From: Noviherbaspirillum suwonense
GTDB taxonomy: Bacteria; Pseudomonadota; Gammaproteobacteria; Burkholderiales; Burkholderiaceae_D
Direction: 5' to 3'
Length of the DNA stretch: 64,000 nucleotides
NCBI RefSeq assembly: GCF_900182955.1
Contig: NZ_FXUL01000006.1
Span: 62,001-126,000 of the forward strand
Each line of letters opens with the position of its first letter. Within the stretch, counting starts at the first letter, position 1. Positions 1 to 64,000 of the stretch are shown here, in pieces. The notes under the pieces were generated by a model. The model had not been told where the DNA came from and ran no database searches. It was given only the letters and a program-made list of their open reading frames with translations. The position numbers were made by a program, and so were the translations under genes.

Positions 1-1986
1 TCCACATGATACCAGCAGGTCGCGAATGTCTTCACCGTGCAGGCAGTCGTATTCGTTGTCGACGATCAGGATGTCGGGCACGCCCGCAAAGAGCTGCTGC
101 AAGCGATCGGTGGCGATATACATTTCGCCGGGCTTGGCGATATAGGACTTGCCGTCGCCGGTATCCACCACCATCACAAAGGTGGTATCGCGCAGGGCGG
201 AACGGAGCTTTTCCTTCTGCGCTGTTGAGTCGGTGCTGAAGGCAGCACGGATACGCTCGATGTCTGCCGCGTAGGCATCTTCGCTCACATCCACTTCTTC
301 CTGTTGGTACTTTGGCAGGATGTTCCAGATCACGTCATCCACCGGATCGGGTTCGGTGATGCCCAGCGAACCCAGGAACAAGCGCACCTCGGGTGTTGCG
401 CACACCGCGCGGCGCATTGTTCGGAAACTAGTGGCAATGGCGCCGGGCAGGAAAGCTTTGGCTTTTCCGTTATCGCGGGCGACGACGTGGGTACCATCTT
501 CAAGGCGGATGAGTGGAACAGTGTCGAGATGGCGACGCAGAGCCTTCTCCTGGCCACTTAGGAATTCGTACAACCGCAACACCCATTCATCGGATTGCGC
601 CTCAAGGAATGACTTAGTCAGGCTCGGCACTAGCTTCGTTGGTGTGATCTCGTCGATGTTAAGTTCGCGCATCAGGTACTGGCGAATCTCGGGCACCTTG
701 TCCTGAGTAATATCGCCAGACAGCCAAGCGGCGACCTTCGAACCAAACAGCGTCCCAACCTGCTCCGGACTGAACAGCTCGCGCAAGTCTTGTGTGCGTG
801 CTAGCTTCGCTTGATAAGCGGTGACGTGCCTGCCGTCAAAGGTCGGAAGTAGCATCTCCTCTTGAAATGCCTGCCGGACGGCATCGAACATCGGTGCGAA
901 CCGAGAATGTTGTTGGAACTTCTCACGGTCAAGCGGTAAGCAGCGCAGCGCCGAGACATCCAGCATGGCCTTGTCCCGCATCCAGCGCATCGCTTCAACT
1001 AGTAAGCTAGACGTTTCCTTGACCAGATGCTGGTTCCACGGCTCGCCGGGCGGGATGTTGTCGCGACTGGGCGTGGTGCGGTACGGTCCTTGCACGAGAA
1101 AGCCAAGGTGGCTCTCAACCACGGTCGGAAAGAACACCACCAGCGGCGACTTAGCCAGCGGCTGCACAGACCAGCGACCGGGCACGTCCTTTGCCGCCAC
1201 GACCAGCGAGAAGGCAATTTCCACCCGCCCGACCTTCTGCTGCTCAGCAGAAAACACGTCGCGGTGGAAAACCAGCCAGTTCTGATCGACTTCCGGCCGA
1301 TCATCCTCTTTGCCGATTACCGTGATGCGCTGGACATTAGGTCCGAGCGATTCGGGAGTATTGCGCAGGTAAAACCCAGACGCGCCGCCCTCGACGCTCC
1401 AATTGATTTCGTCAATGTGCCGCAGGAACAGCAGCGCGCTGGGGCCCAAGTGTCGGAACCCTGCCGTGATGTCCCGCGCTGCGGTATTGTCCTCCGGTTT
1501 CAGGGGGAGGATGATCTGCGTCTCTCCCGCCGCGCGCGCCGAGCGTTCCAACCGTTTAGGAAAGACGTAATTCTCAATGGCGAAGTCCTCGTCGCCAGAG
1601 TGAATTTCCGGAAGATCGGTGATGGTATAAACGGACTTGAAGCCGAGGCCGAAGCGGCCAATGGAGGATTCGTTCTTGGTGCTCTCGGCGATGTCACAGA
1701 CGCTTCGGACGTCGGCCTCGTCGAATGGCTTGCCGAAGTGAGAGAGCGTCAGGCGGGCCGGGCTTAGGTTGAACGCGACCTTGCGCGATCCGTGCCAGTC
1801 GCCGCGCTTACCAAGGGCGTCCTCAGCGTTTTGCAACAATTCAAAGATAAAGTGCGTGCGGTCGTCGTATAGCCCAGCGGCCAGCCGCCCAGACTTTTGA
1901 GCGCCCTTAGTGCCGTAGCTCTTATGGTTTTCCTCGAAAATTGCCTCGTAGTTGGATGCCACCACCGCTCCCTGTAAGTCAGGCAT
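1..1986 (-). CDS. Sacsin/HSP90-type ATPase domain protein (partial, C-terminus outside window)
   Basis: The minus strand is open from an ATG at 1986 to the window edge (662 residues, no stop). The N-terminus shows a GHKL/Bergerat ATP-binding fold of the sacsin type: FELLQNAEDA at residues 48-57 supplies the catalytic Glu and metal-binding Asn, HFGKPF near 83-88 replaces the usual DNG/HNG box, and GRFGLGFKSVY at 110-120 is the ATP-lid motif. GGAAGAG directly precedes the ATG. Such proteins in islands are often large and linked to restriction or helicase genes; their role is mostly unproven. It is divergent from the HTH gene at 2077, with only 90 bp between starts. The fold is well supported; a defence role is inferred from context. 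Confidence 0.8.
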   Translation of the reverse strand, partial: MPDLQGAVVASNYEAIFEENHKSYGTKGAQKSGRLAAGLYDDRTHFIFELLQNAEDALGKRGDWHGSRKVAFNLSPARLTLSHFGKPFDEADVRSVCDIAESTKNESSIGRFGLGFKSVYTITDLPEIHSGDEDFAIENYVFPKRLERSARAAGETQIILPLKPEDNTAARDITAGFRHLGPSALLFLRHIDEINWSVEGGASGFYLRNTPESLGPNVQRITVIGKEDDRPEVDQNWLVFHRDVFSAEQQKVGRVEIAFSLVVAAKDVPGRWSVQPLAKSPLVVFFPTVVESHLGFLVQGPYRTTPSRDNIPPGEPWNQHLVKETSSLLVEAMRWMRDKAMLDVSALRCLPLDREKFQQHSRFAPMFDAVRQAFQEEMLLPTFDGRHVTAYQAKLARTQDLRELFSPEQVGTLFGSKVAAWLSGDITQDKVPEIRQYLMRELNIDEITPTKLVPSLTKSFLEAQSDEWVLRLYEFLSGQEKALRRHLDTVPLIRLEDGTHVVARDNGKAKAFLPGAIATSFRTMRRAVCATPEVRLFLGSLGITEPDPVDDVIWNILPKYQQEEVDVSEDAYAADIERIRAAFSTDSTAQKEKLRSALRDTTFVMVVDTGDGKSYIAKPGEMYIATDRLQQLFAGVPDILIVDNEYDCLHGEDIRDLLVSCG

Positions 1987-2076
1987 CTCTTCCAATGCCA
2001 AGTTTGCACAAGTCTGCAATGTTATGACAAGATGTAACACTTAACCAAGCGCAACAACGATGACATAGGAAAGCGG

Positions 2077-2289
2077 ATGAGCGACCAGCCGGACGAAATC
2101 CTCACAATTGACGAGGTCGCCGCTTACCTAAAGGCAGGCAAGCGCACGGTTTATCGCCTTGCAGCGAGCGGAAAGCTCCCAGCGTTCAGGCTCGGAGGCA
2201 CATGGCGCTTCCGTCGCGGCGATTTGGATCAGTGGATTGGCGATCGCATAGGCAAGGCGACAGTGGATGACAAAGAGGGCGCGGAATGA
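2077..2289 (+). CDS. Small excisionase-type HTH DNA-binding protein
   Basis: A 70-residue protein made almost wholly of a MerR-like winged helix (HTH_17/excisionase family): LTIDEVAAYLKAGKRTVYRLA followed by LPAFRLGGTWRFRRGDLDQWI, the standard recognition helix plus wing. Such proteins bind DNA and act as excisionases, controllers or small operon regulators. Its stop overlaps the ATG of the helicase remnant at 2286 (ATGA), so the two were translationally coupled. It probably regulates the helicase and the divergent sacsin gene through the 90-bp shared control region. Family assignment is firm; the regulatory role is inference. Confidence 0.85.
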   Translation: MSDQPDEILTIDEVAAYLKAGKRTVYRLAASGKLPAFRLGGTWRFRRGDLDQWIGDRIGKATVDDKEGAE

Positions 2290-3195
2290 CAGCCAGCACT
2301 CCTGCTCTCCAGTCCAAGGCCAATTGCCAGCAACTCGAAGCCATCCTTGCCACGGACGGCCCGCTGCTTGTCATTGCCGGGCCGGGGTCGGGTAAGACCT
2401 TCACGCTGGTCGAGCGCATCGTCCATCTAATCACTCAGAAGGGGGGCGCCCCGGAGTCGCTTCTAGTCATCACATTCACCGACAAAGCCGCGCGTGGGCT
2501 GACCACGCGAATCTCCAATCTACTGGCCGAGCTAGGCATCCAGTTCAATCTGAACGAGATGTACCTTGGCACGTTCTACTCCATCTGCCTACGGCTGCTG
2601 GAGGACTACCCCGAGTTCACTCGGCTCAAGCGCAGCTTCACGCTGTTCGATCAGTTCGATCATTTCGATCAGTTCGACCAGCAGTACTTCCTGTACCAGC
2701 ACATCACGAACTTTCGCGAATTGCCCAACGCCCAGCGCGTCATAGGCGACGACCATATGGGCCGCTGGACGAAGTCGGAGAACCTGCTCAAGTGGCTCAA
2801 CAAGGTCGGCGAGGCGCTCGATGCAACTAAGCTCGCAGCGGCCTCCGAACTAGAAATCCGCGCCCTGGCCGTCTGCTTTGCCAAGCACCAGGAACTGCTG
2901 CACGAGCACAACTCGCTGGACTCCTCCGGCATCCAATACGAAGCCTTGCAACTGCCGGAAAAGCGCCCGGCGGTGCTGACGCACGCTGTGCACAGCTACT
3001 ATCCGGACTTCGTCTTCCAACGGGGGGAGCAGGACGGCAGCGTAAAGTACGTTGATCGTCGAAGTGAAGGCCAACAACCAGATCGAGGATGCCGTGAGGC
3101 AGGCCAAGAAGGGCTTCGCCCAACAGATCGCAGTGGCCAGGGGAATGGAATACCACATTCCCAAGTCATCAGATGCGGACAAGCGACTGCTGTAA
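2286..3195 (+). pseudogene. Broken UvrD/Rep-type helicase fused to a restriction-enzyme C-terminal remnant
   Basis: The first 220 or so residues are the N-terminal part of a UvrD-like SF1A helicase: Q-motif, Walker A GPGSGKT near residue 32-38, VITFTDKAA (motif Ia) and GTFYSICLRLL. The sequence stops being UvrD-like around LPEKRPAVL, where motif II (DEYQ) should follow. It jumps to YYPDFVF and then, one frame over from about 3049, to LIVEVKANNQIEDAVRQAKK ending at a TAA at 3193-3195. That tail looks like the PD-(D/E)XK end of type III restriction or helicase subunits. Read in its starting frame the ORF runs to 3215 with a nonsense tail. A deletion plus a frameshift therefore removed the helicase core; the product is very probably not functional. 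Confidence 0.8.
2652..2688 (+). repeat. In-frame 9-bp slippage repeat (FDQ units) in the helicase remnant
   Basis: The codons read FDQFDHFDQFDQQYF: the 9-base unit GATCAGTTC is iterated about four times with slight variation. It adds residues at a point where one FDQ unit would normally lead into the Q-Y-F helix. It looks like replication slippage and is consistent with relaxed selection on a dead gene. Confidence 0.6.
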
Positions 3196-3245
3196 GGACT
3201 CTCGGTTACTGTTGATTTCGTAATGTTAGGCACACGACAAATATA

Positions 3246-6200
3246 ATGACCAAAAAAAGAATTTCGAAAAGCACGCTTTCAATGTTCCTCCGCACGAAGT
3301 GCGACCGGGAGCTCTATTTGTCCCTGCACGAAGATTCGGAGCTTCAGACGCATGGAATGCCAGTTCCACTACAAGCTCGGCCTGGTATTGGAGTGCTGCA
3401 AACCGCAGGTAGAGATTTTGAGGATGAGCGAAATGATCAGTTGATTCGGTCCTTCGGCAGTCTGGTCATTTATCAGCTTGGTAAAGGAGGAGTGAACAAG
3501 CCAGTCAAAGCTCCACTCGCTTCCTTGCTTAGCAGGGTCACATCCCTGCCATCAATAATTTTGCAAGGGAAGTTCGAGCCTTCAGCTTTTCAGAATGCCG
3601 CAATGGCGAATATCGGGCTTCAGCCAGGGCAAGCTACTCTAGTGCCTCCAGTTGCAGGCCTAATTCCTGACATCATAGTAGTACGTCAGGCCACAGCGGA
3701 CGACGAAGAGGTAGGCCAGAACGGATGCCGGAAACCAATTGACTTGGCAACTGAAACGCGTCGTGCGTTGAGCATCATAGACGTGAAGCACACCAGCGAA
3801 GCAAATCCCAGCTACTCTGCCGAGGTTGCGCTTTACGCAATTTTTCTAGCTAATTGGATCGCCGATCAGGGGCTGCAGAACGACTATTTTGTTACTATCC
3901 GCAGCTACTTGTGGACCCGATTCAAGCAGGGTCAAGCTGCGCTCGATGCTTTAATGTCCAGTACTACTTCGGCAACACCGGACCAGTATTTGGACGCACT
4001 GATTTCCGATAGTGAGGACGCCAATCTTCGTTTCTATCTGCCCACTGTGTTGCATTTCTTCCGGGAAGATCTACCCCGTACCATTACCATTGGCGATGCT
4101 TCAGCCAATGGTTGGGAAAATCTCGAATGGCACGTCGATGGTCGCTGTAGCGCCTGCGACTGGCTCGGTCATGAAAAGTGGGCGAATTCGAAGGACAAGG
4201 TGCGAATTTCGGCACAGCCGACCCACTACTGTTACTCTGCCGCGAAGCTGACCGGGCACCTAAGTCAGATTGCGGGCATGACTCGTGGTGCAAGAAAAAC
4301 GCTGCAGATTCATGCTATTCAGAACACAGCGAGCGCAGCCGCAGCTCTCTCTGCACATCCTGCGTTCCAACAACACAGTCATCTTAAGAAAGAACGAAGC
4401 CGCATCCCCGCGCGGGCTACTGCACTGATTTCGTCAACGACCACAGTAGACAATTCGGCTGTGTTGGCAAGCTTGTCTCCTTGGCCACAGTTGCATGTCG
4501 CTATTACGGTTAACTTCGACCCCAGTGCAGGACTAATGACAGGCTTGTCCACATTTGGCAGGGCAACGGCTTATGTAAGTGGACAAACTCCGCGACAATT
4601 CCCTACTAAGTGTTTTGTCGTGGATCAGAAGAGTCTCGCAGATGAGTGGATCGCCCTTGAGGGGCTGCTGTCAACTCTGTCCGACATGGTTGACCAGTCC
4701 GAAGCATTCATTCGTTCAGCCGGGAAAACACCTTTAACTGCGCAAATCGCCTTCTGGGAAAAACGCCAATTTGAAGAGCTTTGCGCGGCGATGGGGCGGC
4801 ATTTGCCTAAGGTTTTGAGCCTCACCAACCGCAAGACTAAGGCACTGGCATGGCTCTTCCCGGCTGACGAACTCATCGAAAAACCTGATGGTGCGGTCAG
4901 TCCGTGCGTCGTTTTCATCGATGAAATTGTGCGCCGAGTCGTTTTCGCACCGACACCGCATGTCATCACGCTGCTCGATACTGCTGAGACTTACTATTCT
5001 GGATCGGGGCCGGTCCGCCAGGGAGATGCTTTCTACCGTGAATTCTTGACTAATGGGATTCCGCGGGAGCGAATCTATGAGATCTGGAGCAATGTGACCA
5101 CAATCAAGCGCGGCTCTGTTACTGTCCCACGAAATACTGTTATTCAGGAATTTGGTAATGCACTTGAAAAGCAGTGCCGAGCATTGAACAGTATCGTCGA
5201 AAGGCTGCGCGCGGATTTCAGGGGCCAACTCAAGGCTAACGCACCGAAACTGACTCTTTCGATTCCACAGGGCGCTCGGGATGTCGCGTTCGATAGCAAG
5301 CTCTGGGTTTGGTGGGAGGAGCTGCAGTATCACACCAGAAAGCTAGAATCCCACCAGCGACTGGCGCTCGACGCCGATGCACTGGAGGCGAACTACGAGG
5401 CAATTCGACTCACCAACGGCCAACCGACCGGATTGCCGAATGAGTACGTTTTTGACGTGTTGGCTGGATCAACCGAGGCAAAGCTTGATGATAACGAAGG
5501 CTATCTTGCCCTTGGCAAGGAGGGGCACCCTGGCCTTCCGCTGCAACGCGCACGAGACATAATCGCTACCAGCGCGCCCGCATATTCTGGATCAGATCAG
5601 ACGCTGGCCACGCCAATGTGGTCGGCACTTTCGGTAACGCTCGTATCGTTCGACCGTGGCAGGCGCAAAGCTGTGCTGAAGCTGTCCAATTGGCGCGAGT
5701 CTGCTTTCTTCCCGTACCTCCTTGCAAATTCGACTATCGATTTGATGAACGACATCTTCATTACCAAAGGGCAAGGTTCATTCAAATGGTACGAAACGGT
5801 GAAGGAGATTTTGAGTGCCGTTGGCAGCCCTTCAATTGCGGTCGCCGATAGCAATGCGGCAGTTGCAATGGGGGCTAGACCGCCACGGCCTGGTTTGGAC
5901 CCCGTGACTCCGCTCGCACGAGTCCTGTGGGAGGCTGACACGGTCCACGCCACTTCCGTAATTGCCCCAACCCAAGCCGCATCAGTTGCTGCTTACGCTA
6001 GGGCAAAGCACAACTTAAACAACAGCCAAACAGGTGCCGTCTTGCATGCGGCGGAAAAAGGGCTGACGATCATTTGGGGCCCACCTGGCACAGGGAAAAC
6101 CCAGACACTCGCAGGCTGTATTCACGGCCTGGTTCATGATGCTGTGCGCCGAAGCCAGCCACTAAAGTTCTTGGTGGCCGGCCCGACCTACAAAGCAGTG

Positions 6201-7493
6201 GAAGAGATCATTGGTCGCGTAGTGACCTCGTTGGACAATGACGTGACCTGTGCGGCCGAAATCTTCGTAGGGTACTCGTCTTCACAGACCCCGATGTCAT
6301 TCACGGCAACCAACTCCCACCTGCGTGTTGAGTCGTTCAATCTGCACCAGGGTAACCAAGAGACTCAAGATTGCCTTGCCAGCTTAGCGAATACCAACGT
6401 CGTCACAATTGTCGCCACATCAACGATGCAGTCCCATAAGCTCGCGGCGTGGACATACGGATGTTGTGTTGGGCCGATCTTCGATGTCGTCATCGTTGAC
6501 GAAAGTTCTCAAGTTCAGGTGACAACGGCCATTTCTCCATTAGCCACGCTGAAGGAGGACTCTCGCTTGATCATCGCCGGAGACCATCTCCAGATGCCGC
6601 CTATAATGGCGCTTGAACCACCTGTCGGAGCCGAATACTTAGTGAGCAGCATCCAAAAATACCTACTGTCCCGGCCATTCGCTGGCAAAGTCAATACATG
6701 CCCACTCGAAGAAAACTACCGCTCGGCGGAAGACATCGTAGCCTATGCGCGAACGATTGGGTATCGGGCAACACTGAAAGCTTCAAACCCGGCGACGGCA
6801 CTCCGTTTCCTAGCCTCGGCACCAACACCGACAACGGGCTTTCCGAGTTCGCTACCTTGGTCTCCTCTGTGGCCGCAAGCTTTGGATGCAGACAAGAAGA
6901 TATTGGCGTTACTACATGACGACGATCTTTCGTCGCAGAGCAATTCGTTTGAAGCAAAGATGGTCGCGGCACTGACTTGGTGCCTGAGGAATACCGTGAG
7001 TGCAGAACTCGATGGACGAGGCACTGCCACTCACATATCACCTACACCTGATCAGTTCTGGGGACAGTGCATCGGTATTGTCACTCCACACAGAGCACAG
7101 CGCGCGCTGGTGGTACGTGAGCTAAGGGCGCTTTTCCCTGCCGACCCACCCGATCTAATCGACTCTGCGGTTGATACTGTGGAAAAATTCCAAGGTGGTC
7201 AGCGGCACACCATCATCGTCACTTTCGGTGTTGGTGACGCGGACGTGATAATGGGTGAGGAAGCATTCCTCATGCAGCTCGAGCGCACCAACGTGGCGAT
7301 TTCACGCGCAATGGCCAAATGCCTAGTGATCATGCCGATGACGCTTGCTGGACACGTTCCTCATGACAAGAAGGCGTTAGAGACAGCGCACGCAATCAAA
7401 GACTATGTAGATGAATTCTGCAATCAGGAAATTGCGGATCGAATCATGTCTAGCACAACGTCAAAGCAAGCGAAGCTTCGTTATCATCAGTAG
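3246..7493 (+). CDS. Dna2/TM0106-type protein: Fe-S PD-(D/E)XK nuclease plus SF1 helicase
   Basis: A 1415-residue fusion. The N-terminal part has a RecB/Cas4-like nuclease signature: IIDVKHTSE (D179, K181) followed by an alanine/tyrosine-rich helix. It also has four cysteines placed as in Fe-S nucleases of the AddB/Dna2/Cas4 type: C19 in TKCDRELYL, then C301, C304 and C329. The C-terminal third is an SF1B (Upf1/Dna2-like) helicase: Walker A GPPGTGKTQ near 945, Walker B VIVDESSQ near 1084, GDHLQMPP, then VDTVEKFQGGQ and RTNVAISRA. The architecture fits TM0106-family RecB-like nuclease-helicases. It should unwind and degrade nucleic acid, probably against foreign DNA. No clear ribosome-binding site precedes the ATG. 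It is convergent with the methyltransferase, with 13 bp between stops. Domain calls are firm; a defence role is inferred from the island. Confidence 0.85.
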   Translation: MTKKRISKSTLSMFLRTKCDRELYLSLHEDSELQTHGMPVPLQARPGIGVLQTAGRDFEDERNDQLIRSFGSLVIYQLGKGGVNKPVKAPLASLLSRVTSLPSIILQGKFEPSAFQNAAMANIGLQPGQATLVPPVAGLIPDIIVVRQATADDEEVGQNGCRKPIDLATETRRALSIIDVKHTSEANPSYSAEVALYAIFLANWIADQGLQNDYFVTIRSYLWTRFKQGQAALDALMSSTTSATPDQYLDALISDSEDANLRFYLPTVLHFFREDLPRTITIGDASANGWENLEWHVDGRCSACDWLGHEKWANSKDKVRISAQPTHYCYSAAKLTGHLSQIAGMTRGARKTLQIHAIQNTASAAAALSAHPAFQQHSHLKKERSRIPARATALISSTTTVDNSAVLASLSPWPQLHVAITVNFDPSAGLMTGLSTFGRATAYVSGQTPRQFPTKCFVVDQKSLADEWIALEGLLSTLSDMVDQSEAFIRSAGKTPLTAQIAFWEKRQFEELCAAMGRHLPKVLSLTNRKTKALAWLFPADELIEKPDGAVSPCVVFIDEIVRRVVFAPTPHVITLLDTAETYYSGSGPVRQGDAFYREFLTNGIPRERIYEIWSNVTTIKRGSVTVPRNTVIQEFGNALEKQCRALNSIVERLRADFRGQLKANAPKLTLSIPQGARDVAFDSKLWVWWEELQYHTRKLESHQRLALDADALEANYEAIRLTNGQPTGLPNEYVFDVLAGSTEAKLDDNEGYLALGKEGHPGLPLQRARDIIATSAPAYSGSDQTLATPMWSALSVTLVSFDRGRRKAVLKLSNWRESAFFPYLLANSTIDLMNDIFITKGQGSFKWYETVKEILSAVGSPSIAVADSNAAVAMGARPPRPGLDPVTPLARVLWEADTVHATSVIAPTQAASVAAYARAKHNLNNSQTGAVLHAAEKGLTIIWGPPGTGKTQTLAGCIHGLVHDAVRRSQPLKFLVAGPTYKAVEEIIGRVVTSLDNDVTCAAEIFVGYSSSQTPMSFTATNSHLRVESFNLHQGNQETQDCLASLANTNVVTIVATSTMQSHKLAAWTYGCCVGPIFDVVIVDESSQVQVTTAISPLATLKEDSRLIIAGDHLQMPPIMALEPPVGAEYLVSSIQKYLLSRPFAGKVNTCPLEENYRSAEDIVAYARTIGYRATLKASNPATALRFLASAPTPTTGFPSSLPWSPLWPQALDADKKILALLHDDDLSSQSNSFEAKMVAALTWCLRNTVSAELDGRGTATHISPTPDQFWGQCIGIVTPHRAQRALVVRELRALFPADPPDLIDSAVDTVEKFQGGQRHTIIVTFGVGDADVIMGEEAFLMQLERTNVAISRAMAKCLVIMPMTLAGHVPHDKKALETAHAIKDYVDEFCNQEIADRIMSSTTSKQAKLRYHQ

Positions 7494-7506
7494 TACTTGT
7501 GTCGAG

Positions 7507-8652
7507 TTAAATGCGCTCAACGTGAAAATCAAACTCGACGGCGGCGGCAGAATCAGTTTTCATTTGATTCGCCTGCCGCTTTCCAGCATCGGCTGAATCG
7601 GCGGCTCGAACTGAAACCAAGCGCCAGTTGATTCCGGACTCCTCCAGCGAATTTCTGAAAATATCCTTCGCATTTACGGAGGCCGAAGGAATAATGCCGA
7701 AGCGGACATACATGTGCAGCGTATCAGAAAGGCTCTGCCCGACGTTTCTCCATACAGCACCTAGAGATTTGGCAAAGGTGTTTCGGCTGCCATGGTCAAG
7801 TTGTGGACCAGCCGAATAATCTACTTGACTAGGGCCACCAAGAAACCAGCTTCTCAGCCACTGGTCTTGAACATATGTACGCATCCCGTAGTAAGGCGGC
7901 GACGTAATTATGATCGATGGGGCTGAAGTGATGGCCTCAAACGATTTTGGCAATTGGGCATCACCATGCAACACTTGGGCTGTCGAACTAGGTGATTTCT
8001 GAGGCAAGCCAGTTAAACGTTCAATCTTGCGGCGAAGGACGCGCAAAACGTCGATTTTCAGCGGCTTGAGCCCTCTTTCTTTCCAAAAGCGAACGGCATA
8101 ATCTGGCTTTGATGCATAGGTTCGCGGCATCTGGTTTGAAAAGTACCCCGCGTTTACTATATTTTTCGGAAGTGGTCCGTGAAGACATCCAAGAATAGCC
8201 GCACGGAGAATGACGGATGCGTCGGTATCTTGATTTAGCAGCAAAAGAGATTCACGTAGAGCGCAAATATCTCGCAGTGTTCTCGGATGATAGGCCGCTC
8301 GAAAGAATGGCGTGTCCGGTATGTCGTTTGGCTTAGTATCAACGATCAAGCGTGACGCCAAGCTGATAGGTGCTTCAAAGTCGCACGCAGCCAGCTTGGC
8401 CTTTGCAATGGCGACAGCAACAGGGGAGGAGTCTATTCCCCAGGCACTCAATCCAAAATTGCGGGCGGCAAATAGAGTAGTGCCTCGACCGCAGAATGGA
8501 TCAAGAACAACAGGGTTGTCCTTTTTATGTTTCCGAAGGACCTTAGATGGGTACTCAAGTGGAAACATTGTGAAATAGGGACAAATTGCGTTCAGTGCGT
8601 TTTCTTTGCTGTATGCGAGCGCCACGTTCTTGTTTCTTGTGATGTTTGTCAT
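7507..8652 (-). CDS. DNA methyltransferase (SPPY-type, likely N4-cytosine or N6-adenine)
   Basis: A 381-residue AdoMet-dependent DNA methylase. Motif I is VVLDPFCGRGTT at residues 48-59, with GIDSSPVAV (motif II) after it. The catalytic motif IV is TSPPYYG at 250-256. The S-P-P-Y form is typical of N4-cytosine methyltransferases, and motif I before motif IV with about 190 residues between suggests the alpha-type order with an internal target-recognition region. No cognate endonuclease is obvious beside it. The nearest candidate is the convergent nuclease-helicase, so it is either an orphan or the protective half of an unusual pair. The C-terminus looks complete. Confidence 0.85.
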   Translation of the reverse strand: MTNITRNKNVALAYSKENALNAICPYFTMFPLEYPSKVLRKHKKDNPVVLDPFCGRGTTLFAARNFGLSAWGIDSSPVAVAIAKAKLAACDFEAPISLASRLIVDTKPNDIPDTPFFRAAYHPRTLRDICALRESLLLLNQDTDASVILRAAILGCLHGPLPKNIVNAGYFSNQMPRTYASKPDYAVRFWKERGLKPLKIDVLRVLRRKIERLTGLPQKSPSSTAQVLHGDAQLPKSFEAITSAPSIIITSPPYYGMRTYVQDQWLRSWFLGGPSQVDYSAGPQLDHGSRNTFAKSLGAVWRNVGQSLSDTLHMYVRFGIIPSASVNAKDIFRNSLEESGINWRLVSVRAADSADAGKRQANQMKTDSAAAVEFDFHVERI

Positions 8653-9261
8653 TCCGAGTGTAAGGGTCAGTTTACACGCCTATCCTCCATCAGGGAACAG
8701 TTAGACGGCATATATGCGCAGCCTCTCGGTTAGGAGGGAGTATTCCGTTTCTCTACGGGCAACAAGACCCGGCAGCATTTTCTCACTTCCGTAGACCCGC
8801 AAGCGCAGTTCCTGCTCTGCCTCTCCGCTGGTTTATACGGCGTCGAAATGTCGACGTCTGCCGCCACCCAATTTTGAAAATAAACGTAAAGTCTGCGAAT
8901 GGCGCTGACCGTCTGACTGAACTAACGCTGTGGTATGTGTCGATTGCCGACAAGTCAAACCGATTTATCTAAACGGCAGGGGCAACAATTGGAGCCGCCT
9001 CTACAGGCGGCCCGCACAGTGGCCAGTTTATGTGGATCAGTGAGAAGATGTGTTGCGGACAGACCCTAGTTGCCCGGTATCGGGCATGCCCGTAAAAGCT
9101 GTATGCATGGCCCCTGTAATTTTTCAACGCAAGCCGTCCGAATACGACCGTTTATGTACCTCGGCTGGATATGTGTACATAAATTAGTCTTTACTTGTTT
9201 CGAACAATCTGCATACTCCGTACCCAAAAAAGGATTCACCAAGAAAGCATTTAGGCCTAGA
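8653..9261. other. Gene-free stretch upstream of the methyltransferase and the resolvase remnant
   Basis: About 600 bp without a convincing gene in either strand; short open frames here lack starts with ribosome-binding sites and show no recognisable domain. It should hold the promoter of the methyltransferase near 8,660-8,700 (minus strand). It also holds the inverted repeat listed separately at 9152-9182. The rest looks like eroded island DNA. Confidence 0.5.
9152..9182. repeat. 8-bp perfect inverted repeat, 15-bp spacer
   Basis: TTATGTAC (9152-9159) and GTACATAA (9175-9182) are exact inverted copies. They lie about 80 bp upstream of the resolvase remnant, where a res or inversion site would be expected. 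No run of T follows, so a terminator is unlikely. It may be a recombinase or regulator binding site; function is not shown. Confidence 0.5.
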
Positions 9262-9488
9262 ACCTTTGCCTATGCACGAGTTTCTTCCTCAGTCCAGACG
9301 ACAGACAACTAGCTGGGCGAAATTCACCCAGCGCTTCGCGGACAAGCTGTACCGTATCATTATTGAAAGCATATTTGGACACATCGCTACTGTTAAGCGT
9401 CTCAGTTTTACTAGGCTGCAGAACAAATTGGAGCAAGATGATGTGCTCATTATCACAGAGTTAAACGGTCTAGGGCAGGACCATGCCA
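9262..9488 (+). pseudogene. Remnant of a serine recombinase (resolvase/invertase)
   Basis: Frame 1 reads TFAYARVSSSVQTTDN and then hits a stop at 9310-9312; YARVSS carries the catalytic serine of the resolvase N-terminus. The similarity resumes in another frame from about 9341: YRIIIESIFGHIATVKR then FTRLQNKLEQDDVLIITELNGLGQD. That matches the resolvase pattern in which E.SG..A..RP, L..KL..GDVLIV and LDRLGR occur in order. A stop, a frameshift and several altered key residues (LDRLGR has become LNGLGQ) show it is dead. The C-terminal HTH half is absent. Confidence 0.75.
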
Positions 9489-9509
9489 CAGGCTGCTAGG
9501 AGGCCCACT

Positions 9510-10142
9510 ATGTTTAACAATCAGAAGCAACTTCAAGTGCTAGTCGAGCAAGCTCGCGGCGAATTACTTAGAATCGGTAAGTCGTTGGTCGATGACGGTT
9601 GCATTGAACTATGGAATCTGGTCAACGAAATCAGTGAGATCCGGAGAAGCTCCCTAATCGAGGAATTTGGAACTGCTTTCGCTGGATTTTGCTCGCAGAT
9701 CGGTAGGCTCGCAGGCGCAATGTCCACCATGGGCAAGATTGGAGGAGCAGCCTGCAACGCTGCCGAAGAAAATGGAGGTGTAGCTGATATTAAATTCTCT
9801 CATTTTTCCGTAATAATGGATGCCGGCACTGAATCCTTTGAGCGTACACAGCAACTATGTTGTCTGCTCGAAGCATGCGTGCAAGAATTCAGCCGGCTGG
9901 GTGCCGAACTACAGTGGCTCTGTGAAAAAGACATTCAGTTTGTAGTGTGCGATGCGCATGTCCTAAACGATCATCCCGAGCTTGTCCAAGCCGATGCTAT
10001 CAGGGCACGCCTTGCAGCATCGACAGATCACCTAGAAACGCTTTCGAATGGATGGTGGCTTCTTGCCGAAGAGGCGAAGAAAAAAGAGGACGCCTATAAA
10101 ACAGCACTAGCTGCTTATTCTCCCCCACACAAAATCCACTGA
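9510..10142 (+). CDS. Hypothetical protein, helical, unknown function
   Basis: A 210-residue protein. The start at 9510 (MFNNQKQ) is preferred over an upstream ATG at 9483 because GGAGG precedes it at good spacing. The sequence is rich in Leu, Glu and Ala and is probably mostly alpha-helical, with a cysteine-containing stretch LCCLLEACVQEF in the middle. No signal peptide, membrane segment or recognised motif is seen. It lies between the dead resolvase and the IS fragment, and the stop at 10140-10142 sits about 20 bp from where the IS similarity ends. I do not recognise the family. Confidence 0.55.
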   Translation: MFNNQKQLQVLVEQARGELLRIGKSLVDDGCIELWNLVNEISEIRRSSLIEEFGTAFAGFCSQIGRLAGAMSTMGKIGGAACNAAEENGGVADIKFSHFSVIMDAGTESFERTQQLCCLLEACVQEFSRLGAELQWLCEKDIQFVVCDAHVLNDHPELVQADAIRARLAASTDHLETLSNGWWLLAEEAKKKEDAYKTALAAYSPPHKIH

Positions 10143-10164
10143 CTAGGCGCGCGGTAAGCCAAGG

Positions 10165-10935
10165 TTTGCTAACGACTGTGAGATCGACCTCTCGGTTCAG
10201 ACGGGCCACGGCTCAGGCGCCTGTCACCAGCGTTACTGCTTGCGTTTTCCAGCCCGTGTGTTCCGGTGAAGCCATGATATCTACTGCCAAGACGTAGTGT
10301 AGCAGGCTGATGTTCCATGTGACGCAGCAGGTACAGATAGACCGCATGGGCAGGATGGCGCCGTCCGGTATCGGGCTTCTTGTACATAGCTTCAATGCCC
10401 ATACGCTTCATCAGTTTACTCGCGTTTCTGCGGCCGATTGGACAGCCATTCTGACGAAGCAAGTCTCTCAGCATCGACTTCAGCAAACGGGTATCCCAGA
10501 GTAGTTCGTCGATTATGCGAATGAGCGGCAGATCCCTTGCGGACCTTCTGACGGCGATAGTAGGCAGTGGACCGTACCAAAGAAAGGATCTGGTATTACC
10601 ATGTTACCGGCGAAGTATGGCTACGGTCGATCATTTCTTTGCGCTCAGCGATTACCGGCTTGGTGACGCGCTCCCTAAAAATCGATTTCCAGCGCGTGCT
10701 GCTCAATCTTCGCGTACAAATTTTTTTGGTCCGGCTCGTTCTCCATTTTGCTGACAGCACCGTCGAATACGTCAGCGGCCCGCTCCAGCAGCTGACGTTT
10801 CCATTCTGTCACTCGGATTGAATGGACTTGGTATTGCTCAGCCAGTTCGGTGAGCGTCTTATCGCCACGTAATGCTACTACGGCCACGTTGGCCTTGAAG
10901 CTGCTTGAGTGATTCCATTTGCTTCTCTTTGTCAT
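10165..10935 (-). mobile_element. IS3-family element fragment: orfA and N-terminal half of orfB (decayed)
   Basis: Read on the minus strand from 10935, MTKRSKWNHSSSFKANVAVVALRGDKTLTELAEQYQVH and WKRQLLERAADVF are classic orfA of the IS2/IS51-like branch of IS3. OrfB similarity follows in broken frames: MIDRSH, then MLRDLLRQNGCPIGRRNASKLMKRMGIEAMYKKP, then RRHPAHAVYLYLLRH, then a shifted copy of VWAMDITY and RRVLSWR-like residues near 10190. Similarity stops at about 10165, before the second catalytic Asp. Stops and frameshifts make it inactive. The missing C-terminal half is at 16.6 kb on the other strand (see findings). Confidence 0.85.
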
Positions 10936-11214
10936 ACGCTTGCGCCGCTACCCGGACCACAGACCGCGCTTATAAAGCAAGGATTCTATTTATCTAACTG
11001 TTCGAATCTCTGGGCCACTTCTGGTCATTGTGTCCGGCCTTTCGAGGATAATTAGGTCCGGTGAAAGACGTAGGGCTGCCTTTGTTCTGTGTTTTGAGGA
11101 AGAATAGAACGGAATAGTGTCCCGACTGAATAGCTACTGCCGCTAGGCTGCAATAGCATACTTATGCTAGCAGTTTAATTCCGCATAACCCTAATTTGAG
11201 CAGGGAAAAGTGAA
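10936..11214. other. Intergenic region: IS left flank and likely promoter of the STAND NTPase
   Basis: About 280 bp with no gene. The part next to 10935 should be the left end of the IS3 fragment; I could not identify its terminal repeat. AGGGAAAAG at 11202-11210 is a suitable ribosome-binding site for the TTG start at 11215. Confidence 0.45.
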
Positions 11215-14200
11215 TTGACAACAATTGATTTTACGAGGATTCGCAGTACTCCAAAGAGCCGAAACGACTGCTTCGAAATGCTGGCAGTTCACCTGTTTCA
11301 TAACACTTACTGCCCGCCCGCCAATTCAACCTTTGTTAGTCTACGTGGCGATGGAGGTGACGGGGGAGTCGAGGCCTACTTTCGCTTGCCGGACGGGGCT
11401 ATAGTAGGAGTCCAGGCAAAGTATTTCTTCCAACTAGGGATTTCTGAGCTCCGCCAAATTGCCGATTCGCTTGAAACAGCTCTAACAAACCATCCGAGGC
11501 TATTGGAGTATTGGGTGTACATTCCCTTTGACCTGACCGGACGAGTTGCTGCGGGAACGAGGGGCCTGAGTCAAGCAGAACGCTATGAAGAGTGGAAGCA
11601 ACAGGTTGAGAGTTTCGCAGCTGGCAGAAACTCTAAGCTTACCGTGACGCTCTGTACTGCAACGGTTATTCGCAGGCAGGTGCTCGCCTGCGATCCGAAC
11701 GGAGGAATGCGTAGGTACTGGTTTGATGACTCAGTGCTAACGAACACACAGATTCAACGCTGTTTAGACGAGGCAGTAGCCTTTGCGGGCCCTAGGTACA
11801 CGGCGGCGCTCGACGTTGTCACTAGCGCTCATATAGTGCTGGACTTCTTCGGCGGAGTTGGCGACTTCCAAGCTTGGCGAGACGAGTCGCTTTCTTCAGT
11901 CATAGCTGAGCTTCGTTCGCTTATGGGATGGGGTAACAAGGCGCTCGACATCCTTGGCGATCTTGATGCCACCACTGCTCGTAATTTGATGCAACAAGTC
12001 ATTGCAGCATGTAAAGGGATGACAGACCTGTCTTTCGTCGCATCCGGTTCTATCGAAGTGAGGCAGATGTTGACAAGCGCTTTACCCCTGCTACACAAAG
12101 CTCGCGACGCTCAAGAGCAGGCCTTCTACGACAAGCATGGCCTAGAACAAGACACGCCGGGATTTCGCCAATTCCAAGCCGAGTACATGTGCGCATTTCC
12201 TGCAGCGGAGATGGATGCAGCGCGTACGTGGGTGGAGCAGGCTCAATTACTTCAGGATGCGCTTTCATCACCAGAAATAGGTGCGGCTACAATGCGCTCT
12301 TTGCTACTGGTTGGACCCGCCGGTATCGGGAAGACCCATTCGATCGTAAGTGCCGCGCTCCGCCGACTCGACCAGGGCGGGAACTCACTAGTCGTCTTCG
12401 GAGACGACTTCGGCAGAGAAGAACCTTGGGAGGTAGTACGCAGCAAACTCGGATTTGGCGCCGATGTCTCGCGTGCGACCCTCTTTGAGTGCCTGCAAGC
12501 GTCCGCTGAGAATACGGGCTTGCCATTCGTCATCTACATTGATGCGCTCAATGAGAGTCCCCGCGATGCTCGATGGAAAAGCAAGTTGCCGGAGTTGCTG
12601 GCACAGTGTGCACCATACCAGGGCATCAAAATCTGCGTTTCTACCCGCGATACGTACCGAAACTTGGTCGTCGACGCGCGGTTTCCGGGCTATGCCTTCG
12701 AACATGCTGGCTTTCAAGGTCAAGAATTTGAAGCAATTCAAGCGTTTGCAACGTACTACGGCTTGGACACTGAAATCACGCCACTATTTTCGCCTGAACT
12801 TGGCAACCCACTGTTCCTACACTTGGCCTGTAAGACGTTGCGGGACGAAGGGCGAACTTCGCTGGATGTCTCACTTCCGGGATTTGTTGCGCTTTTGGAG
12901 GGGCATCTTAAACATTGTGATGACCTCATCAGACAAAGACTGGTCTACTCGAACCCTCGAAACATTGTGCGAGCTGCAATGCTACGGCTTTCTGAGGTCC
13001 TGACGGACAACGTTCCGCAGGACCGCACTTGGGAGGTCTGCACGGTAGAGCTGCAGAGGATTGTCGGTAAGGAAGTTACCGCTGAAGCCCTGCTTCAAGA
13101 ACTCGAACATGAAGGACTTGTAATTCTGTCTACGGATGAACGCGATACATGGTTCATTCGATTGGGGTATCAGCGTTATGGCGACATCCTTCGGGCCACC
13201 AGTGTCGTCGAGGGACTGATGGGGCCGAGAGGGGTAGATGTTCCTGCGCTTGCATCGAAGCTCACAGGGCTGACGCCTGATGATGAGAGCCTGTTGGAAG
13301 CATTGGCAGCTGTTCTGCCTGAAAAGGCATGTTTAGAAATTACCGACAAAGCGCTCGGAATTGATGCGACGCTTGCACATCGGCTCTTTATTCAAGCTCT
13401 TGCCTGGCGCTCACGGGACAGCATCAACTACGACATTGACGACCATGTGCTCAGTGCATTGCACACGCCAGGGCTGTGGCAAGAGGTCTACGACGCATTT
13501 TTCCGCCTCAGCCTAGTTCCATATCACCGATTAAATGCCTCAAACTGGCTGAGCCCGTTCTTGCGGCGTTCGTCGATGGTTAACCGCGACGCGTATCTCT
13601 CGGTAGCTGCATTCAAATCGTTTGATGCCAAGGGAGCGGTTTGGTCTCTTATCAATGCAGCTTTACTCGCGGAGATTCGGCGCTGGCCGGTAGAAAGCAG
13701 GGAATTGGCAGTTGTAGCACTGGCTTGGCTAACAACGTGTTCCGACCGACGAGTTCGAGATTTGTCCACAAAAGGGCTCGCGCGGTTAGTGGCTTACCAG
13801 CCAAGCCTTGGAAGGAAACTGACCGACGAGTTTCAAGGATGCGATGACGACTATGTGCTTGAAAGCATCGCCCTTGCAATCTACAGCGCGTGCCTCCTAG
13901 AGCGTAGCGTGGTGGACGAGTTCGTTCCCGCACTTGAAGGGTTGTTGAGTGCTACGTTTGATTCCCCGAATGTCCTCATACGGGACTCTGTTCGTCTGCT
14001 GGGGCAACTTGTGCAGCGCAACAAACCTCGTCCTTCGTTGCAGAAGAAGCTGGATGCCTATCCTTCGAAGGTCGCTACATGCAAATCATGGCCGACGCTG
14101 CCCGACGCGAAGCCGCTACTAGATTTGGAAGGCGTGCCGTCGAACATGAAACTATGGGGTTCACACATGTTGCCCGACTTCTGGCGATACCAGGTCGAAC

Positions 14201-15366
14201 CGAAGATTAGAGACTTTGACCTAGATAGTGCAGGTATTGGTCAAGCTAACGTAGCCTGCTGGTTGATGGTAGAGGTTTTGCGGCTTGGCTACCCAGGATA
14301 CGAGCAATGCGCCCTCAAGACTGACCGTGGCATTGTAAGAGAATTTGGGAATGGACGCGGTCGCAAAGGATTCGCGGACCGTCTAGGAAAGAAGTACTAC
14401 TGGATACTTCTCCATCGCCTTCTTGGTCTACTTGCGGACACCGTACCACCGAGGAGGTCCTACTCGGGCGGGAAGGCCGGCTCTGCACATCTCTGGTCAC
14501 TCAGTGTGCGTAAGTCCGACGTCACCGATGTTAGGGATATCACTCCACCACGGGAATATCCAGATGAACTTGTCCAAGGGCCTCGGTACCCCTTCCCCGA
14601 CCAATCAGGGGACATTAAGCAGTGGGTAAGGACGGATGATTTTACCCCTCACGAAGAATGCATCGTTCGAACTTCAAGTAGTGGAGTGCAGTGGATAGCG
14701 CTTTCTCTGAGCGCCAAGGATAGCAATAGTTCTCCAGGGGATGATTCATGGACCAAGCCTTATTGCAGCGTAGACCTGTTCTATACAAGTGTTTTTGTCG
14801 AAGGTAATGTGCCGGCATTTGGTGCTCGTAGCAAAGCAAGAGACGTATTCGAAAACCAAGGGGCACGTTGCTATCAAGGTTTTCTAGCCGAATATCCAGA
14901 CGGCCTCGTGTTTAACCAGCTAGCAGAGGAGGGTGAGTTCTCCAGAGGGCCCAAAGGGATGGACTACTCGGAAGTCGCCCTTTTGCGCGGCGGAGAGTGG
15001 GAGTATGACTTTTCCTATACTAAGCCTGAGCGGCAGGAGCATCTTCACGTCCCTTGCCAAGATTTGGTGAAGGTACTAAAGCTTTCATGGGATAGACAGC
15101 GAGGGTGGATCGACACTAGCGGTGAACTCTTGGCCTTTCATTCGTATGCGAATCGACGGAGTGCTCTGTTCATTCGTCGCGACGCTCTTAACACCTATTT
15201 GTCAATCACCAAGCGCAAATTGGTGTACCGGCGCTTTGCCAATCGGGGCTTTTCTGCAAATGGCGCATCAGATAGCTCCCAAATTGATATCCTTACTTGG
15301 CTGTCGTACGAGCCGTCAAAGGCGCCCAACGTGCTAAGCGAAATCAGGCGCCCATTCGGCTGCTAA
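11215..15366 (+). CDS. Avs-like STAND NTPase with N-terminal nuclease-like domain
   Basis: A 1383-residue protein starting at TTG 11215 behind AGGGAAAAG. The N-terminus has a restriction-nuclease-like pattern, LRGDGGDGGVEAYF (D49, E53) followed by VGVQAKYF (Q67, K69), which resembles the E/D...Q-x-K core of PD-(D/E)XK enzymes. The centre is a STAND/NACHT-type ATPase: Walker A GPAGIGKT at 367-374, Walker B FVIYIDALNES with D443, and the sensor-like CVSTRD near 475-480. The remaining 800 or so residues are an alpha-rich sensor-type region with a distinct C-terminal part. Avs proteins detect conserved phage proteins through such regions and then activate the effector. Size and layout fit that group, but I cannot assign a known Avs type. 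It may be single-gene immunity. Confidence 0.7.
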   Translation: MTTIDFTRIRSTPKSRNDCFEMLAVHLFHNTYCPPANSTFVSLRGDGGDGGVEAYFRLPDGAIVGVQAKYFFQLGISELRQIADSLETALTNHPRLLEYWVYIPFDLTGRVAAGTRGLSQAERYEEWKQQVESFAAGRNSKLTVTLCTATVIRRQVLACDPNGGMRRYWFDDSVLTNTQIQRCLDEAVAFAGPRYTAALDVVTSAHIVLDFFGGVGDFQAWRDESLSSVIAELRSLMGWGNKALDILGDLDATTARNLMQQVIAACKGMTDLSFVASGSIEVRQMLTSALPLLHKARDAQEQAFYDKHGLEQDTPGFRQFQAEYMCAFPAAEMDAARTWVEQAQLLQDALSSPEIGAATMRSLLLVGPAGIGKTHSIVSAALRRLDQGGNSLVVFGDDFGREEPWEVVRSKLGFGADVSRATLFECLQASAENTGLPFVIYIDALNESPRDARWKSKLPELLAQCAPYQGIKICVSTRDTYRNLVVDARFPGYAFEHAGFQGQEFEAIQAFATYYGLDTEITPLFSPELGNPLFLHLACKTLRDEGRTSLDVSLPGFVALLEGHLKHCDDLIRQRLVYSNPRNIVRAAMLRLSEVLTDNVPQDRTWEVCTVELQRIVGKEVTAEALLQELEHEGLVILSTDERDTWFIRLGYQRYGDILRATSVVEGLMGPRGVDVPALASKLTGLTPDDESLLEALAAVLPEKACLEITDKALGIDATLAHRLFIQALAWRSRDSINYDIDDHVLSALHTPGLWQEVYDAFFRLSLVPYHRLNASNWLSPFLRRSSMVNRDAYLSVAAFKSFDAKGAVWSLINAALLAEIRRWPVESRELAVVALAWLTTCSDRRVRDLSTKGLARLVAYQPSLGRKLTDEFQGCDDDYVLESIALAIYSACLLERSVVDEFVPALEGLLSATFDSPNVLIRDSVRLLGQLVQRNKPRPSLQKKLDAYPSKVATCKSWPTLPDAKPLLDLEGVPSNMKLWGSHMLPDFWRYQVEPKIRDFDLDSAGIGQANVACWLMVEVLRLGYPGYEQCALKTDRGIVREFGNGRGRKGFADRLGKKYYWILLHRLLGLLADTVPPRRSYSGGKAGSAHLWSLSVRKSDVTDVRDITPPREYPDELVQGPRYPFPDQSGDIKQWVRTDDFTPHEECIVRTSSSGVQWIALSLSAKDSNSSPGDDSWTKPYCSVDLFYTSVFVEGNVPAFGARSKARDVFENQGARCYQGFLAEYPDGLVFNQLAEEGEFSRGPKGMDYSEVALLRGGEWEYDFSYTKPERQEHLHVPCQDLVKVLKLSWDRQRGWIDTSGELLAFHSYANRRSALFIRRDALNTYLSITKRKLVYRRFANRGFSANGASDSSQIDILTWLSYEPSKAPNVLSEIRRPFGC

Positions 15367-15419
15367 CTAGCTACAACATCAACGTTGACAATACCTTGCT
15401 CACGCAGAACAATTCTTGA

Positions 15420-15785
15420 TCAAGCCGTGAGCGAGGTTGCGCATGAAGCGCTAATTTCGGTGATCACAGAGCAAAAATTCGGCGAACGACCGCCACGCGA
15501 GAATTTGGCCTTGAAATGACAACTGACTACGTCTCCATATGGCATCCATAGACACGCATCTTTCCCTATTGCAGCTACGATTGGCTCGGCGGCTATCAAA
15601 GGGTAAATAGCAACGAGGTCGCCTTGTCTAACGTCTGGCGCAAACAAAGTGCTGGGAGTATTTCGAAGCAGTTTGCTTTGAACTCCCGATAAATACCGTA
15701 ACGTTTGCACGCCTCTTTTAAGGCTATACCATCCAGTGCATTTATCCGGTCCATTGTGTGTTCTCTCATCCACAGCATCTTTCAT
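15420..15785 (-). CDS. Small hypothetical protein, doubtful
   Basis: A 121-residue frame from an ATG at 15785 (MKDAVDERTHNG). The same frame stays open upstream through the 17-bp repeats, but a repeat-encoded N-terminus is unlikely, so I take the first ATG outside the repeats. No domain, signal peptide or membrane segment is recognised. It is convergent with the STAND NTPase, 53 bp away, and divergent from the gene at 15975. It could be a non-coding frame. Confidence 0.3.
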   Translation of the reverse strand: MKDAVDERTHNGPDKCTGWYSLKRGVQTLRYLSGVQSKLLRNTPSTLFAPDVRQGDLVAIYPLIAAEPIVAAIGKDACLWMPYGDVVSCHFKAKFSRGGRSPNFCSVITEISASCATSLTA

Positions 15786-15793
15786 CACTCTAC

Positions 15794-15890
15794 GTAACGA
15801 CAACCAGAGCGTAACGACAACCAGAGCGTAACGACAACCAGAGCGTAACGACAACCAGAGCGTAACGACAACCAGAGCGTAACGACAACC
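15794..15890. repeat. Tandem array of 17-bp direct repeats (5 full copies plus 12 bp)
   Basis: The unit GTAACGACAACCAGAGC occurs five times head to tail without a mismatch (15794-15878), then 12 more bases of a sixth copy (15879-15890). The array lies between a divergent hypothetical frame and the gene at 15975. Unit length and perfect tandem order are iteron-like, but a recent slippage minisatellite is equally possible. Confidence 0.9.
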
Positions 15891-15974
15891 TGCAACTCCG
15901 GTTTTTGCAATGCCTCTTATATTCAGTCGTGACTTCAACCTTTTCCATCATAGATGTGGAGAGGAGTTGCTGTC

Positions 15975-16580
15975 ATGCAGGTTTTATATCAAGAATACGT
16001 AGAATATCCTGGTGTAAAATTTTTTAGATGCAAGCCTCTTTGGGCTGTCTTAACGCCAGAAGCCTGCTCCAGAAACGTCAGCACTAAGGCAGTAATTCAG
16101 TGTGCGCGCTGCTTGGTTGGAAAACATCATGTTGCAATGAATATGCCGCAGCTTCAGGAAGAACACGATCGGAAGGGACGCGGTTACAGAGGAGTCGAAC
16201 CCGCAAGACGATGCGTGCGATGCGACACGGCTACTTTTCGCCTTCTTGGCGGGACAATTTGCGTATCTTGCTACAACCGACAACGAGAACTGCAGATTGG
16301 GGTTAACGCTCGCGGTGGAGTGCCGCGAATAGCTGCGACACGGCTGCATCGAGCGGTATGTCTAGTCGATTTAAATGGAGACGCTCTGATAATAGAATTG
16401 GATTTCTGCAGGGGCCCGAAAGAAGCAGAACGAGTTATTCAGCGCCAGTGGCCAGGCGGGAAGTTGGCGGAGTATGAGATCCAGCCAGCTAAAACTAACA
16501 CCACAAAGGATGCACTGGGCCAGCCGTTGGATGCTGGTATGGCGTCTGTCGAATACGCTGAGGGCCGACTTCTGCGTTGA
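15975..16580 (+). CDS. Hypothetical protein with a CxxC...CxxC zinc-ribbon-like motif
   Basis: A 201-residue protein. The ATG at 15975 (MQVLYQEYVEY) is chosen over one at 15954 because AGGAG sits 8 bases upstream of it. CARC in the first third, and RCVRCDTATFRLLGG followed by CVSCYNR near residues 83-105, give two CxxC pairs suited to binding one zinc ion. A second half with LHRAVCLVDLNGDALIIELDF may be a small beta-rich domain. There is no known family match. It lies inside the segment bounded by the split IS, and the IS remnant begins at or just after its stop, so the true C-terminus may have been altered. Confidence 0.5.
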   Translation: MQVLYQEYVEYPGVKFFRCKPLWAVLTPEACSRNVSTKAVIQCARCLVGKHHVAMNMPQLQEEHDRKGRGYRGVEPARRCVRCDTATFRLLGGTICVSCYNRQRELQIGVNARGGVPRIAATRLHRAVCLVDLNGDALIIELDFCRGPKEAERVIQRQWPGGKLAEYEIQPAKTNTTKDALGQPLDAGMASVEYAEGRLLR

Positions 16581-16581
16581 G

Positions 16582-16950
16582 GCAGCATAGGGAGCGATTG
16601 CCTGCTAGGCGCTCCAGAAATCTTCAGCGCGGACCTAGGGCAGCCACTTTGCCAGCGGCAAAGTTACACAGATTCTGAAAACCATGCGGTTCCCATCAGC
16701 GTAGATGGCCACGGCTGTTGGCGTGACAACGTGTTTGTCGAGCGGCTATGAAAATCTGTCAAGTGCCAGGAGGTGTACTTGCGTGCTTACGAGACTGTAA
16801 GTGCGGCCAGGAGCGGCATTGGGCACTACAGTTGTTCTACAACAGCACACGCCGGCTAGTGCGCTTGACGCGAACACTCCGAATGCGCTTACTTTGCCAA
16901 CTTGCATGCCTTGATATAGGCACCGCAGGCGGTGAGCCGGGTTACCCACC
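16582..16950 (+). mobile_element. IS3-family element fragment: C-terminal half of orfB (decayed)
   Basis: On the plus strand, in broken frames, the text reads GAPEIFSADLG, then VPISVDGHGCWRDNVFVERL, a stop, then EVYLRAYETVSAARSGIGHY and further on AYFANL. These are the end of an IS3-type orfB integrase core: the GSQFTS-like region, MDGKGCWRDNVFVERLWRSVKYEEVYLRAY, and the C-terminal FYNSRRPHSSLD...TPDQAYF region. In-frame stops at the ERL*KSV point and in the C-terminal part show decay. It begins about where the 10.2 kb fragment stops in the same protein. Confidence 0.8.
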
Positions 16951-17313
16951 GCGCCGCACGCTCTTGCACTACGGATGGGGCGGCGAGCGCCGTCGTGCAT
17001 GACCATTCATCCGCAAGGCTCACTTAACTAACTCCAATTTCTTTTCAGACAAACGGGAACTCTTCGGCTACGTAAGCAGTTGGCACTGGCACCATGGCGA
17101 AATTTTGCTGAACTGAAGAGCAAGGTAGGTCACAACAAATTGGCAGCAGTTCGCGATTGCAGCTGGCAAGCAGTGTCCATGCCGTAGGAATTGGTTCATT
17201 TTTCCAGAGAAAATTTCCCGCGATGCCATAATGATGACCTGTAGTTAAAAGAGTTATGCGATTTCATCACATATCACACTGGTATTATTCCATTTAAAAG
17301 CAAGAAAATTAAT
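16951..17313. other. Gene-free stretch before the metallophosphoesterase
   Basis: About 360 bp with no supported gene. The left part is probably the outer end of the IS remnant; I could not place its terminal inverted repeat. The AT-rich part from about 17,225 to 17,313 should contain the promoter of the phosphoesterase. Confidence 0.45.
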
Positions 17314-19020
17314 ATGCTTAAACCTCACCATACAGGCGGTCCGCTAAAGTTGTGGTCACATTTACTACTGGGCACAATTGCGTCTATCGTTGCGGCCGTG
17401 ATGATTGTGCATGGAATTCGGAATTTGGTTTCCATATTCATTCATGCGATAAGCGGAGAAATCAACAATGGCGGCCCACCGATTTATATCCTTGTCCTAG
17501 GACTGTTGTCTCCAGTAATTATATGGTACGGCTCCAAGATCAAAACACTGTTGTCATTCGTAATAAGGTATTTGGAAACTGTAGCGCTGGGTCTGGCGGC
17601 GTTCTTCATCGGGTTTTTCGAACGAAATGCGCGCTTTGAGGGAAATGTTGTGTACTGGATTGTCCGCGCTGTTTCTTTCGCCCTTATTATTTGGGCGGGT
17701 AAGTTGGCATATTTCAGCCTCAAGCAGGAAATGAATAAAGACTCATTGCAATGGGCATCGTCTTTCTTCATCACGTTAACAATATATTTAACATTTTCAC
17801 TAACAAGGCTTGTCGCGGGAAGATCCGATGATTGGAAGTCCTTGGCCGAGCGTGTGCAATTACGATTGTTCAGTCAAGAAAAAATCGAACTTGACGGCTT
17901 CACTAAGATACCTCTGATTCATCTGTCCGATCTTCATGTAACGTGTAGTAACACGGCGCCTCTCGCGGAAAATCCCCGGATCGGGGTGCCGGATGCGACG
18001 CTCAGCGCGCTGGCTGAGTCCATTAGTGCCCTGAACGCAATGCCGGTTATTGTCAGCGGTGACGCGACTGATACGGGTGACGCCACGGAATGGGAAAGGT
18101 TCAAGCGCTATTTCGGTCCCTTCAAAGACAGGATGGTCGTTGCCCCAGGCAATCACGATTTGAACATTGTTGGATACGGCAAAGGTAGTCTCTTGACAGT
18201 CACCGACCTGCTTTATTATGAAGGCAGGATAAACAGACTTCGCGCTTATTTATGCGCAGCCAACGACATTATGGGGAACCGTGTACGTACCCTGCGAAGT
18301 GATGTCAAAGGGAGGCCTAAGGCGCTTTGTTCACTCCAAGTGGCGCTGGACGACATCAAGGATGAGAGAGGCTCCCGGCAGTTTGAGGAACTGAATGCTC
18401 TGTTTCCGTTGGTCGTCAGGGTTCCATCGCCACACGCTGTCCTGTACGCCATCGTTTGGAATACGACACGTACATCTTCGCTTCCAACGTTAAATTCGCT
18501 CGGTAAGATTGACTCCGGACAGATGGAACGCCTATCGGGCATTGCAGAATTGTTGCAAAAGGAGACTGCTGAGCCGCTAGCGCTCATCCACGTGCTACAC
18601 CATAAGGTCGGCATGCCTGTTGAGTTAGAGTATCACTTCGGCACCCTGACGAAGTGGGAGCACAGGGTGCAGTTCGCGAGCATGACTATGCAGAACGCTT
18701 CGTCACTGTTGCGAACGATTGAGAGCCTAGGAGCAGACACGGTCATTCTTCATGGCCACCATCATACGCGGTTCGCGGCGCATGTGATGACAAGGTCGGA
18801 GCCTATGATCGATGTGATTTCGGCGCCTTCCTCCACTCTGCATTGTGAGGGGCATGTTCAAGGTGAATCATGCGTGCAAACCCCAGGATTCGATGTCGTT
18901 AGTGTGGGTGTCAAGCACAGAAATGCTCGGGTGGTATGTAATCCTCAATGGAACGCCAGTGTGTCAGCGCCTAGCCATACCGTCTTGACGAATCTGCAGA
19001 GAGATGAAGAGAATGTTTGA
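17314..19020 (+). CDS. Membrane-anchored calcineurin-like metallophosphoesterase
   Basis: A 568-residue protein. The first 165 residues hold about five hydrophobic helices (roughly 13-35, 52-72, 75-100, 112-135, 146-165). From residue 200 on comes a complete metallophosphoesterase domain: HLSDLH (D206, H208), SGDATD (D250), GNHD (N280-D282), LHVLHHK and HGHHH (480-484), the five metal-binding blocks in order. The active site is expected on the cytoplasmic side, acting on a phosphodiester, possibly a nucleotide or lipid. AT-rich DNA and a weak ribosome-binding site precede the ATG. Its place in an island full of nucleases suggests a membrane-located defence effector, but housekeeping or cell-envelope roles are possible. 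Confidence 0.85.
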   Translation: MLKPHHTGGPLKLWSHLLLGTIASIVAAVMIVHGIRNLVSIFIHAISGEINNGGPPIYILVLGLLSPVIIWYGSKIKTLLSFVIRYLETVALGLAAFFIGFFERNARFEGNVVYWIVRAVSFALIIWAGKLAYFSLKQEMNKDSLQWASSFFITLTIYLTFSLTRLVAGRSDDWKSLAERVQLRLFSQEKIELDGFTKIPLIHLSDLHVTCSNTAPLAENPRIGVPDATLSALAESISALNAMPVIVSGDATDTGDATEWERFKRYFGPFKDRMVVAPGNHDLNIVGYGKGSLLTVTDLLYYEGRINRLRAYLCAANDIMGNRVRTLRSDVKGRPKALCSLQVALDDIKDERGSRQFEELNALFPLVVRVPSPHAVLYAIVWNTTRTSSLPTLNSLGKIDSGQMERLSGIAELLQKETAEPLALIHVLHHKVGMPVELEYHFGTLTKWEHRVQFASMTMQNASSLLRTIESLGADTVILHGHHHTRFAAHVMTRSEPMIDVISAPSSTLHCEGHVQGESCVQTPGFDVVSVGVKHRNARVVCNPQWNASVSAPSHTVLTNLQRDEENV

Positions 19021-19215
19021 GCAGGATGCCGCGCAATCGGTTGCGGCAATTTTCGGCAATACCATTGTCATGGTGGTTGCGCCACGGTGCAACTCGACAC
19101 GAATTTACTCGTGCTGGTCACATCCGGGCGCGACGGTTAACGGCACGAAGTTCGGTGCAGGAGACTTGCGTAGTATTGGTCACCATCCTACATACAGGTG
19201 GCATAGTCGACTAAG

Positions 19216-19950
19216 TCATCGCGAATTTATAGCCAAATAATTCTGCGTCTGTGCGGCCAGACGGTACTTAGCGTCGCTATCCGTCTGGCGCTGTGCATTA
19301 GCACGCGCTTCGATCTTCCGTAGCCTGTTTTCAGCTCCGCTGGCTAACATTTGCTTTATTTTTTCTAGTTGTTCATGAGCCTTGGTGTCCGGTGGTACTG
19401 CGCTAGTTGGTAAAGGCAGCAGTGCAGTCACGGTGGGAACCGGCAGCAGTCCCGCATTCGAGGCTTTCGATAAAACCGCTGGACGGCGCGTCGAGTCCCA
19501 TCCGAGCGACGCAATCCATATGGTGCTTACCGCGGCTGCTCTCGCTGCAGTCGTTAGCCGCTGGTACGCTTCCTTGAACGCCATACGCGCACCTACTTCA
19601 TCACCCAGCTCTAAAACCGGCTCGCAAAGCGAGAAAGCCTCGGCAATTTCAGTAGTCCAGACAACCGTATCGTTTTGGTCGCGGGAAGTCAGAGCAATGG
19701 CCCAAGCTTCTTCAGCGCCAGGCCGGCCGTCCATCAGTTTGCAACGAGTCGCGATGCTGGCCGGCACGGGAGCAAACTCGCCGTTCTCTTCGCAGTAGGA
19801 GCGCATTGCTGCCTCGATTATGTGCAGCGGGTACGGCGCGAGTGCGGCGATCCACGCCTTTGTAATCGCTGGTTCTGGCATTGGCTTGGCATACATAGCT
19901 AGCGCACTGGCCAGCAATTGCAGGAATTGCGGCTTTTGCGAATCGATCAT
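19216..19950 (-). CDS. Phage-type replication accessory protein (P-like), putative
   Basis: A 244-residue protein. The N-terminal half (FLQLLASALAMYAKPMPEPAITKAWIAALAPYPLHIIEAAMR) is the alpha-helical module seen in many prophage and satellite proteins encoded directly after a replication O-like gene, where they act like helicase loaders. The C-terminal third is a low-complexity linker and a charged helix (ENRLRKIEARANAQRQ). The ATG at 19950 overlaps the end of the upstream gene by 4 bp, so the two are coupled. Function is inferred from position and the N-terminal pattern. Confidence 0.5.
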   Translation of the reverse strand: MIDSQKPQFLQLLASALAMYAKPMPEPAITKAWIAALAPYPLHIIEAAMRSYCEENGEFAPVPASIATRCKLMDGRPGAEEAWAIALTSRDQNDTVVWTTEIAEAFSLCEPVLELGDEVGARMAFKEAYQRLTTAARAAAVSTIWIASLGWDSTRRPAVLSKASNAGLLPVPTVTALLPLPTSAVPPDTKAHEQLEKIKQMLASGAENRLRKIEARANAQRQTDSDAKYRLAAQTQNYLAINSR

Positions 19951-20864
19951 GATACCTCCATGTCGAAGGTGTTGCGGTCTACCGTCGTACTGCCCAAAAT
20001 CTCAGCCATAATTCGGCCATTTGTTTCCTCAATCGTCTCAGATTGGGCGGTCGGACGCGCATTCCCAGCGTCCAATGCGATGAATCGATCTATCTTGTCA
20101 GCGTTGCGTAGAATCAGATCAAGACCGTTGTACTTTGTTCTTTGCTCGTTTATCCCCATGTTGTGCGGAGACTTGGAACAGCCACGGATCGCTTTACAAA
20201 TGTCGGCAGATGAATAGCTTTGCAGCGCTTTCTTGATCAACCCTGTTCGATTAGCGTCTAACACAGACTTGGGCGAGTCCATAACTTCTTGCCAGTACGC
20301 GAAAATTTGTTTCACGCTGTCGTGCGAGGCATGCTCGACAGCGGATTTGGCTACTGTTCCTGTTCCTGTTCCTGTTCCTGTTCCTGTTCCTGTTCTTGTT
20401 TCCATATCGAGCTTTAAAGGATTCTCAAAGGGTTTCAAAGAGGAGCCAAATTCGTCCAAAACTGAAGCAGGGAAGAGTGGAGAAAACTGTCGCAATGCGG
20501 TAGCCAGCAAAGCTTTCACAGCTTCTGGTGGGGTGATTGTATTGAATAGTTTGCTCGCGGCCTTGCCGACATTAGGATTCTCAAACTGGTTCCACGCTAG
20601 ATAGCGCCTAATCATTACCCAAAAAGACCTTTCACAACGGTATATGAAACCCTTTGTGCATAACTCTTGGAAGGCTTTCGATACCCTTTCGACATCCCAA
20701 TGAAGGTCATCGGAGGCATAAGCATTGGTAAGGCGGAAGCAGCCAAGCATGTTGCCATGCGGGCAAGTCAATAAGTACAATGCCAGAGTGCGCGAATCTT
20801 CAGACATGTTAAGGATGTCCTCGCTAGTCCAGAAGCCAGTGTAAACCTTGCCATAATTACGCAT
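19947..20864 (-). CDS. Phage replication protein O-like, with a Gly-Thr repeat linker
   Basis: A 305-residue protein from ATG 20864 (MRNYGKVYTGFWTSED), chosen because GAGGTG precedes it; an upstream ATG at 20891 lacks a site. Residues 1-110 resemble the winged-helix N-terminus of phage/satellite replication proteins (YTGFWTSEDILNMSEDSRTLALYLLTCPH, RLTNAYASDDLHW). A (GT)n linker is followed by a C-terminal domain of the type FAYWQEVMDSPKSVLDANRTGLIKKAL, common in O-like proteins. It probably recognises the element's origin and passes it to the downstream accessory protein. Confidence 0.65.
   Translation of the reverse strand: MRNYGKVYTGFWTSEDILNMSEDSRTLALYLLTCPHGNMLGCFRLTNAYASDDLHWDVERVSKAFQELCTKGFIYRCERSFWVMIRRYLAWNQFENPNVGKAASKLFNTITPPEAVKALLATALRQFSPLFPASVLDEFGSSLKPFENPLKLDMETRTGTGTGTGTGTGTVAKSAVEHASHDSVKQIFAYWQEVMDSPKSVLDANRTGLIKKALQSYSSADICKAIRGCSKSPHNMGINEQRTKYNGLDLILRNADKIDRFIALDAGNARPTAQSETIEETNGRIMAEILGSTTVDRNTFDMEVS
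20355..20396. repeat. Hexanucleotide repeat (TGTTCC)6 plus one variant
   Basis: Six perfect copies of TGTTCC (20355-20390) and one TGTTCT copy (20391-20396), encoding Gly-Thr repeats on the minus strand inside the O-like replication protein. Because the unit is a multiple of three, copy changes lengthen or shorten the linker without a frameshift. Confidence 0.95.
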
Positions 20865-20960
20865 TACACACCTCAAGTTGCAGTAGCGCAAAATATCTCG
20901 AACGCATCGTGAAATTTGAATCGTCCTTGCTGGAAGAATAGGTTTTTATGGTGAATAGCA

Positions 20961-21203
20961 TTACTTCTCACCATTCAATAATTTTGCGATTGCGGTCACG
21001 GACCAGAGAAGAAATTTGCCGTGTTTAATTGGACGGATGCCGAAGCACTCGCCGGTAAGGCAATGGTTTTTGAGGATTGTCTGATTTGCACAGCTCATCG
21101 CGTGGGCAAACTCAGCGGTCTTAATATAGTCCCGGCCTTGAGCAACAGCAGCGAGGGCAGGCGGAATTGCCGGCACCTGATGGTTTTGAATGGTTTGCAT
21201 CAT
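20961..21203 (-). CDS. Small AlpA/excisionase-like DNA-binding protein
   Basis: An 80-residue protein. ATG 21203 is used because AAAGGAAAG abuts it. The core DYIKTAEFAHAMSCANQTILKNHCLTGECFGIRPIKHGKFLLWSVTAIAKLLNGE has the helix-turn-helix plus wing order of AlpA or excisionase proteins: a helix, a turn, a recognition helix, then a strand leading to W and a final helix. It sits between the replication gene and the HTH gene near the integrase, where such a protein would control excision or replication. Confidence 0.6.
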   Translation of the reverse strand: MMQTIQNHQVPAIPPALAAVAQGRDYIKTAEFAHAMSCANQTILKNHCLTGECFGIRPIKHGKFLLWSVTAIAKLLNGEK

Positions 21204-21328
21204 CTTTCCTTTGATGGACTTGATGACGCCGAAATCTACGCAGTGCAACCGATGTGGCTGGTTGCCGCAACCAGGCAACCTAGTAACCACGGGGAGGCCA
21301 GGCATTTTAGGCAACTACGCAACGCAAC

Positions 21329-21985
21329 CTATTTCTTTGAACTACTCCAGGGCATGGTCATCGCTTTCGCTTTGTATGGGGCGAACTCCTCTTTAGCTTT
21401 TTTTATGAGCCGGGCGATGAACTGGCGCGTTACACCGTATTTTTGCGCCAACGTGTCATGGGTTGCATTAGGCTGGTTGTATTCTTCTAGTAGGCGGCGC
21501 AACGCGGACTCATCCCATACCCTTTTTGGCTTTTCTTTTACCTTTGGCACACTTTGCTTACGATAAAGAGTCATACTGGCTATATTCAACAGTTGACTTG
21601 TTTTTTCATCAATGGCTTTAAGTTGATCTTGTAATGCGGTGATGTTGTCCTGCTGAATCTTGTAATCAATCGCTGTCGGAGTGGCCTTGGACTCCCACTC
21701 TTTGATTGCTTGCTCTATTCCAGCTTGTTCTACTTCTATTAAGTAGTCTTCCTTATTAATTCTTTCAAGAAATTTTTCCAACTCATCTTTTCTCAGTGGA
21801 TTGTTTTGTAAATCAACAGTATTGATAAGCATCTCCCTTGCTTCCAGCCCGTGCCTATCTAAAAGGCTTTTTAAAAGTGGGCTTTCATGAAAAATCTTTC
21901 TAAGAGAAATTGGAATGTCCGCCATTGACGTATCGACCTTTGGCTCTGTTGCGGCAGTTAGTGACTTGGATGACTCTTCTTTCAT
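21329..21985 (-). CDS. Hypothetical protein with coiled coil and C-terminal HTH
   Basis: A 218-residue protein. Residues about 60-140 are charged and heptad-like (KDELEKFLERINKEDYLIEVEQAGIEQAIKEW, then IQQDNITALQDQLKAIDEKTSQLLNIA) and should form a coiled coil. The C-terminal part ESALRRLLEEYNQPNATHDTLAQKYGVTRQFIARLIKKAKEEF is a helix-turn-helix of the Hin/resolvase C-terminal style. It is probably a DNA-binding element protein made with the integrase, possibly a regulator. No family name can be given. Confidence 0.55.
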   Translation of the reverse strand: MKEESSKSLTAATEPKVDTSMADIPISLRKIFHESPLLKSLLDRHGLEAREMLINTVDLQNNPLRKDELEKFLERINKEDYLIEVEQAGIEQAIKEWESKATPTAIDYKIQQDNITALQDQLKAIDEKTSQLLNIASMTLYRKQSVPKVKEKPKRVWDESALRRLLEEYNQPNATHDTLAQKYGVTRQFIARLIKKAKEEFAPYKAKAMTMPWSSSKK

Positions 21986-22124
21986 TTGTATTCCTTGATA
22001 GATCGGCGCATGAGAATGGCCGAAAAGGTGTGGCGCTTCGTATTTGAAGCCGCCGGGAAAAAGTTTTCGCGTATCATGGGTTCGTTGGCCTGCCCTAGGA
22101 CTCTTAAAACTATTCCTAATGCAT

Positions 22125-23426
22125 TTAAACAGCCGCTAACAGCCGCAATCCATCTGGTGCTTTAAGGAAATTGACCTTAGCTTGCTCTAAAATCCATGCT
22201 TCAATCTTTTCATGGTGTAAGCGCAGCAGGTCGAGCGGTCGGATCGTGTAATGCTTCTCGGCCGTCGCGCTCGGCTTATGCCCCATGATTTGCGCCACCA
22301 CGCCTGCAGGTATGTCCAGCCATTCAGTTAGCGATTTGAATGAACGACGCAATCCATGTAGCGTCAGGCCCTCAATGCCGGCAACCTTGCAGACTCCGGT
22401 TAGCTGATAATTCGGACTGGTTAGGTGGCTGCCTTTCGCACTGGAGAACACCCATTCATTACGGCGGGGCAGGGCAGCTATCACGCTTGCCATGTATGGC
22501 GTAAGTGGAATCTCTCTTGTGCCCTCCACTTTGTCGCGGATGGTCAGTCCTTTCCATTTGGTGTTCACGTCCTCCCACCGAATTTCAAGCACCTCGCCTG
22601 GTCTCGCGCCAGTCAACAAGATAGTTTGCAGACATGCGGCTACTACAGGATTGTTTAGCTTATTTACCGCATCAAACCATGCGGCCAGCTGCGTACGCTG
22701 CAAAACATCGGTTTTCGTTCGCGCCTTCCCAAGTGCTTCACGACTCTTTTTCGTCTTGGCTGGATTCGCCGCCGGGAGGATCGAGGCATATTCTTTCTGC
22801 TCAGCGCACCAGGCTAAAAATACCTTCAGTAGCCGCCAAGCCAGACGTGCAGCAGTTGGGCGGGTCTCGGCCTCCTTCGCCGCCCATTCTTCCACTGTGT
22901 CCGCATTCAGATCGCAAAGCTTTATGCTCATCAGGGAGTATAGCGGTCCTGCTATCGTCACGCCGCGCCCACGGGTGCCACGCTTACAGAGTACGCCGCC
23001 AGCCTTGGCTTTGGCAATATGGTCTAGGTAATGGCGTTCGCCCCATTTGCTTTTTCTGGCCTTAAGGTAGGCAGCCCATGCGTCTCCGACTGTCAGCGCT
23101 TGAGAACAGATACGTGATTCTTCGGCCTCTGCCTTTGCGCGCAGTGACGCTCGTTCACTTCTTGGGTCAATGCCTTGATCGACGAGCACTTTGTATTTCG
23201 TCGCTTCGGTTTGAGCCTTACTAACGGTCCAAGTGCGCGCATCCCCAATCGTAACGCGGATTGTCTTGCTGTAAAGACGAGCTTCGAAGATGTATGACTT
23301 GGCACCAGCGGCAGTCACGCGGAGTCCCAGGCCCGGTGTCTTGGCATCCCAAAAAATGAACTGCTGTTTTCCTGGCTCGCACTGAAAACCAGTCACCCTA
23401 TCCGCTGTGAAATTAACTTTAGCCAT
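22125..23426 (-). CDS. Tyrosine integrase of the P4/Arm-binding family
   Basis: A 433-residue site-specific recombinase. The N-terminus (FWDAKTPGLGLRVTAAGAKSYIFEARLYSKTIRVTIGDARTWTVSKA) is the Arm DNA-binding domain of the DUF4102 type. The catalytic residues are all present: R275 in LTGARPGEVLEIRW, H357-x-x-R360 in HGLRRSF, H383 in IMGHKPSA and Y393 in KHYTIRP. It should insert the element at the tRNA 3' end 160 bp to the right. It is transcribed leftward, into the element. Confidence 0.95.
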   Translation of the reverse strand: MAKVNFTADRVTGFQCEPGKQQFIFWDAKTPGLGLRVTAAGAKSYIFEARLYSKTIRVTIGDARTWTVSKAQTEATKYKVLVDQGIDPRSERASLRAKAEAEESRICSQALTVGDAWAAYLKARKSKWGERHYLDHIAKAKAGGVLCKRGTRGRGVTIAGPLYSLMSIKLCDLNADTVEEWAAKEAETRPTAARLAWRLLKVFLAWCAEQKEYASILPAANPAKTKKSREALGKARTKTDVLQRTQLAAWFDAVNKLNNPVVAACLQTILLTGARPGEVLEIRWEDVNTKWKGLTIRDKVEGTREIPLTPYMASVIAALPRRNEWVFSSAKGSHLTSPNYQLTGVCKVAGIEGLTLHGLRRSFKSLTEWLDIPAGVVAQIMGHKPSATAEKHYTIRPLDLLRLHHEKIEAWILEQAKVNFLKAPDGLRLLAAV

Positions 23427-23585
23427 TGCTCCCTTTTCTGTGTAGGCACCATGTAGGCAAATCTTAGCAAATTAAGGGAAACAATAGTAATTGTTGACAG
23501 GCAATCCTAGTCAAAAATTTTAATTCTTCACTATGAAAACCGCCTTTGTGGCAAATCATCGGAAAGGTTGGGAAATGGTTATTGT

Positions 23586-23635
23586 CCGGACTCATAATCC
23601 GTTGGTGCCGTGTTCGACTCACGGGAGGCCCACCA
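23586..23635 (+). repeat. 3' tRNA fragment (CAU anticodon arm to CCA): probable island attachment site
   Basis: An anticodon arm (CGGA-CTCATAA-TCCG, CAT at 23593-23595), variable loop, T-arm (CCGTG-TTCGACT-CACGG), acceptor strand GAGGCCC, discriminator A and CCA at 23633-23635 are all present. The matching 5' acceptor strand and D-arm are not found upstream, so this is not a full tRNA. Integration by a tyrosine recombinase at a tRNA 3' end leaves exactly this kind of duplicate. The intact elongator tRNA-Met or tRNA-Ile2 gene should lie beyond the left edge of the window. Confidence 0.8.
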
Positions 23636-23640
23636 GAATT

Positions 23641-23677
23641 AAAAGGGCCCGGATGAAAATCCGGGCCCTTTTCTTTT
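23641..23677 (+). terminator. Rho-independent terminator after the tRNA fragment
   Basis: A perfect 14-bp stem (23641-23654 with 23659-23672), GAAA loop and TTTTCTTTT tail. It is presumably the original terminator of the tRNA gene, cut off by the insertion. It marks the start of chromosomal sequence. Confidence 0.9.
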
Positions 23678-23860
23678 GGGTGATTAAATCGTGTGTGCAT
23701 CCTGCCATGCCGACTGCCTGGCAGGTCCGAAAGCGCAGACCACTTGTGCCCAGGCCGCCTAGCGTTCCCGTCGATAGTCCACGGTGATTAAACACTAGAA
23801 AGCATCGCCGCCCGCACGTCCGAGACCCGCTAACAAAACCTTGCCATCGCCCCCGGGTTG

Positions 23861-24730
23861 TCAGGCAGTCGCAGCAGTTTCCGCAGCGAAGTCCCGGTAC
23901 GAGCGCAGCGGCCTTCCCAGCAGCGCGGTCAGTCGGGCAACGTCGCCTGTCTCGGGGACCATGCCGTCGCTGAGAAAACGCTCGCTCATCAGGCGCATGT
24001 CGTATGCCATCCAGCTTGGCATGAACTGGCGCAGGGTCTGTTCGAACCCGGCGGTGTCGTCGCCGCCGTAGACGACCGGGCGTTCCAATACGTCCGACCA
24101 GATGGCGGCAACGGCAGCGCCGGTCAAGGTATCCGGGCCGACGAGATTCATTCGCTCGAGTGGAAGTGGCCGGGTCGCGGCGTCGTGCCGGATCAGTTCG
24201 ATCGCTGCGATCTCGCCGATGTCGCGTGTATCGATCATCGCCAGTCCCTTGTCGCCGATCGGCATCGGGTACGTGCCGTATCCGAACACGATGTCCTTGA
24301 TCGTGCGGTCGTTGTCCATGTAATAGGCAGGGCGCAAGATCGTGCCGGAGAAACCCATCTGCTCGATCATCCTTTCGACGCCGAACTTGCCGGCGAAGTG
24401 AGGCACATTGACGAAGATGTCGCTGTGGATCACCGACAGGTACACGACCCGGCGTACACCAGCCTGCCGGGCGACATTGAGCGCGATGAGCGCCTGGGTG
24501 AATTCATCCGGCACGACGCCATTGAGCAGGAACAGCGTCGAGACGCCGGCGAAGGCCTTGTGCAGCGAATCGACATCGAGCAGGTCGCCCTGCATGAGGT
24601 CGACACCTGCTGCGAAGCTGGCGTTTCCGGGGTTGCGGACGAGAACGCGCACGTTGGCGCCGCGCTTGACGAGTTGTTCGACAACTTGGCGGCCGACGTT
24701 GCCGGTAGCGCCGGTTACAAGAATGGTCAT
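23861..24730 (-). CDS. NmrA/atypical SDR NAD(P)-binding reductase
   Basis: A 289-residue protein. MTILVTGATGNVGRQVVEQL is the Rossmann GxxGxxG dinucleotide-binding start, and VRVLVRNPGNAS, DLMQGDLLD and VVYLSVIHSD are typical of NmrA/YtfG-like quinone reductases that sense or reduce small molecules with NAD(P)H. It is divergent from a LysR regulator (114 bp between starts), the usual layout for a LysR-controlled reductase. The C-terminal part FMPSWMAYDMRLMSERFLSDGM fits the family. It lies just outside the island. Confidence 0.85.
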   Translation of the reverse strand: MTILVTGATGNVGRQVVEQLVKRGANVRVLVRNPGNASFAAGVDLMQGDLLDVDSLHKAFAGVSTLFLLNGVVPDEFTQALIALNVARQAGVRRVVYLSVIHSDIFVNVPHFAGKFGVERMIEQMGFSGTILRPAYYMDNDRTIKDIVFGYGTYPMPIGDKGLAMIDTRDIGEIAAIELIRHDAATRPLPLERMNLVGPDTLTGAAVAAIWSDVLERPVVYGGDDTAGFEQTLRQFMPSWMAYDMRLMSERFLSDGMVPETGDVARLTALLGRPLRSYRDFAAETAATA

Positions 24731-24844
24731 GGCATTTGCTCCAGGTTGGTTGAGAAGTGTCGGATCGACGCTTTGAATATTAGGTGTCCCGCGGAAGAAC
24801 CGATAGCCGCTATACTTGGACGCGCTGTCTCACTGGTGGAACAC

Positions 24845-25741
24845 ATGGATCTTCTTGCCCTTGCCGATTTCAACCTGGTCGCCCGCCATGGCGGATTCGG
24901 ACTTGCCGCACGCGCCACCGGTCGTCCGAAGGCAACGCTGTCGCGCCGCGTGATGGAACTGGAGAGCAGCCTTGGCGTGCGGCTGCTGGAGCGAGGGGGA
25001 CGCGCACTCAGGCTCACGCAGGAGGGGCAGATGCTGCACGCGACCACGGGCGGGCTGCTGACCGAAATCGATGAAGCGACCGCAGCGCTCGCTTCGGGCG
25101 GGGCCAGCCCCAGGGGCGGACTGCGCATCAGCGCGCCGCTGCTGTTTTCGCAAACCGCGATGGGGAAGCTGGCCGCCGGATTTGCGCTGGCCTACCCGGA
25201 AGTCCGGCTCGAGATCACGAACGAAGACCGGCCCGTCGACATGGTCGAGGAAGGTTACGACCTGGTGATCAGGGTGAACCCCGACAAGGACGAGAACCTG
25301 GTAGGTCGCATCTTCCTGCGCGACCGGATGGTCGTCGTGGCAGATCCGAAGCTGCAACGACCGCTGGGCTCCACGGCTGTACCCGCGGTGGTGCGCGGCC
25401 AGAGTCCGCCTGCCTTGTCCTGGGCGGTGCGGGGATCGAACGGGAGCGTAAGCATTACAGCCAATCCGGTGCTGCACCTGGCGTCGCTCATCATGGTCCG
25501 TGATGCCGTCCTGGAAGGTGTCGGTGCGGCGTGCCTTCCCATATCGCTGGTCAGCCACGACTTGAAGGCGGGCCGGCTTGCGAGCTGGGGCGAGATCGAT
25601 GGACCCGAGATCGCCTTGTGGGCGCTGTATCCATCGCGACGCTTGTTGAGCGCACGCGTTTCTGCCTTCCTCGACTATTTGAAACGTGCATTTCCTAATG
25701 GCACACCGGACGAACTAGCGGCCTTTATCCGCCCGTCATAG
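24845..25741 (+). CDS. LysR-family transcriptional regulator
   Basis: A 298-residue protein from ATG 24845 (MDLLALADFNLVARHGGFG). Residues 1-60 are the winged HTH (AARATGRPKATLSRRVMELESSLGVRLLERGGRALRLTQEG), followed by a linker helix and a substrate-binding fold starting at GGLRISAPLLFSQ. The start is set by the LysR pattern; the frame extends much further upstream only because it runs antisense through the reductase gene. It probably controls the divergent reductase. Confidence 0.92.
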   Translation: MDLLALADFNLVARHGGFGLAARATGRPKATLSRRVMELESSLGVRLLERGGRALRLTQEGQMLHATTGGLLTEIDEATAALASGGASPRGGLRISAPLLFSQTAMGKLAAGFALAYPEVRLEITNEDRPVDMVEEGYDLVIRVNPDKDENLVGRIFLRDRMVVVADPKLQRPLGSTAVPAVVRGQSPPALSWAVRGSNGSVSITANPVLHLASLIMVRDAVLEGVGAACLPISLVSHDLKAGRLASWGEIDGPEIALWALYPSRRLLSARVSAFLDYLKRAFPNGTPDELAAFIRPS

Positions 25742-25893
25742 GGGCATGCCGGCCGGCCGCACGGCATTGCCGCGGACGAAACCGGCGAAGGCCCGCATGG
25801 CGCCGACAGCCGCCGCCGACACGCGCTGCAGGCGTAGTCCGATCCACGCCGCGTTCGATACCGCGCCTGCTCAGCAATCCCGAAAACCGCGTT

Positions 25894-26523
25894 TCACGCC
25901 GGCGAAATCGTCACCTGCGGCGCCCCGTTCGGCGGCAGCAGCATGAAATCGAACCGGTAAGGATGCGTCGTATGCTCGCAGGTGCCGGGATCGGCATTGC
26001 CCGGGCTATGGATGATGGTCGCCTGGCCCTGCACGCCGATGAAAGCGTCCCCGGTTCCGCCGGACACGCCATTGGTGTTGGTCGATTGCGGACATTGCCC
26101 ATTCACCGGACCCAGGATTTCCGCGTACGCGCCGTTCATGTTGAACGCACTGTTGTGCACGACCCCACCATTACTCGTCCGGACAGCGCCGTCCCTGAAA
26201 CGGACCGTGCTGGCGCATTGCACTGTGCTGAAGCTGGGCATCAGGGTGCAGGACGAGGTCAGCGTGCCTACCACGGGGCCGCTGGCATGGTAGAGATGCA
26301 GTTCCGCTTCCTGGTAATAGACCGAGCCGGCCGGACTGAGGCCAAGGTGGCGGTTGGCTGCCGCGAGGGCAAGGTAATAGCCAGGGCTGAAGCCGGAGGA
26401 CACGTTTTCTTCGGTGGTGGCATAGAGCGTCACGGCAAGGGGAGCGGCCGTCGCCATGGAGGGCGCTATCGCAAGTGCGGCAAGCAGGACGGCGAGGAAT
26501 GAGGACAGGAAGGCGCGTTTCAT
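25894..26523 (-). CDS. Secreted hypothetical protein
   Basis: A 209-residue protein. ATG 26523 (MKRAFLSSFLAVLLAALAIAPSMATAAP) begins a clear Sec signal peptide and has GGAGAA upstream; an in-frame ATG 36 codons earlier would bury it. The mature part is rich in Ser, Gly and Thr with several cysteines (SSCTLMPSFSTVQCAS, NGQCPQS, GTCEHT), so a beta-rich, disulphide-bonded exported protein is likely. No family is recognised. It stands alone. Confidence 0.65.
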   Translation of the reverse strand: MKRAFLSSFLAVLLAALAIAPSMATAAPLAVTLYATTEENVSSGFSPGYYLALAAANRHLGLSPAGSVYYQEAELHLYHASGPVVGTLTSSCTLMPSFSTVQCASTVRFRDGAVRTSNGGVVHNSAFNMNGAYAEILGPVNGQCPQSTNTNGVSGGTGDAFIGVQGQATIIHSPGNADPGTCEHTTHPYRFDFMLLPPNGAPQVTISPA

Positions 26524-27088
26524 CTGGGTTCTCCGGGAAGATGGGGAAAGGCGCTCAGGTGCCGCCTCGCTTTTTGGTAGTTCGAATATCGACCAATAGT
26601 TACAATATATTGCAAAAGATGTCACTTGCAAGCGATTCTTCCTGTCGAATTACGGGGACTTTTCCAGCGGAGGCGATCAGCGCATCGCCTCGTATCACAC
26701 CCGAACGCTGATATCGCCTATCAATCCGGCCATGGCATTCCATGCGGAGAATCTCCATCGAACCCGCGCCACGCGGCGGCGTCCCAGTAATGCCGCCAGG
26801 GATTCCGGACCGGTATCGACAGCTTCAAAATGCGTTCGGTGGCCTTTGCTTCGCACACAACCGCCCCCGGCGATGCCTTGAAACCCGCCGCCTTGCCACG
26901 CACTTCGCAACGTCTCCCCCACGTCCCACCACCCCAATTTTTATATTTTCTTTACGCCCCATCCCCAAGTCTTTACGAAATCTTTAGGTGCGTTCCGCTA
27001 ACCTTTAATGCATCAAACACCGCTGCACGGTTCGGCGATTAGTGCGGTTAAACCGTAACGAACACGTGCGGATTTCAGGGGAAATGTA
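26524..27088. promoter_or_regulatory. kdp control region with a KdpE-like box
   Basis: A 565-bp gene-free region. At 26939-26957 the plus strand reads TTTATATTTTCTTTACGCC, a T-rich block resembling, from memory, the KdpE-binding site ahead of E. coli kdpFABC. About 14 bp further on CTTTACGAAATCTTTAGG (26971-26988) recalls the adjacent E. coli promoter sequence. AGGGGA at 27078-27083 is the ribosome-binding site for the small ORF. KdpE encoded at the end of the operon would act here under potassium limitation or salt stress. The left 400 bp hold nothing I recognise. Confidence 0.6.
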
Positions 27089-27181
27089 ATGGATATCGTC
27101 TATATCGGCGCGATTCTCGCAGGCCTGCTTGCCTGCTGGGCATTTGCCGCCGGCTGCGAAAAACTGGGAGAAAAACAATGA
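27089..27181 (+). CDS. 30-residue hydrophobic small protein leading the kdp operon
   Basis: ATG 27089 to TGA 27179, encoding 30 residues: [20 protein letters not shown] forms one transmembrane helix and is followed by a charged tail [15 protein letters not shown] lies 6 bases upstream. Its last codons overlap the kdpF ATG (ATGA at 27178-27181), so its translation is coupled to kdpF. It looks like a second KdpF-like micro-protein or a coupling leader peptide. Confidence 0.6.
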
Positions 27182-27267
27182 CACCGTTCTATGTGATCGG
27201 CGCGTTCGTGGCTGCGGGCCTGCTGGTGTATCTGCTGGTCGCGCTGCTCAAGGCGGAGGACCTGTGA
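27178..27267 (+). CDS. kdpF: KdpF, potassium-transporting ATPase small subunit
   Basis: A 29-residue peptide, [29 protein letters not shown], a single transmembrane helix with the (L/I)YLLVALL(R/K)AE ending characteristic of KdpF, which stabilises the KdpABC complex in the membrane. GGGAG precedes the start. Its TGA shares an A with the kdpA ATG at 27267. It is easily missed because of its size. Confidence 0.9.
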
Positions 27268-29096
27268 TGACCACGCAAGCGATTGCGCTGCTCGTCGCCT
27301 TCCTTGTCGTGCTGCTCGTGCTCGCCTATCCCCTTGGCCGGTACCTGGCCCTGGTCGGCGAGGGCGGCGCGATGCGCGGGCTGGGCTGGCTGCACAGGAT
27401 CGAGCAGCTTTTCTACCGGATAGCCGGCACGTCCGCGGATGCCGCGATGGGCTGGAAGCGCTATGCGGTCGCGCTGCTGGTATTCAATACCGTGGGCGCG
27501 CTGTTCGTCTACGCGGTCCAGCGCCTGCAGGCCTGGCTGCCGCTCAATCCCCAGGGCTTGCCCAATGTCGGCCCGGACTCGTCGTTCAATACGGCGGTCA
27601 GCTTCGTGGCCAACACCAACTGGCAGGGTTATGGCGGCGAGTCCACCATGAGCTACCTGACCCAGATGCTGGCGCTGACGGTGCAGAACTTCCTGTCGGC
27701 GGCGACCGGCATGGCGGTCGTCTATGCGCTGATCCGCGGGTTCAGTTCCCGCTCGGGCAAGTCGATCGGCAACTTCTGGGTCGACGTCACCCGCTCGACG
27801 CTGTACGTGCTGCTGCCGCTGTCCGTCATTTTCGCGGTCTTCCTGATGGGGCAGGGCGTGATCCAGAACTTCTCGGCCTACGAGGACGTGACGCTGCTCG
27901 ACCCGGTCACGTACAGCCAGCCCAAAAACGGGCCGGACGGCCAGCCGCAGAAGGACGCATCCGGCACCCCGGTAATGGAAACCCTGACCGCGAAGACGCA
28001 GACGCTGGCGATGGGGCCGGTGGCGTCGCAGGAGGCGATCAAGATGCTGGGCACCAATGGCGGCGGCTTCTTCAACGCCAACTCGGCACACCCTTACGAG
28101 AACCCGACGCCGCTGTCGAACTTTGCGCAGATGCTGGCGATCTTCCTGATCCCGGCCGGCCTGTGTTTCGCCTTCGGCCGCATGGTCGGCGATATCCGGC
28201 AGGGATGGGCGGTGCTGGGCGCGATGACCATCATCTTCGCGGTGATGACGGTGGTGGTCATGACGGCCGAGCAGCAGGCCCATCCGGCGTTGCAGGCGCT
28301 GGGCGTCGACCAGGGCATGAGCGCGCTGCAGTCGGGCGGCAACATGGAAGGCAAGGAAACCCGCTTCGGCATCAGCGCGTCGGCGCTGTTCGCCGCGGTC
28401 ACCACCGCCGCTTCCTGCGGCGCGGTCAATGCGATGCACGACTCCTTCATGCCGCTGGGCGGGATGGCGCCCATGGTGCTGATGCAGTTCGGCGAGGTCG
28501 TCTTCGGCGGCGTCGGCTCCGGCCTGTACGGCATGCTGGTGTTCGCCATCCTGGCGGTCTTCATCGCCGGGCTGATGATAGGCCGCACCCCGGAATACCT
28601 GGGCAAGAAGATCCAGTCCTTCGACATGAAGATGGCGTCGATCACGATCCTGGTCACGCCGGTGCTGGTGCTGGCCGGCACCGCGATCGCGGTCATGGCC
28701 GAGCCCGGCCGGGCCGGCATCGCCAACCCGGGCGCGCATGGCTACTCGGAGGTGCTGTACGCCTTCACCTCGGCCGCCAACAACAACGGCAGCGCATTCG
28801 CGGGCCTGTCCGCCAACACGCCGTTCTACAACGTCATGCTGGCCATTGCGATGTGGTTCGGCCGCTTCGCGATGATCGTGCCCATCCTCGCCATTGCCGG
28901 CTCGCTGGCGGGCAAGAACCGGCTGGAAGCCAACGCCGGGACGATGCCCACGCACGGGCCGATGTTCATCGCGCTGCTGGTGGGCGTGGTGGTGCTGGTC
29001 GGCGTGCTGAACTATGTGCCGGCGCTGGCCCTCGGCCCGATCGTCGAGCACCTGCAGCTCGTCGCGCCGCATCAACCGTCAAACATTCAATATTAG
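27267..29096 (+). CDS. kdpA: KdpA, potassium-transporting ATPase, K+-selective channel-like subunit
   Basis: A 609-residue membrane protein, close to the usual 560-600. ATG 27267 overlaps the kdpF stop and has GGAGG upstream. Typical blocks include [18 protein letters not shown] with the first K+-selectivity region, [19 protein letters not shown], and [16 protein letters not shown]. About ten transmembrane helices follow the superfamily of K+ transporters pattern. KdpA binds and passes K+ while KdpB hydrolyses ATP. It is the first large gene of the operon kdpF-A-B-C-D-E. Confidence 0.97.
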
Positions 29097-29117
29097 ACAT
29101 TGGACAGGGAGCTTTTC

Positions 29118-31184
<2,067 letters not shown>

Positions 31185-31195
31185 AAGGCACTGAC

Positions 31196-31768
31196 ATGAA
31201 AACCCTGCTTCGTCCCGCGCTCGTGCTGTTCGCGCTCCTGACCCTGCTGTGCGGCCTGCTGTATCCGTATGCGGTCGCCGGCATCGGCCGGCTGGCCTTT
31301 GCCGGACAGGCCGAAGGCAGCCTGGTGCTGCGCGACGGCCAGCCGGCTGGCTCGTCCCTCATTGGGCAAGCGTTCTCGTCGCCGCAGTACTTCTGGGGCC
31401 GGCCGTCGGCCACCAGCCCGATGCCCAACAACGCGGCCGCCTCGGGCGGCTCCAACCAGGGGCCGCTGAATCCGGCGCTGGCCGACGCGGTCAAGGCGCG
31501 CATCGCCGCATTGAAGGCGGCCGACCCGGACAATGCCGCGCCGGTTCCGGTCGACCTCGTCACCGCGTCCGGCAGCGGGCTGGACCCGGATATCAGCATT
31601 GCGGCCGCCTACTACCAGGCCGGCCGCATCGCCCGCGAACGCAGGCTCGGCGTGGACGCGGTGCGCAAGCTGATCGACGAGCGCAGGCAGTCGGCCTTCC
31701 TCGGCTTCCTGGGCGAGCCGCGCGTCAACGTGCTGGCGCTGAACCTGGCGCTGGACCAGCGCCGCTGA
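31196..31768 (+). CDS. kdpC: KdpC, potassium-transporting ATPase subunit C
   Basis: A 190-residue protein with one N-terminal membrane helix (LVLFALLTLLCGLLYPYAVAGIG) and a soluble domain. GSLIGQAFSSPQYFWGRPSATS, GSNQGPLNPALADAV and DPDISIAAAYYQAGRIARER are family signatures. KdpC links the A and B subunits and raises ATP affinity. It begins 11 bp after kdpB. Confidence 0.97.
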   Translation: MKTLLRPALVLFALLTLLCGLLYPYAVAGIGRLAFAGQAEGSLVLRDGQPAGSSLIGQAFSSPQYFWGRPSATSPMPNNAAASGGSNQGPLNPALADAVKARIAALKAADPDNAAPVPVDLVTASGSGLDPDISIAAAYYQAGRIARERRLGVDAVRKLIDERRQSAFLGFLGEPRVNVLALNLALDQRR

Positions 31769-31800
31769 TGCCGCATCCACCTTACGACTGCTGACCGGCC

Positions 31801-34566
31801 ATGTCCTCGAACCAATACCAGCGTCCCGACCCGGACGCGCTGCTGGCGCAGGTGCAGCGGCAGGAACGCCGCGCCGCGCGCGGCAGGCTGCGGATCTACT
31901 TCGGCGCGTCGGCAGGCGTGGGCAAGACCTATGCGATGCTGTCGGCCGGGCGCAAGCTGCAGGCGGAGGGGCAGGACGTGCTGGTCGGCGTGGTCGAGAC
32001 CCATGGCCGCAGCGAGACGGCGGCACTGCTGGAGGGCCTGCCGCTGCTGCCGCACAAGACCATCGAATACCGGGGCAGGACGATCACGGAATTCGACATC
32101 GACGCGGCGCTTGCGCGGCATCCGTCGCTGATCCTGGTCGACGAGCTGGCGCATTCGAATGCGGCCGGCTCGCGCCATCCTAAGCGCTGGCAGGATGTCG
32201 ACGAACTGCTCGACGCCGGCATCGACGTGTTCACCACGGTCAATGTGCAGCACCTGGAAAGCCTGAACGACGTGGTCGGCGGCATCACCGGCATCCGGGT
32301 TGCCGAGACCCTGCCCGACACCGTGTTCGACGGCGCCGACGAAGTCGTCCTGGTCGACATACCGGCGGACGAGCTGCTGGCGCGCCTGAAGGTGGGCAAG
32401 GTCTACCAGATGCAGCAGGCTGAACGGGCGTCGCGCAATTTTTTCCGCAAGGGCAACCTGATCGCGCTGCGCGAGCTGGCACTGCGCCGCACCGCGGACC
32501 GGATCGGCGACGACGTGCAGGCCTACCGCGTCGAGAAGTCGATCGACGCGGTGTGGAAAACCGGGTCGAGCCTGCTGGCCTGCGTCGGCCCGCGGGCAGG
32601 GGGCGAGCACGTGATACGCAGCGCCGCGCAGCTGGCGGCCCAGCTGAATGCCGGCTGGCATGCGATCTATATCGAGACGCCGCCGCTGCAGCGCCTGCCG
32701 CCGGCGCAGCGCGAGCAGATCCTGAAGACGCTGAAGCTCGCGCAGGACCTGGGCGCGACGACGGCCGTGCTGTCGGGCAGCGACATTGCGAAGGCCATCG
32801 CGGACTATGCGATTGCCAACAATTTTTCCAAGATCGTCCTGGGCCGCGCCCATCCGACATGGCCGTGGCGCATTTCGCATCACCAGCGGGTCGCCATGCT
32901 GGCGCCGGCGCTGGACCTGATCGAAACCGGCGTCGCGGGCAAGGACGCCAGGGCGGGCGCAAGGGGCCTGGCCGGCGCGGCGCTTGCGGCATCGGTCCAG
33001 CGCACGCTGCAGCCGTCGCGCTACCTGTGGGCAATGGCGGCGAGCATGGCCACGGCCCTGGTCGCGACGCCGCTGCTGCCTTACTTCGACCTGGCCAATA
33101 TCGTCATGCTGTTCCTGCTCACCGTCGTGCTGGTCGCGGTCCAGCTCGGCCGCGGACCGGCGGTGCTGGCGACCTTCGTCAGCGTCGCGGCCTTCGACTT
33201 CTTTTTCGTGCCGCCGCGGTTTTCGTTCGCGGTCAGCGACCTGCAGTACACGGTCACCTTCGTCGTGATGCTGGCGGTCGGGCTGATCACGTCGCACCTG
33301 ACCGCGGGCCTGCGCTACCAGGCGCGGGTTGCGTCCTACCGCGAATCGCGTTCGCGCGCGCTGTACCAGTTCGCCCGCGAACTGTCCGGGACCCTGCAGA
33401 CCGGGCAGATCTTCGAGATCACCTGCGCTTCCATCAGCCGCGCCTTCCATGCAAGGGCGACGCTGCTGCTGCCCGACAGCGACGGCCGCCTGCAGCTGGC
33501 GGAACCGGCGCAGGACCAGGCCGCGCCGACGTTGACGCCGGCCAGCGCGATGCTGGACATCGGCATTGCGCAATGGGCGTTCGACCATGCGGCAGCGGCC
33601 GGCATCGGCACCGACACGCTGCCGGGCAGCCCGCTGTTCTACCTGCCGGTGGTCGCGCCGATGCGCACGCGCGGCGTGCTGGCGATCGAGCCGGAGAACC
33701 GGCGCTGGATGCTGGTGCCGGAACAGCGCCAGCAGCTCGACACGTTCGCGACCCTGGCCGCGATCGCGCTCGAACGGGTGCATTACATCGAGGTGGCGCA
33801 GGATGCGCTGGTGCAGATGGAATCGGAGAGGCTGCGCAACTCGCTGCTGTCCACGCTGTCGCACGACCTGCGCACGCCGCTGACCGTGCTGGTCGGCCTG
33901 TCCGAGTCGCTGCTGATGGCCAGGCCGCCGCTGCCCGTCGCCCAGGCGGAACTGGCCGAAGCGCTGCACGACGAGAGCCTGCGCATGAGCAGCCTGGTCG
34001 CGAATTTGCTGGACATGGCGCGCATAGAAAGCGGGGAAGTGAAGCTCAACCTGCAATGGCAGCCTTTCGAGGAGGTGGTCGGCAGCGCGCTGCGCGCATG
34101 CCATGCCGTCATTGCCGGCCATGACGTGCAGACACGGCTTGCGCCCGGCCTGCCGCTGGTGCGCTTCGACGCCGTGCTGATCGAGCGCGTGCTGTGCAAC
34201 CTGCTCGAAAACGCATGCAAGTACACGCCGCCGGGCTCCCTCATCGTCATTGCCGCCGAGGCCAGCGGCGACAGGCTGGACGTGGCGGTCCGGGACAACG
34301 GGCCGGGTCTTCCTGCCGGGCGCGAAGAAGCGCTTTTCGAGAAATTCACGCGCGGGCAGCGCGAGTCGGCCACGCCCGGCGTCGGCCTGGGGCTGGCCAT
34401 CTGCCGCGCGATCGTCGAGGCGCACGGCGGAACGATCCGCGCCGGCCGGTCGGCCGAAGGCGGCGCGTCCTTCGTCTTCACGCTGCCGCTGGTGTCGCCG
34501 CCGCCGCTGCCCGGGCCTGACGAAGCGGGCCAGGACAGCCAGGACTCGTCAGGCGGCCCGACATGA
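31801..34566 (+). CDS. kdpD: KdpD, osmosensitive potassium-channel histidine kinase
   Basis: A 921-residue sensor kinase. The N-terminal KdpD domain has Walker A GASAGVGKT (35-43) and is followed by a universal-stress-like domain (near 250-370). Four membrane helices run around 405-500, then a GAF-like region, HisKA LSTLSHDLRTPLT with H688, and HATPase boxes NLLENACKYTPP and GVGLGLAI. It senses K+ limitation and phosphorylates KdpE. Its stop overlaps the kdpE start (ATGA). Confidence 0.97.
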   Translation: MSSNQYQRPDPDALLAQVQRQERRAARGRLRIYFGASAGVGKTYAMLSAGRKLQAEGQDVLVGVVETHGRSETAALLEGLPLLPHKTIEYRGRTITEFDIDAALARHPSLILVDELAHSNAAGSRHPKRWQDVDELLDAGIDVFTTVNVQHLESLNDVVGGITGIRVAETLPDTVFDGADEVVLVDIPADELLARLKVGKVYQMQQAERASRNFFRKGNLIALRELALRRTADRIGDDVQAYRVEKSIDAVWKTGSSLLACVGPRAGGEHVIRSAAQLAAQLNAGWHAIYIETPPLQRLPPAQREQILKTLKLAQDLGATTAVLSGSDIAKAIADYAIANNFSKIVLGRAHPTWPWRISHHQRVAMLAPALDLIETGVAGKDARAGARGLAGAALAASVQRTLQPSRYLWAMAASMATALVATPLLPYFDLANIVMLFLLTVVLVAVQLGRGPAVLATFVSVAAFDFFFVPPRFSFAVSDLQYTVTFVVMLAVGLITSHLTAGLRYQARVASYRESRSRALYQFARELSGTLQTGQIFEITCASISRAFHARATLLLPDSDGRLQLAEPAQDQAAPTLTPASAMLDIGIAQWAFDHAAAAGIGTDTLPGSPLFYLPVVAPMRTRGVLAIEPENRRWMLVPEQRQQLDTFATLAAIALERVHYIEVAQDALVQMESERLRNSLLSTLSHDLRTPLTVLVGLSESLLMARPPLPVAQAELAEALHDESLRMSSLVANLLDMARIESGEVKLNLQWQPFEEVVGSALRACHAVIAGHDVQTRLAPGLPLVRFDAVLIERVLCNLLENACKYTPPGSLIVIAAEASGDRLDVAVRDNGPGLPAGREEALFEKFTRGQRESATPGVGLGLAICRAIVEAHGGTIRAGRSAEGGASFVFTLPLVSPPPLPGPDEAGQDSQDSSGGPT

Positions 34567-35261
34567 ACGATGCGATGCCCGTCGTGCTGCTGGTCGAAGA
34601 CGAACCGCAGATCCGCCGCTTCACCGGCCTGGCCCTGAAGGCCGAAGGCTGGCAGGTGTTCGAGGTCGACACGCTGCGCCGCGGCCTGATCGAGGCCGGG
34701 ACGCGCACCCCCGACATGGTCGTGCTCGACCTCGGGCTGCCCGACGGCGACGGCGTCGACTTCATCGAGGACGTGCGGAAATGGTCGGCGGTGCCCATCA
34801 TCGTGCTGTCGGCCCGCACCAACGAGGCGGACAAGATCAGGGCGCTGGACGCCGGCGCGGACGACTACCTGACCAAGCCGTTCGGCGTCAACGAGCTGCT
34901 CGCACGCATCCGCTCGACCCTGCGCCGGCTGCGCCCGAATGCCGCCGACGCCCGCGGGGCGATAGGCTTCGGCGCCGTCCGCATCGACATGCAGGCCCGC
35001 ATCGTCACCAGGGACGGCCTGAGGGTGCACCTGACGCCGACCGAGTACCGGCTGCTCACTGTGCTGGCGGTGAACGCGGGCCGCGTCGTCACCAACCGCC
35101 AGCTGCTGGCCGAGGTCTGGGGGCCGGCGAACGTGGACAACAGCCACTACCTGCGCATCTACATGGGGCACCTGCGGCAGAAGCTCGAGGAAGACCCGGC
35201 ACGGCCGCGCTACCTGATTACCGAGACCGCAGTGGGATACCGCCTGCTGCTGCCTTCGTAA
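34563..35261 (+). CDS. kdpE: KdpE, OmpR-type response regulator
   Basis: A 232-residue response regulator: receiver domain with phospho-acceptor D56 in MVVLDLGLP, acidic pocket near EDE (12-14), conserved K near 108 in DDYLTKPFG, and a C-terminal winged helix (LTPTEYRLLTVLAVNAGRVVTNRQLLAEVWG). It closes the operon and is expected to bind the T-rich box near 26,940. Confidence 0.97.
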   Translation: MNDAMPVVLLVEDEPQIRRFTGLALKAEGWQVFEVDTLRRGLIEAGTRTPDMVVLDLGLPDGDGVDFIEDVRKWSAVPIIVLSARTNEADKIRALDAGADDYLTKPFGVNELLARIRSTLRRLRPNAADARGAIGFGAVRIDMQARIVTRDGLRVHLTPTEYRLLTVLAVNAGRVVTNRQLLAEVWGPANVDNSHYLRIYMGHLRQKLEEDPARPRYLITETAVGYRLLLPS

Positions 35262-35398
35262 GCCCGCCGCACGGAAAGGCCGGCCGCCTCGCCAATGAGC
35301 AGGCAGCGCGCGCCGTCGTTCCCGATGCGGCAATCAACCCGGTCATGCCGCAGGCAACGCGGGTGGCCTGACCATCACATGAAAAGAGAAAACGCACG

Positions 35399-36127
35399 AT
35401 GCAAAAAATGTTACTTGCGCTGTCGGTCTGCTGCGCCGCCAGCGGCGCGGCGCTGGCCCAGGAAAGCAAGCCAGACCATGAAGTCAGCTTCAATGCGGCG
35501 ATCGTTTCCGACTACCGCTACCGCGGCATTTCGCAGACCCGGCTGAAGCCGGCGCTGCAGGGCGGCGCGGATTACACGCATAATCCGTCCGGCTTCTATG
35601 CCGGCACCTGGCTGTCGACCATCAAGTGGACGAAAGACGCTGGCGGCGATGGCAGCATCGAATGGGATATCTACGGCGGCAGGCGCGGCCAGATCACGGC
35701 CGACATTTCCTACGACGTCGGCCTGCTCGGCTACTACTACCCGTCCAACGGCTTGCGGCCGAACGCGAATACCGCGGAGATCTATGGACAGGTTGGCTAC
35801 GGTCCCGCCTATGTGAAGTACTCGCATGCGGTGACCAACCTGTTCGGCTTCGACGACAGCAGGAACAGCGGCTATCTCGATATCGGCGCGAACATCGACG
35901 TGGCCGAGAAGCTGCAGCTCAATCTCCATGCGGGTCGCCAGACGGTAAGGCATCATTCCGCGTCCTCGTATTCGGACTGGAGGATAGGGTTGACCAGGAA
36001 TTTCGGCTCGTTCACCGGGGCGCTGGCCGTGATCGGCGCCAGCACCGACAATTACGTCGGGCCGGCGTCCGACGCCAGGAACCTCGGCAGGACCGCCTTG
36101 CTGCTGACGATCAGCAAGGTGTTCTGA
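35399..36127 (+). CDS. TorF-family putative outer-membrane porin
   Basis: A 242-residue protein with a signal peptide (MQKMLLALSVCCAASGAALAQ) and the pattern EVSFNAAIVSDYRYRGISQTRLKPALQGGADYTHNPSGFYAGTWLS, which defines the Gcw_chp/TorF family of beta-barrels. Alternating aromatic strands and a C-terminal phenylalanine (LLLTISKVF) fit outer-membrane insertion. It probably gives passive entry to small solutes. It lies 137 bp after kdpE, perhaps with its own promoter. Confidence 0.9.
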   Translation: MQKMLLALSVCCAASGAALAQESKPDHEVSFNAAIVSDYRYRGISQTRLKPALQGGADYTHNPSGFYAGTWLSTIKWTKDAGGDGSIEWDIYGGRRGQITADISYDVGLLGYYYPSNGLRPNANTAEIYGQVGYGPAYVKYSHAVTNLFGFDDSRNSGYLDIGANIDVAEKLQLNLHAGRQTVRHHSASSYSDWRIGLTRNFGSFTGALAVIGASTDNYVGPASDARNLGRTALLLTISKVF

Positions 36128-36182
36128 CCGGCGCCGCTCTTGCCGCACGCATCCGCCACATTATTCTTTGAAGGAGCTCGTC

Positions 36183-37148
36183 TTGCTGATCAACTGCATC
36201 GCCTATCACGACGGAAAGAAAGTCCGGGATATCTCCATCGACGAGATCAGCGACTATCTCGCGCGCCCCGGCCATTTCGTCTGGGTGGCGTTGAAGGATG
36301 CGGACGCGGCGGAGCTGGACGTGATGAAGGCCGAGTTCGGGCTGCATGAACTCGCCGTCGAGGATGCCCGGCACGGGCACCAGCGCCCGAAGATCGAGGA
36401 ATACGGCGATTCGCTGTTTGCGGTGGTCCATTCCGCCGAGCTGTCAGGCACGGAGCTGCTGATCGGCGAAGTGGACATCTTCGTCGAAAAGAATTTCGTG
36501 CTCTCGGTGCGCAACCGCAGCCAGCGGGGTTTCCTGGGCGTTCGAAGCAGGTGCGAGAGGGAGCCGCACCTGCTCAGGGAAGGTTCGGTCTTTGTCTTCT
36601 ATGCATTGCTCGACGCAGTGGTGGACCGCTACTTCCCGGTCATCGATGCGCTCGAGTCGGAGCTGGAAAAAATCGAGGAGCAGATATTCGTCGACGGCGC
36701 GGAGCGGGCCAACGTCGAGCGGCTCTATCAGCTCAAGCGCCAGGCCACCGTGCTCAAGCACGCGGTCGCGCCGCTGCTGGAAGCCGTCTCCAGGCTTTAC
36801 GGCAGCCGGGCGCCGGCGCTGTGCGGCCAGACGCAGGAATACTTCCGCGATGTCTATGACCACCTCTACCGCATCAACGCCTCGATCGATTCGATCCGCG
36901 ACACGATCAGCACGGCCATCCAGGTCAACCTGTCCATGGTCAACATCGGCCAGAGCGAAGTCAACAAGCGGCTGGCGGCATGGGCTGCGATATTCGCGGT
37001 CGCCACCGCGCTGGTCGGCATATGGGGCATGAACTTCAAGTCCATGCCCGAGCTGCAATGGACTTACGGCTATCCGTTTGCGCTGGGCATCATCGCCGCG
37101 GTATGCGGCTACCTGCATTACCGCTTCAGGAAATCGGGCTGGCTGTAG
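36183..37148 (+). CDS. corA: CorA-type magnesium/cobalt channel
   Basis: A 321-residue protein. The TTG at 36183 is preferred because AAGGAG at 36171-36176 is a good ribosome-binding site; a TTG at 36168 would start inside that site. The cytoplasmic domain ends in a long helix, and the C-terminus holds two membrane helices with the signature GIWGMNFKSMPELQW, whose GMN loop forms the ion filter. It conducts Mg2+ and Co2+ inward. Its last 23 bp overlap the 3' end of the convergent lyase gene. Confidence 0.92.
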   Translation: MLINCIAYHDGKKVRDISIDEISDYLARPGHFVWVALKDADAAELDVMKAEFGLHELAVEDARHGHQRPKIEEYGDSLFAVVHSAELSGTELLIGEVDIFVEKNFVLSVRNRSQRGFLGVRSRCEREPHLLREGSVFVFYALLDAVVDRYFPVIDALESELEKIEEQIFVDGAERANVERLYQLKRQATVLKHAVAPLLEAVSRLYGSRAPALCGQTQEYFRDVYDHLYRINASIDSIRDTISTAIQVNLSMVNIGQSEVNKRLAAWAAIFAVATALVGIWGMNFKSMPELQWTYGYPFALGIIAAVCGYLHYRFRKSGWL

Positions 37149-38028
37149 CGTGGACCGGCAGCGCGGCCAGCCGTTCCAGCGCGGCGGCGAGCCTGTCGCG
37201 GCCTGCGGCGGACATCGGCGTCATCGGCAGGCGCAGTTCATCGCGGATGCGGCCCTGCAGCGCCAGCGCCGCCTTGACCGGGCCGGGATTGGGCTCGGAA
37301 AACAGCAGCCGCATCAGCGGCAGCAGCGCATGGAACAGCGTGCGGGCGGCGGCGATGTCGCCTGCGCGCACCAGGTCGCGCAGGCGGACATACAGGTCCG
37401 GCCGGATATGCGCGGCCGCAGAGATTGCGCCATGGCCGCCCAGGCACAGCGTGGCGAGGATGGACGGGTCGTCGCCGCACAGCACGTTCAGTCCGGTCTG
37501 GCCGATCAGGTCCATCAGCTGGGACTGGTTGCCGCCGCACTGCTTGACCGCGACGAAGCGCCGGTCCTCCGCGAGCGCAATGAACGTGGGCAGCTCGATG
37601 GCGACGCCGGTGCGTGCCGGGATGTTATAGAGAATGACCGGAAGGTCCGTTGCCGACGCGATTTCCCGGAAATGCGCGAGTATTCCCTGCTGCGACGGGC
37701 AGACATAGGATGGCGGCGAGACCAGCAGGGCCTGTGCGCCGGTCTCGCTGCAGCGGGCCGCTCTCCCGGCGACCGCGCGGGTGTCGCTGCCGGCAAGGCC
37801 CATCGCGATGCGGCAGTGCGAGCCGGCGGCTTCGCAGACCGCGGACAGCATCGCCGCCTGCTCGCTTTCCTCCAGGGTCGCCGCTTCGCCTGTGGTGCCG
37901 CAGACCACGATGCCGTCGATGCCGCTGCCGGCAAGCTCGTCTGCAAGGCATTGCGCGGCGTCGAAATCGACCGCGCCGTTGCGGAATGGCGTGACGATGG
38001 GTATCCAGATGCCGTCGGGGGCTGACAT
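37126..38028 (-). CDS. DapA-family class I lyase (dihydrodipicolinate synthase-like)
   Basis: A 300-residue TIM-barrel aldolase. ATG 38028 is supported by AGGAAAG upstream. GIVVCGTTGEAATL is the pyruvate-binding loop, VILYNIPARTG carries Y134 and FVAVKQCGG carries the Schiff-base K162. The residue after the lysine is Gln, where true DapA usually has Glu, so a sugar-acid or N-acetylneuraminate type aldolase is possible. The gene overlaps corA by 23 bp tail to tail. Confidence 0.85.
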   Translation of the reverse strand: MSAPDGIWIPIVTPFRNGAVDFDAAQCLADELAGSGIDGIVVCGTTGEAATLEESEQAAMLSAVCEAAGSHCRIAMGLAGSDTRAVAGRAARCSETGAQALLVSPPSYVCPSQQGILAHFREIASATDLPVILYNIPARTGVAIELPTFIALAEDRRFVAVKQCGGNQSQLMDLIGQTGLNVLCGDDPSILATLCLGGHGAISAAAHIRPDLYVRLRDLVRAGDIAAARTLFHALLPLMRLLFSEPNPGPVKAALALQGRIRDELRLPMTPMSAAGRDRLAAALERLAALPVHATASPIS

Positions 38029-38075
38029 GGCGCGTGCTTTCCTGAGTGTGTGGAAGGGGGGAGGGCGGATGCGCT

Positions 38076-38540
38076 CTAGACGCGAACGATGGCGCCGAAT
38101 TCGGCGCTGGGCAGCGTGCGCATGACGATGTCCATGATGCGGTCGGCGGCCGGCCTGCTCAGGCACAGCCATACCTTCATCTTCGTCGCATGGGCGACCG
38201 GCTGTATGCACATGAAGGACACGAGTTCGCCGCAGTTCCCCATGACCAGGTGCCTCAGTTCGGTGACGCCGCGCGCGTCGACCGTGATCTGCATCATGAA
38301 GGATTGCGCGGCTTCGCTGGCCGCAGCGGATGCAGGGGCAGCGGCCTGGCTGCCTGTCCATCCGGACGGGTCGGTGCTGCGCAGCCTGGGATGCGGGGAA
38401 AGGGCGTTCGGCGCGATGCCGGAAGAGCTTGGGGAAGGACGGACCAGCGACACCGGCAGGACCCTCGCCGGCTTTTTTACGGAGTCTGCAACGTGCAGGA
38501 AGAAAGGCGACTGCGTTCGCATCAAGGTCAGGCGATTCAT
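38076..38540 (-). CDS. Hypothetical protein with a small C-terminal ACT-like domain
   Basis: A 154-residue frame from ATG 38540 (MNRLTLMRTQSPFF). The first 80 residues are a Pro/Ser/Ala-rich, probably disordered stretch. The last 70 (FMMQITVDARGVTELRHLVMGNCGELVSFMCIQPVAHATKMKVWLCLS...DIVMRTLPSAEFGAIV) have the strand-helix-strand-strand-helix-strand pattern of ACT-type ligand-binding folds. It lies 47 bp upstream of the DapA-like gene on the same strand, so the two may form an operon. The ribosome-binding site is weak. Confidence 0.5.
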   Translation of the reverse strand: MNRLTLMRTQSPFFLHVADSVKKPARVLPVSLVRPSPSSSGIAPNALSPHPRLRSTDPSGWTGSQAAAPASAAASEAAQSFMMQITVDARGVTELRHLVMGNCGELVSFMCIQPVAHATKMKVWLCLSRPAADRIMDIVMRTLPSAEFGAIVRV

Positions 38541-38790
38541 GGAGAACCTACTCGTTATGTCGATGCGATGCAGGTTAGCCGATGGCGGATAAAAATTAGC
38601 TAAAAAGACAGGCGCGCAGCGTAAAGGGCTCGTAAAGACTTGCACATTTACAGAATCGTTACGGCGGATGCCGTTTTCTTTATCCAGAATTTACTGGCCC
38701 GGTGCTAGGCTTTCCTGGGCTTCGACGATCCGTGTCGGAGCGCAGCAGCCAATCAACCCGGGCACGGGAAACCGTGCCGATGGAGTACCC

Positions 38791-39228
38791 ATGTTCCGGA
38801 ACATACTGGTGGTCGAGCATTCCCTGCAAAGGTCGGACAAACCCTTTCTCGCGGCCGTCGAATTCTCAAGGCTGCATCGCAGCAGCATCGTCGATCTGTC
38901 GATCGTCGAGCCCCGGCTCTACAACGGCAGCGACGAGCAGGCCAGGCATGACGGCGCGCTGGTGGAGCGGGAGCGCCGCCTCGTTGCGCATCATGTCCTT
39001 GACGACCATGTCACCACTGCCCGGCAGGCGCAGCTGGCATGCAAGGCTTTCATCGTGCAGTCGCAGACGCCTTCGGTCGAGATCCTGAACGTGGCGCGCA
39101 GCGAAGGCTGCGACGTGATCTTCATCGCGGCGCAGAAGCGACAGGGATTCTTCGTCAAGCTCCTGGAGGAAAGCGAAATGGACTGGGTGATCCAGCACGC
39201 GCAGGTGCCGGTGCTGGTCTTCCCCTGA
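38791..39228 (+). CDS. UspA-type universal stress protein
   Basis: A 145-residue protein from ATG 38791 (MFRNILVVEHSLQRSDKPFLAAVEFSRLHRSSIVDLSIVEP), with GGAG upstream. The first strand-helix-strand and the final QHAQVPVLVFP, after GCDVIFIAAQKRQG, fit the UspA fold. The ATP-binding G-x2-G-x9-G-S/T motif is not clear, so it may belong to the non-ATP-binding group. It stands alone between convergent or divergent neighbours. Confidence 0.75.
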   Translation: MFRNILVVEHSLQRSDKPFLAAVEFSRLHRSSIVDLSIVEPRLYNGSDEQARHDGALVERERRLVAHHVLDDHVTTARQAQLACKAFIVQSQTPSVEILNVARSEGCDVIFIAAQKRQGFFVKLLEESEMDWVIQHAQVPVLVFP

Positions 39229-39295
39229 CGCCAACGCCGGCTGCTGGCCGGCGCTCGCGTCTCCGCCCCCGGCGGAAGGGATGACGTGTTGAAAG

Positions 39296-39325
39296 CCCGG
39301 ATCGCAGGCGTTGCGGCGATCCGGG
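39296..39325 (-). terminator. Perfect 10-bp hairpin, likely terminator of the esterase gene
   Basis: CCCGGATCGC (39296-39305) pairs with GCGATCCGGG (39316-39325) around a 10-base loop. On the minus strand it follows the esterase stop after 12 bp and leads to a short GCTTTC stretch. It may also end transcription of the stress gene from the other side. Confidence 0.6.
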
Positions 39326-39337
39326 TACGACGCAGGC

Positions 39338-40390
39338 TTACATGCCCTTTGCCGAGAATGCCGCCTTCAGCTGGTCGGCCGCCAGCTTCTCCGCTTCCTT
39401 TGCCTTGGGCACGACCGCGCCCATGCCGAAGAACTCGTGCGCGACGCCCTTGTACTCCTTGTAGGTCACCTTGACGCCATCCTTCTTCAGGCGGTCTGCG
39501 TAGGCCTTGCCCTCGGACAGCAGCGGATCGATCTCCGCGGCGATGATGGTGGCTGACGGCAGGCCTTTCAGCGTCGCGGCCTTCATCGGCACCGCGTAGG
39601 GATTGCTGCCGTCCTCTTCCTTCGCGGAGTAGTGCTTGAAGAACCACTGCATCATCGGCTTGTTCAGCGGCTTGGCCTGTTCGTTGCGCTGGTACGAAGG
39701 CGTGTTCATGTCATTGTTCACGACCGGGTAGACGAGGAGCTGGTGCACCGGCAGCGGCTCCTTCTTGTCGCGCGCCATCATCGAGACGACAGTGGCGAGA
39801 TTGCCGCCGGCGCTTTCGCCGCCGACCGCGATCCGCTTCGGATCGCCGTTGATTTCCTTCGCATGATGGACGACCCAGGTGTAGGCGGCATATGCGTCAT
39901 TGGCTGCGGCGGGGAACTTGTTTTCCGGCGCCTGGTGATAATCGACAGCCACCATGATCGCCTTCGCCATCTTGGCCAATGCGCGGGGCGACGCGTCATA
40001 GGTCTGGGTGTCGGCAATGACGAAGCCGCCGCCGTGGTAATAGACCATGACCGGGAATGGGCCCTTGCCTTCTGGCGTATAGACATGCACCGGGATGTCG
40101 CCGATGGGGCCGGGGACTGTCATGTCCCTGACGGTGACCCCGGCTTCCGGTTCCGTACTCTTGCCCATGTCCTGCAGCACCTTCTTGACCGCGTCGGCCG
40201 GCGTTGGCTGCTTGCGCGCCTCTTCCGGCGTCAGCGTCTCGATCGGCTTGCCGCCCAGCGAGGCGAGGGCGTCGAGCACTTTCTGCATGGCGGGGTCAGC
40301 CTTGGGAGGCTGCTGCGCGGACTGCGCATGGGTAAGGCCGGCGGCGAAGGTCAGGGCGACTGCGGAAAGGATAAGCGGGGTCTTCTTCAT
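39338..40390 (-). CDS. Secreted HSL-type alpha/beta hydrolase (esterase)
   Basis: A 350-residue protein. ATG 40390 starts a signal peptide (MKKTPLILSAVALTFAAGLTHAQ). HGGG at 119-122 is the oxyanion-hole motif of the hormone-sensitive-lipase family and GESAGG carries nucleophile S193. The Asp and His of the triad are expected in IAAEIDPL and GVAHEFFG. It should hydrolyse short-chain esters in the periplasm. No operon partner is evident. Confidence 0.9.
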   Translation of the reverse strand: MKKTPLILSAVALTFAAGLTHAQSAQQPPKADPAMQKVLDALASLGGKPIETLTPEEARKQPTPADAVKKVLQDMGKSTEPEAGVTVRDMTVPGPIGDIPVHVYTPEGKGPFPVMVYYHGGGFVIADTQTYDASPRALAKMAKAIMVAVDYHQAPENKFPAAANDAYAAYTWVVHHAKEINGDPKRIAVGGESAGGNLATVVSMMARDKKEPLPVHQLLVYPVVNNDMNTPSYQRNEQAKPLNKPMMQWFFKHYSAKEEDGSNPYAVPMKAATLKGLPSATIIAAEIDPLLSEGKAYADRLKKDGVKVTYKEYKGVAHEFFGMGAVVPKAKEAEKLAADQLKAAFSAKGM

Positions 40391-40584
40391 TGTTGGCTTC
40401 TTCTGTTTAGTGTAGCGATGGATGAACGGCGCAACCGCGGGCGGGCCGCGGGTGCGCATGCCGTTTAGAGCCGTTTTGACAACAAAGTTCTTGCTGGGCG
40501 ACGATGGATGCCGGTCTTATGCAGATCGGTTGATGAAAGATAACGCAGTCGATCCTGCGCAATGCCGGGCCCGGCCCGGGGCTG

Positions 40585-41583
40585 CTATTGCGCGGTCAGC
40601 TGAAGCAGCACGCCCCAGTACTGCAGGTTGAGGTTGCCGTCCTCGCAGGTGCTGTCGCGGCCGCAGGCGCTGCCGGCAGTCACCGGATGCCGGGCCGGGT
40701 CGTGGCTGAGCGACAGCCGGTTTTCCTCGTTCAGCCGCAGCCTGCGGCGTGCAATCGACTGCACGACATTGCCGCCCACGGTCTCGATCTTCTTTGCGCC
40801 GGCATCGACCTCGACCACTACCTCGCAGTGCGCGGGCGCCGCAAAGCCGGGCCGCAGCGCAGCGGACTGCCATGCCGCAAAGTCCCTGAGCAGCGGCGTG
40901 CCGCGCGAGTAGCACAGCAGGTCGCCGACCGCGGGCACGGTCGTGCGCGGGTCGCAGGCGCGGTACGCATAGCCGTCCGGCTGCTGCAAGGCGCGCTGCA
41001 CGTATTGCCAGTGCGCGGAGGCGAAGCGGAACTGCTGCGGCGTCAGGCCGGCCTTGTCCATCAGGTAGGAGATGAAGGCGGCCGACCATGGCGAGTCGTT
41101 CATCGCCGCACGCACCGCGGCCTGGCGCAGCGTGTCATTGCCGTCGTCGCCGGCGCGCGGGATCAGGTCGCGCAGGCGCGTCTCGCTGGCCCGGCCGGCG
41201 GCGAGCGGGTCGTCCAGCAGTCCCGGCACCGCGATCACCTTGCGGCCCCAGGCTTCGCCCGGCACATGCCTTTCCAGCGCCAGCCAGTACTCCCAGACCC
41301 GCCGCCATGCATAACGCCCGGACTGCGCGGCGTCGGCAGCGCCGGTGTCCGGGTCGCGCAGCAGTTCGGTTTCGGATTCGGTTGCGCCGGCTTTCCACAA
41401 GGCGCCGCCGGCATTGATGCGGTGGCCGCTGAACTGCGCATACTCATCCAGCGCGATTTGGGCGATGGCCCGCGCCAGCGGTCCCGGCGTCGCCGCGCGC
41501 GGGCAATCGGGCGCGGCGGCAAAGGCCGCCGAGGATAGGCTGACAATCAGGAAGCCGGACAGGATGGGCAGTGACAGGCGCAT
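40585..41583 (-). CDS. DUF2272-type exported protein
   Basis: A 332-residue protein with a signal peptide (MRLSLPILSGFLIVSLSSAAFAAA). PWSAAFISYLMDKAGL and AHCEVVVEVDAGAKKIETVGGNV supply the Cys/His-type pattern of DUF2272, a domain related to peptidase or amidase folds and found in exported proteins. The role is unknown; cell-wall turnover is a guess. A TTG two codons upstream is an alternative start. Confidence 0.7.
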   Translation of the reverse strand: MRLSLPILSGFLIVSLSSAAFAAAPDCPRAATPGPLARAIAQIALDEYAQFSGHRINAGGALWKAGATESETELLRDPDTGAADAAQSGRYAWRRVWEYWLALERHVPGEAWGRKVIAVPGLLDDPLAAGRASETRLRDLIPRAGDDGNDTLRQAAVRAAMNDSPWSAAFISYLMDKAGLTPQQFRFASAHWQYVQRALQQPDGYAYRACDPRTTVPAVGDLLCYSRGTPLLRDFAAWQSAALRPGFAAPAHCEVVVEVDAGAKKIETVGGNVVQSIARRRLRLNEENRLSLSHDPARHPVTAGSACGRDSTCEDGNLNLQYWGVLLQLTAQ

Positions 41584-41707
41584 GGACAAGGGGAACGGAA
41601 TGCCTGGGCGCTGGCGTCATGATCGCGCGCCCGTCGTGGCGGTGCGCCATCATAACGCCACCGCAGCGCAGCGCACCGCCATGCCGGCCCGGTGCGCTGC
41701 ATTGCCG

Positions 41708-42808
41708 CTATTGCGCGGGCAGGCCCTTGCTCCAGTTGCCCCAGTTGCCGACGATCTCGCGGATCACCGGCGCAGTGGCCAGCTGCAGGTTCTTCGTGGC
41801 TGGCACGAAGCCGCCCTGTTCCGCGTAGTTCACCACCACGTCGCTGTTGCTCTGGCCGGGGTAGGGCCGGTCCATGTCAGAGCCGGAACGCAGGATCATC
41901 ACGCGCTCGAAGTCGACCCGGCCGGCGGCAGCGCCGCGGCGCAGCGCTTCCAGCGTGGAGTTGTCTTCCTGCTGGGTGGTGCAGTAGGCGGCGGCGCCGT
42001 CGGTGAGCAGCTTGCTCCAGTCCTCGGCGCGGGTCGACAGCGTGGTGCCGGCAAACCAGGTGTCGCCGGACACCGTGTCGCACTGGATCACGGCCGGCGG
42101 CTGGTTGGCCGGGGCCTGCGGATAGCGGGCGCGGAAGGCCTGTGCCTCGGCCGAGTCGCTCAGCTGCACGCCTTTCGACAATGCATAGGCCCGGTCGGCC
42201 AGCGCCGCATTGAGCTTGAACACCTCGGTGTGGTAGTCGAACTTGGGCTTCTCTGTCGGCGAGGCGGTGCCGACGCCGAAGTAGCCATAGGCCCAGCCGG
42301 CCGGGATTTCGCGGGCGTCGATCTCATGGGCGATCGAGTAGTCGACCGCGTACTTCGCCCATGCCGCCGAGCCTACCGTGCCCAGCTTGGGGTTGATGCC
42401 GGCAATGCCGGCGATGATGAAGTAGGTCTGGCGCAGGTCGAGCTGGCTGTTGTACAGCAGCGCGGAGATCGTGGCAGCGGCATTCGCATAGCCCATGTCG
42501 GTGGTGACCTGGCAGACATCGTCGGTATTGCACAGCACGTCGGGATAGCGGCTGGACAGGCCCTTGACGGTGACCTTGCGGGTCAGGCTCAGCGGCTCCT
42601 TGAACGGCGCGGCCTCGCCGCCGAACATGTTGACCACGACGACCTTGGGCGCAAGGCGCGCAGGGGTTGAGGCGGGCGCGGATGCGCTGTTGTCGTCGTT
42701 GCTGCTGCCGCAGGCGGCGAGGACCAGCGACAGGCTCGCGAGCAGGGCGCGCTGGCGCCAGGCGCCCATGGCGGGAGAGGCGGCGGTCTGATTGTTATCG
42801 AGATTCAT
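41708..42808 (-). CDS. Purine nucleoside permease-like lipoprotein (copy 1)
   Basis: A 366-residue protein from ATG 42808 (MNLDNNQTAASPAM). The hydrophobic N-terminus ends in a lipobox SLVLAACGSSND, predicting a lipid-anchored protein facing the periplasm. VVVVNMFGGEA, TDDVCQVTTDMGYANAAATISAL, IIAGIAGINPKLG and DFERVMILRSGSDMDRPYPGQ are signatures of the NUP (purine nucleoside permease) family. These are relatives of nucleoside phosphorylases, so nucleoside binding or cleavage is possible. It sits next to a paralogue. Confidence 0.8.
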   Translation of the reverse strand: MNLDNNQTAASPAMGAWRQRALLASLSLVLAACGSSNDDNSASAPASTPARLAPKVVVVNMFGGEAAPFKEPLSLTRKVTVKGLSSRYPDVLCNTDDVCQVTTDMGYANAAATISALLYNSQLDLRQTYFIIAGIAGINPKLGTVGSAAWAKYAVDYSIAHEIDAREIPAGWAYGYFGVGTASPTEKPKFDYHTEVFKLNAALADRAYALSKGVQLSDSAEAQAFRARYPQAPANQPPAVIQCDTVSGDTWFAGTTLSTRAEDWSKLLTDGAAAYCTTQQEDNSTLEALRRGAAAGRVDFERVMILRSGSDMDRPYPGQSNSDVVVNYAEQGGFVPATKNLQLATAPVIREIVGNWGNWSKGLPAQ

Positions 42809-42920
42809 TGTATGTTTTTCCGGCTGGTTATTCGATTGGTGTGAAGCGGCATGGAAGCGTGCCTGCATGCGATGACATGCGATGGCGTGGCGGCGCGGCA
42901 TTGCAGCCGGCGCGCCTGCG

Positions 42921-44000
42921 TCACGGCGTCGCCGGCACGCCGTTCTTCCAGCTGGCCCACTTGGTCACGATGTCGGTCACCAGCGGCTGGCCGGCCACGA
43001 CCAGGTTCGCGGTCGACGGGCCGAAGCCGCCCGAATTGGCCTTCAGCGACTCGGCCGCCGTCTGGCCCGGATGCGGCCGGTCGAAGTTGGACGCGGTGCG
43101 CAGCACGGCCACGCGCTGCAGGTCGAGCAGGCCGGCTTCCGCGCCGCGCTGCAGCGCCTTGTAGGTCGCGTTGTCTTCCTGCGCCGTCATGCAGTAGGTG
43201 CCCTTGTTGTCCGTCATCAGCTTGTGCCATGCGCGGGCGCGCTGGCCCAGCAGGTCGCCGTGGAACCAGGTATTGCCGGTCATCGCGTCGCACTGCGTGA
43301 CCCTGGGCGGCTGATTGCCCGGCGCGACCGCATACTGCGCACGGTAGGCCTGCGCGGTCGGCGAGTCGGTCAGGGTCGCATTGGTCGACAGCGCCAGCGC
43401 CTTCTGCAGCAGCGCCTCGTTGAGCTGGAATACCTCCGAGCCGTAATCCAGCGGCGGCTTCTCGCCCGGGGTCTTGGTATTGATGCCGAGGAAGCCGGTG
43501 TTCCATCCCGCCGGCCGCTCGCGCGCATCGATCTCCCACGACAGGTCCCAGTCCACCAGGTAGCGCGACCAGGCGGCGGTGCCGGTGGTGCCCTGCTCGG
43601 GGTCGACGCCGGCAATGCCGGCCACCAGGAAGTAGGTCTGGCTGAGGTCGAACTGGCCGCTGTAGACCAGCGCGGAAATGGATGCGGCCGCATTGGCCTT
43701 GCCCATGTCGGTGGTGACCTGGCAGACGTCGTCGGCATTGCAGTGGACCTGCGGATAAGCCGGCGACAGGCCCGGCACCGTGATGGCCTGTCCAAGCGCC
43801 AGCTTGTCTATCCACGGCTGCGCTTCGGCGACGAACATGCTGATGATCAGCACCTTCACCGGGCGCGGCGCGGTGGTCTGCGCGCCGACGCTGCTGGCAT
43901 ACCAGGCGAAGGTCAGCGCGCCTGCGGCGGCCATCGCGGCGGCCACGCGCTTGATCGGGCGAGGGGAGGAAATACCGTTGCTGCGTGATGTTGTGGTCAT
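42921..44000 (-). CDS. Purine nucleoside permease-like exported protein (copy 2)
   Basis: A 359-residue paralogue of the downstream gene, sharing TTDMGKANAAASISALVYSGQ, VAGIAGVDPEQGT and TASNFDRPHPGQ. The start is ATG 44000 (MTTTSRSNGIS). The N-terminus is a Sec-type leader ending VGAQTT, with no lipobox, so this copy should be soluble and exported while copy 1 is lipid-anchored. The two are on the same strand, 112 bp apart, and probably arose by tandem duplication. Confidence 0.8.
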   Translation of the reverse strand: MTTTSRSNGISSPRPIKRVAAAMAAAGALTFAWYASSVGAQTTAPRPVKVLIISMFVAEAQPWIDKLALGQAITVPGLSPAYPQVHCNADDVCQVTTDMGKANAAASISALVYSGQFDLSQTYFLVAGIAGVDPEQGTTGTAAWSRYLVDWDLSWEIDARERPAGWNTGFLGINTKTPGEKPPLDYGSEVFQLNEALLQKALALSTNATLTDSPTAQAYRAQYAVAPGNQPPRVTQCDAMTGNTWFHGDLLGQRARAWHKLMTDNKGTYCMTAQEDNATYKALQRGAEAGLLDLQRVAVLRTASNFDRPHPGQTAAESLKANSGGFGPSTANLVVAGQPLVTDIVTKWASWKNGVPATP

Positions 44001-44322
44001 GGGTCTCTGTAATGAAGGTGAGCGCAAGGGTATGCATGCCGTGCTCGGGCCGGCAGCAGTAATTCCATGGAGGCCGTTCGGCCCCGGTTCAAAGCAGGGG
44101 CAATGCAGGTTCCGTGCCAGATTTAACAAAGGGCAATGGGACTTTTTGCACTTCATCGAGGCAGGCCATGCGCCTGCTGTCATCTGGTGGTGCAGGCTGG
44201 GGGATTCGGCGGAGTCGGGGAGTGGGGCGGGATAAAGCGGCAGGGAAGCCATGAACTGGGGAACACCATCCCCAGGGTGCAATGCGCGACGGATCGCACC
44301 CTGGGCTGCATCGGGGCCGGTA
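44001..44322. other. Intergenic region between permease-like pair and ABC importer
   Basis: About 320 bp. It should contain the promoter of the purine-permease pair on the minus strand. No gene or strong repeat is seen. Confidence 0.5.
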
Positions 44323-45255
44323 TTACTCCTTCACCGCGCCCGTCATGCCCGACACATAGTATTCAACGAAGAACGAGTACACCACCGCCACCGGCAGCGA
44401 GCCGAGCAGCGCGCCGGCCATCAGCGCGCCCCAGTGGTAGACGTCGCCCTCGACCAGCTCGGTGACGACGCCGACCGGCACGGTCTTGACCTCCGACGAG
44501 GACACGAAGGTCAGCGCATAGATGAATTCGTTCCACGACAGCGTGAAGGCGAAGATGCCGGCCGAGATCAGGCCCGGCACCGCCAGCGGCAGGATGATCT
44601 TGACCAGGATCTGCCAGCGCGTCGCGCCATCGATCAGTGCGCATTCCTCGAGCTCGTACGGGATGGAGCGGAAGTAGCCCATCAGCAGCCAGGTGCAGAA
44701 CGGAATCAGGAAGGTCGGATAGGTCAGGATCAGCGCCCAGCGGGTGTCGAACAGGCCCAGCTTGAAGACGATCGCGGCCAGCGGGATGAAGAGGATGGAC
44801 GGCGGGATCAGGTAGGCCAGGAAGATGCCGAGTCCGACCTGCTTCGCGCCCTGGAAGCGAAGCCGTTCGATCGCGTAGGCGGCGAATACGCTCGCGGCCA
44901 GCGACGTGAAGGTGGCGACGGTGGACACGACCACGGTATTCCACATCCATTCCGGATAAGGCGTATCGAACACCAGCTTCTTGAAATGCGCCAGCGTCGG
45001 CGCCACCACCCAGAACGGGTTGCCGGACTGCGACAGCAGCTCGGCGTCCGGCTTGAAGGCGGTGATGGCCATCCAGTAGAACGGGAACAGCAGCACGAAC
45101 ACGAACAGCAGCAGGGGGATATAGACGGTGACCCAGCGCCGCGGCAGCGACTGCAGGTAGTCCATGCCCTGGCTGTCGGGCTTGTCGGCCCGGACGGCTT
45201 TCGCGGGCTTGCCCTTCGCCGGCGTCAGCGTGGTTGCGGTGTCAGCCTTGCTCAT
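44323..45255 (-). CDS. Carbohydrate ABC transporter permease (second inner-membrane subunit)
   Basis: A 310-residue protein from ATG 45255, overlapping the upstream permease stop (ATGA). Six membrane helices and the EAA loop ECALIDGATRWQILVKIILPLAVPG identify it as a MalG/UgpE-type permease. It pairs with the upstream permease to move a sugar or polyol driven by the ATPase at 47683. A Lys/Ala-rich tail precedes the first helix. Confidence 0.92.
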   Translation of the reverse strand: MSKADTATTLTPAKGKPAKAVRADKPDSQGMDYLQSLPRRWVTVYIPLLLFVFVLLFPFYWMAITAFKPDAELLSQSGNPFWVVAPTLAHFKKLVFDTPYPEWMWNTVVVSTVATFTSLAASVFAAYAIERLRFQGAKQVGLGIFLAYLIPPSILFIPLAAIVFKLGLFDTRWALILTYPTFLIPFCTWLLMGYFRSIPYELEECALIDGATRWQILVKIILPLAVPGLISAGIFAFTLSWNEFIYALTFVSSSEVKTVPVGVVTELVEGDVYHWGALMAGALLGSLPVAVVYSFFVEYYVSGMTGAVKE

Positions 45256-46151
45256 TTGTCGCCTCCCTGTTGCCAGCCGCGCCGCTGCAGGCCGAAATAC
45301 GAGAACATGATCGCCGCCAGCAGGAAGGGGATCATCATGGTGGCCAGCGCCGCGCCTTCGCCGAGCGAGCCGCCCGGTATCGCGCGCTGGAACGACAGCG
45401 TGGCCATCAGGTGCGTCGCATTGAGCGGGCCGCCGCGGGTGAGCACGTAGATCAGCTGGAAGTCGGTGAAGGTGAACAGCACCGAGAAGGTCATCACGAC
45501 CGCGATGATGGGCGTGAGCAGCGGCAGCGTGATGAAGCGGAACTGCTGCCACGGCGTGGCGCCGTCGATGGCGGCGGCCTCGTACAGCGACGGCGAGATG
45601 GTCTGCAGCCCGGCCAGCAGCGAGATGGCGACGAAGGGCACGCCGCGCCAGACATTGGCGGCGATGGTCGACAGGCGCGCATTCCACGGGTTGCCGAGGA
45701 AGTCGATGTAGCGGTCGATCAGGCCCAGCTTGACCAGCACCCAGCTGATCACCGAGAACTGCGCGTCGTACAGCCACCAGAAGGCGAGCGCCGACAGCGC
45801 GGTCGGCACGATCCAGGGCAGCAGCACCACCGCGCGGAAAAAGGACTTGAACGGCAGGTTCTTGTTCAGCAGCAGCGCCAGCCACAGGCCCAGCACGAAC
45901 TTGAGAACGCTTGCCACCGTGGTGTAGAACACCGTGTTGAACAGCGACAGCTGGGTCAGCGAGTCGCCGACCAGGTAGCTGTAATTGCCCAGGCCGATGA
46001 ACTTGCCGCTGCCGCCTATCTTGGTGTCGGTAAAGCCCAGCCACACGCCCAGGCCCAGCGGATAAGTCAGGAACACCAGCAGCAGCACCGCGGTGGGCAG
46101 CATGAACAGCAGCCCGAGCGAATTGCGGTTATTGAAAAATCGAGAAAGCAT
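45252..46151 (-). CDS. Carbohydrate ABC transporter permease (first inner-membrane subunit)
   Basis: A 299-residue protein. ATG 46151 has GGGAGG five bases upstream, so it is preferred to the GTG three bases earlier. Six helices and an EAA loop (EAAAIDGATPWQQFRFITLPLLTP) are typical of MalF/UgpA-type permeases. It works with the second permease. The DNA between it and the binding-protein gene carries a strong hairpin. Confidence 0.92.
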   Translation of the reverse strand: MLSRFFNNRNSLGLLFMLPTAVLLLVFLTYPLGLGVWLGFTDTKIGGSGKFIGLGNYSYLVGDSLTQLSLFNTVFYTTVASVLKFVLGLWLALLLNKNLPFKSFFRAVVLLPWIVPTALSALAFWWLYDAQFSVISWVLVKLGLIDRYIDFLGNPWNARLSTIAANVWRGVPFVAISLLAGLQTISPSLYEAAAIDGATPWQQFRFITLPLLTPIIAVVMTFSVLFTFTDFQLIYVLTRGGPLNATHLMATLSFQRAIPGGSLGEGAALATMMIPFLLAAIMFSYFGLQRRGWQQGGDK

Positions 46152-46224
46152 CACGTCCTCCCGTAGCCCGGCCGATTGCGCACGGCGGATGGGCGCGCGC
46201 CATCGCGGCCGCGCGCACCGTTAA

Positions 46225-46246
46225 CGCCCCGGCTCGCGCCGGGGCG
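46225..46246 (-). terminator. Strong hairpin after the ABC binding-protein gene
   Basis: A perfect 9-bp GC stem (46225-46233 with 46238-46246) and a 4-base loop lie 14 bp past the binding-protein stop on the minus strand. No T-run follows, so it is more likely an attenuator or mRNA-stabilising stem than a full terminator. Confidence 0.6.
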
Positions 46247-46260
46247 GTCGACCCAAGGCG

Positions 46261-47577
46261 CTAGACCTTGTAGTAGCGTTCGGCCCGGGTCGCCGCGCGC
46301 GCCGCCGCCTCCTTCGGGCTACGCGCGCCGCTCGCGGCCTCCGCCACCATGTCCAGCACGATGTAGTCGGCCATCGCCGCCGCCGACGCCAGCCCCAGCG
46401 GCCCCGAGTAGCCGTTGTCGAGCATGATGCTGCCGCCGTCGCGGTAGACCGTGTGCTTCGGGTCCTCGGTCCAGATCGGGTTGGCTTCGTATTCGCGCAG
46501 CGGCTGGCTGACATAGCCGATCGCGGCCTTCATCCACGGGTTGTACTGCTCCGGCTCCATCATGAACTGCAGGTAGGCCTTGGCCGCGTTCGGGAACTTG
46601 CTGTGCTTGAACTGCATCATCTGCGTGATCTGCATCAGCTCGGTCGGCTTGCCCACCGGGCCGATCGGGAAGCGCGCATGCTGGATGTCCTTGGCCATTT
46701 CCTGCAGCTTTGGATCCGGCGAATTCTTGGCCGAGTAATACACCGAGATGCCGTTCGCGGTCATGCTGACCTGGCCGTCGAGGAAAGCCTTGTTGTTGGA
46801 CGGGTCCTGCCAGGACAGCGTGCCCGGCACGAAGGTCTCGTACAGCTGCTTCGCATATTCGAGCGACGCCACGGTCTCGGGCGAATTGATGACGACATTG
46901 CCCTTGTCGTCGACCATCTTGCCGCCGTGCGACCACATCAGCCAGTGCGCCCAGTTGTTGCCGTCGCCGACCGCCTTGCCGAGCGCGAAGCCGCAGGGCG
47001 TGTTCTTGGCCTTCAGCGCCTGGCAGAGTTTCAGGAAGCCCGCGGTGTCTTTCGGTATCGCATCGAAGCCGGCCGCCTTCACCTGGCTTTCGCGATACAC
47101 CAGCGCATTGCCGACGATGCCAAGCGGCATGCCTATCCACTTGCCGTCGCGCATGCCGTAGCGCTTGCAGACGTCGTACCAGCCGCCATGCTTCTTGCCC
47201 AGCAGCTCGGCGATGTCGGTCAGGTCGTTGAGCTTGTCCGGATACTGCTGCGGGTCGTCGAACCAGCCGATGATGATGTCCGGCCCGCTGCCGACATTGG
47301 CCGCGACCGCCGCCTTGGGCCGCACGTCTTCCCAGCCCTCGTTGTCGACCCGCACTTCCACGCCGGTCAGCTGGGTGAATTTCTTGGTGTTGGCCATCCA
47401 CATGTCCTCGTCGCCCTGGACGAAGCGCTTCCAGCGCAGCACGCGCAGCTTGGCGCCCGCTTCCGGCTTGTAGAGCAGGCCGCCCGGCGTCTGCGCGAAG
47501 GCGGCAGGGCCGATTGCGGATGCGGCGGCGAGCGTTGCGCCGGATGCCAGAAATTCCCGTCTTGTAAATCGTGTCAT
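46261..47577 (-). CDS. Sugar ABC transporter binding protein with a Tat signal
   Basis: A 438-residue extracellular solute-binding protein (family 1). MTRFTRREFLASGATLAAASAIGPAAFAQ has the twin-arginine motif RREFLA, so it is exported folded by Tat. It captures the substrate in the periplasm and passes it to the two permeases. It is read between the ATPase and permease genes. A carbohydrate or polyol is inferred from the family. Confidence 0.92.
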   Translation of the reverse strand: MTRFTRREFLASGATLAAASAIGPAAFAQTPGGLLYKPEAGAKLRVLRWKRFVQGDEDMWMANTKKFTQLTGVEVRVDNEGWEDVRPKAAVAANVGSGPDIIIGWFDDPQQYPDKLNDLTDIAELLGKKHGGWYDVCKRYGMRDGKWIGMPLGIVGNALVYRESQVKAAGFDAIPKDTAGFLKLCQALKAKNTPCGFALGKAVGDGNNWAHWLMWSHGGKMVDDKGNVVINSPETVASLEYAKQLYETFVPGTLSWQDPSNNKAFLDGQVSMTANGISVYYSAKNSPDPKLQEMAKDIQHARFPIGPVGKPTELMQITQMMQFKHSKFPNAAKAYLQFMMEPEQYNPWMKAAIGYVSQPLREYEANPIWTEDPKHTVYRDGGSIMLDNGYSGPLGLASAAAMADYIVLDMVAEAASGARSPKEAAARAATRAERYYKV

Positions 47578-47682
47578 GTCTCCTGCTCCTTGTGGTTAGC
47601 GGGTTGCTCCGATGCTGGTTCCGCCGCGGTGGGCCGCGGTCTCGTTGTCTGTGTCTTGGTCGTCCGGGACGGGTCGCCCGGA

Positions 47683-48762
47683 TCAGTGCACGCGGCGCAT
47701 CGCCTCGCCCGACGCCGCATCGAACAGATGGGTATGCGCATGGTCGGGCGACAGCCGTATGACTTCGCCCGGCCTGAAGTCGTGGCGCTCGCGGAAGATC
47801 GCGTTGATGTCGGTATTGCAGAAGCGCGAATAGACTTCGGTGTTGGCGCCGGTCGGCTCCACCACGGCGACTTCCGAGGCGATGCCACCGGGGCCGTCCA
47901 GCGCGAGGTGCTCGGGACGCACGCCGTAGATCACCGGCTGGCCGTCCGCGCCGTCCGCGCGGGCAGGCGCCGGCAGCCGCGAGCCATCGGAGAATTCCAC
48001 CAGCAGGTCGTCGCCGCTGCGGCGAAGCGTGCCGGGAATGAAGTTCATCGCCGGCGAGCCGATGAAGCCGGCGACGAACAGGTTGGCCGGATTGTCGTAC
48101 AGGTCCAGCGGGCGGCCGCGCTGTTCGACCCGGCCGTCGCGCATGACGACGATCTGGTCGGCCATCGTCATTGCCTCGATCTGGTCATGGGTCACGTACA
48201 CCGACGTCGTCTTCAGGCGCTGGTGCAGCTCCTTGATCTCAGCGCGCATCTGCACCCGCAGCTTGGCGTCGAGATTGGACAGCGGCTCGTCGAACAGGAA
48301 GACCTGCGGATTGCGCACGATCGCGCGGCCCATCGCCACCCGCTGGCGCTGCCCGCCCGACAGCTGGCGCGGATAACGTTCGAGCAGCTCGCCCAGGCCC
48401 AGGATGTCGGCCGCGCGCTTGACCCGCTCGGCGATGGCCGACTTGTCGACCTTGGCCAGCATCAGCGAGAACGCCATGTTGTCCCTGACCGTCATGTGCG
48501 GATACAGCGCATAGTTCTGGAACACCATCGCAATGTCGCGCTCCTTGGGCTGCACATTGTTGACGACCCGGCCGTCGATGGCGATCTCGCCGTCGGTGAT
48601 CTCCTCCAGCCCCGCCAGCATGCGCAGCAGCGTCGACTTGCCGCAGCCGCTGGGGCCGACGAGCACCGCGAACTGGCCGTCCGGTATGTCGATGTCGACG
48701 CCGCGTATCACCTGGGTGCTTCCGAACGCCTTCTGTATTCCCCGTATCTGAACCGATGCCAT
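47683..48762 (-). CDS. ugpC: UgpC/MalK-type ABC importer ATPase
   Basis: A 359-residue ATPase. Walker [10 protein letters not shown] (36-44), ABC signature LSGGQRQR, Walker [13 protein letters not shown] and the C-terminal TOBE region ([13 protein letters not shown]) are the standard CUT1 layout. It powers the importer encoded downstream. The symbol follows the family; the true substrate is unknown. Confidence 0.92.
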
Positions 48763-48813
48763 GCCTGCTCCTGGGTTGGTCTTGGTTGATGCTGCGCGAG
48801 GGTCGCGTCCCGG

Positions 48814-49779
48814 TCAGGACGCGCCGTTCTGTCCTTCCACCACCACGTACGAGGGCCGGCCATGCCGCATCCAGTCCACCAGGTTCTGCGCAGCCTTGCG
48901 GCGCAGCTCCTTTTCCGCCAGCGTCGAGTAGAAGGCCGCATGCGGCGTCAGCACGATCCGCGGATGCCGCAGGATGGCCGCGTCCATCTCCGGCGGCTCC
49001 ATGGGCAGCACGTCCAGCGCAGCGCCGTCGAGCCGGCCGGCGTCGAGCGCGGCCAGCAGGTCGTCGAGCCGCACCAGCCCGCCGCGCGCGGTGTTGACCA
49101 GCACGCTTCCCGGCTTCATCAGCGACAGCATCGACGCGTTGACGATGTTGCGGGTCTCATCGTTCAGCGGCACATGGAGCGACAGCGCATCGGACTGCGC
49201 GAACAGCTCCTGCTGGCTGACCCGCTCGACGTAGGCGGGAAAGTCGCCGTCGATGATGTACGGGTCGCAGGCGATCACGCGCCTGAAGCTGTTGCGCCCG
49301 ATATGCGCCATGCGCTTGCCGATGCGGCCCAGGCCCAGGATGCCCAGCGTCATGTCGGACACGCGCTCCATGCGGCCCGGGCTGCCGAAGTTCCAGGTGC
49401 CGTTGCGGATGTCGCGGTCGTACCAGGGCAGGTGGCGCAGCAGGGACAGCGCCATGGCCAGCGCATGGGTGGCGACTTCGCCGACGCCGTAGTCCGGCGA
49501 GTTGGCGACCCAGACGCCGTGCCGCTTCGCGTCGGCGGTGTTGATGGTGTCGAAGCCGGCGCCATAGCGGCTGACGATGCGGATCTGCGGGCAGGCCGCA
49601 AACACCTTGCTGTTCACCGGCGCGTACTGCACCAGCAGGCCGTCGCAGCCGTCGGCGGCGGCGATCACGTCATCCTCGCTGCGGCATTGCGCGGTGACGA
49701 CCTCAACGCCCGCCGCCTGGTACAGCGCCTGTTCCAGCGCGAGGTCGGGAAAGTCATAGTCGGTAATCAGTATCTTCAT
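48814..49779 (-). CDS. D-2-hydroxyacid dehydrogenase (C-terminal-binding-protein type)
   Basis: A 321-residue protein from ATG 49779. LGILGLGRIGKRMAHIG is the NAD-binding GxGxxG, and the catalytic Arg (NTARGG), Glu and His (PHAAFYS) blocks are present. The order fits D-isomer 2-hydroxyacid dehydrogenases related to CtBP. In this operon it may reduce or oxidise a keto or hydroxy sugar-acid intermediate. It starts 13 bp after the IlvD/Edd gene. Confidence 0.88.
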   Translation of the reverse strand: MKILITDYDFPDLALEQALYQAAGVEVVTAQCRSEDDVIAAADGCDGLLVQYAPVNSKVFAACPQIRIVSRYGAGFDTINTADAKRHGVWVANSPDYGVGEVATHALAMALSLLRHLPWYDRDIRNGTWNFGSPGRMERVSDMTLGILGLGRIGKRMAHIGRNSFRRVIACDPYIIDGDFPAYVERVSQQELFAQSDALSLHVPLNDETRNIVNASMLSLMKPGSVLVNTARGGLVRLDDLLAALDAGRLDGAALDVLPMEPPEMDAAILRHPRIVLTPHAAFYSTLAEKELRRKAAQNLVDWMRHGRPSYVVVEGQNGAS

Positions 49780-49792
49780 GTCGGCCCCGCCT

Positions 49793-51520
49793 TCAGTGAT
49801 TGTCCTTGGGCACGGCGGCCCCGGTCCTGCCGACCAGGAAGTCGAGGTCGGCGCCCAGGTTGGCCTGCTGCACATGGTCGACATACAGCTTGGTCCAGCC
49901 GCGCGCCGCCGGCGCGGCGGGCGGCTGCCACTCGGCGCGGCGGCGCGCCAGCTCGTCGTCGGACACATGCAGGTGCAGCTTGCGCGCCTCGACGTCGAGT
50001 TCGACCATGTCGCCGTCGCGCACCAGCGCCAGCGGCCCGCCGGCGGCGGCCTCGGGCGCCACGTGCAGCACCACGGTACCGTAGGCGGTGCCGCTCATGC
50101 GCGCATCCGACACCCTGACCATGTCGGTGATGCCCTTGCGCAGCACCTTGGGCGGCAGCGGCATGTTGCCGGCTTCGGCCATGCCGGGATAGCCTTTCGG
50201 GCCGCAGTTCTTCAGCACCAGAACGCAGTTTTCATCGACATCCAGGCTCTCGTCATCGAGCCGCCGGTGCATGTGCTCGCTGTCCTCGAACACCACGGCG
50301 CGGCCCTTATGCTTCAGCAGCGCCGGCGTCGCGGCCGACGGCTTGATCACCGCGCCGTCCGGGCACAGGTTGCCCTGCAGGACCGCGATGCCGGCGGCCG
50401 GCTTGAACGGCTGGTCGAATGCGCGTATGACTTCGCGGTTCCAGTTCGGCGCGTCCCTGCAGTTGTCCCACAGGCTCCTGCCATTGGCGGTCAGCGCGCT
50501 GCGATCGATGACGGACTCGAGTTCGCGTATCACCGCCGGCAGGCCGCCCGCGTAGTAGAAGTCTTCCATCAGGTGCTTGCCGGACGGCTGCAGGTCGAGC
50601 AGGCAGGGCAGCTTGTGGCCGAGCTCGTCCCAGTCGGCCAGCTTGAGGTCCACGCCGATGCGACCGGCGATGGCGAGCAGGTGGATCACCGCATTGGTCG
50701 AGCCGCCGATCGCGGCATTGACGCGTATCGCATTCTCGAACGCGGCGCGGGTCAGTATCTTCGACATGACCAGGTCTTCCTTCACCATCTCGACGATGCG
50801 CCGGCCCGACATGCGCGCCAGCACATTGCGCCGCGCGTCCACCGCCGGTATCGCCGCATTGCCCGGCAGGCTCATGCCCAGCGCCTCGACCATGCTGGCC
50901 ATGGTGGACGCCGTTCCCATCGTCATGCAGTGGCCGTGCGAGCGGTGCATGCAGCTTTCGGCATCGAAGAATTCTTCCTGGCTCATGCGGCCGGCGCGCA
51001 CCTCTTCCGACATCTGCCAGACGCCGGTGCCGGAGCCCAGTTCGCCGCCGCGGTATTTACCGTTGAGCATCGGGCCGCCGGACACGCCTATGGTCGGCAC
51101 GTCGCAGGATGCGGCGCCCATCAGCAGCGACGGCGTGGTCTTGTCGCAGCCCATCAGCAGCACCACGCCGTCGAGCGGGTTGCCGCGGATCGACTCCTCG
51201 ACGTCCATGCTGGCAAGGTTTCGGAACAGCATGGCGGTCGGCCGCAGCAGGGTCTCGCCGAGCGACATCACCGGGAATTCCAGCGGGAAGCCGCCGGCTT
51301 CCCAGACGCCGATCTTGACCTGCTCGGCAAGCGTGCGGAAGTGCGAGTTGCACGGCGTCAGCTCGGAATAGGTATTGCAGATGCCGATGACGGGACGGCC
51401 GTCGAACTGGTCATGCGGGATGCCGCGGTTCTTCAGCCACGACCGGTAGATGAAACCGTCACGGTCCTGCCGTCCGAACCATGCCTGGCTGCGGCGCGGC
51501 GCGTCTTTCTTGTCGCCCAT
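49793..51520 (-). CDS. IlvD/Edd-family sugar-acid dehydratase
   Basis: A 575-residue dehydratase. ICNTYSELTPCNSHF, LMGCDKTTPS and CMTMGTASTM supply the three cysteines that bind the Fe-S cluster, and AAIGGSTNAVIHL is typical of the family. It is most like aldonate dehydratases (L-arabinonate, D-xylonate or similar), which remove water from a sugar acid to give a 2-keto-3-deoxy acid. The operon context (UxaA-family gene, sugar importer) supports that role over branched-chain amino-acid synthesis. Confidence 0.88.
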   Translation of the reverse strand: MGDKKDAPRRSQAWFGRQDRDGFIYRSWLKNRGIPHDQFDGRPVIGICNTYSELTPCNSHFRTLAEQVKIGVWEAGGFPLEFPVMSLGETLLRPTAMLFRNLASMDVEESIRGNPLDGVVLLMGCDKTTPSLLMGAASCDVPTIGVSGGPMLNGKYRGGELGSGTGVWQMSEEVRAGRMSQEEFFDAESCMHRSHGHCMTMGTASTMASMVEALGMSLPGNAAIPAVDARRNVLARMSGRRIVEMVKEDLVMSKILTRAAFENAIRVNAAIGGSTNAVIHLLAIAGRIGVDLKLADWDELGHKLPCLLDLQPSGKHLMEDFYYAGGLPAVIRELESVIDRSALTANGRSLWDNCRDAPNWNREVIRAFDQPFKPAAGIAVLQGNLCPDGAVIKPSAATPALLKHKGRAVVFEDSEHMHRRLDDESLDVDENCVLVLKNCGPKGYPGMAEAGNMPLPPKVLRKGITDMVRVSDARMSGTAYGTVVLHVAPEAAAGGPLALVRDGDMVELDVEARKLHLHVSDDELARRRAEWQPPAAPAARGWTKLYVDHVQQANLGADLDFLVGRTGAAVPKDNH

Positions 51521-51579
51521 CTTGTCTCCTGCTTGCGTTTTATTGTTTTACGTTCAGCATGCGGACCGCGGCGCCGGCG

Positions 51580-53142
51580 CTACATGGTCGGCCCCAGTAT
51601 CCAGGGCGCGAACTCGTCCTCGCCCATCCCGTGTTCCTCGCTCTTGGTGCGCGCGCCGGAGGCCACCTCGACGATGCGGCGGAAAATCTGTTCGCCCGCC
51701 TGCTGCACCGTCAGCTCGCCGTCGAGTATCGCGCCGCAGTTGATGTCCATGTCCTCGGTCATCCGGCGATACATTGCGCTGTTGGTCGCCAGCTTCAGCG
51801 ACGGCGACGGCTTGCAGCCGTAGACCGAGCCGCGCCCGGTGGTGAAGCAGATTACATTGGCGCCGCCGGCGACCTGGCCGGTGGCGGACACCGGGTCGTA
51901 GCCGGGCGTGTCCATGAACACCAGGCCATGGCTGGTCACGGGCTGCGCATACTCGAACACGTCGGCAAGGTTGCTGGTGCCGGCCTTGGCGACGGCGCCG
52001 AGCGACTTTTCCAGGATGGTGGTGAGGCCGCCGGCCTTGTTGCCGGGGGATGGGTTGTTGTTCATCTCGCCGCCCAGCCGCGACGTGTAGCCTTCCCACC
52101 AGCGTATCCGCCCGACCAGCTTTTCGCCGACCTCGCGCGACACCGCGCGCCGCGTCAGCAGGTGCTCGGCGCCGTAGATCTCCGGCGTCTCGCTGAGGAT
52201 GGCGGTGCCGCCGTGCGCGACCAGCAGGTCCATCGCCGCGCCCAGCGCCGGGTTGGCCGTGATGCCCGAGTAACCGTCCGAGCCGCCGCACTGCAGCCCG
52301 ACCGTGATATGGCTCACCGGCACCGGCTCGCGCTGCACCGCATTGGCCGCCGGCAAAAGCTCGCGCACCAGCTCGATGCCGCGCTGTATCGTGCTGCGGG
52401 TGCCGCCCGTCTCCTGTATGGTCATCGCCCGCAGCCGGTCGGACTCGACCAGGCTCTCCGCGCCCAGCAGCGCGCTGACCTGGTTGGACTCGCAGCCCAG
52501 GCCGATGAACAGCACTGCCGCAAAATTGGGATGGCGCAGGTAGCCGGCGGTGACCCGGCGCAGCAGGTCGATGGCTTCGCCCTGGGACGCCATGCCGCAG
52601 CCGGCCTTGTGCGTGATGGACACCACGCCGTCGACATTCGGGTAGGCCGACAGCGCATCGCCGCGGAAGGCGTCGGCGATCTGGCGGCACACGGTGGCCG
52701 AGCAATTGACGCTGCTGATGACACCGATGTAATTGCGGGTGGCGACCCGGCCGTCCGGGCGGACGATGCCGTTGAAGGTCAGCGCCGCATCGGGCCTGCT
52801 GTCGGCGCGCAGGTCGGCGCAGAACGCATAGTCGCGCTCGAAGTCGCGCATGGCCAGGTTGTGCAGGTGGACATGTTCGCCTGCGCGGATGTCGCGGGTC
52901 GCGAAGCCGATCACCTGGTTGTAGCGGCGCACCGGCGCGTTCGCGGGGATGTCGCGTGCGGCGACCTTGTGTCCCGCCGGTATGCTCGCCGCCACGACGC
53001 CGGGCGCGCCCGGCAGCGCAGAGCCGGGGGCGATGTCGCGCGTGGCGATCAGCACATCGTCATCCGGTCCCAGGCGCAGCGCCAGCGGCAGCGCGCTGCG
53101 TGTCGTGATGGAGTCGGGGGATATCAGAATTTCTTGTGCCAC
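51580..53142 (-). CDS. UxaA-family altronate/galactarate dehydratase
   Basis: A 520-residue full-length protein with an N-terminal SAF domain (about 1-90) and the main dehydratase part (FNGIVRPDGRVATRNYIGVISSVNCSATV, TFEDSEQ-like cysteine and GCGMAS regions, LGLQCGGSDGYSG). Such enzymes dehydrate altronate or galactarate. It is the first gene of a long minus-strand operon running to 44323. Its control region, with a FadR-type site at 53250, is divergent from tctC. Confidence 0.88.
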   Translation of the reverse strand: MAQEILISPDSITTRSALPLALRLGPDDDVLIATRDIAPGSALPGAPGVVAASIPAGHKVAARDIPANAPVRRYNQVIGFATRDIRAGEHVHLHNLAMRDFERDYAFCADLRADSRPDAALTFNGIVRPDGRVATRNYIGVISSVNCSATVCRQIADAFRGDALSAYPNVDGVVSITHKAGCGMASQGEAIDLLRRVTAGYLRHPNFAAVLFIGLGCESNQVSALLGAESLVESDRLRAMTIQETGGTRSTIQRGIELVRELLPAANAVQREPVPVSHITVGLQCGGSDGYSGITANPALGAAMDLLVAHGGTAILSETPEIYGAEHLLTRRAVSREVGEKLVGRIRWWEGYTSRLGGEMNNNPSPGNKAGGLTTILEKSLGAVAKAGTSNLADVFEYAQPVTSHGLVFMDTPGYDPVSATGQVAGGANVICFTTGRGSVYGCKPSPSLKLATNSAMYRRMTEDMDINCGAILDGELTVQQAGEQIFRRIVEVASGARTKSEEHGMGEDEFAPWILGPTM

Positions 53143-53249
53143 GGTGTCTCCTGTATCGGTGCGCTTGATTCAGCCCATCTGCAGCGGAGCGGCTCGTGGC
53201 CGCTTTTTTTCTGACCTAAAGTCTATTGCAGAAAATTCAATGGGTAAAG

Positions 53250-53260
53250 TGGTATTACCA
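53250..53260. promoter_or_regulatory. FadR/GntR-type operator TGGTATTACCA
   Basis: An 11-bp palindrome fitting the FadR-subfamily pattern TNGTNNNACNA, 107 bp upstream of the UxaA-family start. The same sequence with one base changed is at 60691, and flanking bases also match. Confidence 0.7.
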
Positions 53261-53496
53261 ATAATTCGTAGCGACGGGCGGTTGCGGCATGGTCGCGGCG
53301 CATGCGTGATGGGACGCAAGACGACGTCGGTGCGCCTGCGCGGCAGCAGGCGCAGAACCGGTCCGACGCCGCGCAAACATGCGGAATCCGCGCATTCCGC
53401 ACGCGGGGAACCGTATCCGGAAACCCCCCTGGCAACGGGGTCGGCTTCAAATCCGGCCTTGACAAGGGCGTCGCCCGCATGAAAGTATTGGTCATC

Positions 53497-53507
53497 TGGT
53501 AAGGCCA
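53497..53507. promoter_or_regulatory. Imperfect FadR/GntR-type site TGGTAAGGCCA
   Basis: It matches TNGTNNNACNA at all but one position and lies 120 bp upstream of tctC. A nearby TATTGG...CCAATA inverted pair (53486-53510) frames it. Confidence 0.45.
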
Positions 53508-53627
53508 ATAAATGGCGCCTTGAACCAGGTTCCGCGTTGTCGCCACGTTACGTCCCGGCACATGGCCTGGCCAGGCTGTCACGCGCGACATGCCCATAAA
53601 AAATTCCATCACGAATGGAGGAGACGC

Positions 53628-54596
53628 ATGAAACGCAGAATCCTGCTGCATACGCTTGCCGCGCTCGCGGCCGCCACGTCGCTGGGCGTCGCCCACGCCG
53701 CCTGGCCCGACCGACCGATCACGCTGGTAGTGCCCTGGGCGGCCGGCGGCGGCACCGACGCGACTGCCCGCATCGTCGGCGCGCTCATGGAGAAAGAGCT
53801 GGGGCAGCCGGTGAACGTGGTCAACCGAGCCGGCGGCAACGGCGTGGTCGGTCACCATGCGATCGCCAGCGCCCCGCCGGACGGCTATACGCTGGGCATG
53901 CTGACGGTCGAGATCTCGATGATGCACCACCAGGGCCTTACGCAGCTTACCCCCAGGAGCTATACGCCGCTGGCGCTGATGAACGTGGACCCGGCGGCCA
54001 TCACGGTGAGCGCCACGTCCCCGTACAAGACCATGGAAGATCTGGTCAAGGCGATCAGGGCCAATCCCGGCAAGCTCAAGGCGTCCGGCACCGGCCAGGG
54101 CGGCATCTGGCACCTGGCGCTGGCAGGCATGCTGAGGGACCTCAAGATGGAGCCGTCCGCGGTTCCCTTCGTTCCGTCCAACGGGGCCGCGCCGGCCATG
54201 CTGGACCTGGCCGCCGGCGGCATCGATATCGCGCCGGTTGCCCTGCCGGAAGCGCGTTCGCTGATCGACGCCGGCAAGGCGCGGCCGCTGGCCGTCATGG
54301 CCGCCGCGCCGGCCGCGCTGTACCCGCAGGTGCCCACCCTGAAGAGCGCCATCGGCAGCGACTGGACCATGGGCGTCTGGCGCGGCATCGCCGGCCCGAA
54401 GGGCCTGCCGGCGGACGTGCAGGCCAGGATGAGCGCAGTGCTCAAGAAGATCAACGAGGGCAAGGAGTTTCGCGACTTCATGGCCAACCGCGGCTTCGGC
54501 GTGGCTTATGCGGACGGCCCGGCCTTCGGCACGTTCATGGACAAGGGCGATGCCGACATGGGACAGATATTGCAGTCCCTGGGCATGGCCAAGTAG
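53628..54596 (+). CDS. tctC: TctC/Bug-type periplasmic binding protein
   Basis: A 322-residue protein from ATG 53628, with GGAGGAG upstream and a signal peptide (MKRRILLHTLAALAAATSLGVAHA). WPDRPITLVVPWAAGGGTDATARIV and GGNGVVGHHAIASAPPDGYTL are Bug-family signatures. It binds a carboxylated substrate for the TctAB carrier. Confidence 0.93.
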   Translation: MKRRILLHTLAALAAATSLGVAHAAWPDRPITLVVPWAAGGGTDATARIVGALMEKELGQPVNVVNRAGGNGVVGHHAIASAPPDGYTLGMLTVEISMMHHQGLTQLTPRSYTPLALMNVDPAAITVSATSPYKTMEDLVKAIRANPGKLKASGTGQGGIWHLALAGMLRDLKMEPSAVPFVPSNGAAPAMLDLAAGGIDIAPVALPEARSLIDAGKARPLAVMAAAPAALYPQVPTLKSAIGSDWTMGVWRGIAGPKGLPADVQARMSAVLKKINEGKEFRDFMANRGFGVAYADGPAFGTFMDKGDADMGQILQSLGMAK

Positions 54597-54625
54597 CAGG
54601 CAGGCACCGCAGCTGATCTGCCGAC

Positions 54626-54651
54626 ATGGCGCGCCGGCCGTGGCGCGCCAT
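54626..54651 (+). terminator. Strong hairpin after tctC
   Basis: ATGGCGCGCC pairs exactly with GGCGCGCCAT around a 6-base loop, 30 bp past the tctC stop and before tctB. No T-run follows; it could stabilise tctC mRNA or attenuate tctBA. Confidence 0.6.
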
Positions 54652-54683
54652 CCCCTTGTCCGCAAGCTCTGGAGCATGCGCAA

Positions 54684-55157
54684 ATGAAATGTAACGATGT
54701 GCTGTCGGGCGTGCTGGCTGGCGCCTTTGCCCTTGCCGTCTTCGTTGGCGCGCAGGGTTTCCCGACGATACCCGGGCAGAATGTCGGCCCCAAGGTATTT
54801 CCGGAACTGATCGCGGCGGGCATGATGCTGTGCGCCGTCATGCTGGTCGTGCGCGGGCTCAGGACTTTGGGTTCGGGGAAATGGATAAGCCTGCCGGACT
54901 GGCTGGGGCAGGGCCGCACCGCGTTCGGCTTCCTGCTCGTGCCGCTGTGCCTGGCGTTCTACGTGCTTGCGTCCGAAGACCTGGGCTTCATCCCGACCGC
55001 CGTCCTGCTGCTGCTGGCAATGTTCCTGACCTACGGCGTGCGCTTGCGCACCGCGCTGGTCGTGGCGCTGCTCGGGTCGGTCGGCATCCACGCGCTGTTC
55101 TACAAGATGCTCAAGGTGCCGCTGCCATGGGGCGTGCTGAGTCCCTATGCCTGGTAA
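54684..55157 (+). CDS. tctB: TctB, small membrane subunit of tripartite tricarboxylate transporter
   Basis: A 157-residue protein with four hydrophobic segments (near 5-25, 40-62, 82-102, 105-140). The N-terminal VFVGAQGFPTIPGQNVGPKVFPELIA and GFIPTAVLLLLAMFLTYG are typical of TctB. It works with TctA. It is separated from tctA by 15 bp. Confidence 0.88.
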   Translation: MKCNDVLSGVLAGAFALAVFVGAQGFPTIPGQNVGPKVFPELIAAGMMLCAVMLVVRGLRTLGSGKWISLPDWLGQGRTAFGFLLVPLCLAFYVLASEDLGFIPTAVLLLLAMFLTYGVRLRTALVVALLGSVGIHALFYKMLKVPLPWGVLSPYAW

Positions 55158-55172
55158 GGAAAGGACGCCGCC

Positions 55173-56687
55173 ATGCTAGCCAATCTGTATGCCGCCTGCG
55201 GCCAGGTATTCGACCCCTACGTGATCGCCGTGATCATGGCGTCGTCCATCTACGGCCTGTTCGTCGGCGCAGTGCCGGGCCTCAGCGCCACCATGGCGGT
55301 GGCCCTGCTGGTGCCGGTGACCTTCTTCATGCCGCCGGTGCCTGCGATCGCCGCCATGGTCACCGCGACCGCGATGGCGATCTTCTCCGGCGACATTCCG
55401 GGCTGCCTGCTGCGCATACCCGGCACCCCGGCGTCCGCCGCCTACACCGACGAAGCCTTCGCCATGACAAGGAATGGACAGGCCGAAGTCGCGCTGGGCG
55501 CCGGCCTGGTGTTCTCGGCCATGGGCGGCCTGTTCGGCACGTTCGTGCTGATCGTGGCCGCGCCGTCGCTGGCGGAAATGGCCTTGAAGTTTTCCTCGTT
55601 CGAGTATTTCTGGCTGGTGCTGCTGGGCCTGACCTGCGCAATCTTCATCGCCTCGGGCAATCCGCTGAAGGGCTTCGTCTCGCTCTTCCTCGGCCTGTTC
55701 ATCGCCTGCGTCGGCATGGGCAATCCGTCCGGACATGCCCGCTACACGCTGGGCAACAGCAACCTGCTTGGCGGCCTGTCGCTGGTGCCCATCATGGTCG
55801 GCATGTTCGCGGTGTCGGAAGTGCTGCGCTATGCGATCAGCCATCGCGACAGGATGGAAATCGTGCAGAGCCGGATAGGCAATGTCTTCGCCGGCATGTG
55901 GAAGCTCACGGTCAAGTACCCGGCGTGCATCCTCCGCGGCAGCGTGCTGGGCACGATCGTCGGCGCCCTGCCGGGCGCCGGCGCCGATATCGCCGCCTAC
56001 ATGTCCTACGCGATGAGCAAGAAATTCTCGAAGGAGCCGGAGAAGTTCGGCACCGGCCACGTCGAGGGCATCGTCGAATCGGGCGCGGCCAACAACTCGT
56101 CGCTGGCCGGCGCATGGATACCGGCGCTGGTGTTCGGCATACCGGGCGACTCGATCACCGCGATCGTCATCGGCGTGCTGTACATGAAGAACCTGAACCC
56201 CGGCCCGATGATATTCATCAATAACCCGGTGGCGATGTACTCGGTGTTCATCGTCTTCATCCTGGCCAACCTGCTGATGATCCCGCTCGGCTACCTGACG
56301 ATCAAGCTTGCCAAGCAGATCCTGCTGGTGCCGCGCAACATCCTGATGCCGCTGATCCTGCTGTTCTGCATCGTCGGCGCCTATTCGATCAACAACAGCG
56401 CGTTCGACGTCGGCGTCATGCTGGGATTCGGCATGCTGGCCTACCTGATGGAAGAGAACGGCTTTCCGATTGCGCCGACCATCCTCGGCGTGGTGCTGGG
56501 CGGCATGCTCGAGGAAAACTTCGTCAGCTCCATGATCAAGGCGGAAGGCGACCCGCTTGCCTTCTTCAACCGGCCCATTGCCGGCGCACTCGGGGCGCTG
56601 ACCCTGCTGGTATGGCTGCTGCCGCTGTTCATGCGCCTGCTGCGGCGGACACGGGTATCCGCGCAGCTTGCAAAACAGACCAGGTAA
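55173..56687 (+). CDS. tctA: TctA, large membrane subunit of tripartite tricarboxylate transporter
   Basis: A 504-residue protein with about twelve membrane helices. GAVPGLSATMAVALLVPVTFFMPP, SGDIPGCLLRIPGTPASAAYTDE and GALPGAGADIAAYMSYAMSKKFSKEP are TctA signatures, including the conserved glycine-rich loops. It transports the acid bound by TctC using the ion gradient. Confidence 0.93.
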   Translation: MLANLYAACGQVFDPYVIAVIMASSIYGLFVGAVPGLSATMAVALLVPVTFFMPPVPAIAAMVTATAMAIFSGDIPGCLLRIPGTPASAAYTDEAFAMTRNGQAEVALGAGLVFSAMGGLFGTFVLIVAAPSLAEMALKFSSFEYFWLVLLGLTCAIFIASGNPLKGFVSLFLGLFIACVGMGNPSGHARYTLGNSNLLGGLSLVPIMVGMFAVSEVLRYAISHRDRMEIVQSRIGNVFAGMWKLTVKYPACILRGSVLGTIVGALPGAGADIAAYMSYAMSKKFSKEPEKFGTGHVEGIVESGAANNSSLAGAWIPALVFGIPGDSITAIVIGVLYMKNLNPGPMIFINNPVAMYSVFIVFILANLLMIPLGYLTIKLAKQILLVPRNILMPLILLFCIVGAYSINNSAFDVGVMLGFGMLAYLMEENGFPIAPTILGVVLGGMLEENFVSSMIKAEGDPLAFFNRPIAGALGALTLLVWLLPLFMRLLRRTRVSAQLAKQTR

Positions 56688-56717
56688 TCCACGGACTTGA
56701 AACGACGGGAGATATTG

Positions 56718-57479
56718 ATGGAGCAAGCCAATTTCTATGATTTTTCCGGCCGCCATGCGGTCGTCACCGGCGGCGCCGCAGGCATCGGCCTGGCCATTGC
56801 GCAGAGGCTGGCCGCGGGCGGCGCCTCGCTGACGCTATGGGACCGAGACGCCGCGCAGCTGCAGGCGGCCAAGGAATCATTCGGCAGCGCGGTCCGCGTG
56901 CAATGCATGACGGTCGATGTCAGCAGCGCCGGCCAGGTCGATGCGGCGCGCGACGCGACCATCGAAGGCGGCGGCGCGGTCGACATCCTGGTCAACAGCG
57001 CCGGCATCACCGGCCCCAACACCACGGTATGCGACTACCCGATAGAAGACTGGGACATGGTGATGGCGATCAACCTGCGCGGGCCGTTCCTGACCTGCCG
57101 CGCGCTGGCGCCGCAGATGCAGGCACGTGATTACGGCCGCATCGTCAACATCGCTTCGGTCGCGGCCAAGGAGGGCAATCCGAATGCCTCTGCCTACAGC
57201 GCGTCGAAAGCCGGCCTGGTCGCGCTGACCAAGTCGCTGGGCAAGGAGCTGGCGCAGACCGGCGTGCGGGTCAACTGCGTGACGCCGGCGGCGGTGCGCA
57301 CCGGCATGTTCGCGCAGATGACCCAGCAGCACATCGACTACATGCTGTCGAAGATACCGATGAACCGCTTCGGCCAGCCGGAAGAGATCGCGGCGCTGGT
57401 GGCCTGGCTGGCGTCCGCGGACTGCTCGTTTTCGACCGGCGCGGTGTTCGACATCTCTGGCGGCCGGGCGACTTACTGA
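56718..57479 (+). CDS. Classical SDR dehydrogenase
   Basis: A 253-residue short-chain dehydrogenase from ATG 56718, with GGGAG upstream. TGGAAGIG (cofactor), NSAGI, and SAYSASKAG with Y-x3-K are present. It likely oxidises or reduces a sugar acid or alcohol taken up by the transporter. It is co-directional with tctCBA; its stop overlaps the next ATG. Confidence 0.9.
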   Translation: MEQANFYDFSGRHAVVTGGAAGIGLAIAQRLAAGGASLTLWDRDAAQLQAAKESFGSAVRVQCMTVDVSSAGQVDAARDATIEGGGAVDILVNSAGITGPNTTVCDYPIEDWDMVMAINLRGPFLTCRALAPQMQARDYGRIVNIASVAAKEGNPNASAYSASKAGLVALTKSLGKELAQTGVRVNCVTPAAVRTGMFAQMTQQHIDYMLSKIPMNRFGQPEEIAALVAWLASADCSFSTGAVFDISGGRATY

Positions 57480-58543
57480 TGGGCGCCGAACCACGTTATT
57501 CCGCCGAAGCGCTGCGCGGCTTCGCGACCTCGCTGCTGGAAAAGGCCGGCCTTGCAGGCGAGCCCGCGGCAGTCGTCGCGCGCACCCTGGTCGACGGCGA
57601 CCTGCTGGGCCACGACACCCACGGGCTGGCGCTGCTGTCGCCCTACGTGAAGTCGCTGGAGTCGGGCGGCATGGCCAGGCAGGGCGCGCCGACGGTGCTG
57701 TCGGACCGCGGCGCCTCGCTGGCCTGGGACGGCATGCACCTGCCGGGACCGTGGCTGGTGCACAGCGCGATCGACACGCTGATGCCGCGTGCGCGCCAGT
57801 ATGGCTGCGCCACGCTGGTCATCCGCCGCAGCCACCATATCGCCTGCCTCGCCGCGTACCTGCTGCGGGCCGCCGAGGCCGGTTTCATGATGGTGCTGGC
57901 CAGTTCCGACCCGGCGGTGCGGAGCGTTGCGCCGCATGGCGGGACCCGCGCCGTCTTCACGCCCAATCCGCTGGCCGTGGGCATACCGACCTCGGGCACG
58001 CCTTACCTGGTCGATATCTCGGCCTCCGTCACGACCAACGGCATGAGCGCCCGCATGCAGAAGGCCGGGCGCCAGTTCGAGCATGCGTGGATGCTGGATG
58101 CGCAGGGCAGGCCGAGCCATGACCCGGCGGTGCTGAGCGAGGACCCGCCCGGCACCATCCTGCCGCTGGGCGGGCTCGAAGCGGGCCACAAGGGATTCGG
58201 GCTGGCGCTCGCGGTGGAGGCGCTGACCGGCGGTCTCGCCGGTTATGGCCGGGCCGATCCGCCCGACGGCTGGGGCGCGACAGTATTCGTCACGCTGTAC
58301 GATCCATCGGCATTTGGCGGCAGCGCGGACTTCCTGCGCCAGATGGACTGGATAGGCGATGCCTGCCGCGACAACCCGCCCCGGCCGGGGGTAGACGCGG
58401 TGCGCATGCCGGGCGACCGCGGGATGGCGCTGAAGGCGCGGCAGGAAGCGGCCGGCATCGTGCTGCACCCGTCGATCGCGCCGATGCTGCGCGACAGCGC
58501 GGCGGCCTACGGCATGGTCTTCCCGGAGCCGGACGCCGCCTAG
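57479..58543 (+). CDS. Ldh/malate-type NAD(P) dehydrogenase (copy 1)
   Basis: A 354-residue protein of the malate/L-lactate/ureidoglycolate dehydrogenase family (not the LDH of glycolysis): GHDTHGLALLSPYVKSLESGG, RRSHHIACLAAY, PNPLAVGIPTSG, LGGLEAGHKGFGLALAVEALTGGL. It begins in the last base of the SDR stop. It would oxidise a 2-hydroxy acid or sugar acid to the keto form. Confidence 0.9.
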   Translation: MGAEPRYSAEALRGFATSLLEKAGLAGEPAAVVARTLVDGDLLGHDTHGLALLSPYVKSLESGGMARQGAPTVLSDRGASLAWDGMHLPGPWLVHSAIDTLMPRARQYGCATLVIRRSHHIACLAAYLLRAAEAGFMMVLASSDPAVRSVAPHGGTRAVFTPNPLAVGIPTSGTPYLVDISASVTTNGMSARMQKAGRQFEHAWMLDAQGRPSHDPAVLSEDPPGTILPLGGLEAGHKGFGLALAVEALTGGLAGYGRADPPDGWGATVFVTLYDPSAFGGSADFLRQMDWIGDACRDNPPRPGVDAVRMPGDRGMALKARQEAAGIVLHPSIAPMLRDSAAAYGMVFPEPDAA

Positions 58544-58573
58544 CGGCGCGGATGGCAATGCTGCGCTGCCGCG

Positions 58574-58611
58574 TATAATCCCGGCTTCGCCGCGCAGGCC
58601 CTTGCGCGGCG
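58574..58611 (+). promoter_or_regulatory. Candidate -10 box and hairpin ahead of the first FadR regulator
   Basis: TATAAT at 58574-58579 is a perfect -10 hexamer in very GC-rich DNA. A 9-bp perfect stem (58588-58596 with 58603-58611, 6-base loop) starts 8 bp after it. It could be a terminator for the upstream gene or a 5' UTR stem; no -35 box is clear. Confidence 0.45.
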
Positions 58612-58669
58612 GCAAGAACCACGCTCGACGACGTCAGCGCCGCAGTATGCCGTGATAACCAGAATTGCC

Positions 58670-59419
58670 ATGCCCATCCAAGCCATCGAACCGCAGCGCC
58701 TCTATCGCCAGATCAGCAACCAGTTGAGGGAGCTGATCATCGGCGGGGAATTTCCGGTCGGCTCGCGCCTGCCGTCCGAGCGTGACCTGTCGGTCCAGCT
58801 CGGGGTGTCGCGGCCGTCGCTGCGCGAGGCGCTGATTGCGCTGGAGGTCGAAGGGTATATCGAGGTGCGCATGGGCTCCGGCATCTATGTCTGCGAGCCG
58901 CCGGCGCAGCCGGCAGAGGGATTCGACCTGTCGGGGGAGGAAGGGCCGCTGGAGCTGATCCAGGCGCGCGCCCTGCTCGAAGGCGAAGTCGCGGCGACAG
59001 CGGCGAAGCTGGGCAAGAAGCGGCACTTCGATGCGATCAGGGAAGCGATCGACCAGATGGAAGCGGATGCGCTGGCCGGCATCAAGCCGCTGGACGCGGA
59101 CCGGCTGTTCCACGTCCGCATTGCGGAAGCGACCGGCAACAGCGTCCTGGTCGGCGTGGTGCGGCGCATGTTCGACCTGCGGCTGGGGCCGCTGTTCGAC
59201 CAGCTGCACAGCCATTTCGAAACCGCCGATGTCTGGGCCCAGGCCATTGCCGAGCATCGCGAGGTGCTGGAGGCATTGCGCGCCAAGGACCCCGAGCGCG
59301 CCCGCGCGGCGATGCGGCATCACATGGACGTGGCCTACCGGCGCCTGAGCTCCAGCCTGACGCGCACGCCGCGGAAGGCCGCGGCGGCGCGGGCGGTGCG
59401 GACGCGCAAGGCGGTGTAG
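58670..59419 (+). CDS. FadR-type GntR regulator (copy 1)
   Basis: A 249-residue regulator. I use ATG 58670 (MPIQAIEPQRLYRQ) by comparison with the related protein at 60727; a GTG at 58652 is possible. The N-terminus is a GntR winged helix (LREALIALEVEGYIEVRMGSGIYV), and the C-terminal FCD region has the helical pattern LIQARALLEGEVAATAAKLGK...RLFHVRIAEATGNSVLVG. It likely represses a nearby sugar-acid operon and is released by an intermediate. Confidence 0.9.
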   Translation: MPIQAIEPQRLYRQISNQLRELIIGGEFPVGSRLPSERDLSVQLGVSRPSLREALIALEVEGYIEVRMGSGIYVCEPPAQPAEGFDLSGEEGPLELIQARALLEGEVAATAAKLGKKRHFDAIREAIDQMEADALAGIKPLDADRLFHVRIAEATGNSVLVGVVRRMFDLRLGPLFDQLHSHFETADVWAQAIAEHREVLEALRAKDPERARAAMRHHMDVAYRRLSSSLTRTPRKAAAARAVRTRKAV

Positions 59420-59446
59420 GCTGGGCGCGCCTGGCCCTAGCAGCCG

Positions 59447-60544
59447 TCAGGCGGCCGTCACCGCGGCGATCCTTTCATCCCCCAGGCCGACATCCCGCGC
59501 CGCCTGGACGATCTGCGCCCAGCTCGCCGCATCGACAGGCGTTCCGCGCGCAGTGCGTTCGGCGCGCCTGACCAGCTCGGGCTCGCCCGGCACCAGCACT
59601 TCATCCACGTCCTGCCCCAGCCGCGATGTCCGCAGCCAGTCGACAAAGGCGTTTGCTTCCTGTTCCGCATCCGGCGCGTCGAACGCCTTCGGGTCGATGA
59701 TGACGGACATCATGCAGTTGATGATGGCGCTGTTGGTCATCAGCGTCGCCTCATGGGTCGTGAAGCCGCCGCTCAGCGCGCCGGCGAAGATTTCGCATAG
59801 CGCCGCCATGCCATAGCCCTTGTGGCCGCCGAAGGGGAGCAGGCAGCCGCGCGGGTCCTCGTGCACCACCCGCGGGTCGTTGCTGGGATTGCCCGCATGA
59901 TCGATCAGGCTGTCCGGCGGCACTTGCTGCCCCTTGTTGTAGGCCACCCGCGTCTTGCCGAACGCAATGCGGCTGGTGGCGAAATCCAGCACCAGCGGCG
60001 GCTTGCCGGCGCGCGGAAAGGCGGCGCAGAACGGGTTGGTGCCGATGCGGGCATCGATGCCGCCGAAGGGCGCGACCAGCGGGTCGCCGGCGACGTTGAC
60101 GAAGTGGAAGGACACCAGCCCGGCGGCGGCGCATTGCTCGGCCCAGTGGCCGATTCGGCCAATGTGGTGGGCGTTGCGCAGTCCGACCGCGCAGACGCCC
60201 AGCCGCTGCGCCCGCTCGATGCCCAGCGCCATCGCTTCCTGCGCGGCGACCTGGCCGAAGCCGCGCCCGCCCTCGATCGTCAGCACCGCCCCGGCGTCGC
60301 GCGCGACCTGCGCATGGACGTTCAGCTTCAGTTCGCCGTCCCGCAGCGAACGCAGGTACCGCGGAATCATGCCGACCCCGTGCGAGTCATGCCCGGAAAG
60401 GTTCGCCAGCACGAGGTGGTCGGCCACCAGCCGCGCCTCGGCCGGCTCGCTGCCGGCCTGTTCCCATAATGCGCAGACAAAGGCATGCAGGCGCGCCGGG
60501 TTGATCATCAGTTCCTGCGCTTCGCTGCGGTTCGTATCCTGCAT
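59447..60544 (-). CDS. Ldh/malate-type NAD(P) dehydrogenase (copy 2)
   Basis: A 365-residue relative of the gene at 57479, from ATG 60544 with GGAGA 8 bases upstream. GHDSHGVGMIPRYLRSLRDGEL, LRNAHHIGRIGHWAEQCA, GTNPFCAAFPRAGKPPLVLDFATS and PFGGHKGYGMAAL mark the family. It is convergent with copy 1 of the regulator (27 bp between stops) and divergent from copy 2, whose TGGTATGACCA sites lie in the shared gap. Confidence 0.9.
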   Translation of the reverse strand: MQDTNRSEAQELMINPARLHAFVCALWEQAGSEPAEARLVADHLVLANLSGHDSHGVGMIPRYLRSLRDGELKLNVHAQVARDAGAVLTIEGGRGFGQVAAQEAMALGIERAQRLGVCAVGLRNAHHIGRIGHWAEQCAAAGLVSFHFVNVAGDPLVAPFGGIDARIGTNPFCAAFPRAGKPPLVLDFATSRIAFGKTRVAYNKGQQVPPDSLIDHAGNPSNDPRVVHEDPRGCLLPFGGHKGYGMAALCEIFAGALSGGFTTHEATLMTNSAIINCMMSVIIDPKAFDAPDAEQEANAFVDWLRTSRLGQDVDEVLVPGEPELVRRAERTARGTPVDAASWAQIVQAARDVGLGDERIAAVTAA

Positions 60545-60616
60545 GTTTGTTGTCTCCTGAAGTGAGGGTTGCCCGCGCGCCGCCGGCATCGAAGGCTGCG
60601 GCAGGGCATCATAAAT

Positions 60617-60627
60617 TGGTATGACCA
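60617..60627. promoter_or_regulatory. FadR/GntR-type operator TGGTATGACCA (site 1)
   Basis: A perfect 11-bp match to TNGTNNNACNA, 73 bp upstream of the Ldh copy 2 start and 100 bp upstream of the regulator start. Confidence 0.7.
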
Positions 60628-60690
60628 GTATTTCAAGCCGGATGCATCCGTCCTTGACAAGGCCGGCCGGAGATGAAATTATTGGTACAG

Positions 60691-60701
60691 TGGTATGACC
60701 A
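60691..60701. promoter_or_regulatory. FadR/GntR-type operator TGGTATGACCA (site 2)
   Basis: Identical to site 1, starting 74 bp downstream of it (about seven helical turns) and 26 bp upstream of the regulator ATG. Its flanks (GTACAG before, A after) resemble those of the 53250 site, which suggests autoregulation and a shared regulator. Confidence 0.75.
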
Positions 60702-60726
60702 AATTTGCATGCTGAAAGAGCCGGCG

Positions 60727-61422
60727 ATGCCAGATCATGCAACGGAACCGAAGCGATTGTACCGGCAGGTTGCCGGGCAGTTGCGCGCCCTGATCAGCAG
60801 GGACGGCTTCGTCGCCGGTTCGCGGCTGCCGCCGGAGCGGCAGCTGGCGCTGGCATTGAAGGTGTCGAGGCCCTCGGTCCGCGAGGCGCTGATCGCGCTG
60901 GAAGTGGAAGGATGGATCGAGGTGCGCATGGGCTCGGGCATCTATGTCCGCGAACGCGGCAGCGGCGCCGACGCCGACGCCGGGCAGCAGGATCCGCCGG
61001 GGCCGCTGGAGCTGCTGCGCGCGCGCGCGCTGGTGGAAGGCGAAGTGGCGGCGCTGGCTGCGGGCATGGCGAACCGGACCCAGATCGCCGGGCTTGAAGA
61101 CGCGGTGCGGCAGATGGAGATGGCAGCCGCGCATGGAGCCGCGCCGCTGCAGGGCGACCGGCTGTTCCATCTCAGGCTGGCGCGCATTACCCGCAACTCG
61201 ACGCTGGTGAGGGTGGTGACGGAATTATTCGACCAGCGCAGCAATCCGCTGTCGAGCAGGCTGGGAGAACACCTGGAACGGGACGCCAGCTGGCGCCAGG
61301 CGGTGCGCGAGCACAGGCAGGTGATCCTGGCGCTGGAATGCCGGGACCCGGCGGCTGCGCGGACGGCTATGCAGCGGCACATGGCGCGCTCGCACCGGCG
61401 GCTGTCGGTGCGGCTGGACTGA
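60727..61422 (+). CDS. FadR-type GntR regulator (copy 2)
   Basis: A 231-residue regulator from ATG 60727 (MPDHATEPKRLYRQ) with AAAGAG upstream; earlier starts would overlap the operator. The HTH (LPPERQLALALKVSRPSVREALIALEVEGWIEVRMGSGIYV) nearly matches copy 1, so both may recognise the same DNA. The FCD part follows. It is a good candidate for the factor that binds TGGTATNACCA. Confidence 0.9.
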   Translation: MPDHATEPKRLYRQVAGQLRALISRDGFVAGSRLPPERQLALALKVSRPSVREALIALEVEGWIEVRMGSGIYVRERGSGADADAGQQDPPGPLELLRARALVEGEVAALAAGMANRTQIAGLEDAVRQMEMAAAHGAAPLQGDRLFHLRLARITRNSTLVRVVTELFDQRSNPLSSRLGEHLERDASWRQAVREHRQVILALECRDPAAARTAMQRHMARSHRRLSVRLD

Positions 61423-61540
61423 GGCGCGCCGGGCCGGGGCGGCAATACAGGAGCAAGCGGTAATGCGGCACCCGCATCGCGGCAGGAATGGCGCAATGAC
61501 CATCGCGATGCGGCACTAAATAATAACCAAGGAGACGACA

Positions 61541-62509
61541 ATGACGATCTGGAAAAAGACCTTGCTCGCCGTGCTGGCGGCCGGGCTGGCTGGCAGCGCA
61601 TTCGGACAGACCAAGCTCAAGTGGGCGCATGTCTACGAGACCTCCGAACCCTTCCACAAGTGGTCGGTATGGGCTGCCGAGGAATTTGGCAAGCGCACCA
61701 ACGGCAAGTACCAGGTCGACGTGTTCCCCGCGTCGCAGCTGGGCAAGGAGAGCGACATCAACCAGGGGCTTTCGCTGGGCACCGTTGACATCATCATCTC
61801 CGGCTCCAGCTTCGCCAGCCGCGCCTATCCGCCCATCGGCGTGACCTACTATCCCTACACCTTCCGCAACGCCGACCACCTGGTCAAGTACACGAAGAGC
61901 GACGTCTACAAGAGCCTGACCGGCGGCTACGCGGAAAAGACCGGCAACCAGATCGTCGCGACCACCTACTACGGCACCCGGCATACGACTTCCAACCGGG
62001 CCATCGCGAAATGCGCGGACATGAAGGGCCTGAAGATCAGGGTGCCCGATGTGGCCGCCTACCTGGCGATGCCGCGCGCCTGCGGCGCCAACACGGCGCC
62101 GATCGCATTCGCCGAGGTTTACCTGGCGCTGCAGAACGGCACGGTCGAGGCGCAGGAAAATCCGCTGCCGACCATCGAGGCGAAGAAATTCTTCGAGGTG
62201 CAGAAGTACATCATCCTGACCGGCCATATCGTCGACCACCTCAACACCGTGGTGTCGGGCAAGCAGTGGAAAGCCTTCACCGACAGCGAGAAGAAACTGT
62301 TCACCGAGCTGGCGCAGGAAGCCGCGCAGAAGGCCGGCGCCGACATCGTCGCCAAGGAGGCCGAACTGGTGGACGTCTTCAAGAAGAAGGGCCTGAGCGT
62401 GACCGACCCGGACCGGAACGACTTCCGCGACACCGTGCTGAAGAACGTGAAGTTCGAGGACTTCGGCTACCGCAAGGCGGACTGGGACCAGATCCAGAAG
62501 ATCAACTGA
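61541..62509 (+). CDS. dctP: TRAP transporter substrate-binding protein (DctP type)
   Basis: A 322-residue protein with a signal peptide (MTIWKKTLLAVLAAGLAGSAFGQ). LKWAHVYETSEPFHKW, DVFPASQLGKE and DMKGLKIRVPD (the conserved ligand-carboxylate Arg) and AEVYLALQNGTVEAQENPLPTI are DctP signatures. It delivers a carboxylate, probably a sugar acid, to the DctQM carrier. Confidence 0.93.
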   Translation: MTIWKKTLLAVLAAGLAGSAFGQTKLKWAHVYETSEPFHKWSVWAAEEFGKRTNGKYQVDVFPASQLGKESDINQGLSLGTVDIIISGSSFASRAYPPIGVTYYPYTFRNADHLVKYTKSDVYKSLTGGYAEKTGNQIVATTYYGTRHTTSNRAIAKCADMKGLKIRVPDVAAYLAMPRACGANTAPIAFAEVYLALQNGTVEAQENPLPTIEAKKFFEVQKYIILTGHIVDHLNTVVSGKQWKAFTDSEKKLFTELAQEAAQKAGADIVAKEAELVDVFKKKGLSVTDPDRNDFRDTVLKNVKFEDFGYRKADWDQIQKIN

Positions 62510-62540
62510 GTCAGCGGGATCGACCGAGCCGGCTCAGTCA

Positions 62541-62571
62541 GCCTGGGCCAGCCGGGCCGGCTGGCCCAGGC
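62541..62571 (+). terminator. Very strong hairpin after the TRAP binding-protein gene
   Basis: A perfect 13-bp GC stem (62541-62553 with 62559-62571) with a 5-base loop, 31 bp past the dctP stop. There is no T-run. It is the third such stem directly after a binding-protein gene in this locus. Confidence 0.65.
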
Positions 62572-62621
62572 ATGCGCGGGCCGGGCGCCCGCGCCGCATC
62601 CGACGAACCAAGGGACATACC

Positions 62622-63260
62622 ATGGAACCTATCGCGCAGCCTGCCGCAGAACGCGCCGGCGCTGGTGGCGCCGCCGATGACGGCGCCACCCAGCAGCATC
62701 ATGCCGTCAGCGTCGAACAGCTGGCGCACAGCTTCGAGGAAGCCGACGAGCATCCGGCGGACCTGTCCGATGTCGTCATCGAGGACTGGCTGACGCTGGT
62801 CCTGTTCTGGATCATGGCCGCGCTGGTGTTCACGCAATTCTTCACCCGCTATGCGCTCAACGATTCCTATGCGTGGACCGAGGAACTGGCGACCAACTGC
62901 CTGATCGCAGTGGTCTTCATCGGCGCCGCCGCCTGCATACGCAAGGACCGGCACATACAGGTCGACATCCTGTACCGCTTCCTGCCCGCCGGCGCGGCGC
63001 GCGTGTTGTCGACGCTGGTGGACCTGGTCCGGGTCGGGGTGCTGGGCGTCATCGTCTGGCTGGGCTGGCAGTACATCGGCCTGGTCGGCGACGAGCCGAT
63101 GACCACGATCAACTGGCCCAAGAGCCTGGTCTACTGGCTGGCGCTGCTGGGATTCGCAATGATGCTGGTGCGCGCGGTGATGGTCGCGGTGCGCAACTGG
63201 CGGCAGGGTTACTCGGTGCTGGAGCGGCCCGAGGCCTACGACGGCACGGGAGCAGCATAA
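62622..63260 (+). CDS. dctQ: TRAP transporter small permease (DctQ type)
   Basis: A 212-residue protein with an unusual 60-residue hydrophilic N-terminal extension rich in Ala, Gly and acidic residues. Four membrane helices follow, and TQFFTRYALNDSYAWTEELATNCLIAVVFIGAAACIRKDRHIQVDIL is the conserved DctQ core. Its stop shares a base with the dctM ATG (TAATG). Confidence 0.9.
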   Translation: MEPIAQPAAERAGAGGAADDGATQQHHAVSVEQLAHSFEEADEHPADLSDVVIEDWLTLVLFWIMAALVFTQFFTRYALNDSYAWTEELATNCLIAVVFIGAAACIRKDRHIQVDILYRFLPAGAARVLSTLVDLVRVGVLGVIVWLGWQYIGLVGDEPMTTINWPKSLVYWLALLGFAMMLVRAVMVAVRNWRQGYSVLERPEAYDGTGAA

Positions 63261-64000
63261 TGGGCATACTGATAGGCGGTTTCCTGGTGCTGATGCTGCT
63301 GGGCCTGCCGGTGGCGCTGGCGATGATTTGCGCATCGCTGCTGTACATCCTCGCGACCGGCTCGGTGCCGAACGTGATCGTGGCGCAGCGCATGATCGCC
63401 GGCGTCGAAAGCTTCCCGCTGCTGGCTGTGCCCTTCTTCATCCTGGCCGGCAACCTGATGAACATCGCCGGCATCACCGGTCGCATCTATAACTTCGCGG
63501 TCGCGCTGGTGGGATGGATGCGCGGCGGCCTGGGCCAGGTCAACATCATCGGCTCGGTCATTTTTTCCGGCATGTCGGGCACCGCCATCGCCGACGCGGC
63601 AGGGCTGGGCACCATCGAGATCAAGGCGATGCGCGACCATGGCTACAGCGCGGAATTCTCGGTGGGCGTGACCGCCGCTTCGGCGACGCTGGGCCCGATC
63701 ATTCCGCCGTCGCTGCCCTTCGTGATCTACGGCATGATGGCCAACGTGTCGATCGGCTCGCTGTTCCTCGGCGGCGTCGTGCCCGGCATCGTGATGACGC
63801 TGCTGATGATGGCCACCGTCGCCTTCATCGCCCGCCGCAACAACTGGGGCGGCGACGCGCTGTTCTCCTGGAAGAAGCTCGGCAGCGCCAGCACCGAGAT
63901 CGCGGTCGTGCTGGCGTTCCCGCTGGTGACCTGGCTGCTGACCCGCGCCGGCGTGTCGGTCAACACCGCCGTCGGCTGCACGCTGGTGGTGCTGCTGCTG
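63260..64000 (+). CDS. dctM: TRAP transporter large permease (DctM type, partial)
   Basis: 247 residues to the window end with no stop. GLPVALAMICASLLYI, FPLLAVPFFILAGNLMNIAGIT, GMSGTAIADAAGLGTIEIKAMRDHGYSAEFSVGVTAASATLGPIIPPSLPFVIYG are DctM hallmarks. It is the ion-coupled carrier of the TRAP system. The remaining C-terminal part lies outside the window. Confidence 0.93.
   Translation, partial: MGILIGGFLVLMLLGLPVALAMICASLLYILATGSVPNVIVAQRMIAGVESFPLLAVPFFILAGNLMNIAGITGRIYNFAVALVGWMRGGLGQVNIIGSVIFSGMSGTAIADAAGLGTIEIKAMRDHGYSAEFSVGVTAASATLGPIIPPSLPFVIYGMMANVSIGSLFLGGVVPGIVMTLLMMATVAFIARRNNWGGDALFSWKKLGSASTEIAVVLAFPLVTWLLTRAGVSVNTAVGCTLVVLLL

Follow-up and report, generated by a model that had tools for sequence, protein, structure and literature searches.

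The window, i.e., the whole 64,000-nucleotide stretch of Noviherbaspirillum suwonense DNA that was analysed, contains two genes arranged tail to tail: one encodes an iron-sulphur (predicted) nuclease and SF1 helicase, for which we use the name NucHel, and the other a DNA amino-methyltransferase (Table 1). Both ORFs are open at the coordinates named beforehand, and the layout given in the preliminary description, a 1415-residue ORF convergent with a methylase and 13 bp between the stops, was confirmed. Being convergent, the two genes cannot be transcribed as an operon from a common promoter, in contrast to those of many restriction-modification (RM) systems; this observation speaks against an RM reading of the pair. 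The pair is located on a ~28.6-kb tRNA-Met island, which also carries Avs2. The copy of the tRNA-Met 3′ end is probably the attachment site bounding the island. The segment immediately upstream of NucHel is the relic of a UvrD-Mod-Res block, while the sacsin-like HATPase belongs to the island, with no indication that it is a member of the pair.

Table 1. Features of the NucHel-methylase locus and of the surrounding island (window positions, unless a contig is given; G000, own genome).
Feature	Position	Strand	Description
tRNA-Met	G000:C6:56986-57064		
HerA	about C6:57258-59372 (own genome)		Left of the window, beyond the HATPase
NurA	G000:C6:59387-60526		Just left of the window, beyond the HATPase
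Sacsin-like HATPase (TmtA-like), 5′ part	1..2040	-	1123 aa; crosses the left window edge
UvrD fragment joined to frameshifted type III Res remains	2286..3215	+	
NucHel	3246..7493	+	1415 aa, ATG; Fe-S (predicted) RecB/Cas4-type nuclease, RNase H-fold middle (predicted), SF1 helicase
Nuclease domain	3246..4274	+	Residues 1-343: C19, D142, D179-x-K181, E193, Y197, C301, C304, C329
Middle domain	4479..5363	+	Residues 412-706; RNase H / DnaQ-exonuclease-like fold (predicted)
SF1 helicase	5991..7412	+	About residues 916-1389; Walker A GPPGTGKT, residues 945-952
Intergenic gap	7494..7506	.	13 bp separating two convergent stop codons
DNA amino-methyltransferase	7507..8652	-	381 aa, ATG; motif order X-I ... 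IV
Tyrosine recombinase/integrase of the island	22125..23426	-	
Exact 49-bp copy of tRNA-Met 3′ end	23587..23635	+	Candidate attachment site

In Pfam, NucHel matches AAA_11 (2.3e-22) and AAA_12 (2.3e-16), and the solved relatives of its helicase part include SMUBP-2, UPF1 and DNA2 (structure 5eaw, 6.7e-19); from these matches, the C-terminal part is assigned as an SF1B-type helicase. No best-stretch match to any Pfam, PADLOC, NCBIfam or PHROGs model was obtained for residues 1 to ~865. The four-cysteine nuclease proposed in the preliminary description is borne out by the alignment of 16 N-terminal parts, with identities down to 26%, in which C19, C301, C304 and C329, as well as D179-x-K181, E193 and Y197, are invariant (16/16); an Fe-S cluster is predicted. 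D142 is invariant in an 11-row alignment and occurs in 90% or more of the 16 rows. In a structure model, residues 1-343 align with Cas4 (7mi5_A; Z 11.1, rmsd 3.6, 199 aligned). Considering this alignment and the DNA2 match of the helicase part, the earlier label "Dna2/TM0106-like" was right in kind. The TM0106 model TIGR03491 is matched by a Dpd relative of the N-terminal part (2.1e-12, but 46.8 bits, below the curated cut-off of 97.45) and not by NucHel itself.

The middle domain resembles the exonuclease-type domains of family B polymerases (up to Z 13.6) and RNase T (Z 11.4), whereas Foldseek alone found no significant match for it. With the NucHel model, which spans residues 1-885 only, Foldseek returned nothing at E <= 0.001 (best, 0.053), and a PDB profile search of the same residues gave a single match of E 0.5, which is not meaningful. 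NucHel is under strong purifying selection, with dN/dS values of 0.025-0.05 against five homologues at dS near saturation; synonymous sites were saturated in a sixth NucHel comparison and in each of the six made for the methylase.

The methylase matches Pfam N6_N4_Mtase (1.4e-12) and contains the motifs DPFCGRGTT (residues 51-59) and SPPY (residues 251-254). Residues T250-G256 (TSPPYYG), D51, P52, G55-G57 and T59 are invariant in 20/20 methylases, and F53, C54 and T58 are present in at least 90% of them. Foldseek relates its fold to class I methyltransferases with low TM-scores, and in a DALI-like comparison, Trm11/TrmN-type RNA methyltransferases rank first (Z 17).

Lack of adjacency in related islands had been set beforehand as the refuting outcome; instead, the two genes are neighbours in all 9 relatives from the initial searches whose copies are full-length and unbroken. 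In the extended set, a DNA methylase adjoins NucHel in 26/26 records, down to a NucHel identity of about 29%, and the four cysteines and the nuclease core are retained over the same range. The methylase is of the same family in 23 of these records, arranged directly convergent in 21, on the same strand in one, and convergent beyond NurA and HerA in another; 3/26 records carry another DNA methylase. A PF01555 methylase is located 2 bp upstream of NucHel in L055, and DUF1156-like methylases overlap the NucHel gene in L056 and G671. NucHel is partnered, in all, by three methylase types in differing positions and orientations. The 26 records include L048 and G220, which are truncated by contig ends, and G671, in which an 884-aa ORF for the nuclease part overlaps one of at least 366 aa for the helicase part, the latter cut short by the contig end. 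Near-duplicates were counted separately (by ORF lengths, L047 resembles L005 and L054 resembles L050). A 27th copy, L011, left outside the count, has a frameshifted NucHel, and no methylase was found in its 24-kb locus; H37 (Mesorhizobium, 31%) is not among the records counted either. Of 32 plasmid records with a NucHel match, only three cover at least 80%, and the rest, mostly helicase parts, were uncounted. Five further genomes gave short helicase matches only.

At E <= 1e-10, NucHel is present in 4/399 genomes of the order and 2/398 of the phylum, own genome included. This rare, patchy distribution on mobile elements argues against a helper of DNA repair or replication resembling eukaryotic DNA2, with a methylase that merely regulates it or marks strands. 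The DNA2/Cas4-type domains of NucHel would suit such a role, which we nonetheless regard as quite improbable.

The pair shows co-inheritance: pairwise identities of NucHel and methylase rise and fall together (r = 0.83 over 17 pairs); without the swapped L051, the correlation is r = 0.97 (16 pairs), and 0/2000 label shuffles were as high. L051 and L049 share 92% identity in the methylase and 40% in NucHel, indicating that the two proteins need not co-evolve closely. Within NucHel, no domain for sequence recognition was identified, which also speaks against an RM reading. The idea that chimerism of NucHel might point to a specificity domain was considered and discarded: the sliding identity between the L051 and window NucHel ranges from 19 to 65% with no high-identity island; thus, the methylase swap reveals no recognition domain.

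Similar copies occur across distant taxa, and the surroundings of the pair are prophage-like or belong to plasmids and carry further defence genes. Among the neighbours are BREX (L008), type III RM (L006), GmrSD (L002) and, in the window, Avs2, a setting that supports an RM-like system. The contexts would also be expected of independent defence cargo, i.e., two separate functions that share hotspots and whose adjacency reflects shared history only. We consider this unlikely, since the methylase stays adjacent across the whole range of NucHel divergence while the genes upstream of NucHel vary between loci, and since methylases of three types accompany it in different arrangements.

The methylase family also has other partners. 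At a cut-off of E <= 1e-148, it is present in 10 of the 399 order genomes, and all 10 carry NucHel and/or NurA-HerA, beside the methylase or within the same island. Remote methylases (G170, G283, G563, G626, G741 and a second one in G081) and a 99-aa contig-edge methylase fragment (G604) were not counted as family. In five loci (L069, L096, L097, L098 and L100), NurA, HerA and the methylase form operons in which the genes are spaced by -25 to 11 bp. For NucHel, NurA-HerA is an optional companion: at E <= 0.001, it was not found in the genomes of L003, L005-L008, G220, G564 and G671, nor in the L009 and L010 plasmid records. Family methylases without NucHel also exist, some without a recognised effector (plasmid L074, viral L072), and the remote methylases of G170 and G283 (30-32% identity) likewise stand alone. 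In G066, the methylase is kept with NurA-HerA, and no NucHel was found in the genome. The L051 swap, the methylases without NucHel, G066 and L011 are observations that speak against an RM reading.

Retention of the methylase without NucHel, as in G066, is what a protective partner would show, and the genes are mobile, being plasmid- and phage-borne. Both features are compatible with growth arrest, in which a toxic NucHel, restrained by the methylase or its mark in the manner of addiction or abortive infection, is fired when a phage disturbs methylation. However, no sensor or regulatory element was identified, and ordinary RM explains the data equally well; we therefore hold growth arrest to be improbable.

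As in RM systems, genes for a DNA methylase and a nuclease were found in stable linkage, in all 26 records and, from the methylase side, in all 10 genomes, and partner exchange on both sides argues for RM logic rather than chance adjacency. The earlier proposal of an RM-like logic outside the classical types is supported by the adjacency in relatives and the consistent methylase neighbour. With the gene order, conserved catalytic residues, purifying selection, co-inheritance and partner exchange observed here, the pair is probably a mobile two-gene RM-like system. The methylase would methylate resident DNA at its own motif, on an exocyclic amine (N4 of cytosine or N6 of adenine). As an SF1 helicase that is powered by ATP and fused to a predicted iron-sulphur nuclease of the PD-(D/E)XK type, NucHel would engage DNA lacking the mark and unwind it, cutting strands along the way; the middle domain, of RNase H fold, probably serves to hold or inspect DNA rather than to cut it. 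We infer the gating of NucHel by the methyl mark, the direction of translocation and the role in defence. The NurA-HerA nuclease-pump may be a second effector served by the same methylase in this island.

A wider reading, which we put forward tentatively as somewhat short of an even chance, is a modular RM class: a single methylase family would mark self DNA on behalf of exchangeable nuclease machines driven by ATP. The machines would be the DNA2-like NucHel, the NurA-HerA pump and perhaps GmrSD; the restriction core of Dpd would descend from the nuclease-helicase core or be its sibling, and the modules would be mixed, also with other methylases or, in Dpd, with the 7-deazaguanine mark.

Scans of PADLOC 2023, NCBIfam June 2026, Pfam and PHROGs returned no named system containing both proteins; the best PADLOC matches were DpdJ for the helicase region of NucHel and a generic type II methylase for its partner. 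The pair resembles type III RM (Mod-Res) in joining an ATP-dependent partner to an amino-methylase, and L005, L006 and G564 have an intact Mod-Res block upstream of NucHel. However, type III Res is an SF2 enzyme (ResIII), whereas NucHel is SF1 with a predicted iron-sulphur nuclease, and its associated methylase is of a different, shorter type. Assignment to type III RM was rejected on the best Pfam matches, SF1 AAA_11/AAA_12, with ResIII reaching 14.2 bits against a cut-off of 22.5. BREX was also rejected, as no BREX model is among the 18 PADLOC families listed for NucHel (for the methylase, the best 25 of 50 families were considered); among the scanned upstream genes of L002, L006 and L008, PglZ and BrxL occur in L008 alone. 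The likeness to HerA-NurA nuclease-pump complexes lies in the operons that NurA and HerA of relatives form with the same methylase family, and in the own genome, which carries NurA and HerA as well as the pair; the pair exposes these operons as probable relatives in logic.

The Dpd system uses a 7-deazaguanine mark. Residues 3-766 of NucHel align with a 771-aa protein encoded upstream of DpdJ on the Skermanella plasmid L012 (hhalign; prob 99.5, E 1.6e-22, 663 columns), and helicase residues 918-1389 match residues 41-478 of the 2112-residue DpdJ model (1.3e-39). By these alignments, NucHel corresponds to the gene upstream of DpdJ plus the N-terminal helicase of DpdJ. NucHel is one fused protein where Dpd has two, lacks the YprA-like SF2 helicase part of DpdJ, and is accompanied by a methylase in place of the 7-deazaguanine mark. 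Membership in Dpd was rejected because the DpdJ match is confined to residues 41-478, without the YprA-like part; no DpdA match was found among the window proteins scanned. A relative of the same core in Dpd could suggest a type IV-like enzyme that attacks modified DNA, with a methylase that blocks or competes with another mark, but the direct methylase pairing in every record is simpler under self-protection, and we regard such a counter-mark function as very unlikely. The shared nuclease-helicase core links methyl-marked systems to Dpd.

Among the published reports covered, mainly as open-access titles and abstract openings, no description of the pair was found apart from the case of Bad, a bacterial DNA2-like helicase-nuclease of Geobacillus stearothermophilus. 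According to PMC7430649, Bad has an Fe-S cluster, 5′-3′ helicase and ssDNA endonuclease activity, and was proposed to be a novel restriction enzyme; a DNA methylase adjoins it in all Geobacilli inspected by its authors, cited there as a type III M-like N6-adenine methylase of GCCAT. As described there, Bad shares with NucHel a four-cysteine RecB-family nuclease (iron-sulphur; predicted in NucHel), an SF1B helicase, a central region, which in the case of Bad is absent from eukaryotic DNA2, and a DNA methylase next door. The methylase next to NucHel is instead of a different kind, 381 aa long and mostly in convergent orientation. Likened by description rather than by sequence, Bad is the closest precedent for the pair in the literature covered, and the pair provides a second, broader genomic basis for the suggestion that bacterial DNA2-like enzymes restrict (PMC7430649), with just two genes, compact enough to be cloned as a unit. 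The joint occurrence of the two genes on mobile elements of many bacteria points to an unusual, putative self/non-self DNA defence system.

The reading frames of the nuclease-helicase (NucHel) and the methylase are both open and, as described preliminarily, their stop codons lie 13 bp apart. Towards the NucHel C-terminus, Pfam places SF1 helicase domains (AAA_11, 2.3e-22; AAA_12, 2.3e-16), and this part matches by sequence the structures of SMUBP-2 (2.5e-25), UPF1 and DNA2 (6.7e-19); no library scanned placed a best match in the first ~865 residues. The four-cysteine Fe-S nuclease proposed there is upheld as a prediction: C19, C301, C304 and C329 are invariant in 16/16 aligned N-terminal parts (26-88% identical to that of the window), as are D179, K181, E193 and Y197, and D142 is present in at least 90% of them. 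This pattern is that of a predicted iron-sulphur ('iron-staple') RecB-type nuclease. A Foldseek search with a structure model covering residues 1-885 (mean pLDDT 81.5) returned no match at E <= 0.001; solely in a second-look structural alignment of the model, residues 1-343 aligned with Cas4 (7mi5_A; Z 11.1, rmsd 3.6, 199 residues) and residues ~412-706 with DnaQ/RNase H-type exonuclease domains, those of polymerases reaching Z 13.6 (rmsd 3.1, 179 residues) and RNase T Z 11.4. In this middle domain, D425 is invariant across the 16 rows, and all 10 rows of another alignment lack an acidic residue two positions after it; thus, the domain is probably non-cutting. Based on dN/dS values of 0.025-0.05 against five homologues, in which synonymous sites were close to saturated (fully so in a sixth comparison and in those of the methylase), NucHel is maintained by selection.

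The 381-aa protein, a predicted DNA amino-methyltransferase, matches N6_N4_Mtase (Pfam, 1.4e-12). Its motifs X and I (DPFCGRGTT) lie ahead of motif IV (SPPY), which follows ~200 residues on; the two halves of the solved methylase 2zie match it in swapped order. The SPPY motif is commonly taken to mean cytosine-N4.

Neighbourhood in relatives had been set beforehand as the point on which the pairing could fail. A DNA methylase stands beside NucHel in 26/26 records, which include near-duplicates and contig-cut genes, and in 23/26 it is a relative of the window's enzyme (family methylase); no methylase was found in the locus of a 27th, frameshifted copy (L011). The first searches gave nine relatives that are full-length and unbroken, and in all nine the methylase is convergent with NucHel, the stops being 11-13 bp apart or overlapping by 4 bp. 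NucHel identity to the window is 83-87% in loci L002-L008, which come from gamma-, beta- and alphaproteobacterial genera, and ~40% in plasmids L009 and L010. Nine of the 12 IMG/VR contigs with NucHel carry a convergent family methylase; the others carry a family methylase on the NucHel strand with a 10-bp overlap (L052), a PF01555 enzyme 2 bp upstream of NucHel (L055) and a DUF1156-like methylase overlapping the NucHel end (L056). In the genome samples, the family methylase is convergent with NucHel in G564 and in G220, where NucHel is split over two contig ends, and faces NucHel-NurA-HerA, which includes a nuclease-pump pair, in G074; in G671 a DUF1156-like methylase, with 35% identity to the L056 enzyme, overlaps by 4 bp. 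A tree of 23 N-terminal parts, including two Dpd (7-deazapurine in DNA) proteins, puts the 18 rows with a family methylase in a single group (96/94); the three rows that have other methylases fall outside this group, on branches that are long and poorly placed. The nuclease and helicase parts of the G671 relative (L079 2-3731) are two overlapping ORFs, either because the gene is split or through a frameshift; Dpd, too, has a split arrangement.

NucHel and methylase identities are correlated over 17 pairs (r = 0.83; r = 0.97 without viral contig L051), a value reached by 0/2000 shuffles. Shuffling leaves shared history as a possible cause, though the carriers are distant taxa. L051 (198-5694), whose methylase is 92% and NucHel 40% identical to those of L049, is a clear partner exchange; therefore, NucHel does not need a closely matched methylase. 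This agrees with the conservation of the family methylase in its middle region and suggests a shared motif.

The methylase also occurs with other effectors. In the order sample, NucHel (E <= 1e-10) was found in 4/399 genomes and the methylase in 10/399 at E <= 1e-148 (14 at E <= 1e-30), an effector accompanying it in 10/10: NucHel in G564; NucHel and NurA-HerA in G074 and the own genome, where NurA-HerA lies ~9 kb from the methylase within the same island; NurA-HerA directly in G066, G526, G694, G498 and G081, or beyond a 297-aa ORF in G067; and HerA, reaching a contig edge, in G513. In G526, G498 and G081, the HerA and methylase genes share 4 bp. The phylum sample (398 genomes) gave the methylase (E <= 1e-20) in the own genome, G066 and G220 and as remote, stand-alone copies in G170 and G283, and NucHel in the own genome and G220. 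Of the 17 viral contigs that hold the methylase, 10 carry NucHel and two others are cut by contig ends; L069 carries NurA-HerA, and on L065 a C-terminal piece of HerA was recognised by eye. On L066 (4102-7628), scanned, the genes after the family methylase encode a GmrSD_N protein and a RiboL-PSP HEPN protein, and L070 (4794-8350), with a GmrSD-like and a further gene, resembles it by eye; no nuclease was recognised on viral contig L072 or plasmid L074. The genomes of L003, L005-L008, G220, G564 and G671 and the records of L009 and L010 gave no NurA match, and NurA-HerA is therefore optional for NucHel. The compact NurA-HerA-methylase operons are probably a separate three-gene restriction-like system.

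Features of the NucHel island and of compared loci (plain coordinates, window)
Feature	Position	Strand	Remark
Rest of 1123-aa sacsin-like HATPase gene, NurA, HerA	just left of window
UvrD fragment, joined to remnants of a frameshifted type III Res	2286-3215		upstream of NucHel
NucHel gene, 1415 codons, open	3246-7493	+	ORF reading
Methylase gene, 381 codons, open	7507-8652	-	ORF reading
Avs2-like protein, 1383 aa	11215-15366		PADLOC Avs2 7.5e-177
Calcineurin-like phosphoesterase, 568 aa	17314-19020		weak DS9_1 match 1.2e-11, under curated cut-off
Integrase	22125-23426		island
Exact 49-bp copy of tRNA-Met 3' end	23587-23635		other island boundary, beside integrase
tRNA-Met	G000:C6:56986-57064		one island boundary (own genome)
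Compact NurA-HerA-methylase operons	L096 4799-9341; L097 304-4742; L098 4691-9089; L100 4655-9038; L069 3636-8091
TM0106-like iron-sulphur nuclease gene upstream of DpdJ	L012 9995-12310		homologous to NucHel 3-766

Between tRNA-Met and its 49-bp copy, the island spans ~28.6 kb and holds the NucHel pair, NurA-HerA and Avs2; DS9_1 is an anti-phage phosphoesterase model, and the 219-aa ORF between methylase and Avs2 (9483-10142) had no family match in the libraries scanned. Upstream of NucHel, L005, L006 and G564 have UvrD with type III Mod and Res, a block that has been deleted in the window; in L002 and L004 the place is taken by GmrSD, scanned in L002, and by genes resembling type I RM by eye, and in L008 by PglZ and BrxL. 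In the genome of L004, NurA lies ~10.5 kb upstream of NucHel on a common contig. Past the methylase, L003 has an endolysin, L002, L004, L005 and L008 have ORFs resembling it, and L008 has a tail-fibre-like ORF, which points to prophage-like settings. Excisionase-type helix-turn-helix proteins adjoin UvrD in the window (2077-2289) and NurA in L097 (44-391), and their motif (EVAAYLKxGKRTVYRLAA) is similar.

Anatomy, conservation, co-inheritance and partner exchange on both sides are established for the pair. Its most likely reading, which we hold with fair confidence, is that it works by restriction-modification logic: the methyl mark would gate NucHel, incoming DNA would be degraded and phages would be resisted. 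The best precedent is Bad, the Geobacillus bacterial DNA2-like helicase-nuclease. Bad is an Fe-S protein with a 5'-3' motor and ssDNA endonuclease activity, has a methylase neighbour in all Geobacilli inspected by its authors and was proposed by them as a novel restriction enzyme (PMC7430649). Dpd, in contrast to NucHel, has the same parts split into two proteins: the 771-aa product of the L012 gene that precedes DpdJ, with no match in the PADLOC library, aligns with NucHel 3-766 (E 1.6e-22), and DpdJ 41-478 aligns with the NucHel helicase.
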